A stretch of 64,000 nucleotides of DNA from Pycnopodia helianthoides. Its lineage: Eukaryota; Echinodermata; Asteroidea; Forcipulatida; Asteriidae. Location: positions 12,906,974 to 12,970,973 of the forward strand of contig CM063263.1 in the NCBI GenBank assembly GCA_032158295.1. Direction: 5' to 3'. Positions 1 through 64,000 of the stretch are shown here, one piece after another; within the stretch, counting starts at the first letter, position 1; each line of letters opens with the position of its first letter. A model generated the notes under the pieces. The model was not told the DNA's origin and ran no database searches. It worked only from the letters and a program-made list of their open reading frames with translations. The translations under genes and the position numbers were made by a program.

Positions 1-3
1 TCC

Positions 4-345
4 TTAAAGGTATTGTACACTTTTGGTAACAGCTCAAAATCAGTGTCCACATTTTGTGTGATTAAACATATGCATGAACAAACAAACCTGTGAAAGTTTG
101 AGCTCAATTGGTCATCGAGGTCACGAGAAAATAGTGAAAAGAGATCTTTTGTGTTTTCTGTTTTTTCAAATTATCGCGCGCGATAACTACCATTGTTTTA
201 CTCGTTTCTCAGAAACGATAGCATTTTAGGCAGAAATATTTTAAGGAACCCTTTCTACCATTACTTACTTTAAATCGTGTAAGTTATGTGTGAATCTGTG
301 AACATTGTGTTTTTCGATCTTACCAGTAGTGTACAGGGCCTTTAA
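4..345. mobile_element. Non-autonomous inverted-repeat element (MITE), copy 1
   Basis: The two ends form an imperfect terminal inverted repeat of about 26 bp (TTAAAGG...GTACACT...GGTAA at 4-29 and its complement at 320-345, about 21 of 26 matching). Both ends carry TTAA next to AGG/CCT, so a TTAA target as used by piggyBac-like elements is possible. The inner block CCTGTGAAAGTTTGAGCTCA near 89-108 recurs at 42.37 kb, and related blocks occur at 56.1 kb. There is no transposase reading frame, so it is a non-autonomous copy. Confidence 0.6.
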
Positions 346-1380
346 TATGAATCTTTCTTAAATCATGGATGCCGCGTGTCGTCTCTCTGTATATTAAACC
401 ATAAACAACGGCCATCCGTAATACATGTACACCTCCGCTAGTAGTGCGCATGTCGACTGCTACCATGACAATCGGCTCGTAAGTGTATTGACCCCTTGCA
501 CCTACGTCACACGCGGCTACTTCTTCCATTCTCGACATTGTGGCAATCAGCTTGTAATGTGTACAGCGCCGCGTTGTGTATAAATAAGCACAAACGAGGG
601 CATCGACTACAAAAATGGCGCAACATTTTATTCACGACCATAGTCCAGCGACATTCAGGACATTCACAAGGTGATAAAGATCATGCTATGTTTGACAAAT
701 TGCTGACGTCAAAACTCACGAAATGGGGGAACAATACGAAGTTCTCGATAAACCTTACTCATAGCCATGTATATAAAGGTGTGAGGTAAGAAAATGGGGT
801 GCAGTGTTATTGTAGGTCATAATCACGCGACAATAAAATGTCAATAACAGTGAGTATTAATAAGTATCTTCATCCACTGTAAAACAACGACTAAGAAAAA
901 TGTAATGTTGCTGACATAGATTATTCACACATAACATCAAAATCAAATTAAAGAAATAAAACACATGACAACAACACTATATTTCATGGTAATCTTTATT
1001 TAAATTATTACTTTAAAGTCAAAATGTGTTTCCTTGTACTTTGAATATCTTTGTATGAAAACCTAATTTTTTTGTGCCTTTAATTTATTTTATTTTTTAA
1101 CCCACTGGTAAAAATTAGTTCATCTTGTAAAAATTAACTTCATCTTGTCTCGGTGCTAAACTCATGTAACTTTTTATTTGTCTTTATTTTTAAAGCCCTG
1201 TTCTGAGATTGTTTTATTTAAACTGAGGCAAATACAATATGTTCCCATAACAACGAAAACATCAAACAAACATTAAAAACAAACAAACACAAATAAAAAG
1301 TCTGACATAAACAAGTTCAACCTGTCACATTTCATGTTGGGATATGTGACTAAGACCTGTGAACATTGCCCTAGGAAAAA
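346..1380. other. Intergenic, no supported gene
   Basis: Short open frames occur on both strands near 350-790 but none resembles a known protein. A TATAAATA at about 580-587 lies 28 bases before an ATG in good context at 615 on the plus strand, followed by 19 codons and a donor-like AAG/GTGATA. That is too little to call a gene. The remainder is AT-rich and unremarkable. Confidence 0.4.
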
Positions 1381-1875
1381 TTTGTACTCAGTAACCTGGT
1401 TTGTACTCAGTATTCTGGTTTGTACTCAGTAATCTGGTTTGTACTCAGTAACCTGGTTTGTACTCAGTAACCTGGTTTGTACTCAGTAACCTGGTTTGTA
1501 CATAGTAATCTGGTTTGAACTCAGTAACCTGGTTTGTACTCAGTAACCTGGTTTGTACTCAGTAACCTGGTTTGTACTCAGTAACCTGGTTTGTACTCAG
1601 TAACCTGGTTTGTACTCAGTAACCTGGTTTGTACTCAGTAACCTGGTTTGCACTCAGTAACCTGGTTTGTACATAGTAATCTGGTTTGTACTCAGTAACC
1701 TGGTTTGTACTCAGTAACCTGGTTTGTACTCAGTAACCTGGTTTGTACATAGTAACCTTGTGTGTACTCAGTAACCTGGTTTGTACTCAGTAACCCGGTT
1801 TGTGCTCAGTAACCGGTTTGTACTCAGTAACCTGGTTTGTACTTAGTAACCTGGTGTGTACTCAGTAACCTGGTT
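1381..1875. repeat. 19-bp minisatellite, about 26 copies
   Basis: The unit TTTGTACTCAGTAACCTGG repeats head to tail about 26 times. Scattered variants such as CATAG for CTCAG and AATCTGG for AACCTGG recur at intervals, which suggests higher-order duplication of blocks of units. It lies roughly 1 kb beyond the end of the lsm12 coding region. Confidence 0.95.
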
Positions 1876-2180
1876 TGATATGAGTGGAATGATTCAGGGG
1901 AAGAAAACAAGAAAACAAACTTTCATACAAACACAAACCAAATTCATGACACACAAAAAGCATTGTTAAGATAATATTTTGTGTTCTGAGGAGATTCTTT
2001 AGGCTTCCTGGAAACTCGTTCTCCTCAAATAGTTTGAGTTGTAATGTTTCTCTGCCTCTAAGCTTCTCTGAATCTTTATCTTTAACTTCTAAAACAAAAC
2101 TAACAAGCTGCTCCCTCATTCTACAGCTATCCTAGTTCCATTCTGCAAAATGTAAAAAACAACAAAAATAATGTGCACAA

Positions 2181-2342
2181 ATAAACTGATAAGTTGGGTG
2201 AATGATTTTGGAGCCAAAGAAAAAAGTTATACACAAAAACATTGAAAAAAACGGAGAAAACGATAAACTGATAAGTTGGGTGAATGATTTTGGAGCCAAA
2301 GAAAAAAGTTATACACAAAAACATTGAAAAAAACGGAGAAAA
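2181..2342. repeat. Exact tandem duplication of about 80 bp
   Basis: Bases 2181-2260 recur at 2263-2342 (period 82) with no differences that I can see. The unit runs from ATAAACTGATAAGTTGGG to ACGGAGAAAA. Perfect identity in non-coding DNA implies a recent duplication or an assembly artefact. Confidence 0.9.
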
Positions 2343-2875
2343 CAAAGACAAAACAAAAATGACAAGCAAAGGACAGATTTCAAGTAACTTTTGTTAAGTT
2401 GAAACCAGTATAACCCTTTGTAACAAAGCAATATTCCAGCATACAAAATCGCTACCAGTATCTGGAACACTGCAGAACCAACAGTAACAGAAAACATGGA
2501 TCTAAGTGCAGTTGATGATGACATCTTTTCACCTAAATCAAAACGACACTTCCTAAATAAGTGTCCGAAAAAAAAGAAGTGCAGATGATTTCAGTCAATG
2601 AATTAGAGAAAGTTGAATGAGTAAGGTCGAGTGGAGAGGGATTGGTCATTAAGCTTTGTATATTTTATAAATACATGTAGTTAACTATGGCAAGTATAGA
2701 TAACTTGCATCGCAGCGAAACTCCCCAGCTCTTCCCCTGATATACAAGCCTGGTTTATCCAGCCACAGAGACTTTGTGGAGTGTGCCTTCCTTGTTTTGA
2801 GACTCTGGACTGGATGATGAAGAAGGGGGTAAGGAGGATTCTAAGGATGTAGAATGAAGATGGGGACATCAAACC

Positions 2876-2917
2876 TCAGGTACTGCTTGACTGTTGATCT
2901 TTGTAAAACTTTTCAAT
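2876..2917 (-). CDS. lsm12: lsm12 terminal coding exon 5
   Basis: 42 nt encoding IEKFYKDQQSSST and a TGA stop at 2878-2876. It is in phase 0 with exon 4 and follows the acceptor GTTTTCAG. It aligns with human VEKHFRD, but the tail is about 13 residues shorter than in human. Confidence 0.85.
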   Translation of the reverse strand: MEKFYKDQQSSST

Positions 2918-5900
2918 CTGAAAACGAACAGCAAAAGTACGTTTTATTTCTTTGCTTCAAACTGCTTAAAATACATTTTCCTCATGGCATTTGGCAAATC
3001 AAGAGAAACACAGTAAAAACTCTTGCTACACATTGTTGCCAATCTGACAAACCTACGAATAAGGTAAACCTTAAGGCAAATGTCAGATTTGCAACAACAT
3101 GTTGAACTGCAAAGTGATTTCAATATTTAGGGTGAATTACAGAACTAAACAAGCGATTACTCAAGTAATGAGAAGATTAACCCTGGATAACCCAGAAAAA
3201 CCTCCACAAACCTTAGCATTTTTTGTTGTTTACAATATGAGAAATGTTTCATGCAGAATTGGAACCTTTTTGAATCCCTCTCTCTAAAACCACATTCCTT
3301 TAAAGGGAATTGTTTCTCAAAATGTTATTCATTACCAACAGCTGTAGTGTTTCTTACCAAGTGAGTTTTCATGGTCATCTATTTTTAGAGCAATTACCAA
3401 AGATGTACTATAAATAACGTAGTTTGGGGTTGAACAAAGAATAATTTACTAGAGCGGGATTTGAACCAATGACCTCCGGAATAACGTACCAGCGCTCTAC
3501 CAACTGAGCTATCTATATTGACAAAATAGATAGACCGCCAACATAGGGCTAGATAGCTCAGTTGGTAGAGCGTCGATACGTTAATTCGGAGGTCGTTGGT
3601 TCAAATCCCACTCTAGTCAATTTTTCTTTATTCAACCACAAACTATTTTAAATTTACCCAGTCAGTTTCCCTAGTGGTTCTCTACTTGACATTTAAATAA
3701 TGTACTCACAATTTTTTTAATATGAGCTAGAGCACTCTCTTTGCCTTTACAGTCTTCTGTACCATAGGGAGGATGGACTGTAAAATCACCTGCTAGTGCT
3801 ACTATGCTTACACCTTGCCATTCACATGGGATTCTGCACAAGAGATAAAATACATGCCATTACGGGAGATAACCCAAATCCCCACTATCCGAAACCATAA
3901 AGCAGAGACGCCTACAGTTTGCTGGACACTGTTTGCGTACAGCTGATCAACCCATATCGCACCTGATCTTCTGGAATCCTTCTGGCGGACATCCAAATCA
4001 CGGCAGGAGGAAAATGTGCTATCCAGACACCATCACCAAAGACACAACTCTCAATCTAAACAAAACCTAACAACTCATGAGGCAGGCCTTGCGCTTAAGC
4101 TTTTTGTAAAGTAGCCCGCCGGTCCAGTAAACTGTGCATTTTACTTGCCCCCAGGAAGTTTTAGTAGCCCATATTTTAAACAGGTATTGCCATAAATGTA
4201 ATGTTCTGATCACAACCAGTTTAATGATCAACTGAAGTTATATTCACACACTCAAGAACAATTAACACATTTTATACATTAATTATTTACATCTAAAAAG
4301 GGAGAAATTAGCATTTTAAACAAGGGGGTTGCACAGTTTTTAGAAGCCCACAGGGCAAGTTAAGAAGTGGTGTTTACTAGCCCATGGCATTTTTTACTAG
4401 ACAATGTACGCCGGACTAGTGTTAAGGGCAAGCCCTGTGAGGGATAAAGCAACCTGGCACCATTTCATCAAAGTTGCTTCTACTATTCCGTCCAAGGACG
4501 AAGGATGATGATGATGATGGGAGATAACACTGGTATACCCACTTTATACAGAGCTATAGTATTGTCAAGTCTGTCCCGAGCCGATTTGGCTCATCAGGCC
4601 GGTGTTTATATCAAGTTTCATTGGCAGTAAACGACTGAGAATAATTGGATTCCCCCTGGACAGGATGCCAGACCTTCTCAGGTTACTCCCCGGCTGATAC
4701 TCGTATCCCTCCTGGGTGGAGAGAAGCAATTATTATAAAACACCTCTCTCAAGGACACAAGTGTCATGACTGACCAAGCGTCACAGACTCTTTAATACAA
4801 CATCAAACAGACTGAGATATCAGGCAATATTTGTGTCTTTACTTACGTTTTCCTGATAGTTTGGAATAAAAGTTGGGCCTCTACACTAACGCCTTCTTTA
4901 AGTAATCTGAAAGAATTCTTTTTGGCTGCAATGGCATCTTCCGCTCTCTTGCTCAGCTGCAAAATTAAAATATATAAATAATTAACAATTTTACAAATGA
5001 ATTATGCCTGAATGACTTTGATTACTCTTTTAATTACCCCCCCAAAAATTGAAAAAAGGATATGGTTTGTGCAAACTGCTTACCATCTCAATTGCAAGAA
5101 GAGCATCACATTTGAAAAGGTGGTTTAAGATTGTTGTTTTGGTTGCAGTAAGCAATGAATGTTCTACAGGAATACGACTTGGTATCTATGTTATCATGCA
5201 TCTAAGTTTATTAGAATTCTGTAGGAGTTTCCCATTCATTGTGTTAACCTTTCACTTCTGTGAACCCCGGGTTCGAGTCTCACCTCAGTGGGGCAGAGCC
5301 TTCCATGTGGATTGGGTTTCACTCCCTACTCGATTGTCTGAGTTTTTCCTTTAACATCTAAAACCAGGCCTGAATTAACATAGAGGCCACGCCTCTGTTG
5401 CCCTGGTTTTTGCCTTGGTGTCCCTTCAAATGTTTCCCATTGACTTTTAAGATTTTTTAATGGAAGTGCCCTTTGCAAAATTATCTTGCCCTTTCAAAGA
5501 TGAAACTTCAGCAGGCCTGTAAAACATCATTTTATTGTCTCGTTTATATTCAACTTTATTGGAACTTGTGCTGTAAATAAATTAAATATCGAGTAATAAA
5601 CCACAAACCAGTCAGTTTCCTTTGTGGTTTATTACTTGATATTTCAAATAAAAAGTCACATCCCCTTGAAATGATCCCTCTGCTGCCGCTTCCCAGGTTG
5701 TATCATAAACTTGGGTGTGATCCCTGGCTATACCGCAGTTACAGGTTGAATGGCTTCTGATTGGCACCCCCGAACAAAGTTATCAACAAAATAGGGAGAC
5801 CGCCAACATTAGGGCTAGGTAGCTCAGTTGGTAGAGCGCCAGCACGTTAATCCGGAGGTCACAGGTTCAAGTCCCACTCTAGTCAATTTTTCTTTGCTAA

Positions 5901-7838
5901 ATTAATGAAATTAAAAGTACCTTTTGGATGTTGAGAGCAGACAACTTCGGCTGTGGATCTGATGAAACCTTTTCTACTTGAGGGTCCTTGGCATGACTTA
6001 AATTGACGATGCGTATATCAAATGTGTTCTTTCTCTCACTGTTTGTGGAAGGTGTTTCTGTTTCCATTGGTCAAGGAGAATTTCATTTTACATAATAATA
6101 ATAATAATGGCTTCTTATATAGTATACATATCTGTCCACTCAGTGACACTCAAGGCGCTTCAACATTCAGTATTTTCCTGCAAGGTATTGTGGAGCTATG
6201 TTTTGAAGTATTAGACCTATTCCTCTACATAGCACCATGTACATGATGTAATGGTTTACAAGGTGCTGTGGCGCAATATGCTGCCAATCAAACCAGGAAC
6301 ACCGGGGCGAACCCCTTCTCTTTTTGATAAGTGCACTGGGTTCTTTTACGTGCATTACACAATACACGGGACCAACGGCTTTACGTCCCATCCGAAGGAC
6401 ACAGCAATAATGGTTAAGTGTCTTGCTTGAAGGACACAAGTGTCACGACCGGGACTCGAACCCATACTTGCTGAACAGAAACAACAGAGCTTGAGTCTGG
6501 TGCTCTTATCCGCTCAGCCACGACAAGCTTGCAAAAAGTCTACCAAACAAATTGGTACTCCGCGCGCAGCAACGCTGGTAGACTTGGGTAGACTTTTTGC
6601 AAGCGCAGCAAAACAGTCGTAGGAAAAAACAAACTGGTACTCCCTGCGCATGCAACTCTGTGCCCGCACCGGTATTTGTTACAACACTGTTTGAATGGGA
6701 TCTGAATTACGGTAATAATTTACCGCTTTTTAACAATTTTTTATTTGCGGAGTAGATTTTCTGGATCAGCGCAATGCTCAATGAGAGTTCAAGGAACACC
6801 TAGAGCCTAATTTTGGCGAGATCCGGTTTCAAATGAGATCCCCAGGTGCAGAAACATGAAGGGCAAAAAGTTGTGAATAGGATTTTGTACATGTAACTCT
6901 ACGAGGTTCGTGGAGACGATAGCGGATCGAACCACATAATTCTAGGAGTACACAAACCCCATTTGGGTCAACTAAAGAATGCAGGTACATGTACACTTCA
7001 AAGCTATACCTGCGCCTCCGCAAAGTTGGAGTCACAGTCAAGTAGATACTCCCCTGATTTATTTCATTGTATTCCCACCATGGCCATGCAAAATTTCATA
7101 TCCTACATACTTGCTTACAGCTACACAACAAAACCTGTCCTCAACTCCCTCAAGTTAGTTAGCCTGCCTTTTTCTTTTGCTCTCAGATTCTTTGCTTCTT
7201 AATCTTAACTCCAATAAAGTTCTTGGCCCAATTTCATGACAAAGCTAATACCGCAAAATACTGCTTCAGACTTCAGACGACGCCATATAAGCACAGAATT
7301 CTGCTGTAAATGGAGCCATGAAGTTGGACCCTGGTGGTTAACTGAGACGAGGACTAGGAGAGTAGGACCACCAGCCACCAGGGAAAAGTTTATTATCAAG
7401 AATCAAGGGTTGCTTCCTCAAAAGAGTCTGTTTACAGGCAGTATGAAAATGGCCCTGGGTTCTTCATATATTATGGAACTAAAGCTTTAATTAGTAACTA
7501 GTAGTAGTGTTAGTATACTAGTAATACTATATAGACAAATGCTTTAATAAACACACGACACGTTACAACAATTCAATCAAGAATTAGCCGTCAACCAAAA
7601 AATTGTCCTCAGTGGTGGTGAGAAGTTGTGTGAGTCGTAATACGTACGTCAAACTCCAAAATAACATGAAATATATCAGTAACTTTACGACAAAAAGGAT
7701 ACTGAGTACCAGCAACTTGCTATTTGAATCGTAAGCCATCACTTCCCCTGAAATTCTCTCCTCAAAACACGTCTTGCATGACACAAAATTGCCGACTTTG
7801 AATAACCCATCGCCAAATGTGTTCATGTTCGTCGCCAT
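2876..7838 (-). CDS. lsm12: LSM12 homologue, complete five-exon gene
   Basis: LSM12 is an ataxin-2-associated, RNA-binding cytoplasmic protein; in vertebrates it is also described as an NAADP-binding partner of two-pore channels. Coding exons on the minus strand are 7838-7703, 6057-5921, 4956-4847, 3833-3710 and 2917-2876. They total 549 nt, encoding 182 residues against about 195 in human. All four introns are GT-AG and all junction phases agree. Residues about 8-72 form the Lsm-like domain (VGNFVSCKTC, GEVMAYDSNSKLL, then DIRIVNL). Residues about 82-170 form the LSM12 anticodon-binding-like domain (LNIQKLSKRA, LLFQTIRKT, VHPPYGTEDCKGKESAL). The start ATG sits in CAAGATGGCG. The weakest point is the exon 1 donor (A/GTATCC), chosen because it restores a lysine codon and the family alignment. 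Introns carry SINEs and foldback repeats. No canonical AATAAA is obvious downstream, only a TATAAA variant near 2665. Confidence 0.93.
3426..3690. mobile_element. tRNA-like foldback element, copy 1 (lsm12 intron 4)
   Basis: Two tRNA-like arms face outward. One is on the minus strand at 3448-3518, the other on the plus strand at 3547-3618, separated by only about 28 bases of spacer. The left cloverleaf has lost its proper 5' acceptor strand. The plus-strand unit ends in TCTAGTC and then a T run. A module containing the complement of GGGAAACTGACTGGGTAAAT sits at the right end (about 3643-3690). The same module occurs at the left end of the 12.6 kb copy. Confidence 0.8.
3547..3618 (+). pseudogene. 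tRNA-like cloverleaf
   Basis: This 72-nt cloverleaf has the acceptor stem GGCTAGA/TCTAGTC, the D arm GCTCAGTTGGTAGAGC and the T loop TTCAAAT. The anticodon loop reads ACGTTAA, which puts C instead of the invariant T at position 33 before a GTT triplet. The anticodon stem is weak in this copy. I read it as a repeat-borne tRNA relic, not a working tRNA gene. Confidence 0.65.
3710..3833 (-). CDS. lsm12: lsm12 coding exon 4
   Basis: 124 nt encoding the third base of T128 and residues 129-169. It contains VHPPYGTEDCKGKESALAHI, the most conserved block of the LSM12 C-terminal domain. The acceptor is TGTGCAG and the donor is ATT/GTGAGT at 3709-3704. A foldback repeat starts about 18 bases beyond the donor. 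Confidence 0.94.
4084..4437. mobile_element. Foldback repeat in lsm12 intron 3
   Basis: The ends are inverted: AGGCCTTGCGCTTAA at the left matches the complement of TTAAGGGCAAGCCCT at the right with two differences. GTAGCCC/CCGG blocks inside are also roughly inverted. There is no coding capacity. It is likely a non-autonomous DNA element. Confidence 0.5.
4562..4795 (-). repeat. SINE-like fragment in lsm12 intron 3
   Basis: The stretch ends with CAAGGACACAAGTGTCATGA, which recurs next to the tRNA-derived SINE at 6.43 kb (GAAGGACACAAGTGTCACGA). The preceding part (GATGCCAGACCTTCTCAGG, CTCCTGGGTGGAGAGA) is typical of old invertebrate SINE bodies. The tRNA head is not recognisable here. Confidence 0.4.
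4847..4956 (-). CDS. lsm12: lsm12 coding exon 3
   Basis: 110 nt encoding residues 92-127 plus two bases of threonine 128. It reads LSKRAEDAIAAKKNSF and GVSVEAQLLFQTIRK, close to the human LASKARTEKEEKL...GVSLEGQQLFQTIHK segment. The acceptor is TTTTGCAG and the donor is a consensus GTAAGT at 4846-4841. Confidence 0.93.
5225..5352 (+). repeat. tRNA-derived SINE fragment, family E
   Basis: It carries a pol III B-box-like GGGTTCGAGTCTC, then CACCTCAG...CAGAGCC...CATGTGGATTGGGTTT and CCTACTCGAT. The same order of blocks recurs at 59.93-60.05 kb, so this is a dispersed family. It lies in lsm12 intron 2. Confidence 0.5.
5588..5897. mobile_element. tRNA-like foldback element, copy 2 (lsm12 intron 2)
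   Basis: It starts with a hairpin (GAGTAATAAACCACAAA and its inverted partner around AACCAGTCAGTTTCC), continues through the same 220-bp body as the 13 kb copy (GTGATCCCTGGCTA, TTCTGATTGGCACCCC) and ends with a 72-nt tRNA-like unit at 5813-5884 plus a T run. Only one arm is present, so this is a single-arm form of the palindrome at 12.6-13.2 kb. Confidence 0.8.
5813..5884 (+). pseudogene. tRNA-like cloverleaf
   Basis: Acceptor GGCTAGG/TCTAGTC, D arm GCTCAGTTGGTAGAGC, T loop TTCAAGT, and the same ACGTTAA loop lacking T33. It is followed by AATTTTTCTTTG, which contains a T5 pol III terminator. It is the terminal module of the surrounding foldback. Confidence 0.65.
5921..6057 (-). CDS. lsm12: lsm12 coding exon 2
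   Basis: 137 nt. It completes lysine 46 and encodes residues 47-91. It holds FDIRIVNLSHAKD, the last Lsm strand, and ends LSALNIQK at an AAG/GTACTT donor. The acceptor is AACAG with a modest pyrimidine tract. A tRNA-like foldback ends 22 bases into the following intron. Confidence 0.92.
6270..6527 (-). repeat. tRNA-Leu-derived SINE
   Basis: On the minus strand from 6527 the sequence follows a tRNA-Leu(CAA) gene: A box TGGCTGAGCGG, then GCACCAGACTCAAGCTCTG with the CAA anticodon region, a long variable arm, and B box GGGTTCGAGTCCC. A tRNA-unrelated body follows (GGGACGTAAAGCCGTTGGTC, CACGTAAAAGAACCC). A related copy lies at 49.7 kb on the opposite strand. A TAA microsatellite at 6092-6107 lies beyond its 3' side. 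Confidence 0.7.
6527..6604. repeat. Perfect 18-bp inverted repeat beside the SINE
   Basis: GCTTGCAAAAAGTCTACC at 6527-6544 pairs perfectly with 6587-6604 across a 42-nt loop. The adjacent AAACAAATTGGTACTCCG block is repeated imperfectly just downstream (6629 on), which suggests local duplication at a SINE insertion site. Confidence 0.7.
7703..7838 (-). CDS. lsm12: lsm12 coding exon 1
   Basis: Encodes residues 1-45 plus the first base of codon 46. It opens MATNMNTFGDGLFKVGNFVS and includes the paired cysteines SCKTC of the family's Lsm-like fold. The donor is GTATCC at 7702-7697, which is weak. A GTACTC four bases earlier in the transcript would break the alignment. Confidence 0.9.
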
Positions 7839-8017
7839 CTTGTTCGTTTACTAATGTCGGCGCATGCGCTGCTACACAGATAGAGGCTTCCGTCAAGTGA
7901 GGGCGCTGTACTAAAATGTCAGCAAACCTGCTTTTAAGTTCTGTGGCGGGAAGGCACTTGTTTTTGTAAAAAATAGTGGATTTTATTCCCAGCACCAGTT
8001 TCCCATTACCTACGACG
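7839..8017. promoter_or_regulatory. lsm12 promoter, probably bidirectional
   Basis: No TATA box is seen. The lsm12 start codon lies in a YY1-like CAAGATGGCG (7842-7833, minus). A palindromic NRF1-type GCGCATGCGC lies at 7860-7869 and an E2F-type GGCGGGAA at 7945-7952. These sites are typical of TATA-less housekeeping promoters. A strong plus-strand donor, GACG/GTGAGT with exon end at 8017, indicates a transcript leaving in the other direction. The short plus-strand frame from ATG 7916 closes after 16 codons, so that exon would be untranslated. Confidence 0.5.
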
Positions 8018-8019
8018 GT

Positions 8020-11000
8020 GAGTACAGACTTAAGTTTAATAATTATTGAAATTCATGTAGGAAAATTGTCTGTTACAACCACTAAACTTAGAATACAAAA
8101 AAGTGTGCAAAGTGTTGTACTTGTTAAAATGTTGGTCATTATGTATGTACATGTGCAATGTACATACAGTGTGTACTGATGATTGTTGGAGTTGTTAACG
8201 ACCGCTACATGCTTAGCCTATATATTTGTTAATTACAAAATGCAAATTTTCCACCGCTCAAATAGATTGTGTCATTGTGTTCTTGACTTTAGTACATCAG
8301 CGACAATACCATGAACATGATGACATCGGGGCTCGAGCGAGCCAGTGATTTGCTGCATCGGTCCGTCATGGTCTAAACTCATGCTGGACAAGTCGGACAG
8401 TCTTCGTGTTTGTTGAATTTCAATCTTTCAATTCTGTAGAGTAGTGAAGAATATTTACCCATAGTACAAATAAGATAAGTCTTTCCAAGTTCCTCTAGTA
8501 CTTGTTCAAATTAAAACAGTGTTACCGGCATGACCGGTATTGGTTTTTTCTCATTTCAATTCTTGTCTTATAAAATAATAGTTCTGGCTCAGTCCAATTG
8601 TTTTGCTTCAAGTCCACGGTCTTGTGGATTTTCCATCCAAATTTGAAACCTGCCATGTTAATCTTAGCCTACCCCTCTGAGTTGAGTGAGTAAAACGGTT
8701 GGGTCCGTGACTTGTGGTTGTACACCACAGCAGGCCCTGCAGCAATGCCCCGAATAATGTTAATCATTGTAAAGACGACAATCATGAAGACAGACGATAT
8801 ACCGCCGTAGCGAATTAACGCCAGATAGCTTGTGAATTATTACAACTTGTTATCAAATTAAAATGTGACAACCTGTACTGATGGAGGTAGTCATAATGCT
8901 GTGCATTATACACCAGTGTACACGATTGTAACCAATAAGGTCCTATTGAAAAAAACAAATCTAGTTGTTATTGCTACAAATCATCCATAGACAATGACCC
9001 CATGAGAGTCTTAAGACGTTACATTGATATCTAAAATGTAAAGCTACAATTTATGGCAATTAATTATTTTACGAAGGATCTGAAAATAGTTGCCTTATTA
9101 TTCCGAACCAATCAGTCTTGGCTGAAAAAAAAATTTACAAACTTGACATCAATTAATGAAGTGACAAGAAGAAGATTAGAATCCGGGAGAGATTTTCTAG
9201 CATATTTGACTGATTTTGATTTTGATCTTATCAGATGGACACTAACATCGTGTCTGAAGCAGTCAGTTAATCGTTATCAAAAATGTATTAAATGATTATG
9301 CCGATTTGAATTTCGTGTGGCGTCCTTTGTGGTTTAGCCGGATTTTGTAAATCATTATTTGATAAGAAAATGGGTTTCCGGTATGCTCGAAATGCATTTG
9401 ATAAAGTAATGACAGAAGAGGTACACGGGGGATGACCCAAATCCACCTGACATGGGGGGGGGGGGGCGGTGAGAGTGGAACATAATCTTTTAATTCAAGT
9501 CTATTTGCTGACCTGGAGGTCACCCTGTAACATCACTTCCTTTCAAAATAATACACCGGTTGAAATATTGAGTGAAACCCTAGCCTCTAATTGCCTCTCA
9601 CCTGCGTATTCCGACCTCCTAGTGCGCCCGGTCGTTATTCACCGTGGCTAGAGGGGCCTTGGAGCTCAGAGGTGGCGGGGATAAAGTATCGCGATGGCCT
9701 GACATCAAAGCATGACCGCGGTATGTCGTTTAAGGTCCCGGTGGTGAGGGGAAGACATGGTAATTAGAGGTAGGTTCGTTACGGGCGAATGAGAGCGACG
9801 GGTCCGCCTAGCCCTGTCAGCTCTCAGACGGGGAGACTGTTTTGATTTATAGTGGGGAAGTTGTTTGTTTGGAAAACATTGTGCCATGGAGTGACGTGTT
9901 TCAGCCAAATTATTGAAACTTCAAATTCGAAACATAAAAATATATCAAAATAATTAGAGACACTATTCAGTTGAGGAGGGTGAGGGCGTATGTGCTTGGG
10001 CCAACCTCTCATGCCTTCATAGATAATCGTAGTTACATTCCTTTAAAATAATATATATAATTTGTTCATTTTGTTATAAATGATTATATATTTTTTTAGT
10101 TTAATAAAGACCCTCGCTGAAGTCTTCAATCAAGACCTTTTGGACCTGTCCCCAAGGGTTCTCTCTCTCCCCAAGGGTATCGTCATTTTAGATCACTGAC
10201 CACCTCTCACCTGTGGTCTCAGAGAACACCAAGACCATTGTTCATTGAATCTATGCTCCACTGATGTCTACACCTGCCTTACCCCCCTCGGGGGAACACC
10301 AAGGTCCCTCTGATGCTCATAATAGTAGGGGCAGAGGTCGTGGACCTTACAAGAACCGAAACTAATGGGGCCCCTCTACCACTAAGGTGAGAGGGTGCAT
10401 CTCAAGGTGAAGCTGTTGAAGACAACTTCATCTACATCAGACTATATCATAATAAAGACAAAGTACACCTTGAGAATGCCTTAAGGCATCCTTTCGTTGT
10501 GAATCAAAAGAGCATGAGTTTTATAAGTCTGGATACCTTGGAGACGCTTTACGATACAGTGTGCTTTACCACCTGTCTGAAGTTGATAAAGATGTCTTCG
10601 TTTTTGACCTTTCACGTCAGACGGGAAAATAAGGGATTTTATAGAGTTACTTGTGTAACAATCTATGTCAGTGGTTGATGGTACATTTGAAGTTTTCTGT
10701 AGAAAGGCAGCATGTCATGCAAAGCAATACAGTGAATCAGTTAATAATTTATTCAATTAATCTACAGCTCTTTTGTTGCACAATTTCTCTTTGATTTTAT
10801 AATTTACTCATTACTTTGTCACAATTTCCTTATGTAAGTCAAATCAATTAGAACACCAATGTGTCCAGAATGAGGAATATTGCTTACGTCATTCTTAGAC
10901 AACCGTCTCCCACTGTTTTACTTTTGATTAAGACGATTATCTCTATATTTTTAACTGAAGAGGCGGGGTTTGAGGATATGGGCTAAGGTTGACCTAGGTA

Positions 11001-12600
11001 TCGAAGTTTGCAGTTAACTTCGTCCTTTTTTACTGTCACCCCTTAGACCAACTATAGCGAAAGGACCATTGGTCCACCCCCCCCCCTTACAGTAGCAACT
11101 GTTGACCCGCACCTGCTGTCACGTGACCCCGTGACCTGATTAGGGCAGACAATACGGAAGTAAACACAGTTACACCAAACGGGAACAAAAATTAGAGTGT
11201 GTCAAATCGTAGTCTGGACTCCATTAGTGTAACACTACGGGATGAGTGAAAATACCACAGGTTGTTTTAATCAAGGATCTTCTGCGTTTTCAAATAGATC
11301 GTAGAGCACGTGAAGAAAACTGTGTGGGATACGATGGTTCAATAATTGACTTTCCTCGAAGGGGTGTGCGGGATATTCCCAAGTAGGGTCTAGTTTCAGT
11401 AGACGGCGGAGTAATGAAGGAGCTTCGGATGCGACACGGCCCCGGGCAATATTTATCCGCGTTGCTCATTTTTTCGGTAGACAGTTGATGTTTTTACGCG
11501 TCCGTACGGGAGGCATATGGGGCAGATTATTGTCGTTTTAACGAGAGTTCAACCATTACGAGCTTGGTCTTTACAATTATTTTTGAACAGAGAGCTTTAT
11601 ATTCACGTAATGTAGAAACCCTTTGACACATCAAGCTTGCAGGGTGAAAACGTGACGGTAGAACACTCCCCCCCCCCCCGTTGTAAATACATGAGAACAT
11701 TACAAGAATCAATTCTGGGATTCATTCTTATTGCTAGGACGCCGAATTCAAGATAATAAAGAAATCACCTGAACTTGTCTTTTTTCTGAAGTGCGGGTTA
11801 AAGTGATGACAGCGGGTCGTTGATGTATGAGTCCCGGGGGCAAAGGGCTCTAACAGTCCCATGGATTATCAGTGATGAGACCCTACCTGTTCGCAAACCC
11901 CTACCCACTCCTTCATAATTGTTGCTGTATGCTGTAAATTTGTCTTTGTTTTTCCACACAACCAAACAACAGATGAGTAGACAGTACTCATATAAAGCAG
12001 CACTAAAGTGAACTTTTGAGGTGAGATTATCGTGGTGGAATTCCTGCCTACGGCAGTTGACTTAGTCAGGCTTGGCTGCTCCTCCTCGGCCAACCCTACC
12101 TTAGGGGCCAGTCATTTCAAGATACTATTACGTCTCATCAGATGAACTTGTGAACTCCAAAGTCAAACGCTCCTGGCATCAGAGCAAGAAGATGAACTAT
12201 ATTTAGACTTGAGAGACTTTGCATTGTTTGATATCTGTTAGGTTTATAAACAATGAATGCGCATGGTTTTACCACAAAAGTCACTGGTGTGAAGTACGGT
12301 ATGTATAGGCTCTTTTCGATAACACGGCTGCAGCCTGGGCTCTTGCTTATAGGCAGTGCGTCACTTTGATTTTTAAAATCGTGCGTTTTCGTTACCGGGC
12401 TTCAATCATGCATGACGGAGTCTATCTCGGAGCTGAACACCAAAAGCCTTGGTTTCGAAAAGGGTCTGATGCGTATTTGCCATTACGGGTGGCACCCAGA
12501 CGTTCGATTGGGGAAGGGTGTACTTTCCTTGTTTTATGTTTTGGGCCACGTCTTCTCTGTCCAGTAAGTTATTGTCCAGAGAACCAGGAATGACCTGAGT
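8020..12600. other. Intergenic, no supported gene
   Basis: If a plus-strand transcript starts near 8.0 kb, this is its first intron. The open frame at 9053-9295 resembles nothing known. There is a G run at 9457-9468 and C runs near 11079 and 11663. Short repeats of CCCCAAGGGT lie near 10150 and 10172. A stretch near 12400-12560 is open and ends in a donor-like GTAAGTT, but no family match is visible. Confidence 0.4.
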
Positions 12601-12702
12601 TTTGACAAAAAGTTATCACAACTTAAGTTGTCAAGTAATAAACCACAAGGGAAACTGACTGGGTAAATTTCAAATAGTATGGGGGTTGAACAAAGAAAAA
12701 TT

Positions 12703-12774
12703 GACTAGAGCGGGATTTGAACCAACGACCTCCGGATTAACGTACCGGCGCTCTACCAACTGAGCTATCTAGCC
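12703..12774 (-). pseudogene. tRNA-like cloverleaf, left arm
   Basis: 72 nt with the acceptor pair GGCTAGA/TCTAGTC (6 Watson-Crick pairs plus one G-T), a perfect D stem GCTC/GAGC, an anticodon stem CCGG/CCGG, loop ACGTTAA and T loop TTCAAAT. C at position 33 and one mismatch in the T stem argue against a functional tRNA. Confidence 0.7.
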
Positions 12775-13106
12775 CTATATTGGCGGTCTCCCTATTTTGT
12801 CAATATCTTTGTTCGGGTGCCAGTCAGAAGCCATACAACCGTTAACTGCCGTGTAGCCAGGGATCACACCCAAGTTTACGATATAACCTGGGAAGCAGCA
12901 GCCACGGGATCACCTTGAGGGGATGCGACTTTTTCAATTTAATTGAAAAAGTCGCATCCCCTCAAGGTGATCCCGTGGCTGCTGCTTCCCAGGTTGTATC
13001 GTAAACTTGGGTGTGATCCCTGGCTACACGGCAGTTAACGGTTGTATGGCTTCTGACTGGCACCCCGAACAAAGATATTGACAAAATAGGGAGACCGCCA
13101 ATATAG

Positions 13107-13178
13107 GGCTAGATAGCTCAGTTGGTAGAGCGCCGGTACGTTAATCCGGAGGTCGTTGGTTCAAATCCCGCTCTAGTC
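13107..13178 (+). pseudogene. tRNA-like cloverleaf, right arm
   Basis: This is the inverted twin of the left-arm unit, identical over its length. A and B box equivalents are intact (TAGCTCAGTTGG, GGTTCAAATCC), and the unit is followed by a TTTTT terminator. Pol III transcription of the unit is plausible even though tRNA function is not. Confidence 0.7.
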
Positions 13179-13221
13179 AATTTTTCTTTGTTCAACCCCC
13201 ATACAACTTAAGTTATCACAA

Positions 13222-14990
13222 TATAATCCAAAGTTTATTTATGAGTGTTTGCTTGTTTGTTTTGTGTCTGTTAGTGAAGATTGTACTTCAATAAACAACG
13301 GTTCATTTGCTAAAGATACCATTAATACAGATGCTTGATCTAAGCAGACTGGTCTTCTATTTTAATGACAGTCACCAAGATGACAGTTTTGACTGGAACA
13401 CAACGCAGTGACTTTTGTGACATACCAGACGACAACCGAACCAACCTTACTGTAGGATCCAACCATCCAACTAGCCTATAGGTGACAAAAACCATGAGGT
13501 ATTTGGCTTAATGGAAACCCCCAAATTCTACAACGAACCCCTTCCCCTTCACCCCTAAGTCCAAAATAAACCAACATAAATGTCAACAAGCATGAAAAGT
13601 CAATTTTCTCTTCCTAAATGGATCCTTATAGGTTAATGAGCTGTGACGTATGTTTCCATGGGCGCGCCACATAAATAGCCAGTGGTAACATAGTACAAGC
13701 AGTGACCACACTGAAGTCATTTGACAGTGTTATAAATTTAGTTTTCAAACGAGCCTTGTATAATTAAGTACACATATTTCACCATTATCTGAATGTTGCA
13801 TGTATTTCTCGTACAGTGTTAAAGGGAAACTTTGCAATTGAAAAACTTATAATGTTCTAGCCCAATATAAGTCATTTTAAGATAATGGTGGTCACAATTA
13901 CACTATTGGGTTTGGATAAATTTGTCTGTATTCACTACTTGTACGGATCCGCCATGTGCTTGTAGAGCCTCGACTTCATGCTTCATTTGTATTGTATTTA
14001 TGAATCTGTTTGGATGAAAGTGTCATTACATTACTGTGAAAGTACAGAGTTATATAATGCTTCTATTCACTGTCGTCCCCAATTCGAGGCTCTACACTCA
14101 AACAAATGGCTGACCGTGCAAAGGGCGATTACATCCAAACCAAACAGTACACTCCTTTAGTGTCCACTATTATAGGCCTCCGATGTGGTCATTTTCACAA
14201 TCTCTGACTGTCTTGGCCAAATCGAGGATAATTCGGAAAAGAGTGCAGTCTCTTTTGTGGATTGACATCGAGCTTTGATTTTTTTTTTGTCATAGGGAAG
14301 GAGTCTCATTGTACTTCAGCATAGCATTCCTGTTTCGATGAGACCTAAAGGTCCTTTACGAAACAACGGCATGGGATAAGGCTTTGGTGTGCATTCCTGA
14401 CGGTGTTTTAACGAAATGGACGGAACCCAAGCCCAGCCCAAGCCGCGGTTTCGAAAGAGCCCTGTATAGTACTGGACATTGGTCAAGCCGATGCCTCCCA
14501 TCTAGAACCCCAGTACTGTACATTGGTCAAGTCATAGCCTCCCCTCCAAACTGAATTCCTCTCAGTTTGGCGTGTGACTGTTCAGAAAAGTTATTTAAAA
14601 AGCTGATTGGTCTCGACCGTTCTGCATCTTAATCTCGTGTACTGAACCATTACTCTCTGCACTTTACAATCACTATCAGGTAAACACATCAAGCCATTAC
14701 CCAACCATTCAACTTTAACAACCTCGACATTTCCATTTTTAATAGGTCTACACTCCCCCACGTAAACCCAAGGTGGGTTTGAGATCTTAATGTTTCGAAA
14801 ACACGACGATGTGCCCCCTTGCTTTGTCAAAACACAAGTAGCCTGTGGTCCCAGGAGAAGTGAACTTGGAAATCTGGCAGTTCCTGCAATGGAGGTGAGG
14901 TACATGTTTAAATCAAACCCACATTGTGTTTAGAAACAACCAAGGGGTTAAATCAATGGTGTGTTTTTTCTTCTCTTGACGTCGTGGGGG
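13222..14990. other. Intergenic; weak promoter-like motif at 13.64-13.7 kb
   Basis: At 13645-13680 a TGACGTA half-CRE, a GGGCGCGCC block and CATAAATAG occur in order, which resembles a core promoter on the plus strand. No coding exon follows. The open frame on the minus strand at 14591-14905 matches nothing recognisable. Confidence 0.25.
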
Positions 14991-15084
14991 TGACAAAGCA
15001 CCATTGAAGACCACCGTTGATTGGTCAGTCTGTTGACTGACAAAGCACCATCGAAGACCACCGGTGATTAGTCAGTCTGTTGAC
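14991..15084. repeat. Two-copy tandem repeat, 47-bp period
   Basis: TGACAAAGCACCATTGAAGA opens the unit at 14991 and recurs with few changes at 15038. Both copies end TCAGTCTGTTGAC. Confidence 0.85.
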
Positions 15085-18000
15085 TCAAAGTATTTTGCTC
15101 ATGCGCCGTTTCGTGACCGTTACTCATTCATAAACTCGATGTTGCCATTTTACAAGATCTGTAGTTATTGATAATCTTTTATTTATTAGAATAAGAAGTT
15201 TGGGTTTGACCGTAATACTTCGACTAAAAACTTTCCCTTCTAACCGTCAAAGTTAGCGCCGAAACTAGGGTAAAATATTAGGGGGCACAGTAAGGGGGTT
15301 CACTATTTCTTCTTTCTAGGTGGCACTTCTGGCCAATTACAACTGTATAGTCTCCGTTTGCATAACTACTAAACGAGCCCCTTTTCAGCCCTCTTGTTAT
15401 GCCACTTCTAATTTTTATAAGATTATCTGATGTGATTTTGTGTGAACAATATTATTGTCTGCGTGTAAATGGAAAATCAGTTTTAAAACGTTGAAATTGT
15501 CATATTAAAGCTTTTCAATTATGTACTCTGGTAAATTTTAATCCAAAAAGTCAAGATTTCAAACGGGGCACGGGGGGGGGGGCACGGATATCAATGGGTC
15601 CACCCCCACCCCAATAGTTACGCCATCGGTCAACGTATAGTGTTCGATTTGTTGCTGTAGCTTTTCGTGACGTTCTTGACAACAGGACAAAACAAGAGCC
15701 CCAGTGGGGATATAAATCTAATTTGTTCCTCCGGTTGTTGAGTAACTCGGTGGTTTAAAAGCTTTCAAAAGTTCCCGTAATGTGGGCCGGGTTGTGCCAC
15801 TCTCCAAGTTAGACTCCTGTATATATGCAGTAACATTTTCAAAGCACTGCTAATAGTTCAGACGTACGGGATTTCTACCTATGCGTTAATACAGTCAACT
15901 TCAATTACTATCGCAAACTTGTACACACATGGGGGAAAGGAAATCTGTCTGGCTGTCGGACTCGTTAAACTAGATATCTTAATGCGTTATTCCTGAGGGA
16001 TTGTGGTTTTATTAATCAAGTTTAGAGATTTCCAAAGTGTCTTTTAGAAATATTGTGCAGCTTGGGTATAAGGTTGTCGTTTCGAAACCATGGTGTGCGC
16101 CTAAATAGGGAAATGTATTAAATGTATTTATGTAACAAATTTTGGTAGTTAAGCGTATTCGTTTGCTCTACGGGGTTGTGAACTGTACCAATGTTTACTC
16201 GATATCCTATTCCAATGAAGCCCTCATTTTGCAAAAATATTTGAAAGTCATTGAAACCAGCCTTCTATCGCCAATGCATGTTTCACGTGTTACCGTTTGT
16301 TTTCATACCGTAATTATTTCAAACTTGAATCTAGGGAGAAAAGTTCACTATACAGATTTCGTTCTGTATTAATACCCTTAAAATCCGGAATATTTATTGT
16401 AAATATGAATTTGAAGGGGGAACTTTTAGTTGAATCAATTTGTCAGGAGAAAATCCCTATTTTGAAAGATAGACAGAGAGCGTTTAACTGGTATCCCCCA
16501 AAAACATTTGTTACAGTCATCAAGTGGAAGTATAACTAAGCTGTTCTTTTGGTATTAAAGATATATTCATAAGTTTAATTGATGGATCCGGTACTGAATT
16601 TAGTGCGGACTCAAGACTAATGTTCCAGTTCAATACCAACTGCAAAAGTTCAATCCATAAAGTGTGTCAAAGTCATAAACATTAGACCGCTGTAATACCA
16701 GAACGCAGAAATCAGATTTAGAGTGTAGAGAAGCCCCAACAATACATAGGCACCAACTGCACTGTTGACAGATGTGTTAGATAAAGAGCCTTCCTTTCTC
16801 GCAAATCTTGTCCCGAGTCGGGAGTTGGATTGCAGCGGCCGCCCTTGAACCTATACACGGTGAGAACAACGCTGGTAGCCCATAATATCTGCTATTTTCA
16901 TCCCCGGTGCAAATCCGCGTCAGCTGCGAGACGCGTAATTGTCGTTCAACCGGGCCTCGTCCGTGGGGAATTTGCTAGCTCCGCGTTGACCGGCGTAGCG
17001 TGAAGATTCCCCGGTAGGTTTTCTCGCTGGATGCGCGGTGCTTGCCCCGCTGTGGTATACGGTAGCTGAACATTTACTGACGGAGTGGATACAGTCTCCA
17101 CTACCAAACATCCTCTTGGAAGTCAATGACTTCTTCGGGTTGTCTCAGAGATGAAGAAGGGTCAGGGTCCCGGAAAGATAAATCGTAATTGAATTTCTTA
17201 ATTCATTTGTAATTAATTCAAGTATGGATCAATCCCTTTTTTCTAGAGTAGTTATAGATAAACGACTCATCGTTACCGCTTCTCATATAGGGTGATTGAC
17301 CATATCAATTCCAAAATCAAAGTAAAAACAACAAAAAAACTGAAAAAGAGGCACTTTGTATACCGAATAAACAGCATGGAAAGTACCAGGGAAAAAATCG
17401 GGTTATTGCTTACAAACCAATTATTTCCAGGCAAATACATAAGATTCGGTGCAAATAATCAATGTAAATCAAAATCGCAACAGCTCCCTCAACGGTAATG
17501 TTTTGCCAGTCTAGCCTAAGTGACAGCGCGTACGTGTGTGTTTCTGAGGTGATCAACCCTATGCCCAAAAGCACATGTCACATTTTTACCGCCCGGCCCA
17601 CTTCGTGTACAAGGCCAATCGTCCAATATACATTCCAGCGACTTGATAATTTTTATCAATAATTTCCGATGTGTTCCACGGCTCGGCAACCGGCCTTGGC
17701 CCCTTAGTCTTGTCTGTCAATCATCCCCAAGTCATTGACCTAGATTTCATTAATGAAAAAATGTTGTCAAAACTAACCAATTCCCAAGATGCAGTAACTT
17801 TTTGAAATTACCTGAGCTGCAAAAGGAGATTTTAATGAAATTTGTCCTTCAGCGGTTCTAAAAATGAGATCACTCGAGGTGAACTACAAAGGGGTTCAAA
17901 TGATATTTTAACAATTAGAAATAATAACGATTTGTCGACAATCGACATCCACGTCTGATTGGAATGCGTTTTACTACTAGTAAATTAGAATGCCCATATG

Positions 18001-20299
18001 CTCTCTGATTAAGCTTTGGCAACTTGTAGCGCCATCATCGTCTAAATTGTCTCCCTTATAAATATTCATTTTTTCGGTTTTGGAAGGGTAACGCCCCCTT
18101 TTGAAGTGATAACTCTGTGATCAAAATTGTCCAGGGATATACCAAGACAATGATAAGACGTTGACGATATTATTCTCTGTGTCCTACATGAGGCATCAGA
18201 TCCGTCAAAGGATTTGCAGTTTGTCGATGTTTTACTGGATTTGTTAAAAGTGTCAAATCTACACTGGTCAATAAAATGGATCAAATCATTATCCAAATAA
18301 ATGTATACATTTTTATAAATCATTCTTGTACATCGAGATTGTTGATATTATTCATTAAATCTGTAAATAATAGTCTCAAAATAGATGGTATAATTTGCTT
18401 TGGTAATAGCGCCCTCATGTGTTAGCTTATAGGTGGGAAATTCCATTGATTCGTTGTCTAGCGCTCGGACAAGAGTCTACAAACAGCTTCGATACTTCAA
18501 ACAAAATGACCATTTACCCCGATTTCTAGAAACCATTAATTTTCTAGCGTTGTTAGTGTCTGGGAAAACATTTGAAATGTTCACAATTCATAAAATTTAT
18601 GTCTTGTTTTGATACAATAAAAAGGACTAATTCAACAACGTCCCTTATAACAAATTTGTCATTTATCATCAAGTTTATGAGAACTCCCTTTCCTTGAAGA
18701 AACAACCGTCTTGTGAATATGTGAATTATTGTGTATTATTCTATGTCATGAAATCCACGGAGAATCTCTATAAAAACAATGGTAACGCTGGTGAGTCAAG
18801 ACCTAACTGTACAAGCACAGCCCCCGATCCTAACAATGTCATAACACTGTCAGTGCCGTCTGTTTGCATACACAAACCAGTTAATGAACTTTGCGAAAAT
18901 AAACCAACATTTCTGTAAAAACAAGCAGATCGTGAATTCCCCCGTTTGGGTTTGTTTTACCGTAGTGCTCTGTAGCCGTGGAAGGGAGCTCGGACAACGC
19001 AATGACAGATGTAGATCAGTGTTTTGATCTGAAGGTAATTTATGAGTCGACGGGAAACCACGGTGTGTATACCTCTGAACCGTTTCAATTGAAATATATT
19101 TTTTCGGCAGCGTCTGAGATTTCCAAAAATGGTTCTGAACCACAATGAAAGACCACACTCGAAGAAGGGAAGTTCTATGATGAAGTCACTGACCTTGATA
19201 TTGCATTGGTGTAATAAAATGGGTGATTTCTTGTGGTTTGGGTTTTATTGGTAAACTCACAGATCATGATGAAAAGAAGACTATTCGCCGTCTTAAGTTT
19301 CGGTCGTGTGATTTATATGTTTAAAATTCAATCAGGATTACCAGCCGAATTGGGAAGAAATTGCTGAAGGACGACAGCTCTAAAATGGCGACAGGGAGAG
19401 GGCCAAAAAGAGGGGGGCGCGCATCGTAAAACGAAGCCACACACAGCTTGTAAATAATATTGTAGGTAATGAAAGTTCTTTGCTCGTGATACTCACCATG
19501 CTGTTTTGGAAAGTCCCCACTTGCTTAAAGTGCCCTTAAAGTAGCTAGCTAAAAAAAACACTGACAAAGCCTAAACAATTTATTGATACCATTCTTATTC
19601 ATTGATGATATTTTCGATTGGTTATAATGTTGATTATTTAGACTATATGATTGGTGAATTAAATTGACTTTTCCCAAACCTACGATGGTAGGACCTTGAA
19701 GCTACTTTGTGGTATTGAATCATCTGTGTAGAGTTATATCCATGGTTGGGTCCAATTAATCCCAGGAGAAAATCTGGAAAACCGAGGGGTTTCAAGACGT
19801 GACATATTATCGGAAGTAAGCTAGATCTGCGATCTTACTTGACTATTGTGGTACAGTTTTTCAAGGTTAGTTTGGCCCCTAATGGACTCCATACATTCCA
19901 CTCAACTTGGACTATAGACCAATCATTATTGTCATTGCATCACGTGATTGGTGGAACAACCATCCATCTTTCATTGATAACTCATCGACTTGAATTTGAG
20001 GTTTGTTTGTGATGCAGGATCGTTCCATTTTCGGTTCAAGGGGTCTGGGGGCAAGGGGCATGGGGCCAATTTGTACCAAATCGACGTCCATCTAACCTTG
20101 GGACTTAAATTTAGGCGACCTGATATGATTCTCTTAATCTAGACAGCATATCGTATACCGTGACCATGACACTGGACCGCAGGCACTACGCCGTTGATTT
20201 TAGCGTTGGGCCAGTAGACTCAGGAGACCGGACAAGTCGGGCGGTCTTGTGTTTTTCATTGTAATACCTCGCTGTGAAATCTTCAACAACAAAACATAA
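15085..20299. other. Intergenic, no supported gene
   Basis: AT-rich non-coding sequence. The GC-richer block at 16800-17160 is listed separately. Short open frames at 16142-16539 and 18694-19158 have no recognisable domain or splice context. Confidence 0.4.
16800..17160. promoter_or_regulatory. GC-rich block in AT-rich surroundings, possible regulatory element
   Basis: The stretch contains GCGGCCGC, GACGCGTAATTGTCG, GCGTTGACCGGCG and GATGCGCGGTGC, with many CpGs, while its flanks are AT-rich. No coding frame is convincing. A conserved enhancer is one explanation, a decayed element another. Nothing in the window alone decides between them. Confidence 0.2.
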
Positions 20300-20546
20300 T
20301 TAATATATGATAAATTTGCATCGGGGATAACAAATATTTGGTTTTTACCCTAATACCGATGTATGTAAAGCACTGTATACTCGGTACTTTCCCGAGTCCT
20401 GTAAAAAAAAAAAAAAAGAATGGCAAAGGTCGTGGGTTTGAATCCCACCCGAGTAACTTGCCAGTGGATTTTTTCAAAGGAGTCGGTAAAGTACTGAGTT
20501 ATACAGTGCTTTACACACATGGGTGTCAGAGTAAAAACCAAGTAAT
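20300..20546. mobile_element. Inverted-repeat element with internal tRNA-like B box, family C
   Basis: Left arm TTTACCCTAATACCGATGT...GTAAAGCACTGTATACTCGG (from 20343) is the imperfect inverse of the right arm ending at about 20541. Between them are an A run (20403-20417) and GTGGGTTTGAATCCCAC, a pol III B-box-like stem-loop. A fragment with the same ATAAATTTGCATCGGGGATA start lies at 34.93 kb. Confidence 0.65.
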
Positions 20547-21907
20547 ATAACAGAAATTAGTTCAAATGTTGACTTGAGGCCTACTTGCCTGCAAGACAAA
20601 TGAGATAAAACTTCTCTTAGTGCCTCTCCAAATAAAAAATAGTTTACACTTTAAACTTTGTAGCAAGTTCTTTCTCATTAAGATTCTGATCTCGTAAAAT
20701 AAACACTGGTCCGGTAAACATTTTGAGCTACAAGCCCTGCAGTCTTGTGGAATGTTACCCCGAAATCTAGCCCTAATGACTGCCAGAATTATTATGGACT
20801 GCTGGCTGGAAAGGAGAAGGGATGATAAGGGGGCGATACTCAAAGCATTCAAGGCAATCACCTGCCCGTGCAGAGACATTCTGCCCGGGGGTAATTTCTT
20901 CCTCAAGTTTAAACGAAGTAATGGTTGGTATGAGGACAACAAATTACCAGTCCGTAGATTGAAGACGCACGCGTTCTTTTTCCACCACCATTTTACAGAT
21001 GGGATCAATTAGATATAAAATCATTTAATTTCTTTTATACCGAGTTTTTCTTCGGGTGTCAACTTTGTCTTGCATACTCAACCTCTAAAGCTGTTATTGT
21101 CATTACTGTCACGTCACTGGTGGTAAAAGATATCCTCCTATGTTCGACGTGTGGCGTAAAGGTGTCACGTTTTAACGAATCCGACCGAAATAACAACGAC
21201 CCGGTCTGGCCAAACAATCTGAAATCTTAGACAAATTCACACCGCGGAAACTCATCGAAGGCAGGGCATTTGATCTAAACCCGATCCCAGGCTAGAAATC
21301 TCACACGTTTTTTCCCCTTTGGTGGAGCTGCTTGGGTCACGTTTTTTTTTAACGTGGCGGGTCGGCCATTGATTGAACTCTTTGGGGTTTACCTTTCATG
21401 TCGGCAGGGTTAGAACAAGTTGAATCCCCAAGAGTTGTGAAGTATGAATGCCCATAAGGAATCGGTGTTGATGGTGGCATAGGTGGGGATACCAGTAACA
21501 TTTCTCTCCTTATAACCCCTTCCATGACAGACATCAGTCGAAGTCGTCTGGGTATCCTTCCATATCGTAGACGGTCAGTATGAAGATGGAAGGTAAATTA
21601 GTCTGGTACCTTTAAGTTTCTAAAAGAGTTACGCTGGGAACAGGACAAAATGGCGAGGCGTGAATGTTTGATTTGTTTAGCATTCATCCAATAACCTTTC
21701 CTCATTCCACACTTTTGACGTTGTCCTTAGTGTTCATTGGTTATTATTTTTGATCAGGTGATATTGGTTCCTTCAAAGCATACATTATTGAGTTTTGGTG
21801 GTGTTGTTTTTTAGTCATCAAGTTGGGAATGTGGTTGTCGAACTTCTTGCACCCTTTCCAATACAACGGGAGTTCTTTATTCAAAGTTACGGAATACTAC
21901 ATCGAGT
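20547..21907. other. Intergenic, no supported gene
   Basis: A 148-codon minus-strand frame (20562-21008) has no domain, no family resemblance and no splice context, so it is not annotated. The rest is unremarkable. Confidence 0.4.
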
Positions 21908-22215
21908 ATTAGCAACCGAACTTTTGACTCTTCTCCCAAGTTGGAATGACGTGCTTCATATTCGCTTGAATCAACTGGATATCAGGGGTCTCGATTGGAT
22001 TGGTGTTGACATCTTCCCAAGTTGGAATGGCATAAACTATGTGGGTCATTCATTTGCTTGGTCAAGATAATCGAATTATTCAACTCTCAATGCAAATCTC
22101 TGAAGTCTTTATTGTGGTTTTATCATTGTATACATTAATGCTTTACCAATAATGTATACAAGATAACCTTGAAGTACGGTTGTGAGGATGGTTTGCTATG
22201 AATGAGTCTGTGAGG
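21908..22215 (+). repeat. Dispersed repeat F, copy 1 (inverted partner at 27.0 kb)
   Basis: From ACCGAACTTTTGACTCTTC to about GGTTTGCTATGAATGA this stretch matches the complement of 27030-27320 in order with roughly 80-85% identity. CCCAAGTTGGAATG occurs twice in each copy, about 90 bp apart. No frame is conserved between copies, so it is non-coding. Confidence 0.8.
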
Positions 22216-22959
22216 CGAAGCATCATCCATGCATGAGTTTATTGCTCCATGATGATATGTATTAACTCTGTTTTATTACATGGATTATCATGTTGAGATT
22301 TGCAGCGGCTTAATTGACTATCAAGAGAAAAATACCTGTATCCATCATCCTACGAGTCCGGTGCTTGACCATCTGAACAAGTCCATAAATTGCACTGCGC
22401 GAATAACGAGGCTTACCCGGTTCCAGATCATATATCACCCAGTCTTCATTGTCACTTAGACCACAGAAGGTAACGCAAGATAGAGCAATTAGGCCAGTCG
22501 GAACGTGCCAAGACCTCATTCCTAGCGAGTGTCAGGTGATTTACAAGTCGGCAGGTGTCGTTGTAACTTATAGAATTCGTCATTTACAGAATTGTAGTAA
22601 TGTTACAGAGGCATGTTTATGCGATTCAACTCTGACCGTTGTGTATATATTCCGTTGCAATGTATGAGTTGATTTTATCACAGACCAGCAGAAGTGAGCT
22701 ATCCCATAACTTTGATCGGCTGACTTCCCTTACATCATCATTCGGATACTTTTCGTTTTATCTAAAAGGGTATCACAAAGATAACAATATCAGTCTAAAA
22801 TACTTCGTTCTCTCATAGACAAAGAACCCTTTCTCTATGGTTCTATGTCAGGCAACGCAGTTTCTCTCATTAACGGGCACCTCTATGAGGGAAAATTAAA
22901 TTTTCAACTGGAACATTTCAAGGGGCTAGCAATCCATGGCACGGAGTTTCCTCTTAAGG
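22216..22959. other. Intergenic; weak exon-like stretch on the minus strand
   Basis: A minus-strand open stretch near 22500-22330 has donor-like GG/GTAAGC and CAG/GTATTT sites, but the translation matches no family that I recognise. Confidence 0.2.
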
Positions 22960-23125
22960 CTCAGGTCTGAAGAGGCACGAGGCAATGAAGGGACTTTGCC
23001 TCTGTGAAGTCTCAGGCTGCAAGAGCAAGCAATGACCAGGGGCACGGAGGTGATTGCCTCTGTGAAGCTCAGGCTGCAAGAGGCACCAGGCAATGACCTG
23101 GGGCACGGAGGTCATTGCCTCTGTT
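22960..23125. repeat. Tandem repeat of 51-57 bp with internal hairpin
   Basis: Three units start with CTCAGG at 22960, 23011 and 23068. The third contains a perfect 11-bp stem, GGCAATGACCT at 23089-23099 with its complement at 23109-23119. The earlier units keep the outline of that hairpin with mismatches. Confidence 0.85.
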
Positions 23126-24290
23126 GCCTGCGATCTGATTGTTACTAAATAAAGCTTTCTTTGTGACGGAATCTTTAGTCTAGGTTTTTATTTTGCATTT
23201 ATTTAATCATTTGTATTGTGACTTTTTCTCGGCTTACAATTACATAGCGTCCGCTCATGTCATCCATCATTTAAGACGTTATTATTCCAGAAAGCCCAAG
23301 GTAGATCTGTTAGAACAAAGACCATACCCATACCTTTAATCATGTAATAGGTTCACTTTGCGTGCGTTGTCGCTCAGCCGAAAGGCAGTTGGTTTTGTCC
23401 CTTAACCAAATTGACAATCGGTGCCAAAATAAGTCATGACTTCAATGTTGACAACGTAAAACATGACTCTGTACTTCCGTATGTCAGATTCATGAGCATG
23501 ACCAGTCGTGTTTTCTTTTCAATGGAGGAAGCTTCATGGACGATGTATTATTAGGTAACCTCTTCCTTGGTAGAGTTAGAGAAAGGGGGGAGAGAGAGAG
23601 TCCGTGTTTCGCAAAAGGGTTCAGCGTGTCTCACCCCTTGGGCTGGCCTGGCGGAAGGCTATTATTCACCCGGGGACCCCAGGGAGAATGTGACGGTGAA
23701 TGTTGTGCAACACCTTGTCAGCAAACATCCTTCCACGTGGAGTAGATTGTTCGATGTGGATGTCTAGTAACAGACTCTCATTGGTGTAGTCTGGTTCGGT
23801 CTCTGCACTGCCCTCATCTTATTAGCTCAGGATATGTTGTGTCTGTTCGTGATGGAAGTGTGAGAGCTCAATAGCACTGTCTTTAAGAGGGGCGGGGCAA
23901 GCTACGATAAAGAGGGTCCACATTGTGACAGTGAGACAAAATAACTTGCTTTTATTAATTACCTTTGAGCAAAATGTTCAAGCTGTCAACTGAAGAGTAT
24001 TATTTGAAATATTCGGTCTAGTTTCGGATACACTCAGTTATTCAAGCCATACAGTCCAATGCGTTTCATTGTGGTATGTGTCTTATTGTATTCAAGAAAT
24101 TCTTTTTTTCTTATAGACTGTTAAGTTTCTTTGAATCTTTGAACGATGGTCTCAAGGTGGAATTATCTGAGTAGAAAGGTGACAATAAAGTTGCAAGGCA
24201 AGCTTCACCTGTACAACTCAGTTTGTGGCATTTTAATCTATTCCATCAGCTATTAAGTAAGAGAAGAATCAAACCTTAGAACTAGTAAGG
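23126..24290. other. Intergenic; one GC box
   Basis: GGGGCGGGGC at about 23888-23897 is an Sp1-type site. Open frames at 23536-23767 are short and unmatched. Confidence 0.3.
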
Positions 24291-24468
24291 GTGTGGTTGG
24301 TTTATATAAGGGAGTAGATTAGAAGGCAGTAGGCGAGTCACGTTCCAACGCCATGCTCAGGAGATAGCCACCGGGGGCAAATCTGTGCACACCCGTGGTG
24401 GTGTGATCTCTAGGCCGGACCAGACACAGAACCAGCAAAATCTCAAGATGTTTACGCATTTTAGACCC
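24291..24468 (+). promoter_or_regulatory. Candidate TATA promoter with first exon ending at a splice donor
   Basis: A consensus TATATAAG at 24303-24310 is preceded by a GGGTGTGGTTGG box. About 140 bases later ATG at 24448 opens seven codons (MFTHFRP) that run into the donor CCC/GTAAGT with exon end at 24468. An upstream ATG at 24353 gives a four-codon frame. This layout fits a first exon of a plus-strand gene whose next exons I cannot identify. Chance agreement is possible. Confidence 0.3.
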
Positions 24469-25088
24469 GTAAGTTTGAACCAACAGTTCTCAATTTTGGC
24501 ATTTTCTTTATGACCGTTTTATCAATTGTGTACTACTTTTGTACAAGTCCAACTGGATTCCCAAGTGTTGAAGTTCTTGATAGAAATGGGAAAGTTTGGG
24601 TGTTTCAATTGTCCCGAATATAACTAACTATGGGCAGTTAGTGTAAATCATCTAAAATCTTGGAGGACAACCGATAACACATATTGACAACTTGGACACA
24701 ATTATACTGCCACATCTAATGTTTGTATGGCTTTGATTCTATTGCAACATTTGAACGTGGAAATTGACTTCGTATGTGTTAATAAAAAAATATCTTATTT
24801 ATTCTAAATCCAACTCATGTTACAAATCAACCATAATTGCGGGGCTGTGTTGTATTTCCAAGCCTCACCTTGGCGGGACAAGATGTTTATGTAAAAGTAA
24901 ACTTGAGGCTGTAATGAAAATGAAACGGACATTTGGTGTTATTCTTTCCAAAATCATTTATTTACAAACCAAAAACAAGTCTGTTTGGAAGCAATCGGTA
25001 AAAATCACACTCTCTTATTAACGGCGATATCGTACATTCATGAATTACCAAAGGATTTACTCTGTGACGTTTAACACACTAAATTATA
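24469..25088. other. Intergenic or intronic, nothing recognised
   Basis: AT-rich sequence without a recognisable exon or repeat. Confidence 0.4.
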
Positions 25089-25147
25089 ATTTGCATGCAA
25101 TTTGCATACTATTTGCATGAAATTAATTTGTATGAAATTAATTGCAT
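25089..25147 (+). promoter_or_regulatory. Phased octamer (POU-type) motif array
   Basis: ATTTGCAT, the octamer bound by POU-domain factors, occurs exactly at 25089, 25100 and 25111, an 11-bp spacing. Variants ATTTGTAT at 25126 and AATTGCAT at 25140 follow. A same-strand homotypic array at one helical turn suits a regulatory element. A small decayed tandem repeat is the alternative. Confidence 0.5.
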
Positions 25148-26294
25148 AAATAAACATACAAGGAGTAAGCACGAGTTGTTTGGTCTTAAATCAGTTGCCA
25201 ATCATAAATCATAAATCAACACAGAGACTAAAGTACACGGTTTTACCTAAGGGTCAGAGGTCATAAACTTTTCATTATCTAATCATAATTTGTTAAACTC
25301 AATCATGGGCAATAGCAAAGTAGCAATCAGAAGAATTTATCTCAAATCAAGGATTTTATAACGATCATGTTTTCTTACTACTTGATTCTCTAAAATCTAT
25401 AAGTTTTACTAACATCTAATAATAGTTCAGAGCTTGAGGGTCAACTACGATAAGAACTTCGGAAGAAAATGATCTACAGAGATGTTTCTAAACAGCATCA
25501 CATTAAAACACGTTGAAATGTGTTGAGCTAATTCACATTTCCGCAGATATTTTTCACAAAGTTGCTTACTGTAAGTAACGCTTTCAGTGAAGAAAGAAAA
25601 CTGGCAAGAGAGATAGGCTTCAGCCTCATGCAGATTGGTTTCAACATGACACATCGAGAGAAAAGAAGAAAGGAATAATTGATTAGAAATTGACTTTCAC
25701 GACAACTAAATACTAACTACAAACTGACAATTAAAAGTGTATGAATTGACACAAATATAATTTCAATAAAGCAGAAACGACTGACATGTCAACATGAGTG
25801 ATTTATCTTGTCTATATGTTATGCAGAATCCACTGACTTGTTAAACTCTAAAAATGATGACGTCCATTTCTGAGAGATGTCAAGACAATACTTTAAAAAC
25901 TTGAATGACTTGTCTTGATGTGTTTGTTTTGGGTCAGTTTATTCTTCAAGGTATGTTTTGTCAACTCTTAACACTGTGGTCCAATATATCCTGTACCGCG
26001 TTAAGTGTAAACTAGCAAGTAGAACTGCTTTTTGCAACATATATGCAAATTGCTACTATATTCTCTAATGAGTTGTAGATAAAGATACCAACTGCCACCC
26101 GCTCATTGGTTCCAAATTACAGTATAATTAAACACATTAGTTATACATTCAAATAAAGAATAAATTAGAGTGATCTAAGTAGACTACGGCTATAACGGGA
26201 CAACATTACAAAAAACTTAAAATATTGCTTCAAGTGAGCTCCTTTAAGGGGACTGACTGTGTTCATTTTGTTTGTTTCTTTGTTATTTTTATTC
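25148..26294. other. Intergenic, nothing recognised
   Basis: AT-rich sequence, no convincing frame or repeat. Confidence 0.4.
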
Positions 26295-26433
26295 ATTTTA
26301 TTTATTTATTTATTTATTTATTTATGTTTTTTTATTTATTAATTTTCTGTTTGTTTATTTATCTATTTATTTATGTAGGCCCTATTTATTCATGTTTTTA
26401 TTTATTCATTTATTTATTTATATTTATATAACT
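26295..26433. repeat. (TTTA)n microsatellite, interrupted
   Basis: TTTA repeats dominate, broken by TTTATGTTTT and GTAGGCCCTATT interruptions. Confidence 0.9.
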
Positions 26434-27029
26434 TTAGTTCAAACCTGGGAGACAAAAGACGACAATTTCATACAAAACAACAATCCACATCCCAACGAGA
26501 TAAGACTTTTGTTAGTCTTGATTATAAAAAGTCAAAATGTCTTCACAAGAAAGAGACTTACTCTACAACTCTTAACGTTACAGTCGAATAGGCCTTTTCA
26601 CTGGTATTCGTAATTCAAAAGTCGCTGGTTCCCCGAGACAATACATCTAAGTCTACGTGAGAATTTGCCATACACCCCGAGATGAACGCAGCAAGTAAAC
26701 TACAAATATTACGTGATATTTTATTTGTTTTCCGAATAACACCAAACATGGCGAATATTCGAGTAATTTGTATCGATATTATAGCCTGACAAAAGGCAGA
26801 GGCCAATTATCTGTTTGACTTTTACTACCTGATAAAAAGATTTCGATTTCTTGATCTAACAGTTCAAAATCAGAATGTTCAAATATAAATCAACCCTTTT
26901 CCTTTTTTCAAAAAAAATAAAAATAAATCATCACTTCTTGATGCTAAAAGTTGCCTTGATTTGTACATGTGCTATGTTTCGGTTCGGTGATTTTATGCCA
27001 TAACGAAATTGCATTAGAAAGCCGAGGAA

Positions 27030-27320
27030 AATCATTCATAACATTGCAAGCCATCTTCACAACCGCCCTTCAAATATGATAAATTATTGCTAAACAATGT
27101 ACATAATAAAACACAATAAAGACTTCAGAGATTTGCATAGACAGTTGAGGAATTCGATTAGCTTGCCCAAGCAAATTACATGACACACATAGTTTATGCC
27201 ATTCCAACTTGGGAAGGTGTCGAAACAAATCCAATCGAGGTCAGACCACTGTAATCCAGTTGATTCAAGCGAAGATGAAGCACGTCATTCCAACTTGGGA
27301 GAAGATTCAAGAGTTCGGTT
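27030..27320 (-). repeat. Dispersed repeat F, copy 2 (inverted)
   Basis: This is the inverted partner of 21908-22215. Conserved blocks include CATTCCAACTTGGGA twice, GATTCAAGCGAAGATGAAGC and GACTTCAGAGATTTGCAT. The two copies bracket about 4.8 kb. Confidence 0.8.
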
Positions 27321-27634
27321 GCTTTAACACAAATAACAGGATACTAGTGGGATACGCCAGTGGAATCACAGTCAAAGCGAACAAGTTTTAATATAAAAAC
27401 AAAATTGAAGTTACCATCGTAACCATCTTCATTGCAGCTACCATCGCAACCTTTTTCACTGCAGTGTGAATTCGCGTCCGAAGAAATACATCAAATTAAT
27501 ATCAAAAAGAATTCATCGTGTGAAACGGAGAGATTGATGTCCCTTTGTTTTATCACAGTGTACTTCCATCTCTACCGTAACACAGTTTATTGATATCTTT
27601 AGCCGTTTTACTGGAGTTCTTTAGCAGCATAACT

Positions 27635-27667
<33 letters not shown>

Positions 27668-30600
27668 GTGTTAAGTAGTCAGTCCTATCTGTGATGTCGA
27701 GTTGTCCAAAACTCGAGATGTTTAATCCAATCAGGTACAGACTTCACTTGCCAACTGCACATCTAAGTTTACGATCTGTAGAAACAGAAAACAAAATGGA
27801 CAATCAGTTATTTTTCCTGCACAACATTGCAAACCACTTGTGTGCTGTTTAAAGGGACAGTTACCCTACTACCCTTAGTAAAACCCAATCTCACAAGCCA
27901 TGAACAAACTAAATTGGTCTTGCCCAAGCGCAGTGGGGTCCTGCTTACGGGCACATCACCGTACGCAGCACCCCTAGACAGTGGGTCAGGGACACGATAC
28001 CACGGCTGGGTCTCACATATAACTACGGTGTCAAAGTTACGATTCTCGTCAGGCTATAAAACCCGCAATGATGCAACCTATAAAAAAACACGTCTGAAAG
28101 AAAAATCTGTGTTGTGTAATATGTCATGGAAAGCAATCGACATTGACAAGACAGTTGGTGGTTTTGTCGGAGGTTGAGGCTCTGTCAGTCATCCTTAACT
28201 CCACACTTCCCATCCGTAACCTCTTTCCTCTCGCGTCCGCAGACATAACACTTCAAAACACAGCAAGAATCAATCCTATTCCCCCATGATGAAGAAATAA
28301 ATCAAGGGAATTAAACCCCGCCGGTTATCCCGATTCATTTCCTGGCCCGGTTTAGTCAAAACTTAACCTCCTTTTTCGAATGAATATTTACGAGCTGGGC
28401 GAGAGTTTGAACTGAACTTGATGTAGAGTTGATACTAACCAGACAGTCTATATTTAGAAAGCTCGTAGCATTACAAACTTGTGCTTTATACTTTCGTTGT
28501 CTCACTTAGTGAATGTACCAATAATTTTCAAATTCTAAGACACACTTCTAGTACTGAAAAATCCTTCTAAATCAGCTTAATGATTCTAAAATTTCCACTT
28601 TTTCAGTGCTCATTTAAAAATTTGCAAATAGCATTTCACTTGCGGGTCGAGTTGTCTCATCAGACCGTGAATGTAAGTGTAATCTTATTAATGGGAATAC
28701 AGTAGCTGCTGAAATAGTCTCATCAGTCACAGCGACCATTGCATTTATACTTCAAGACGTCTACCATTGTATCACTCCTGCATCTGCGCATTCTCTTCAG
28801 TTTGAGACGAAGGCAAACTGAACAATCTTCCCTCTGAGCCTCGTTCTGGGGTTACGAAAATTTGAATTGAAGAAAATTAACGTGAAATGAGTGTGCGTGA
28901 TGCGCAGTTTAAATTAATAGCCTATAGAACTTTATCATAGAGTAGCCATCTTGGTTTTCCTAAATTACAAATCATTGTAACTAAACCGAGGCTGAAAGAA
29001 AAAATAGACTGGTTTCTTTTTTGTGAAATTACTATGAGCATTCATTACTGTTTGTTTGATAATAAGGAACGTGACCGAGACGATGGCAGCGTGATTAAAG
29101 GTCTATAGTGCGGTGCCTTAGAATTGAAAAAGGGCCATAAAAGATGATAGCAACTTTTTTTAAATTACCCGCATAAACTTGACTCCATGCTACTTGTGTA
29201 ATTAAAATCATAACTCACACAAAAAATACAAATTCTGGCTCATGTTTCATGCAGGAGTCATGGGCTGACAAACGGTACTGACCGCAAAAACAAAATCACC
29301 AATGGTACGGCCCGCGTGATTGGTCAATCCCTATCAGTTGATTGACGACTGGGCCAATAACTAATCAAGTTAAAGAAACCCAATTACCCTCTGACCCCTT
29401 CCATTGAGAGAAATTTATTGCAAATAAAAAAGAACCGATTATAAATAATGTGTCCATAAATTTCACCAATTCCCTCAAATGGGTGATGATAAAGTGCGCC
29501 GACTTCCACAGTCTGCCCTCAAAATTGGCCCATTCATAAGTGTTTAATGCACCAGTTCAAATTGAACAGGAAAAGTTAAATCGAGAAGAACCTTCGGGAG
29601 TGATAAACATTATTCTTGAAAAATGGTTTTGCGATGGCTGGATTAATCTAGGAAGGACTGTCTGCACAGCGTTGTGTCCGGGTCGCCAGAGTTAATGTAC
29701 ATCATAAATCTCATGCATGGAACACACACATCGTGACAACTTTATATAAAAGAAATGATTAACTGTTTTCAGCCAATTCTTGTCTTTTTATCGTTTTATA
29801 TTTTGATGTATTTTTTATGAATGGGTCTGGCTAAAAGTTGATTGGATTAAAGAATCAGGGATGTTTCTGCAGGGTCTTCAGAATATGAGTATAACACACA
29901 ATGTACCACAGGGGATGTTTCTCAACGAATTGTAATAGTAAATTTGAATTCCTTGTGTATTTTCACTAAAGTCAAATGCTCGGGGTGACATGAGTGAACA
30001 AAGTTATGTGAAAACTTGTTTGAGTAATATTTACAATTTTTTATTGGGGTCAATGTATTAGGTTTTGACAAATTACACAGTGGTTTCTCCTTGGTTCTAT
30101 GCTATTTCATGTGTCAATGTGGATACCATTGTCGGGTTCCCTGTTCACGATACTGATTTCAAAGCTATAGTTCGTCCTAATCACCAGACCATTTTCCTCC
30201 ACGCCTCTATGAATCCAGCAGGAACTAAAGACCTATCTCTATCCACCATTTTACAGGCAAAGTCATAGATTGAGCGTCTTCAGCGTTTGTCCTTCAAGCA
30301 ACCCATCATCCATGGTCTCCTCGCCCGACCAGCCCATCAGCACATCGCCTACAGGTACGTACGTGACATGCTTGGAGTGCCAACGCCAGGCTACCAACAT
30401 TTTCTCTGTTGGATACTCATTACGATTGTCTACATTCGTAATTGTGAAGATGCCGAGGGGATAGTGAACCCTTTGGCGTCGCATTTAAAGTGGTTCAAAT
30501 CTTGCCAAGGATAAGAAATGGGACCCTTAATCCCCATTATCGTCTTAAAGACGTATGGCCTCTTGCAGTCCCTACTCATCAAAATCCCACTTTTGCAGCC

Positions 30601-32370
30601 ATTTCACGTAGTAAGAGCATTAGAGCAAGGGTAAGACGGTCCTCTGCCGTAGATACCATTGCTTTTATAAACGTCAAATATTATTTGAAGGAACATAAAC
30701 TTTTAAATTACAATGTGTAAAAATGGAATGTTTGTGTGTGGACTTATCCCTGAAGTCTAAACCACCCACACCGAGAGTGCTATTAAAGGGGGAATGTTGT
30801 ATTCTATGTTGATTACGAATATAAATCTCACAAATAATGTTCTCTGATTTGTGTACATTTGGTATTTATTATAATGAGTTAACGTTTGCTACCAGGGGAA
30901 GCATGTGAGCCTACTTTATGTAAACAACAATGCGTCACGGGACTATCCTGTGTTGACTTTAGGAGACACACAAACAATCACACTGAGCCGAGGATGGAAT
31001 GACGTCAGATGATCAGTATGCTGACAAGTCTGTTGGGTTAAAGGTCAAATTATGTACATAAACACAAGGATGCCTCAACTTTCTGCATAGAAAACAAAAA
31101 TTGTCTATAAACGTAGATTCTTCCAAACATTTCGCTTGGAAAAAAATGTCACAAGCACAGATAAAGAGGTACAATAGGATACCGTGATCGGATAACCTTT
31201 AAATAAACCGGTATCCATTGAAGCAAATAAACCCGTCGGTCGTTCAAGCTCCGCATCACGGTCCACAGTAAGATGCAAATCTAACGTGTCTCATGGAGCA
31301 AGGAGCGAGCCAGATGCCATGTACGAGCGGTCAATGAAATCTAGGTCTCCCCGGTCACAACACAGCCCCATAGACCGAGGAATATGGGCCAAACTCTAAA
31401 CGAGGGATAATTTCATTGAAATGTGATCTACGCGGCCCGAGACGGAGACTAGTTACCTTAATCTGGGTCGGTGTATTGATTCTCTTTGAAGGCGATACCG
31501 AAATGTTGCTGGTGGGTAATGACTTGAAATGACAGGATCGTAACAACTCAACTCTCTAAAGACTGTGGTGTATCACGGAGCTATGGGTATATAATACCTT
31601 CTATAAGACCGCACGAGAATGCACACGTGTACAGATCATCCGGATTAATTTGCACAACTTTATGGTTTACAACCCCAACGCAGATGCATGATTGCATTAT
31701 TTATAACTACTGGGGGAGTCTGGTTACACGACTTCAACCAAAACCCATATGTCAAACAGTGAGACAATGTTCATATTCCAACGTATAAGTCAAATTGCCA
31801 TATCTTCAAGCTCAACAAAACATGTGAAATCCAATTTATGGTGTAATTATAAAAGTGAATGTGGAAATCTTTCAGAGTTGATGAAGTCTACTGCAAGAGA
31901 TTGCGACCCGACCCGTATATTGGCTAGAAATGATCGGTGTTTCCGTTATGGGGCCCGGGGGCAATGTTTATGCCCGTCCCTCCTATCGCTTCCCCTGTCC
32001 AGTCCCTAAGCTTGTTTTGGGTTGAGAGACTTCAATGTCTTGGTAGGTTGACTTCTTGTACAGTCATGGCTGTGATGAATCCCAGAGTTCAAGAATCACT
32101 CCAGAAACGCAAGGCAGAGAGAGAGGGACTGCTTTAACAATACATATACACATCCTGTTCCATTGTGCAAGACTGCTGGATCATAATATCATCAAGATCC
32201 ACCCCCTAAAACCAGCACTCGTAACATGGGATCACTTTGAACAGTAAATACTTGATGTTCAACAATTCCTCAAAATGATTTTAAACACAAAGCTGGTTTG
32301 TGGTTTGGCGACACTTCGCAAAATTTCCCCAAAATCAAATTACTATGCACTGTGCTACATCCTAAAAAAA
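27321..32370. other. Intergenic, no supported gene
   Basis: Contains a (TC)n run at 27634-27668. The open frames at 27827-28177 and 30065-30720 show no domain. The rest is AT-rich with occasional GC-richer patches. Confidence 0.4.
27634..27668. repeat. (TC)n microsatellite
   Basis: About 35 bases of TC repeats with GTCTC and GTG interruptions. Confidence 0.9.
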
Positions 32371-32377
32371 AAAAACC

Positions 32378-32524
32378 AGGGTCAGAAAATCCGAATCGAC
32401 CTGGATTCCGGATCCAACGGGGGGCTGACCCATTTCTGGGTCAGTCTAACCCAGAAATGCATCCGGACCCAGAAATGCATCCGGCCCCCACAGGACCCGG
32501 AATCCGGGTCAATTCTGACCCGGG
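32378..32524. repeat. Small GC-rich foldback
   Basis: GGGTCAGAA...CCTGGATTCCGGATCC at the left is the imperfect inverse of CCGGAATCCGGGTCAATTCT at the right. Inside, GACCCATTTCTGGGTC folds on itself and ACCCAGAAATGCATCCGG is repeated in tandem. It looks like a very short inverted-repeat element. Confidence 0.6.
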
Positions 32525-35500
32525 AATTGTTATGTCATTTTGGTGAGGTCCCCCCCCCCGACCCCAATCATTATCACCACAGTGTGACATACCTAAAGCT
32601 ATAATGAATGTTTCGGTAAAACACAACTAAACCACTTACGATAAAAGCATTTGGTTGTATATCCGGTAAAAATCACTCAGAAATTTTGTGACAAAGCCTT
32701 GGGATTTGAAGATAATCATCTTCAACTGTCCAAACAGTTCATGATCCATTACACACACACGTTAAATAAATTGTGAACCCCACTGTATGATATTCTTGTG
32801 AAATCATTGTCTCAAGTTATGACACATTGTGTTTGACACGGGGATACGAGGTTGTGTGACCGTGTCATATCTGGGTCGATCCACTCCTGCGACTTCCGGT
32901 TCGAAATGGCTCCGTCCAATCGGACAAATTGATGAGTAAAGGGTGTTCCCGGAGTGGATTGATTTACCGGTCGTCTCAGGTGCGTTCATGTGTACCAAGT
33001 TCACCGCATGGGGAACTCGGTATCCTATTTGTAAGACCATGTAAAACAAAACAGAGGGACTTGAATGAACTGTGTCCGTGTCATTGGTAGCCTATGTGTA
33101 GATTCACCTTTCTCCCTTGCTCTATACTCGTACTAAGTGTGTTTTTCTTATACGTCTGAACAGTTACCCCTGCTTCACTTCACCCATGTTCAACAGGTGC
33201 AAAGGGTAATCGGTGATAGTGGGACTTGTTATTAAAGGCTGACATTATAACACCAGTAAGTTGTAATAGGTCATCTATATTATATAAACAAACAACAAAC
33301 TCAGCCAAAAAGATCCATTGTTGTAACTACCCGCCGTGTCAAAATCAACCAATAAAAAAGGAGGAAATTCCCAGCGGGATTCATCCGCGGCCCCATAACG
33401 CGATTGTGACCGCAGGGACTATTTTCGTCACAAGACAATGTAAGTCTATCCTTTGATCATTTAATTTGGCTGGGTTTTTAAATCCTACAGGGCTGTCATA
33501 TGTATTTATTGGTCTACAACGAGAACCTCTTCCACTCCTTAATGCTGAATACACACGCCCATGGCGCACCGCGACGGGGTGCGTCCGGCCCCGGGCTGTA
33601 CACAGCTAAGACCCCGTCACTGACTACCAATGTTGTCCGCTTGAACGTGCTCTCGGTACATTTTCGATCTCGTCTATGATCGACATCCACGGAGTTTTTT
33701 AAGGTTATTCATACCCTGATACTCTCTGGCTTCGTTCCCACAGTCAGTTTTAGAGGTCATCTCTGGAAGTTATGATTCAAGATAATTCCATGAGGGGTTT
33801 GTACGTGCTTCTTGATGAAAACTGGGGTTTTAATTGCCGAAATGAGCGAGTTTGTTACGTGAGGGTACAAGCAACTTGCTGAGAGCTTTGCTTGATATCA
33901 TTATGCGATCAGCAATGTAGTCGCTATCACTGTCATATTACGTTTTATACGTCATCAGATAGCATGGTCATAATTAATTCGATAATCAACAACATCAATG
34001 GAAGTTGATTCAATGATTAAAATCTTGATGAAGTTAAGTCATCGATAACGGTATAAGGCAATCATACGATAGTCGATACATTACTTGGCATCTTCTTTTG
34101 TCAATCTTAAACTGAAAATTGAACCCCAATCGATAAATAGTGTACTCAAAATGACGCATCAAAACAATTTCTACTACTTGATACCCTAAATTGGGATCAG
34201 GAAACCCAAATATTGGATACTTACAAAGCATATTATATATAGCACTGTTTCTATAGCACTCTATACAGCACTGTTTGTAGATGACTGCCCGATGTGCTAC
34301 TTTAGCAGTCCACATAGGGTATTTATACTATAATTACAATCTCAGATCTCCGGAGAAACGTTTTCTCTTCACACACCGTGGCCTGAGGGGGCAGAGATGG
34401 GATATATGACCCATCTGCTCCCCACGAGGCATGACACCAAACCCCGCTTCATCTGCCGACGCTAAGATTGTATTTCTCCCCCCTCAAATAAAGACACTCC
34501 AGCCCGCCAACAACATCCAGAGCGATCCGTAGACAGAGGGAGAAATTCCAGGGTAGATCCCTTATCTTGGGGATGTTAAGACCCAATTATGTACCCCGCC
34601 TTGTAACCGATAGCCCGGCTGTGGCACTGACGGTACCTCTTTCATGTCTTGGTGTAAACAATGAGGGTTTTGATGGGGGCTTTACGGCAATTTTCAACCC
34701 ATTACGATTTTGATGAACTTTTTAAAGGGAGTTTTGATCGCACAATCTTGTTCGATAAACATGAACATTAACATTGTTCTAACCAGCCCCTCTGTCTGTA
34801 TTTAGTTCCTCTATGGTATGGTTCAACCATTGGTCTATGGTATCACCGAATTGTTGGGAAAAGTTAAGTTTTAATGTCACTTTTAATATAATGACACAAA
34901 CTAAGTAACATATTTGTTTAATAGATGATAAATTTGCATCGGGGATATTGTTTAGTATTACTCAGTACTTTCCCGAGTTCAGTGGGAAAAAAACATTTGT
35001 TACGTTTTCGGCATAAGACATGATTTTAAATTCAGTCAATAAGAAGAAAATAGTTAATGTAAAGAGAAGCGAATTAGTTTTCTAGATTGTAATAGTTTGT
35101 TTTATTTATTAAAACGCAATTACAGTATATTCAATCATGTAAACCACTTGAGTTTCTATCTTCCAACTTCCACTTCATGGACTTCAAAGAACCATAGATA
35201 CGGTCAATAATTGCACTTAAAACCTAAAAACAGGGCTCTCGAAAGTAGAAAAACCACAAAGTATAATGGGGTAGATTAAGACGTTTCCAAAGTTGACTAC
35301 AAGCCATTTTACGACAAGAAGTTAATGAACTCGGACTCGACAAAGAGAAAGAGCGATTACTCCGCGTCACATATCACTGTCAAAAAGGTCCAAGAGGTAC
35401 ATGTTCACGGAGGAAAATATAACACCAACTACAAGTGTTAAAATAAAAACAACAACCCAACCTAGGTCAAAGGGCATTCTCATTTGGACATGTCTGAACT

Positions 35501-37796
35501 GTAAAGCAAGGATGTATAAAATAACCAACACGGGAATAGGGTCAACAGGTCTTGGTTTGGGGGTGAAGTTGTGACAATATAGAGTTGGTGAGGTCAGGGG
35601 TCAGCTGGTGAGGTCGTAGGTCAGATGAAAAGGTAAAACTCTGTCAAAACAAACAGACGTTGGGAAATAATGTTCTGTGTGTTTTTGTTCTTGCGGTTAC
35701 ACACGCATTAATCGACAACGGTCATGTTGTAGTTGCGACATGACATCTTGAGTAATTAATCCTCGAGAGAAGGCCACGGCTTCTGTCTTTTACTTTGATA
35801 TGTTGAAGAAAAGGTAAGCTAAGTTAAATTGTCAAAACATTTCAAAATTGTCCATGACAATCCATGCTAATTAATCATTATTTGTTGAAAAGTACTTTAA
35901 AATGACAACAAACTATGAACGGTGCGTCAAAAGCAGCAGCAAAATCTGAACACTGATTGGTCGGCTGTAGTGATGTGACGAGCATAAGAGCATCAAATGC
36001 TTTGTTATGCAATTGAGTGTACTTACTAAAAACAAATCTTGTTCGACCGTGTAACTGCGGAGCAAAACCGTTTCGAAACCGACCGGAGCATAAATATAGC
36101 GTGTACAACCCAATGCCATTCAACATTGTTGTATGGCCTCTACTTGTCTTGAAGGTTTGGTAATGCAGGTAGCATGGTTCAACGGATTCATATCCGATGG
36201 AATGTACAAGGAAAACACACTCGACTGTCATCGGTGTCAGGGTACCATTTCCTTGAGGGGGAATTCCTCTTGCTATCATAAGTATACCTGCTTCGTTCCA
36301 ACTCAACAATCAACTTTTGTTTTTATACCACGGCTGTATTTGTTTAACTGATCTCTTGTTTATCATACAATAGGGAACACGGCTTGGGTTCCCTTTGTCG
36401 CTAGTGACTGATAGGATGGACCGGTATTTTGTTTGTATTAAAAGTAACCAAGAAAACATGGCGGTCAATTATCGAATCAGACAGGTATGCATTTAAACAC
36501 TTGTCTAGCAGGTTCTACAACTCGAGTATCTGCGGTTGTTTCATGTTACCACTATGAGTGTTGATAATGACAAGATGTAACTAAAAAAGGACAAGGTTGA
36601 GTAAATTTTGTCCAAACTCTTCTTTTAGTGGTTATTTTAAAATAAATGTCATCAATATACGTAAGAAACATTTCATTTGAGTGAGAGACAGTCTAACAAG
36701 AAAAGAACATTGACGTGAAGATAATTATTGACTTGTCTACCACCGACCGTATTCGTAAAAGTGTTACAACTTTAAGTTTGTGACGTCATCTGATTGATAC
36801 TGAAGAAATGCGCCCACTACGGTGAAAGCGTCCCCATGCCTAACTATTACACAACATGTTGGTTTGAATCAGAGGAAAACAGACACACAGGTGTTGATTT
36901 TGTTATAAACTACAAAACCCAAATGCCACAATGATCTATTGCTTCAGGTTTGTAAATTAAATGAAACAAGGCATCAATTAGGAGGTAACGGCATCAGACA
37001 TGAGTTGGCTAGCACCATGTGTTGCTCATTCATCACGTATATGCTGCAGCATCTAGTATATAGCCAGTCATGTGTGAATGCTACGTATGTAGCGTCTGCT
37101 TCACAGTGCTACGTCGTCGGTTTTTATTGCTTTTCTAAACAGTTCAACCAAATCTGTTGAATATCAATTTCATAATAAGTAAATTATTGTCATTTCAATG
37201 TTAGACTTGTACAAATAGTGCCCCATTGTACTTTTTTATATCAAGTACTGATGTTTCTCATGAGTGATGGAAAAATGTGTTGTATTTTGGATAAAATATT
37301 GTTTGAAACACCCCTGATTATAAAGTGGATATGGTTATCAACGGAAGTAGAAGAGTAGAAAGTATGTCTCATTGTCCGATATGTTTTAGTTTATAACATC
37401 AATTAGCCCTCGAATTTCTTTACCAGTGTCATACATCCTGTTGGACTTTTTGTCAAAATACATCTACCTTGCTTCGGAAGGTTTGATCGAGTCTTGTGGC
37501 GAAATGAACCACGACTGGACTTTTACCTACGTTTATTATATCGAAAAACACGGTGATTCCAATATAGCCCTTTGGTTGTAGTCGAGGTTGGTAGACACAG
37601 TGAAGGGGTGCATAACTGAGCTTCGGTACCGACTGGGCTGGACAAACTTCCACCGGAGAGAGTTGATAAAATAGAGAGATTTAGCAGGTTTTGTGCCAAC
37701 ATTGAAAGAGTAGACTTGACTTCCCGTCCTACGGTGGGTGCATGAGTGGAAACGGTTGTGGGGAAATACGAAGGATAAGATTTGGGACTTAAAAGG
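32525..37796. other. Intergenic; family C fragment and one GC-rich block
   Basis: A fragment of family C lies at about 34924-34985 (ATAAATTTGCATCGGGGATA, ACTCAGTACTTTCCCGAG). The GC-richer stretch at 34370-34640 may be regulatory. The minus-strand 143-codon frame at 35878-36309 has no recognisable domain. Confidence 0.35.
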
Positions 37797-38055
37797 CCAA
37801 TATGGGTGGGGAGAATCGGGCAATATGGGGGGGGGAGAGGGTCGGGCAATATGGGTGGGGATGGCTGGGCAGTATGGGTGGGGAGGGCTGGGCAGTATGG
37901 GTGGGGAGGATCGGGCAGTATGGGAGGAGAGGGTCGGGCATTATGGGTGGGGAGGGCTGGGCAGTATGGGTGGGGAGGATGGGGCAATATGGGTGTGGAG
38001 AATCGGGCAATATGGGTGGGGAGAATCGGGCAATATGGGTGGGGAGGGTCGGGGT
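37797..38055. repeat. 23-bp G-rich minisatellite
   Basis: About 11 copies of GGGCAATATGGGTGGGGAGAATC and variants. The plus strand is dense in G3-G4 runs and could form G-quadruplexes. Because 23 is not a multiple of three, a stop-free unit yields open frames in several phases; these are not genes. Confidence 0.95.
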
Positions 38056-41000
38056 GCACAGACCTTGTCAGGAGCACATACTCTAATGTCTCTTGTCACT
38101 TTGATCACCGCCCATCGACTGTTACACCTCCAGATATAATCTCACAAATGTTCCTCTCTGTTCGAAATTTCCCCTCGTAGAATACAACCTACATATCAAA
38201 GCCCACTAACGGATATTGAAGAAGGTACAAGCCTGCAAATTGTGTTGACAAATTACTACTCAAGTCTCGATCCTTCTGCAGGTTGGATTGGAACATTTGG
38301 CGTCGTTTCCGCCTGGACAGGGCTCCGAAAACACTAAAAAGATGTGTGTATGGAACAAGTTACGCTAACGGAATCACACAGACTGTGTTAACACATAGAT
38401 AAGATGTCACGTTGGCGGTGACACACGGGGAGCGAGCCCCGGGACTATGGACCATCAGACCGCAGCCAGAACGCATGTGGAATAGATGTATATCGCGACC
38501 ACCTTACTTAGAAGGTCACGTCGTAAAAATACACGGTTCTGACTGCACACCCATCCGTCATGTTGTTCTAGTTCACAAATGCAACTGTATTACCATTTCT
38601 AAAGGGATTGATGATTGTGAAAGGCACTTGCCCTGCCCTCACCTCAGTGGACCTGGTCCGAATCCCAACTCGTAAGTCATCCTGAAGTAAGGTTCCTTTC
38701 ACTACCTGGTAACAAATACCACGTTGGAAGTTCAGGAACCCATTCCCCAAGGTATGCCCCTCCCACAATTGCATTTGTTATCACCTTCTCTTCATTAGTC
38801 CCAGCAATGAATCAACGACTGTGGCGTTAATCATTATAATGAATTAATCCTTGCGCAGGAGTCAATGTACCATATCAATGTAAAATACATACAACAAAGA
38901 TCCATGTGGGTTATTTAAATATTAAAAGTTAAACACATTGTCTATTAACTGATAACAAAAGGTGCTTGGTCGCTCGAAATGTCAAGCATATATTAAACCT
39001 ACCTCGGTTTGATATCCCAGTTTGTGCCTTTGTTCTGATATTGATGGCATGAATTATATGTTACTATAAAGTTTGAATGTTGAGATGTTTATCAATGAAA
39101 AACTGGGTTAATCTGATTTGAAAGGCATACGAATCGTGATAACAGAGTAAATCGTTCCATGTGACATGTTATCCATGAAAGAAAACAAGAAATGACTTAA
39201 TATCTTCTTCCATCTTGTTGATTTTGCCCAGAGAAGGTACTTCGTTAATTACAAAAGGGTGCGAAGATGTTATCAACAAGTGAAAGGCGTTGACCTACAT
39301 TATTGGAGACAGTTTGGGTTGTTTGGAATATAGAGTTTACCAAACAATAGCAACACATTTATGAGAGAGTTGGGTTGCAAACATAGTACAAATAGCCAAT
39401 ACTGTTTCATTATTTTTATTCAAAACTATTAACTCTTCCTTTTGAGAGGTTTCCTGACCCACTTTATAATAGTCCACACTTCCTCTGAGATGACATAAAC
39501 TGGGGAAAGCCCACATTAAGGAATCCCGTTTGAATAAATTGCACTGCACGAGTTGCACCCCCAGCCCAAACAAAGGTGCAAGAGACCAGACTTGGGGTAA
39601 ACTCGTGTAGGGTTTGATGATGAATTAGCACAGATTATGGTAATTGCCGAGGCAGGTCAATAGGGGGCTTCGCTTCTGGGACACGGCGACCTCTTAATGT
39701 GAATACCTTAAGCATGGCATAACCGGGGAGCGTTTGGGTGATTAAGAAGTAGAAACAACTTTATCAGTTGATGAAAAATGCAGATGTGGTCAAACTGCCG
39801 TGATGACTGATTGACTTTGCTATGCAACATTAACACGTTGAACAGTTGGGTTGTCTCATGGCTGTCGAAGATAAGTGATATCGCCCCCCCAAAAAAGAGT
39901 ATATTGTGAACTACAGATCAAATTACAACATTTGTTGTTTTATACACCCTTGTTTGGTTTATCGGTGGATGAAGCTAACTTATCACTGGCCTAGGTAAGG
40001 GGTGGTCGTAATCTGGTCTTTGTACTATGGTCATCTTGGATTACTCCATCTTGGAACAATAGTGTTCTGCAGACAAGAAACAAGTGACAGACTGGTCCGT
40101 ACACTTGCAATGAAAATTGCAATGTGAAACCAGAACACAGGCTGCTTTAAGTTAATGGTGATTGTACTTAAACCAGCAAACGAGAACAGCTGGTTCGACT
40201 CCATGCTAATTTACTCCACCTTCTAGTGTATCACTGAGTTCATGTTAATCTTATGAAGTTTGTATTTAAGAAAACTTGGCACAAACAAGACAATTGTTTA
40301 AAGGAAACAGAGCTTGGAACAGTAGCTGTAGGTTAGAATCCCAAGGGCTTTCCCTAAAAAAAGAAAGTCACAAATTGACCTCTCTCACTCGGTCTGCATT
40401 CAGGAATCAAGATTCACATTATTTATGCCTGACATCCCCCTTGAAACATCACAGCCTTTCCCCTGTTTCCGCTTTCCCAAAATATTCCGAGCCGCCACAT
40501 CAAAACATGTCCCGAAGCTAAAGGGCCCGCGGTGCTTGGGTCCCGCTCTCCCCTATCCCTCTCTGCTGACATCTCACTCCGTCTGCATTAATCATCTGTT
40601 AGGATTCCAGCCGGTCTTATCCATCGCGGCCTTGCAACAAACTTGACCCCCCCCCCCTTCTTCTCGACAACTGCCATACCCCACTCCATCATTGTCTTCA
40701 AAATCCTCTTCTTCTCTTCGTTTTTGTCTAGCTCATGAAATTCATATTTGATGTGATTTCTTCATCAACAAAATTTCGAGTGGAGGAACCTCTTCCCGTA
40801 ATTTGATTCACGCGGTAAGAACTGTATCAGCGAATTGATTTTAATAGATGTTAAAATTTATTTTGTTTTTTGTTTTCAATTGATTTTAGTTTAAGTACAT
40901 TTAGTTGTTAATTTTAATGTAATTTTTGTTTAAATATTCGTAATGAAACATGTAACTTCAATGGTTCTATTAACTTCATATTCCCCTGTTTAAGAAAATT

Positions 41001-42313
41001 GTTATGTGTTATCCATCAACAGAGTTTAGCATCATTAACTATGACACGGTAGGGAATAAACTTGATTTTAATTTGGGTTATGAAGACCCATTTGTTTCAT
41101 TACAGTTATTATGAATCAGTTATTTTGGTTAAAGTGAAGAATAATAATTCGCGTGGGCGAGGCAACATTTGAACTCTATTCGCGATTTCATCATCAGACT
41201 GGGTACAATTCTCAATATCACAAAGCCCCCCTTCCGAGAGTTGTGACCTGCGCACTTTCTTGGGGCTAGTATATTTTTTTGAAAGTTTTGTAAATAGAAC
41301 AGAAAGAAGCAATCAATGAGGAACGTCTTGATTATGTCATGAGTGACTTTTTACTGTGACTCATTTTATCACACATCAGAGGAACATGATTTTCACCTCG
41401 TCTGTCCGTCTTATTTCTACTGTGTACTTTCTGAGTAAGTGTCGGAAGTCAGGGGTGAAAACTGTAATAACTGTTGACATGAAGAGAGAAAGCTTGGCCT
41501 GAGGATATCTCTGCAAGATTGTCCTGATCGCTAAAGATCAGAAACCACTGCAAGACATTGTTGCAGTCGTTGCTGCAAACGTTTAACTTGGAATATTCGT
41601 TGGTAAATTGAAATGAAATGTTTCTTTTTCTCTGTTTTGCGTTTTGGGGGTGGAATTATGCCTTAATTAGTCAACATTCTTTCAAGCTGAGCTGAACAGT
41701 CCAAGCGGAAACATTCTTGTCTCCATCTCGCCGAGTTTTCTCCCCAAATCCACGGGATTCCAGCAGCCTCCGAGACGCTCAATGTCCGAGCGTCATTACC
41801 CGGGATAATGTGCCCGTCATCAGCACGGCGACTCCGGGCGACTCGTTTTGGTCTTCACGGTCTCCAGACGGCTTTGTTTCTTGGTGTGATTTCCAGTCTG
41901 GTTCCGCTACCGCAAGGAAGCAGCGGGAGTTTGATATCATACGCGTGGCCTCGCCATCTTACCAGACCGTTAATAGGTTGGACCAATACCTCCTCCATCG
42001 TCAATCGGAAGTTGTCTGTCTGACTATTAGGACATCTCTATACGGGGCCAAGAAACGATGGGGGTACAGGGAGTTGCAGAACCACCGGTTCCCTTAGAAC
42101 CCTAAGTCAGAGTCGGATTGTTTTAATTACGCTGAAACAGTAGGTCACGTGAACTTTACAAAAATATCAGTTTTTCATGCATTACAGCCAAATCCTTTTT
42201 GAAATCTGGATTAGCAAAAGTATTTCTTATCATAAATCTTAACAAATTGGTTTATCAAAAAAGCCACTGAGAGTTAAAAGCCCACGAACAACATCAACAA
42301 GGGGGTAACTGTC
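38056..42313. other. Intergenic, no supported gene
   Basis: A SINE-like GGTCCGAATCCCAACTCG lies near 38655. The GC-richer tract at 41730-42090 contains a 126-codon plus-strand frame with no recognisable domain. It could equally be regulatory DNA upstream of the exon-like block at 42.96 kb. Confidence 0.35.
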
Positions 42314-42584
42314 AAAGACCAGTATCCATCCACACTTTAGGTGACCCAAGATACACATGAAATAACAAACCTGTGAAAGTTTAAGCTCAATAAGCCGGTG
42401 GGGTCAAAAGAAAATAGTTTTCACTGTTTTTGGAACACATAGTCATTTCTCAAAATCTTTTCATTTCAGGAACAAATACTTCAAGCAAAGTTGTCCACAA
42501 TGGCCATATTTATACCATGTACATGTACGTTCTGAACAAACTTGTGAACATTTATTTTGTCAACGTTACCAATACTGGTCAAAC
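42314..42584. mobile_element. MITE of the 4-345 family, decayed copy
   Basis: Contains AACCTGTGAAAGTTTAAGCT and TTGTGAACATTTA blocks shared with 4-345. The ends GACCAGTAT and ATACTGGTC are inverted. The outermost inverted-repeat bases have diverged, so the limits are approximate. Confidence 0.5.
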
Positions 42585-42958
42585 CCTCTAAGTCTATGGC
42601 TTTGTGTTCTGTTTCGATTACTCTCTTGAAAGGGGTTTCATCCTTCACTTAAATCTACAGAATTAAAACTGCCCCATCACACTCGATTCCCTGATTTTTT
42701 TTTTTTAAGTCCCTTATTTAAGGTTTATTACTAACTTATTAACATGACAAAAACCCCAAACATGAATCAAACATTGCCACATAACTGATCAACCTTAGGG
42801 TCCTTTCGGCACGGCGGGTATCACCCCTGCTCTATGGTAGCACTAATGTCAAATTAAACTGCAAGATTAGTCCTGTGGGTAGACAGTAATTTAAAGGTCA
42901 GAGTTCAACAAGCTGTTTCTCAAAGTGAAATCCACTTTATCTTTTTATGTCTGGGCAG

Positions 42959-43047
42959 GTCACGACTGGGACCTCGACGGGAGATTCTTGGAAAATCTTC
43001 CCACCGCACTCTGCCTCAGCGTCCGCTTGAAGCCCAAAGGGATGACG
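42959..43047 (+). CDS. Candidate internal coding exon, unassigned
   Basis: An 89-nt GC-rich block in AT-rich sequence is bounded by a good acceptor (TATCTTTTTATGTCTGGGCAG) and a consensus donor (ACG/GTAAGA). One frame reads HDWDLDGRFLENLPTALCLS and continues to PKGMT, ending in phase 0. A second frame is also open. I do not recognise the product. The piece TALCLSV...M vaguely recalls TALPLQV...M near the N-terminus of HDAC4, but five matches in fifteen is weak. It would belong to a plus-strand gene crossing this tract. Confidence 0.3.
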
Positions 43048-46000
43048 GTAAGAAGATCTTATGAAAACCAATATTCAAAATCATTATTTTGGGGGGGTCT
43101 GTCTTGTTTATGAAATGTGGCGTATTTGTTACATTCTGGGCAGATTACTCGTATTCATAACGGGTATGCAACCCGCAGGCATCATCGAAATAAACTGAAG
43201 GTCGGCAAGAAGATGATACATATCTTGGCCGAGGGGAGAAACATACATTTTTAATAAGAAGCAAGATTGCAACTAATTGAACTGTGAAAGATTCAACTCA
43301 CTGGATGCTCACACTTCAGTAAAACGAATCAAAATTCAATTAATATCTTGACCTAAATTGATAGTTTATGGTTCATATAGCAAACATCCGGTCTATATAT
43401 TCTCTGTTGATGGAAACAATCATTAACTCATATAAAATACATTATTATTCTTCCGTAAATCAATAACACCACCAGGTCCTCTAGCTTGAACTTTTCACTC
43501 TTGGCGTTTATAGCATTTTGATAACTCTAAACAGAGGGGATGTGTTTCGTTTCCCTAAACTGATCAATCTATCCTACGTCTAGTCAGGAAAGAAGTTCAC
43601 TTGTCCCCGGGTACACCCCAAGCACTCTCGGCATGTCAGGGGCTCGATTCACGGTCTAACTATTTCCCCTTGACGCGCTGAGTCCCCGCTTCTCTCGTGC
43701 TGACTGAGCGGCTCTGTCGGCAGTGTATATATTTTGTTCACAAGGAAGATCTTCCAAGGAGCCCGGTGTTACCTTACAGAGCATTAGGCTTTGACTTCTT
43801 TTACAAACCTCTTCTGACTCTCCCTGCAGCAACAAACTTAAGTCACGACCCCCTCTTTGCCATTACGGTCTACCTGCCAATTCTACAGCTAAAATACCTC
43901 ATTATCGCTTAAGGATACCGTCTGAAATCGCCTCTGAGTTGTCATGCCTCGTTGACATGGTAGCATATTTATAAAGCTAGAAAAATGTGACTTGATTCCA
44001 ACTGATTTTTTTTTTTACATAGGGGTTGATTAAAACGGGACCAGCGGGCATCAAGGTTTTCAGACAAGGACTGGCAGTTGGTACTGGGGTTTATGTGAAG
44101 GATGACTGTTATAAGTGATTGGTACAACTGGTCCATGCCAGTCATTTACGCCATCGGCTAACCGGTAGATGCTGTCAGAAATGTACTCACAGAATGCCGT
44201 TACTTTCATTACACATCACGTAGATTATGGCTATAGGTACAAGACCACCCCTACCACACGAAAAAGCTATTCAGTAAGTCGGGTGCATTGCTAAACTAAT
44301 CGCAAAGACAATGAGGAATACAGAAATATTTTCGGTTCTTTTTTTTTCTTGAAAAGAGGTAAAGGTTAAAACCTTCTACTTGTAAATTCTGTCACGTTAC
44401 GTCTTTCTCAATATTTCAAGTGTAAGTCTGCATGTGAAATTGTGCAATAGATTTGATTTAAAACTTGTGAGGTGTAAGTGCCTAGTTGATTAGCATATAG
44501 TTCTTTGAGCTCTTTGGTAATGGGTATAAAAATGACGAATGTTTCAATATCTTAGGATATTTTGCCTCTCATCTCTTTATCACTACACCTGTGGCAAGGT
44601 CTGACATAACTTCCTATTGATATTTGCTAACCCCTATTACGTACCCCCTCCAACGTTATTTCGGGCTGCAATCTCATTGATACACTTCCGAAACATGGCT
44701 TTATGAAGAAAGCAAATAATGACAAACTAATATCTTCGTCATAACCACTTATCTACAGAAGTTAATAACAACTGTTGCTTTCTTGACACTTGTCTTCTCA
44801 ACGTGTTCATCACCTAAGATGTTTTGAGGGTTAGTTTACTTGGAACTGTTCTTAAAGGATTTACCTTTGACAAAAAAGCATGTCAGTTCATCTGTGATTA
44901 CCACTGAGTCATCGAGTACAGGCAGTTTGAATGCAGCGGTCACATCTTGCTTTGATTTTCCCTTTCACATGTTTGCATCACAGCCGTATTTTTAAACCCG
45001 ACGATGAAATCAACTTGACTACTCGGATTTTGTATTCGGTTTGGGAATGTAGTGTACCAGTGGGGCGAACTCGATGTATCCGAATACATCGGAAATCGAA
45101 ATCAGTGTTTCATGTAGTCGACCCCAGGGCTGGTTTTGATTCGTCATTTTGCGAGAATACGGTTATGATTTGAGACTTCCTTCCTCCATGTTTGTAGTGA
45201 CGTCACGTATGGGTCTTCATATCAAACTAATTAGAGATAATCGAAGTTGATTTATACATGTATTGATAAGATCGAGTCGCTTCATAACATACGATCAGTC
45301 ACCTATCAACTTGGGTATTTACCATCTAAACAAACTATAACAGCTTCGGTGTCGTGTAACTTCACTACAAACACAGGAACGTGTTTATGTACAACTTTAG
45401 TTGAATTTGTTGGTTGTGTGTTGATCTTGTTGACTTCAAATAGTTATTTGAAGAAAATCAACAAAGGATTAAATGTCAATAACATTCAATAAAATGTGTT
45501 CATCGTGAAGGAAAAATTGACTGCATCTTTGTCTTAGGGCTACTAAGTCTTTTTGATATATAGTAGTAAGACATTGTGTTTTACTACTAGTACTATATAA
45601 ATGGAAAGTTATTAGTAAGCTGTAAAGGTGATGGACCTCTATGATGAAACCAACCGATTTTATAGGGAAAAGGTTGTTTATTTCTCGGTCCATTTTGGCC
45701 CATTGAGTGTGGTGAAGATGGTCAGCCATAGTTAGTAATATTCAACCCATGTTGATATCTGAAGGCTGAACTGCCCATAAAAATGAGACCCAAAGTGAAC
45801 GCAACACATTCCCCGTGTTTTATGGCCAGTGTTTTTATTGGTTTAGATCCGCCCTCATTGGCACGTGTGTTGGCAATTGGACTAAAGTCACATCTGGTGT
45901 CGTCATTAGAAGCCGTTACATGTCGGTTAATTAACCCCGTCATTGACAATAATCAATTAACTTTGACAAGAGTACAGTAGTGTCATCATAAGAGTTACAA

Positions 46001-46120
46001 CCTTGTCAAGAGAAGACTGTCGAGTAATACAGAGATAAGATCATCAACTTCAAGGCGATTGTACCCACCCTCTAGCCTCTACTACTAGGCCAGGCACCCA
46101 CTGTCGGCTCTCATCTTATC
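43048..46120. other. Intergenic or intronic, nothing recognised
   Basis: AT-rich sequence. Plus-strand frames at 43697-43912 and 44931-45173 are short and unmatched. Confidence 0.35.
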
Positions 46121-46170
46121 TCAATGTCAAAGTATAAAACCAAACCAAACGGTCGCCTCGTCTCTTATCG
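46121..46170 (+). promoter_or_regulatory. Candidate TATA core promoter
   Basis: TATAAAA at about 46133-46139 is preceded by two GATA-type CTTATCT sites (near 46100-46120). A 48-codon plus-strand frame opens at ATG 46479 after several short frames. No family match, so only the promoter-like core is noted. Confidence 0.25.
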
Positions 46171-47050
46171 TACAACAATCACTTCTTAGCTTATCTTTGA
46201 AGCATTAAAGGCTTTGATAGAATTGATCGGACTCAATTTCAACCATTTGACGAAATTGTTACCAGAAAACTCAAACTGTTATAAGGATTTTGTATACTTC
46301 AAGTCAACTTTTCAAACTGTTTATTTCGGACAATATAAGAATAAAATGTACCACTGCGTAAACTAATCAGCTCGGAAGAAGGACCCATTGATCTAACCAA
46401 TTTATTCAGAGTAGAAAAGGATTAAGTTATCATAATCAGAGTTGATGACGAAGGTTGTAATTGTTAGATTATAAATAATGTCTCTCAAAAATCATTTACT
46501 CCATCAAAGAATCTTGCTAAGCTCAGAGCCACCACCAGAAACTAGTTTGAGTGCACATTATGACGATGTCTGGTCCTTAAATAGATGGAATGAGATAAAC
46601 ATACGTGAAATCCTTATTTGAAAGTTTGCTTGCCTTTCCATCACCCCAATGACCTGCGGTTCAAATCCCACTAGGCTACTATGAGGACATGGGTTGGAAG
46701 GGGGGGGGGTTGTGCAGCACACTGTTAACAACCTGATTTCTTAATTACCAACTTAGTGCAGGAAAAAAACACTTGGGGGTTGGTGGGTTAAGTTCGAACG
46801 ACCTTTTTTTAATACAAAATAGTGAACAAGTATACTGCAGAAAGGGCACAAGTTAACGGAACAAATCCACTCGAAAATTATGACCGAATCACCTTGAGGT
46901 GATTACATAGTTTCGATTTATTCCCAAACTCATCGCAACTGGCCAAAATGTCTTACAGTTTGGTTTCCCCAATTCTGGAATGAATGATGCAAAACAACCT
47001 CACATTTACTGGCTTTCAGACAGGGATGGGGGAGTTTGTACAAAGTTTGT

Positions 47051-47369
47051 GTAGCCCCTTTCACACCTCAGTACAAGTATATCTCGGGAAATTCCCAGGA
47101 AATGTTGGTTGACCTTTTCACACTGCAATTGCTAGCCCCGGCAAACTCCCGGGAGTTGTCCACTTCCATGGAAATGGCTACCCCTGGGTAGGATTAAGCG
47201 AGAAAACCCCGGGGTTGGCCCATGATACTGACTGCTCGTTTTCCCTTGGAAAATTGCATCAAGTGTGAAACGAGCTATGTTTGCGGTGAGGTTTAGAATT
47301 CCCAAGGAGCTTAGGGTTTTTTATTGCTGGGAATTTGCTCTGTGCGCTCTGTGGAGTGAAAAGGGCTCA
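47051..47369. mobile_element. Short inverted-repeat element (hAT-like MITE outline)
   Basis: The left end GTAGCCCCTTTCAC and right end GTGAAAAGGGCTC are inverted. Internal CCCGGGAGTT, CCCCGGGGTTGG and TTTTCACAC blocks are characteristic of palindrome-rich MITEs. No reading frame. Confidence 0.5.
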
Positions 47370-48208
47370 AGTTTATGTTTCATACTTCTGATCTTTCCCA
47401 TTCGGAAAAAGACTTCTTGGTGTGACTCGTGATGCTAGTAACACATTGTTTCCATGCCATACAACCCAAGCATTGTGCAAAAGGACGTCTGTACACTATG
47501 TTTAACCTCTATCATCCCTATAATTATTCCGCTATCTTTCGATTGTCAGACTAAGAGATATACATATTATGTCCACTCAGGTAAATGTACAAGTCGATTC
47601 AAAATAGTCCGAATAGCTAGTCCGTGTCCAAGTACAATCACAGAGATAAATTTGTCAGCAGCCGGGTACTCGGGACACCTCTCTCGCACTTAGCGGTGAT
47701 AGAGAGAAGTGTTTGGCAAGGACTTTCGGTCAGTAAATTAATCATCTACGGAGTTGAGGTTGACTGTGATAGACCATGGAGTTTATATGGAGAGCTGTAA
47801 AACCACACAAATAAATACTTGCTCTCTGTCTCTCTACTATACCTACTCACCGAAATGAAAATGGTGTGGTAATTTGAGAAGAGACATAATGGGTTTATTT
47901 CAAAGATTGATGATCACTGAGTGGACCCTGTGGGAGTCTGTCAAGATGCTCAGAGCTTAAGTATCCCACGAAGAAACAAGGTTTGTTCGGTTGTGTCCGT
48001 ACAGTCTGTAGTCAGAACTAAGGCAATAAGTATATCAATACTTCAAATTGCTATTAATGGGTGCCTTTTGGACAAATTAAGAAATGTGACAGGACATGTG
48101 ATATTTCTATCAATAAGGTATAATGCAAATGAGTAATATTGTAGCATAATCAATATGATCGTTCTTGGACCAATCCAAATTTTTCGAAGAAAGTAAAAGT
48201 GAACTTAC

Positions 48209-49056
48209 CATATATGGTATCCATAGAAACTTGTACTTGATGATGATTATCTGTTAATGCTGTGCCATACTGTTCCATGCACCTTCCATTCTCCATACTG
48301 AGAAAGCATAGCTGAGTCTTTCATGAGCCATATAAGAACAGCTTCCGATCATTTTCTGATCTGTCTCATCACTTCTCAAGACTTGGTACAAGAAGTCAAT
48401 ATACCTGGATGCCAGCTTCAGAGTTTGGATCTTGCTGAGTTTATCCGAAGGCAGGGTTGGGATGATCTTGCGTAGATTCGTGAAGGCATCGTTGAGAGAT
48501 TGAGTCCTTTGGCGCTCCCGTACGTTCGCCATGACGCGTTGATTCTGCAGGTCGTCGAAACTCTGTGGAGGGGAGGCCCCCTTCCGACGGTTCTTGGGTC
48601 CGGAGCAGTGCCCGTTTAACGATCCCTCCTCGCTTGCATCGGAGTGTTCGTCGTCGTTGGAGCCAGCGCCCCGGCTGTGGCGGCGCTTTCGACCGTGCAT
48701 GAACCGCTGTTTGAGCAAGTCGTTCCCGTTCATCAGGCAGTCGTGGTGATCGGTTGAGGAGTGTTTGGTCATACCTACAACTGAATACTGATTGTCGGTG
48801 TGGTTGATCATGTCGTTGTTGTTGCACCTCGAATCGCCCGGCTCCATCTTCATGGCACCGGGTACCATAGTCAACCTTGCCGGCAATGCAGTCGGTGGGG
48901 CCCTGCTGTATGCAGCCGTGGTTCTCGGTGTTGGTGTTGGCGGTGGCGGTGTACTTGTGGCCCACTCGTTCTTACCTGTCGACAAGTTACCAAAATTTGG
49001 ACCTGTATATCCTTGCCCCAGTTGGCACGCTGCAAATTGCCTCTTTTGTAGCTGGT
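48209..49056 (-). other. twist main exon (coding plus UTR) inferred from splice sites
   Basis: Upstream of the coding region the minus strand has a long pyrimidine tract ending TTCATTCGCAG at 49057, so an exon probably begins at 49056. The frame stays open from there into twist without an ATG before 48868. Downstream, TATATG/GTAAGTT gives a donor with exon end at 48209, 45 bases after the stop. A second perfect donor, ACAG/GTAAGA with exon end at about 48975, lies inside the 5' part and could be used alternatively. Confidence 0.5.
48254..48868 (-). CDS. twist: Twist bHLH transcription factor
   Basis: Twist is a nuclear class II bHLH factor that binds E-boxes as homo- or heterodimers with E proteins and drives mesoderm and mesenchyme programmes. 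From ATG 48868 the product is 204 residues, against about 202 for human TWIST1. A basic cluster GRKRRHSR (59-66) is a likely nuclear signal, then an acidic stretch and KNRRKG (92-97). The bHLH spans 110-164, with the basic region [12 protein letters not shown], loop [10 protein letters not shown] and helix 2 [12 protein letters not shown]. The C-terminal WR motif [13 protein letters not shown] (186-198) is complete, which separates Twist from Hand, Paraxis and Scleraxis. The frame is open a further 188 nt upstream to a splice acceptor but has no ATG there, so 48868 is the conservative start. If an upstream coding exon exists, the N-terminus would be longer. Confidence 0.96.
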
Positions 49057-49470
49057 CTGCGAATGAAGTAAAACCAAGAAAAACTCAGATTTTCAAGTAA
49101 AACCGTCAACGAAATTTGAAGTGTTGTCTTGAGACACGTGCGTATGTGACTTATGTCACTACTATAACACTGTGTAATGTTAGTCACTACGCTATCTGTG
49201 ATTGGCGCACGGTATGCACTACACACTTTCATACCGTAGTACAGCACGGTGTTTTGATTACAGCGTGTACATGTACTGTGGTGGAAGTTGAGGGCTCACG
49301 TACGTTCTCACTGACCGGACGGTCTCGGCCATGAATATACGCCGATGTGGCGAGAGGGGCGTGGCCACGTTGCCTAATAGCAACAACACAGGTGCCAATC
49401 GAAAGGCTTGACAGAGAGGTTGGTAGACTATCGCTTGGCGCATGCTCTGTGGAGCGGTTGCACTTCACAC
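49057..49470 (-). promoter_or_regulatory. twist upstream region, candidate promoter and 5' exon
   Basis: An E-box CACGTG at 49136-49141 and a CCAAT (minus) at 49206-49202 lie upstream of the acceptor. A GC-rich tract at 49300-49460 holds GCCACGCCCC and another ATTGG. A minus-strand donor TAC/GTGAGC (exon end 49300) would leave a 243-bp intron before 49056. No ATG is in frame with twist in this putative exon, so it would be untranslated. Confidence 0.35.
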
Positions 49471-49714
49471 GTACCGTTGTGAGACAAAAGTCTTTACACT
49501 TGCATTGAGGTGATTTTTATCACAGTAGATTAGCCTACATGAATTGTTTTAAAATGGGTATCTAAACCGTTATTTGCCAAACGTGACACTGCTCAAATAA
49601 TTTCTTCCTTGATGCCAATTCTTCTTCATAATTTTGTTACCCCTCACCCTCAGATACCTTTTTGTAAGGGACTTTATGATTGATAGACGCTTTGATTTAA
49701 TAAGCAGTTATTAC

Positions 49715-49945
49715 TTTATGGGCAGAGGACTTTGAGCTCTGCTGATGTTTCTGATCAGAAGAGTGTGGGTTCGAGTCCCGGCCGTGGCACTTGTATCCTT
49801 GAGCAATATTCTTTACTGTAAATGCTCTGTCCTTCGTACTGGACATTAAACCATAGGTCCCGTGTAATGTGACGTAAAGGAACCCAGAATACATTTCGTG
49901 GAAGAGTAGTGGCTAACCTCGGTGTTTCTGGTTCACATAACAAGC
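49715..49945 (+). repeat. tRNA-derived SINE, same family as 6270-6527
   Basis: Head GGACTTTGAGCTCTGCTGAT...GTGGGTTCGAGTCCCGGCC with a B box, followed by the shared tail blocks GGCACTTGTATCCTTGAGCA and GTAATGTGACGTAAAGGAAC. The A-box part is eroded. Confidence 0.65.
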
Positions 49946-50220
49946 ACCCTTGTTTACAGGTTTCCTCAGGCTTGCGAGCTACAGTGATTAAGTTCACTTA
50001 TGAGGCATCCTTGGTTTCATTGCCAGGAATAGATCACACTAGTGTAATACAAAACGCAAGTTCAATAGAAATGATATCCTGGAAAATGAAACGAAACTCA
50101 TGAGCTGAAAATGACATTAAACGAAAGTCGCGGTGTTAACTGCAACAATAATGACATGACATTATTTGACAGGTTTGTTAGTGTCACGTGAACTTATTTT
50201 CATGCTGTCATGTTAGTTCT

Positions 50221-50283
50221 CCAGAAGACGATCAGAGCATACTGATCGAAACGTCGAGTTAACCAACGGTTCTTTTCAGAACC
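50221..50283 (+). mobile_element. Penelope-like 3'-end fragment with hammerhead-like hairpin
   Basis: CAGAAGA, a hairpin CGATCAG/CTGATCG and then AAACGTC resemble the CUGANGA-stem-GAAAC core of the small hammerhead ribozymes reported in Penelope-like elements. The next hairpin GGTTCT/AGAACC completes a block I associate with such element ends. The U-to-A change in the core and the imperfect fit after the stem mean it is probably inactive. Confidence 0.35.
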
Positions 50284-50330
50284 ACCCCAACTCAATAAGA
50301 GACAGTATTACATGGTTGTCACCGCAAGCC

Positions 50331-50362
50331 TTTTTTTTTTTTTTTTTTCTTTTTTTTTTTTC
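50331..50362. repeat. Poly(T) tract
   Basis: 31 of 32 bases are T. It may be the A tail of an inverted retroelement fragment, or simple expansion. Confidence 0.9.
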
Positions 50363-53300
50363 CATATCGTATTTCCACCATGCAAAGTTTCAAATCCTAG
50401 TCATGTTAGTTGTTTATCTACCCGTCAAGGTTGTTTGTTTTTGTATCTTGTAACAGTGATGTAAAACATCATTATTAATGCAATTTGCGGGAATTAGAGG
50501 CCTGATGTAGGTCAACAATCACACAATAAATCACATTGGGTTTGTATTTTGTTTAAGTACCCGCCATGGGAACTGTCGACTGTTGCTCATTTTGTTGATA
50601 AAATGTAAATGTACAAAACTTTTGCTTCAAGGAAAATCAACGTTTCCAACGATCTCAAAAAGTGTTAAAGACAATCTATTTGATTTAATTAACTGTTCTT
50701 CAATCAACAGTATTCCATGGACGCTTGAGGAATTCTAATTTACACAATACCCTTTGTACAAAGCTGTGACTGACCAGTAGTGTTAAACTAAAGATTTGGT
50801 TTGAGGGCAGTTCAACCGTTTATTGACAAACAAGGATTTTGATGGTTGTACCATGGATGGCTGTACTAATCTTTGAAGGCGCTCAGTTGGAGACAGTATT
50901 CTCCACAGAAACAATGGATAGATAAGGAATGCAAGCTTGAGTATAACACGTGACTCTCTCTCTGTCTTGATTATATCATAGAGAAAGGTCCTTTCTCTAT
51001 AATTATACTATGCTGGACAATTCCTTGTTTTTCAACACAATCGTTTCAATCTAGAGTTGTACCAATGTTTGGGTAGTCCAGTAGTAGTATTTACTTAATG
51101 ATAAACATGTACGATATCAGCCGATAGGACGGATCAGCGTTCACACGAGACAGTAAAAAGCTTGCCGTGAGCTCGTTGTCACCTAATTAACCGTGCTTTA
51201 CTATAAACAAACATTTGTAATGAGATTATTTACAAAACAATCAACAGAGTCTCCATACAGACGTTCAAACCGTTGGAGAATACTATACGATTGCAAGAAT
51301 ACCAAACACGGCATAAAAGAAGCTACAAGTACAATAGGGTTAAAAAGTTCAACTCTTAGTCCTTTTTTTAAACCAAAGCAACGGGAATCCACCTGTCGGT
51401 TAATTAATAATTAAGAAGACGGCAGGAAAAAGGCTCAAAATAGTTGCTCCCCTACCGTGTTAGGAGCAATGACGGGTCCGAGTTGAGGATATGTGGCGTA
51501 ACGTACCGGTTGGAACGGCACGGGGGCGACCGGGCACCGCGGCGCTCTAACCCAAGCCTTTCAAGCGGTGAGAGGTACCGCTTCCGGAGATTGTACCTCT
51601 CATATCATGCACTCAAACTACTAGAAACTTTGATTATTTCATGAAAGTCGCTAAGAAAATGCTTGTTTAAGATTTTAAGAATTATACAATAATAATAACA
51701 GTTTTAGTTTTAAGGGGAGGAATGTTAACGAATCGGTAGTTTTTCTTCTTGCCAATTTTGGAAGGAAGAATTGACAGCCGAAAAATTGATATATTCAGTT
51801 CCTTTGCCTTTACAAGCTACAATGTTTATAAGAGCAGATGACTTTTCACACCAACGTTAAATGGATCTGCATAGGTCTATCACCGTAGTTCATACCATGG
51901 AGGTTTATTTTCTACCTCCATGGTTACAGCTATATATTCAATAGTAAAGCTTTTATTTTCCACGATCAGTTGTGATATAAGCCTAGGTAGCATTTTGGTT
52001 CACTTGTGTAAGTATACGGTTGTGACATATTCTTACTTCTGAAGATGATGTTGATATCATCCACTTACTCCAACCGTTTCCATTCCAAGAAGGGAATAGG
52101 TTAAAGTTCATGGTGACGTCATACAAACAACCCATCCAAACCTTGACTAGAGATGTTGACGTGACTTTTGCGGTGGCTGTATGCCAAGTTAGCCTAATTG
52201 ATTACTTGATGTCATAATAACGATACTGTAGACTATTATTGGTATGGAAATAAATCCACTATTAACTTTTCATGCTCTGTAAGATTATTCTTTAAGAAGC
52301 TCTTATCATTCAACTGGAATTGTTTGTCTGAGAGACTCAGTAGATGCATTACAGTTCTGTCTCTGTGATTGTGCAGACAACATTCAGACATGTTGTCTTG
52401 TTCCCAGAAGATATCCCGTTAATTGGTATACTCTTTGCCCAACATTCTCTTGGTACCAGTCTTCTTGGGACACTAAGAGTCTCTTTCTCATTGAAGAAGA
52501 GAGGAAACTATTCCTACAGCAATGTTGATTGGTAAACGGATCTTATCTGGTCAGTGTGTGGACCTTAACATTTCCTTTTGACTTGTCCTCTCACATAAAT
52601 CAAATTCAAGTCTCTGCGATAAGTCATATATCAAAAGTATAAAGTTGTAATGTTTTGAAATCATAATCGATGGCACGTGTTGCCTTTTAGTTGAGACTCG
52701 ACAGCCATGAGTACATTCTATGCTATTTTCTTTGTTGTAGGACAATAGCAGGTGCACCAATTGGATCATGAACCTACTGGGATAACTCCATAACATGATC
52801 AAACCTCATCTGATACAAACCAAACAATACTGAATCTCCAAATCTGAAAGTCCTTAATTGTTTCCTGACCAATTACATCAAACACCCAACAGGTGTGTTG
52901 GGTGTGCCTAATTGGCTCCCATAATACATATACCTGGTTATTATTAAATATGGAACCCAACTTGAGTGGTTCAGCCCTGTGTAAACCAACGGGCAGGTCT
53001 AATGGGAGGGGTCTGTTAGGCATTTGCTTCATCCCTTTTTTCTCACTAGGAAACCATTAACTGCAACCGGACCAATTAACTTTACACCACTTTTCGCTCA
53101 TTATAAATTAAGTCGTTCTGTTAAGGTAGGGGGTCAGACTGGGCTCATTACTGCAATCTGCTTTCCTTTGTTCCTTGGAGTGGATAGTGTTTTGTTCATG
53201 CATAAGGTGACGTTGTCTCTCTTCCCTGTATTTTCCTTTATGCAATTGTTTTCGTGTAATACAGAAATGCCACGCAGTTGTATAGTCCCGGACATCGTTT

Positions 53301-55925
53301 TTATTGGCCTGTGCAAAACCTAGTTTGTGGGATGTGGCAATATGACCGACTTATTGGGACTTTTATGACAGGTAAAAAGTGATAAAACGGAGCTAGTGAT
53401 CAATCTACAAGTTACTAATACCCAGAAGGTGTCTTGTTGGGACATATGTCAACGGGGATTTGTAGCTGGTGTTGTATGCGTGAACAACTCAAGCCTGTCT
53501 CATGCATGGAGGAAGCACATAAGAGCAGAGCGATCAGGGTGTAGGTCCCCTCAACTCTTTACGCACAGCTAGACAAATATGGAGTCCATTTCTTGCCCGA
53601 TCGGCCGCATCTGGGCGACATTTGCCCGCTTCGGAAACGGGCAGAGACGAGTCATCGATGAAATCGAAACGTTTCGGTGTGCAAAAGGTTTAATTTGTTC
53701 ACGCAAATTAACGACAAGCGGTGTCCCCTACGGGATTGTGATACGGTGAGGTTCTAATAGGAACTTTGAGAAGAGACTAGGAGGGGATTCATAACATAAT
53801 GACCCACTTCTTGAGAAAGAGTCTAAGTCTTTGTCTGACTTATCATTATTGTTAGCAGGTGTTCTATCGAGGAGTACGCATTTGACTAAACTTCCTTTGT
53901 ATCAGCCTCTTAGTTCTCTTAAACCGATCTTCATTTCTTGTCTAATAAAATGAAGATCTTTCTTGAATATTTTACTTTCCCACAAAGCTCTACTCATCGG
54001 ATTGTTCATTCTACCTGCTTCTAAATATCTCATAGTTTATCATTGACCATACACGATATCGTGAGAGTTTTCAACTCTGTCCAAGCATAGAGAAAGAGCA
54101 AGTTTGATGGAGGTAATGCCATTTTTACGTCACCTATTTTGATTCTACGTTTACTCGTACCTAATGATGCGTCAATATATAAACCATTCTGTTATGGTTT
54201 GCGTCTTTAAACTCCCCTTGTTTCTTATCAAATTTCTACTTTCTCATTAATAAAAAACAACCATGGCTTTCCTTTCAAGGAGGACTGAAAGTAATCCACA
54301 CGACGTCCGCAATCATCTGCACTGGCCACTGAGAACTACACCTGTTTAACCCAAGTGTATTGACTACCACTTAACCTCAATTCTGTTGACCAAAAAAACA
54401 AAATAGTTCGACCCCTCGCTTTGTCCGCAAGACTCAACGGGAAGTCTTTTCCCCTGGGTATAAGGATGCCTCATGACCTATTTTCTCTTTTCACCCGTGA
54501 CAAATACAGTTATTATTGTTTTCAACAGTGGCCAAATCTTGAGTGCCTGTATTATTTTGCCGAATGACATGCATTTTGGATGCAATCGTAAAAGGTAGCT
54601 ACTTATTTGTATCGATGTGACGTCATCTGTCACGTGATGAGATGATTAGTGCCCGAAGCTTATCGACTTATATCATCGGTTTAATATGTTGTATACGTTG
54701 GTTTGTAAGTCATGTAGTCATGCATAACGCTACGATTGTAAACTATGGTAAATGTATTATTACTACTGTGACGTCATCTCTTGTCATTGTTTAAATTTCC
54801 CCGTCTCTGAACCATATCTCGTAAGCTCATAAATAGATTACTATGTTTAGTTATCATCCCAATGTTCTTTATATCGGTGATTGTATACTGATGCATGGAC
54901 TGGGCTAGCCAAGCATGCGCATGACCACGAGGGTAAACTAGAGTGTAAACTAACCGGGAAGCGTTGCCGGGAATCCCTGCACCGAGCCGCCCCTGCGGAG
55001 AGTCAGGGAGTTACCAGACTACATGCCCCGAGGCGGGCACCAATCATCGGCTAGGAACACGACGTCTGTCGTCAGTCATACGATTGAGCCGTAGGTTTAA
55101 TCTTATCCAAACTTGGGAAGATTAGGCGAGGATTAGTAGAGCGAGTCTGCGCCTTGGTATATCTTGCAGGGATAAGCGTTGTTAACCAGGGCTATTGTTT
55201 TATCATGATTGATGGATCAGACCAAGACGGGCTTAAATCAGATTTATAACAGTAACTCTCACGGTTTTGGGTTGTTTTTTCTTTACTTTCTTACATGTTA
55301 TCATGTGAACCTAAAATGTAAAAAGCTCTTCTGTGTTGTCTGCGTTACCATTTGTCAGCAATAGTCAATTGAGCTAAAATTTATATATTAAAGCATTCTT
55401 TTCAACCAATCAAAGTGTCGATTCTAACATGAAGGCCTCCCCATCCCTTATTACAGTGTATTGTCCTAGTCCTTAGCATATTGAACTGTGCACAATTTTC
55501 GAACAAACATGTACGGAGCACACGCACCTGTTTAATATACTCGACAGGTCCGGAGGGAAGCCCCATCCATCAATTAGGGTGTTTGTTCTCATTCACCTAA
55601 CTCCTTAGCCTTACTCACCTTACCCCACTGGGTTGAAGTAAGGTACATACGGGACATTGGGACCGGATTCAACAGGGTGTGGTCCTCCAAGCGTTTCCAT
55701 AAAATGTGTGGGATGGTGTCTTTATTGTCACAAGTTCAATCAAATTACATTTGACCTTGAGTTATCGAAGCTTGCCAACTTCTTGAGATAAACTATTTAA
55801 CAGCAACAAGGAAAATGTTTAACCGTAGGCTCGGTTAACAAAGACAACTCCAAATTATTTAAGAATTTGCATTTTCGGCTTTCTAACTATATAGTCCTCG
55901 TTCAGAGTTGCTTTGGACTCCACTG
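50363..55925. other. Intergenic upstream of twist, no supported gene
   Basis: Contains a GC-richer block at 54900-55110 (CCGGGAAGCGTTGCCGGG, CCGAGCCGCCCCTGCGGAG) and another at 51460-51600 flanked by GAGAGGTACC and its inverse. No exon is recognisable. A minus-strand donor-like GTAAG/GTGAGT near 55615 has no accompanying frame. Confidence 0.35.
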
Positions 55926-56248
55926 AAAGGCAGTGGATACTTTTAGTAACTACTCAGGAAATATATTTCCAAAAAAACTTACTTAGTAAGGAGCACCTTT
56001 AGTTGTTGAGAAAGAGGTAACTTTTCAATAAAATAAGATTTGAATCTAAGAAATAAAGCCTTTCTCAGGCTTTTGAAAGCACACAATTCTATGCAATAAG
56101 AGTGTTTTTTCTTTCATTATTTTCTTGCAACATCGATGACCAATTGAGCCAAAATTTTCACAGGTTTGTTATTTTATGCATATGTTGGGATACACCAAAG
56201 TGAGGATACTAGTCTTTGGCAATTACCAAAAGTATACCCCGCCTTTAA
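55926..56248. mobile_element. MITE of the 4-345 family, fullest copy
   Basis: Left end AAAGGCAGTGGATACTTTTA and right end complement AAAGGCGGGGTATACTTTTG are inverted. The internal TTGAAAGCACACAATTCTAT and CACAGGTTTGTTATTTTATG blocks match the family body; the first is shared with 60.3 kb. No reading frame of note. Confidence 0.75.
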
Positions 56249-58287
56249 ACAAATTTCTTCTTGATATCCTCCCAATGTTAAAGTTTGCAAACACTGCAGC
56301 TAGTTTAGTTAGAAACACCTTTGTACGTGTGATTTATCACAACTTTGATACACGATTACCAGACAACCCTCAGGCGTAACTTTCTACATCTGAAAGTATT
56401 TCCAGTTGTGTGAAATATGTTTAAAGGTAATGCCGTTGATACTTCTTGTTCTTTGAATGAATGGTAAACTACTCTACCAAGCCGACCTGTAAAACATAAA
56501 GGTTTCACGCCGAAACGATTGCAAGAAAAATGAAATGACATTCAGGTTTGAGTGAACTTTCCAAAGTTTCAGTCATCAATCAATAACACTAAGGATATAA
56601 AGCGATTGCAACTAAGATCAAAATTAGAAGCGTCAATTTTAATACTAATTTGAACATGCTGTAAAACCTATGATGATTCCCACCTTTATGTGCATATTTT
56701 CACGGCTAGAGTTTTACTGCAACAAATGATTTATTATGGGGCTGTTTGTTGGCGCAGACTGATCACGTGACTGGATCTCGTATCCGAATACAACACGAAT
56801 ACGAGTAATCGGTGTTGTTTTACACTTCTCACGGTGTATTCCAGTGGGATACCGAGGTCGTAATCTAATTAGTCGATACTGGTGATTTGAAACAAATTCG
56901 TTCTGGTCATGGAGGTTAAGGTTGTGACTTTAATAGGCTGTTTAAACTGACGCAATAAACAGCAAAACTAACCCTTCGTGAACCTTTTTGCGCTCTGCAT
57001 TTCTTTAGATGTTTACATAATTACTACAATGCAGGACACAACCGGTAGACACGCTGTTCCTTCTGATAACAACAGTCTTTGAATGAGTTTGGTTTGGTAT
57101 AAGCTCTGATTGCTGTACAACATGGTATGTATGATTCAAAACATACACTTCTAAATTGAGAATGCTCATTACATGTGCGCAATGTTCCTGAGGGGTGTAC
57201 CAAGCAAGCTTATTTACAGTCAATACCATCCGATAATAGAAAACATCAATCAATCTTGTCGCTGCTCAAACCCTCAACAACGTTGATGTCTTAATCTGGT
57301 ATGAATAAAGACATAAATACTGAACCATTGGATTTATAATGCAGACTGGCGCTTGAAGGATACCAGTGACATTGGTAATCCGAGCCCTCCCACGAGTTAA
57401 TCTGTCTCACTTGTGGAGTGGAGGTGGACCACCAGTGATAAGGATCGAGTGTGGTTTCGGTACAGTGTAACACTCCGCACCAAATCTTCCACATGGTATG
57501 GGGACATTTCAGGGTAGATTCGAACCCCCTGCTCTACATGAGGTGTCTATCGCTTGGGACCAAATCATTACTACGGTTTCCTTTAAGATAGCGTAATAGT
57601 CATGTTCTCACCTTACATTGATTTCCGTCTACTATCAGTGCCTGATTTTAAACACCGGGATTCGACAGTCAAAGGGGGTTAAAGTTCAAGGATGGGTATG
57701 CTTTGAATAAAGATGGAGGAATGAACCTCAAAACCGCGCGAAAACGCTTATGGTTCCCGTGGTGATATAAAATTAAAACAGACATCAGTGTATTATTTCT
57801 GAATGTCAGACCAAAGGTGACCTCATAGCTTTTTATAAAACAGACTGGATCTAGGCCGCCAATGTCTTGTCCACTGAGGGTTATGGAAGGTCGAAATGCA
57901 TGGTGGGAACACAATGCATGATGGGAAAAAATGCATGACGGGAAAACAACATGGCGGGATTTTTCGTAGTGGAAACGAGGCTGAGTTGCACGAATAGCAA
58001 CTTGAATATGTTAGCAACAAACATTGAGTTGATTCATAGTCCTTTGAAATGCTTAAATTTCCCTTATTATTATGGGTCGCATCATGAATAAGGATCGTCA
58101 TCAGTGACGTAAGCAAAGGGGGTGGGCGGGTGGGAGCCCCCACCCCCGCTAAGAACCCTCCCAACTTGCCCCCTAAATGAGATCGATACAATAAATAGCT
58201 CCTAAGATTATGTCTTTTCTCAGTGCACGCTTACCTCCCAAATGAAAATGTCTGCTACGGGACTGATCATCATGACGGTGGGAGATA
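56249..58287. other. Intergenic, no supported gene
   Basis: Three spaced GCATG-AC/TGGGAA blocks occur near 57898-57950 (ATGCATGATGGGAAAA and variants), a small decayed repeat. No gene. Confidence 0.4.
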
Positions 58288-58895
58288 AAAGACAAACAAA
58301 CACCCAACAAACAAACAACACCCAACAAAAAAACAACACCCAACAAACAAACAAACACCCATCCAACAAACAAACAAACACCCAACAAACAAACACCCAA
58401 CAAACAAACACCCAACAAACAAACACCCAACAAACAAACACCCAACAAACAAACACCCAAACAAACAAACACCCAACAAACAAAACACCCAACAAAAAAA
58501 CAACACCCAACAAACAAACAAACACCCACCAAACAAACAACACCCAACAAACAAACAAACACCCATCCAACAAACAAACAAACACCCAACAAACAAACAA
58601 ACAAAAAACACCCAACAAACAAACACCCAACAAACAAACACCCAACAAACAAACACCCAACAAACAAACACCCAACAAACAAACACCCAACAAACAAACA
58701 CCCAACAAATACCCAATAAACAGACAAACACCAACAAACAACAAATACCCAACAACAACAAACACCCAACAAACAGACAAACACCCAACAAACAACAAAC
58801 ACCCAAAAACAAACAAAACCCAACACACACAAACAAACACCAACAAACAAACAAACATCAACACAAACAAACACCCAACAAACAAACAAAAACAT
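58288..58895. repeat. 15-bp A/C-rich minisatellite, about 40 units
   Basis: The unit CCCAACAAACAAACA and 11-19 bp variants fill the block. The 15-bp unit contains no stop codon on several frames of either strand, giving spurious long frames that would encode Asn/Thr/Gln-rich or Val/Cys/Leu/Phe-rich repeats. These are not genes. Confidence 0.95.
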
Positions 58896-59924
58896 AACAA
58901 CGAAAAGTTTTGAAGAAGAAGCAGACATGACTTTATAACGAAGTGAATGAACGATGTGAAATTTAGTATTGTGTTATGGTGGTCGCAGTTTGCAGGTTGT
59001 TTCATTGCACAAGTGGCCGCAGCAGCAGGTTCATTGTTAAAACAATAACAAAGACGAACTGGTTGATAGTCAAGTCATGACAAGATAATAATAGCATGGA
59101 TCAGAAGTCACGCATTGCAGACAAACATGTTATCTTAACAAAGACAGTCCGTCCAGTCCTTTACCTCAAAACGAAACTCGGGAACTCAAAACAAATCTTA
59201 GCCAAGAAATTTCACCTTAACCTGATTCTGTCGACAGCGGAAATACGGACAAAGTCACATTGTTAGGAGACTGATAATTGCTACAGTGTTTTGTACATAT
59301 GTTTGTATAACCCTGATTGTATTGACTTTGAGTAAAGCTTCGTAGCGTGTGGGACGAGACTTTGACCAAATCACGCAGTACCTGCGGCTCCAGCTTAGGA
59401 AGTAGTCGTCGCAAATTAACCGCAAATACACAAATACTGCCTCTTTTTAGGAAATCGGTTTTCTTGTAACATTATACCGGATTACATGGATGAGAGAACT
59501 TCATGGATGACCTTGACTTTCCTATGCCCTTCGGTGTTGTGTCGTACAGCTTGGTAACAGCTTGATTGTTAGCCTGACAAATTACTACTGTTACTTAAAT
59601 GTACCCGGAGGCAGTTTCGGTAAAGTTGAGAGAGAAATGGTTTTGGTATCCAGTGGGAAGTTTTACTTCAATATAATGAGGGGTCAGTTTAGCCAAGAGT
59701 TTCATTAATTAGTTTGTTAATCAATATTGGGTTGTAGTTGTTATAACCGCCTACAGAGATGTCAAACCTTTGATAGAAAATAGTCCTTAGAATATATTTC
59801 AACAAAATTAGCCCCCAGAAATCAAAACACAATAACAATTTAAAGCAAAATTCTCCTCCCGTTAGTTTTATATTAAGGTTTTTGTTAATCTTTATATTTA
59901 GAGGATCAGGTGGGCTCAAGGGTT
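58896..59924. other. Intergenic, nothing recognised
   Basis: AT-rich sequence without recognisable exons. Confidence 0.4.
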
Positions 59925-60050
59925 TCTTTCCCTGCGTTTCATCTCTGTGGACCACGGTTCGAATCCCACCTCAGACCAGAGCCCTTCGTGTGCATGGGTT
60001 AGGTTTCCAGGTCCTACTCGATAAGGGTTTTTCCTACTTGGGATTTTTCG
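59925..60050 (+). repeat. tRNA-derived SINE fragment, family E
   Basis: CACGGTTCGAATCCCACCTC (B box) followed by CAGAGCCCTTCGTGTGCATG, GGGTTAGGTTT and CCTACTCGAT, in the same order as 5225-5352. Confidence 0.55.
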
Positions 60051-60123
60051 CCCACTTTTAAACTGAACATTTCTTCTCGTTTCCTATTCATCCCGTTAAT
60101 GGTGCTTGCGGCTGTTGGATGTT

Positions 60124-60350
60124 TAAAGGCAGGGTTTACTTTTGGTAATTACTCCATAAGTTAATAACCATAAAAACTTACTTGGTATAGAGCACTGGAG
60201 AGCTGTTGATATTACAAAGCATTGTTAAAAAACAGCCCCCTTTGAAATAATATAGTTTTAGAGAAAGAGATCATTTTTCACCGACAAAGTTGAATCTGAG
60301 GAACCTGAAAGCACACAATTCTATGCAACAAGGTTGTTGTGACCAATTGA
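60124..60350 (+). mobile_element. MITE of the 4-345 family, right end lost
   Basis: Starts TTAAAGGCAGGGTTTACTTT, shares CTGAAAGCACACAATTCTAT and GACCAATTGA with the 55.9 kb copy, then diverges before the right terminal repeat. Confidence 0.65.
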
Positions 60351-63300
60351 CCAAGTCGATAAATACGTTTTCTATTTGTGCAGTGGTTTACTGTTTGTAT
60401 TAATACCATTTTAACAGACTGTACTGAATGTATGTGTTTGAAGTTTGATTCACTCCAAGATGTATGAGGGTTTTCCGTTCGCCAATGATCAACAAGTAAC
60501 TGAATAATTCAATTTCAGACAATGGATGGGTGGGTGCCGCGAGAACCTTGTACATTAACATGATACCCTCTTCATTTCCCTCGTTTTAATCCCTCCCAAT
60601 GTTTAACCTACAAATTAATGTAATTATAGGAAAGGTCAGACCCTATTCCCGTTTTGGATGCACGGGACTCCATCAATATTCCTGTAAATCTTGAACATGT
60701 TTTCCAAAGGGTTATCTCTAAAATGGATGCATTATTGCGCTGTCAGCACAACGTGTTGCAGATAGCTGTGCTTATTACAACCTGCAAGCAACCAGGAAGC
60801 CTCGTGAAGAAAGCTCTAAGGTACCTTCCTGTTCGGGGACACAACTTAACGCGAATAATTTCCCCAATTTTTCAGTCCTAATGCAAGACGATCTTGTATT
60901 TGATCAGGGGGGTACGGATGATTGATTCTCAGATGCTCCAACCAGTTGGAATCGAGGGCTGCACCTGCGATATTATGCGCGGGAAACGGGAAGCCACATC
61001 ATGCGCTTCTGAAATGCAAGGATGCGATTCCCGCCAAAAAGTGTCAGATTGTTAACAGACGGATCGCTATGGAGAGATCGTGGCTGATCTTCCTAATTCC
61101 GGACTGTTTGTCGGCTAATGAATTCTGTATTTACTGTGGTTGGTACATGATCTCTTTGATCCAATTGAAGACACGGTTGTGTCCACTGTCTGTTGCCGGT
61201 TTGTTATCACTCTAAACGTGTCAGTTTGTCAGATTCCAGTCGTGTGCTTTATATGCATAGGATATACCGTAAGACTCTGGTATCCACTAAAGACTGTTTT
61301 GTTACCGACTGTTCCGGGCAATTCACACTTATACCTTGCCCCACACTACCAAATGTCTGATTGTAATAAGCTATGTAAACCTTACTGTACTCGAAAAGCT
61401 AAACTGCTAACTCATTCTTGTGTGTTCAGCCCAAATCAATTAATCACAATTATCGAATCTCCCAAAACTTTGAAAAAAGCAATCATTGATTGATTCAACC
61501 AATCAGAGTCTCGGCTACCTCTTTGGCATGGTATCCAGACGTACTTCCGTTATTGACACAGTCATGGTGTCAAAAAACCAGCCTTTCAGACAAAACAATT
61601 TGATCACCCCGCCCTGGACACGTTCCTAATATTCTAATAGAGCCGTACGTGGATTGTCTACGACATGGCTACAATCTTTTCGAAATCACGACTTGGACCT
61701 CGACTCCAGCTCAGGTTTCCCGTCAGTAATTTTGAAAACCTGCGCTTTCTGCACGGGGTTTCGAAAAGGCTCAGATGATTCTCAGTTACCTCATCTTCGA
61801 AAAATGCAGTCGAACGTGATCACCGATTAATCACGACCTGGCGGTTTTTACTCATGACTGTGTTACCTAAAATATCCCTTCATTGAATAATGTACAGATG
61901 GTTTTAAAGCAATGAACTTCCCATAACAAAAATGGCAACCCCACCCTTCTTTATAAAATGTCTAGCTTTAGACATTGTGGTAAAGTGACAAAGCACATTC
62001 TGAATGTTGAAGGGCTCCCCGAAAATCGAACTTCAAACCGAAAAAAAACTCAAAATATTAGTCTCCATGGAAAGTGCTTTTGTCTTTTAAACAAAAAGAA
62101 CTTTCTGATAGATACAGAATTGATAATAAAAGTACACTGGCCGAAAAGTGTCCACTGTCATCGGTCATAGCCTGCTGGTCAAGTGAACTCTTTATACTAT
62201 GTCACACAGGTCGAACAGTGGGTTGATTGCAGTTGCAATTTATTGATTGTGATCAAATCAACTCTGGTTAAACATTTTCATTTGAAGATAACGGGGAAAA
62301 CTTGATCAAAGGTAATTGTGTATGGTCGAACTTTTTTAATAATCCAGAAAAACTGTATTGATATTCTGTATTAATATATTACAAAACTTTCTGTCAGGCA
62401 AAGTTGAAACGGATATGCGTTCTAAAAACCAAAGTGACCTTCCTCTCTTGACCATGGAAAAAACAATTGTCTGAGGCTCATCTGCCCAATTAACAAACAA
62501 ATTACGTTACATACTCCCTCTAGACAATGTCTAATTGTTTTGCTGTCTGTCTACCTTCAACGTGACCTCAAGTTGACCTGTTCCCATCCCTCAATGCATT
62601 ACTGCAATCAGACTACGGCAATCTTTTATCCAGAGGGTAATTAAGGATGTACAATGCCTTGCAAACTAGCCTGTCTGACAGGGCTGGATCACCGGCAGAT
62701 AGTTAAGTCTTCCCTCGATGGTTGGTGTAAGGAGAGAGAGCGAGCGTGAGAGAGAAGGCTGACTCAGATCAGTGCCGTCGGTCTTTTGGGCAATTACGGT
62801 TCAACTCTAAGCCTACTTTATGTTAGGGTGATGAGGATTATTAGCTAGATTTCCCCTACGGAAAGAGATTACATGTATAACTTTCAACTCATTATGGCTG
62901 ATGTTTCACTCATTTTTTCCTCTCTGCTTTTCAATCATTCCGTTCCCGTTTGACTCACTTTCTGTCAACTTTCTTTTTTAGACTAAATGCTCAGTGATAC
63001 ACCCTTCTGTCAATTTGTCATTTCTTTCTTTCTGGATAAAACAACTAAGTGACAGGTAAAGCTAAATTTCTCGTTTGATTCAACGCCCTGAAACTCTTTG
63101 TCCGACGGAGGGACAGTATAATTAATTGATTTGTATTTGGCGTATCTTATTAATACGTTGACGGGGTGATTTGAGGCATTTAGACCCCATTGTTTTGTCA
63201 AAATGTCACTATTTTCCAGGAGTTGACGATCTAGCGTTCCCCCTACACCTGTCTACCTCAGAAATACACCTGTCTTCTGTAAACAATTTTATTAATGTTT

Positions 63301-64000
63301 ATCTGTCCCACGTATGACATATCTCATAATATGGAAATAACGATATGGTCATAATTATATCTGTCAAAACTTTGCAATTCCACGGGGTAACGAGGGAATG
63401 GGGGTGATTTAAGGTTCCTGTGGACAACCTCGTCCCCGCCGTCCCTAGGGGTTGATCCTGATAGCAAGCAGAATATTTACCTCAACCACGTACCCTCAAC
63501 GGGAAGATCGGCCCCGTAATAGGTCCACTTTGACTCCCCCCGGACCCCAGGGGTAATTGATATAAATGTTTGTTTTGATTAGAAATGATTTGATGTTGAT
63601 GAAGCTTAGGTTTTATCTATAATTGTAAAGTGCTGAAGAGGAGGACAGGTTTATGTAGAGGCGGATCTCTGCGTCTCCAAGAAGTCAGCAAGTATTGACT
63701 CTAGGCCTTCTCGTATTACATTTATCGGGATTATTCTCTCAGAGTAACTCCTCCTGAGACTTTGTGAGAGAAGGAGGGCCCCCCTTCTCTGCCCTACATC
63801 TCTATTAAGATGATACCGATAAGGAATAAACGGCTTCTTCCAATTAACATGGTTGTTGCTTCCTGGCCTAATGTTTAATTTGATAGTCAGAAGCAATTAA
63901 AAGCGACTGAAATGAAATGACTATTTTGTTGGGTCGATAAAACATGGTTGTAAATACCGTTTATATTTTTCTGTAAATGTTTAACACTTGTTGAAACATT
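60351..64000. other. Intergenic, no supported gene
   Basis: Plus-strand frames at 60654-61493 and the minus frame at 63651-63896 are unmatched. A CpG-bearing block near 63420-63550 (TCGTCCCCGCCGTCCCTAGG) might be regulatory. Nothing firm is seen up to the window edge. Confidence 0.4.

Follow-up and report, generated by a model that had tools for sequence, protein, structure and literature searches.

The window, a 64,000-nucleotide stretch of the Pycnopodia helianthoides genome, holds three members of a repeat family, referred to here as copies A, B, and C. An open reading frame (ORF) at 48254 to 48985 (minus strand) encodes a twist-type bHLH protein, with 90% identity to an ENA protein; it matched twist of Acanthaster planci at 84% (88% of the query) and that of Patiria miniata at 75% (97%). 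Ten other ORFs of the window had no Pfam match over the curated cutoff. The ORF at 9035 to 9292 (plus strand) gave a weak Pfam ART match (E value, 0.0055; 16.5 bits, below the cutoff of 22.3). An Rfam Histone3 3′ stem-loop at 50263 to 50308 (plus strand; 37.5 bits; gathering score, 34) may be a repeat end that resembles a histone stem-loop. Nearby (49755 to 49900), the B-box-like motif GGTTCGAGTCC is followed by a body that may resemble a widespread animal SINE core. Inverted repeats at 32390 to 32518 (53-nt arms, 79%) and 20335 to 20544 (45-nt arms, 87%) are possibly small MITE-like elements. Tandem arrays lie at 1381 to 1877, 37798 to 38053, and 58292 to 58890 (units of 19, 23, and 15 bp, respectively), a perfect tandem duplication of 82 bp at 2181 to 2343, and dispersed repeat pairs of about 76 to 77% identity at 55926 to 55996/60125 to 60195 and 46 to 135/42329 to 42418.

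The family is built of a unit (u1 to u317) that comprises an arm (u1 to u167), a tRNA-like cloverleaf of 73 nt (u168 to u240), a 25-nt segment E (u241 to u265), a 47-nt segment T (u266 to u312), and ATTTA. Copy B (3422 to 3704) is a smaller inverted copy, and copy C (5589 to 5896) is nearly single armed, with a short antisense foot. In the module map, the order in each of the three copies is antisense block, then sense block, with one outer end at T and the other in E. Their features are as follows.

Copy A
12618 to 12629: left target-site duplication ACAACTTAAGTT, exact 12-bp repeat with 13203 to 13214 (null frequency, 0.00035)
12630 to 12676, minus strand: antisense T segment (u312 to u266; module map), T-type 3′ end toward the left target
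12677 to 12701, minus strand: antisense E segment (u265 to u241; module map), including the T5 pol III-type terminator
12702 to 12774, minus strand: left tRNA-like cloverleaf (ARAGORN; Rfam RF00005, 56 bits)
12775 to 12939, minus strand: antisense arm (module map)
12940: join of the blocks (5′ to 5′) at AATTTAATT
12941 to 13106, plus strand: sense arm (module map)
13107 to 13179, plus strand: right tRNA-like cloverleaf (ARAGORN; Rfam, 56 bits)
13180 to 13204, plus strand: sense E segment (module map, unit coordinates), E-type 3′ end toward the right target
13203 to 13214: right target-site duplication ACAACTTAAGTT, sharing the last 2 nt of E

Copy B
3411 to 3421: left target-site duplication TAAATAACGTA, one mismatch relative to the right copy (null frequency, 0.0097)
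3422 to 3515, minus strand: antisense block with E (aligned from 3426) and tRNA (to u171; module map, unit coordinates)
3516 to 3643, plus strand: sense block with the arm end (from u136), tRNA (3547 to 3619), and E (ARAGORN, Rfam, module map)
3644 to 3693, plus strand: sense T segment plus ATT, with a T-type 3′ end; identity of T with that of copy A, 89%
3694 to 3704: right target-site duplication TAAATAATGTA

Copy C
5578 to 5585: left candidate duplication TAAATTAA (null frequency, 0.008)
5589 to 5606, minus strand: short antisense block, part of T (module map)
5608 to 5896, plus strand: sense block with T (from u280), arm (5650 to 5809), tRNA (5813 to 5885; Rfam tRNA, 36.2 bits), and the start of E
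5898 to 5905: right candidate duplication TAAATTAA

In copy C, 5585 to 5607 pairs with 5621 to 5643 as a 23-bp hairpin. An earlier note had described copy A as a near-perfect palindrome with a nearly loopless center, and this description holds: aligned with its own reverse complement, 12677 to 13204 was identical in 524 of 529 columns, and the arms (12677 to 12939 and 12941 to 13204) are separated by a 1-nt center and differ, as claimed, by one substitution and one indel in a C run. The outward-reading cloverleaf of each arm (73 nt) does run into TTTTT and was recognized in both arms by ARAGORN, as tRNA-Asn(GTT), and by Rfam (RF00005, 56 bits). That name is nominal, because position 33 is a C and one pair is mismatched in both the anticodon stem (T-T) and the T stem (T-C). 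Box patterns found intact A and B boxes, which together with the ARAGORN and Rfam matches bears out the proposed pol III-type tRNA unit.

The palindrome is real, but the element is larger than the palindrome: T (12630 to 12676) is present on the left only, so copy A as a whole is asymmetric. The 12-mer AAGTTATCACAA reported as flanking the palindrome does occur on both sides (12610 to 12621 and 13210 to 13221) and was the choice of a looser duplication search, but ACAACTTAAGTT, of the same length, lies nearer the ends of copy A as other copies define them. At comparable spacing, a 12-bp repeat would arise by chance with a frequency of 0.00035. An ORF across the palindrome center had no protein match in the search, and microRNA matches in the palindrome, which were under the gathering score and reflect the hairpin, were discarded. 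An assembly fold-back artifact is very unlikely, because inversions also occur at 23 other sampled loci, and 16 of these have an exact duplication of at least 10 bp.

Dispersed tandem arrays of a 317-bp unit

The family search covered the source assembly (479 Mb, 742 contigs). With copy A, there were 1,762 first-look candidates, the best 40 of which yielded 167 matches; using copy C, we obtained 69 matches (6,009 first-look candidates) and fetched 20 loci. The first sample (n = 41; copies A, B, and C and 38 fetched loci) was selected for resemblance to copy A and overrepresents young copies of the array type. The second sample consists of the 20 older loci found with copy C, and the 61 loci altogether are similarity biased.

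Among the best 40 of the 1,762 candidates, many matches clustered at 317-bp spacing, in arrays on many contigs. Unit spacing was 316 to 317 bp, and the GC content of the unit was 0.46. Locus L023 (C17:5641400-5646800) contains seven sense units at 317 bp (one at 316 bp) preceded by four antisense units, and the lone variant of these 11 units relative to the reference unit is one C deletion in one unit. A very long array, L025 (G000:C14:360000-368400), has matches that sum to 16.6 units with diverged pieces between them, and it may represent either an old source locus or an array that has expanded. The earlier note had proposed a genome count of single-arm and palindromic copies; in the first sample, 21 of 41 loci had no inversion and 20 were inverted. 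The family is a noncoding, dispersed, mobile tandem repeat with a tRNA-like core, and the palindrome is one copy of it. As the note had said of the palindrome, the family is not a plain SINE, its tRNA lying inside a tandem unit, nor is it a standard MITE, an inversion being missing from 21 of the 41 copies.

In the circular unit, no open stretch exceeds 69 residues. A 65-residue antisense ORF matched 19 predicted proteins on other contigs (17 from ENA and 2 from NCBI), which are translated family copies. DNA patterns of the element had no match in the viral_contigs or genome_contigs collections. Neither a hammerhead nor any other known ribozyme was detected by Rfam (E values up to 10) in 1,101 bases of L023, corresponding to three units including the T-arm join, and the motif CTGANGA was absent from both strands of the circular unit. 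No circularization signal was found in the unit, and its circular fold was unremarkable (z = −1.24). A degenerate B box in the arm was no better than shuffles, 57.7% of which reached it. The unit has no A-rich or simple-repeat tail. In 16 aligned tRNA sequences of older copies, the acceptor and D stems were mostly kept, with no clear compensatory change.

Of the 41 first-sample loci, 30 had exact target-site duplications of at least 10 bp; when left and right flanks were exchanged between loci, 2 of 1,640 pairs did. Their median length was 14 bp (n = 30; 10 to 17 bp, with 21 bp in one microsatellite), the duplicated targets were AT rich, and two of the 30 loci (L015 and L036) sit in TA microsatellites. 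Duplications of this kind flanked 17 of the 20 first-sample inversions. In the older sample, 1 of 20 loci had an exact duplication of at least 10 bp, and 6 of 20 had one when a single mismatch was allowed, a count that has no control. Duplications overlapped the element by at least 2 nt equally often at 3′ ends (28 of 47) and 5′ ends (8 of 13); that target and RNA pair at E and T is therefore assumed in what follows. Of 17 inverted loci, 4 had a duplication that ended in TGT on the side of the T primer, and 6 had one that began with TA on the E side. We rejected a target consensus (ACA at T and TA at E), because bases of the element itself fall within its positions. Likewise, we did not rely on a similarity between target and unit past the E join of copies A and B (P = 0.011 to 0.015 with the copy B join placed post hoc; P = 0.15 to 0.32 with its first placement). 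Tested against AT-rich targets, the same similarity gave P values of 0.041 to 0.060 and 0.25 to 0.44, respectively.

Ends, inversions, and source sequences

Two places account for the sense 3′ ends, namely, E (at about u265) and T (at about u312). In the 21 single-orientation loci of the first sample, the 3′ end was E in 14 and T in 7, and 5′ ends were scattered from u4 to u302. Single-block loci of the second sample comprised 8 E ends and 7 T ends, and L056 consisted of two separate pieces. Many of these 15 older single-block loci have a length of about one unit and a 5′ end near E, but copy C as a query favors such copies.

All 20 inverted loci of the first sample consist of an antisense block and then a sense block, joined 5′ to 5′. 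The outer ends were one E (u251 to u270) and one T (u306 to u3) in 19 of the 20; in the other (L014), one end was T and the other was broken at u223, within the tRNA. In the second sample, L065 and L066 were E-T, L061 had E and a T side 12 nt short, and L060 was E-E. Two-block inversions thus account for 24 of the 61 loci. E was paired with T in 22 of the 23 inversions with both ends assigned, L060 being the violation; the expected fraction at the single-block rates (22 E:14 T) is 0.475 (P, about 1e−6 if the ends are independent).

Blocks ranged from 15 to 2,367 bp, both exceeding two units in L023 and L045, and the pair of join coordinates was different in each of the 20 first-sample inversions. 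Joins had an overlap of 0 to 5 nt or 1 to 8 nt of extra sequence. The coordinates at which the blocks turn differed by 13 to 152 nt in 17 of the 20 inversions. Turns within 3 nt occurred in copy A, L016, and L020 (3 of 20), which is commoner than chance (P = 0.009), and the turn sequences of copy A (AATTTAATT) and L020 (ACTAGT) are nearly or fully self-complementary. In 20 of 20 inversions, one block covered no unit positions that the other lacked; this is telling in copies A, B, and C only, because containment is automatic where a block spans the whole unit.

Variants were tallied per array against the reference unit. At three inverted loci, a variant was present in every covered unit of both blocks: A164G in L042 (2/2 and 2/2), C247G in L045 (3/3 and 3/3), and A64C in L043 (1/1 and 2/2). 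Variants in all units were also found in the single-block arrays L024 (C23T, 2/2), L038 (A164G, 2/2), and L039 (T85C, 3/3), so that A164G marks two arrays. Most remaining variants were confined to one unit, as later mutation would give. Because the variants are in all units, each array with shared variants derives from one unit sequence that is common to both blocks, where there are two; the variants of L042, L043, and L045 show one source sequence, as distinct from one molecule. The exception was L033, in which two variants were partly shared (3/4 and 2/6 units), a pattern that is not expected from one monomer unless there was later exchange.

Proposed mechanism and alternatives

Fixed 3′ ends, scattered 5′ ends, duplications, and AT-rich targets are marks of target-primed reverse transcription, as in LINEs. 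We favor, with somewhat better than even confidence, a nonautonomous tRNA-bearing retroposon with one unit-length template, probably a circular RNA, whose reverse transcription would be primed from one or both target strands. The order of events that we infer is as follows. A unit-length RNA, probably a circle of 317 nt, would serve a borrowed reverse transcriptase as template at AT-rich targets. Antisense cDNA would be primed by a nicked strand of the target, starting either at E (after CATAC, u265) or at T (after TTGAC, u312), and more than one lap of the circle would produce an array of head-to-tail units whose 5′ end is ragged. In a considerable share of events (24 of 61 loci), priming would also occur from the second strand of the target, at whichever of E and T the first had not used. 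Joining of the two cDNA 3′ ends, with 0 to 5 nt of overlap or 1 to 8 nt of filler, would then yield a 5′-to-5′ inversion with E on one side and T on the other (i.e., two-site twin priming). Copy A would be a near-perfect palindrome through both cDNAs having stopped no more than 3 nt apart.

Twin priming is known for L1, with target-site duplications of 10 to 17 bp in 17 inverted insertions (PMC2912911, in part). The same part of that paper treats a two-block insertion as the mark of twin priming, which in L1 depends on microhomology. The almost invariable pairing of E with T suggests a template with a single E site and a single T site in reach, as in a monomer, and the tandem arrays suggest that the template was traversed more than once; a circular monomer would satisfy both. 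Circular RNA has been proposed as the template of the multimeric cDNAs of retrozymes (PMC4918200; PMC7229834), and in metazoans, a tRNA ligase is thought to close retrozyme RNAs (PMC7229834). As pure conjecture, tRNA-processing enzymes might cut and close a circle through the tRNA-like domain of the present family. The fuller reading, which we advance tentatively and with less than even confidence, is a ribozyme-free circular-RNA retroposon with an embedded tRNA-like domain for transcription and perhaps circle formation, rolling-circle target-primed copying, two dedicated priming sites, and both strands primed on one circle.

Two-site priming might instead have taken place on a linear multi-unit RNA transcribed through an existing genomic array, with no circle. 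Such arrays exist (e.g., L025, with its sum of 16.6 units), and transcripts of largely homogeneous arrays would yield homogeneous daughters. However, the many E and T sites of such a template should give E-E and T-T inversions, of which 1 was seen in 23, unless the enzyme holds one E-T stretch; the T5 after the tRNA of the reference unit, moreover, should stop pol III in each unit. We regard this account as rather unlikely.

The earlier note had suggested a snap-back element or template switching during reverse transcription as the origin, and reverse transcription is retained in our reading. Snap-back, in which the first cDNA would fold at its own 3′ end, near or far, and prime itself to make each inversion, is improbable in our estimate. 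It is suited to copy A, L016, and L020, with their close turns and, in copy A and L020, nearly or fully self-complementary turn sequences, and to the containment of one block in the other in all 20 inversions. A self-copy, however, should stop at or short of the start of the first strand, whereas in 22 of 23 inversions the end lies beside the duplication, at the second fixed 3′ place, and turns that differ by 13 to 152 nt in 17 of 20 would need long loops. A further argument against snap-back, from sequence of the second block missing from the first, was dropped, as it is valid in one direction only and containment was 20 of 20. Some inversions may nonetheless be self-primed, because palindromes exceed chance (P = 0.009) and containment was complete. 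The note's very recent origin for copy A stands, and the arm-to-arm conversion it offered as the other option is not needed.

Satellite-like amplification after insertion of a monomer could have built the arrays, since tandem DNA can expand; the partly shared variants of L033 and the many older loci of about one unit would fit. This is quite improbable, considering that arrays begin anywhere in the unit, end at E or T, and mostly lie beside duplications, and that L023 and L045 each have two blocks of more than two units. A palindromic master locus copied whole, from which copies A and B would have inherited the palindrome, accords with the outer boundaries that they have in common and is very improbable given 20 different join pairs in 20 first-sample inversions and blocks of 15 to 2,367 bp. 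A fold-back or MITE-type DNA transposon with a tRNA gene captured in its inverted repeats, which copy A resembles, flanking duplications included, is scarcely credible: 21 of 41 copies have no inversion, duplications vary in length (10 to 17 bp, 21 bp in one microsatellite), and the outer ends differ (E and T) in 19 of 20 inversions, so they are not terminal inverted repeats. The tandem arrays superseded two ideas, namely, a T-flanked Penelope-like unit conceived from copies A, B, and C alone and an estimate of arm divergence that assumed an unhomogenized master.

Comparison with known systems

In its architecture, the family agrees with the non-LTR retrozymes of metazoans. As described in the relevant part of PMC7229834, these are noncoding monomers of about 300 bp with a GC content of <50%, arranged in tandem arrays that are dispersed and vary in size from dimers up to large multimers, with target-site duplications of >4 bp where present and a presumed borrowed reverse transcriptase; the family resembles them in these respects. 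Unlike them, it has a tRNA-like cloverleaf, and a type I hammerhead was not found in the unit. With tRNA-derived SINEs, it shares a tRNA-like sequence with A and B boxes, the noncoding character, target-site duplications, and dispersal. It differs from them in that the tRNA lies within a tandem unit instead of forming a fixed 5′ head, the 5′ ends of single blocks scatter, there is no A-rich or simple-repeat tail, and there are two alternative 3′ ends.

Twin-primed (5′-inverted) L1 insertions likewise consist of antisense and sense blocks placed 5′ to 5′, with short overlaps at the joins and target-site duplications (PMC2912911, in part). Unlike those that this part describes, the blocks of the family overlap and can be multimeric, and the outer ends lie at two fixed places. 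The same part gives inversions as rare in Alu (one example) and SVA (4 of 477), compared with 24 of 61 loci chosen by similarity here. Penelope-like elements, in the portion of PMC8969392 concerned, also have a tandem second copy (the pseudo-LTR), inverted pieces, and 5′ truncation; they encode a reverse transcriptase, with or without GIY-YIG, whereas the unit has no coding capacity (longest open stretch, 69 residues). Helitrons, which are characterized by insertion between A and T without a target-site duplication and by TC...CTRR ends, are set apart by the duplications that flank 30 of 41 loci here. MITEs and fold-back transposons are set apart by the 21 of 41 loci without an inversion and the duplications of no fixed length.

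The literature searched, which mostly excluded subscription journals and was not aimed at ribozyme-free retrozymes, described no such element. If our reading is true, circular-RNA retroposons are not restricted to hammerhead elements, and a tRNA-like domain may substitute. The E-T pairing and the variants common to both blocks would then be genomic evidence that priming from both target strands can take place on a single small template, a stage of retrotransposition that is difficult to observe by other means, and a near-perfect palindrome can be the by-product of two cDNAs that stop at the same place. The family is retrozyme-like and twin-primed-L1-like in its working and carries the promoter of a tRNA SINE, but neither the hammerhead of the retrozymes nor the 5′ head of the SINEs was found.
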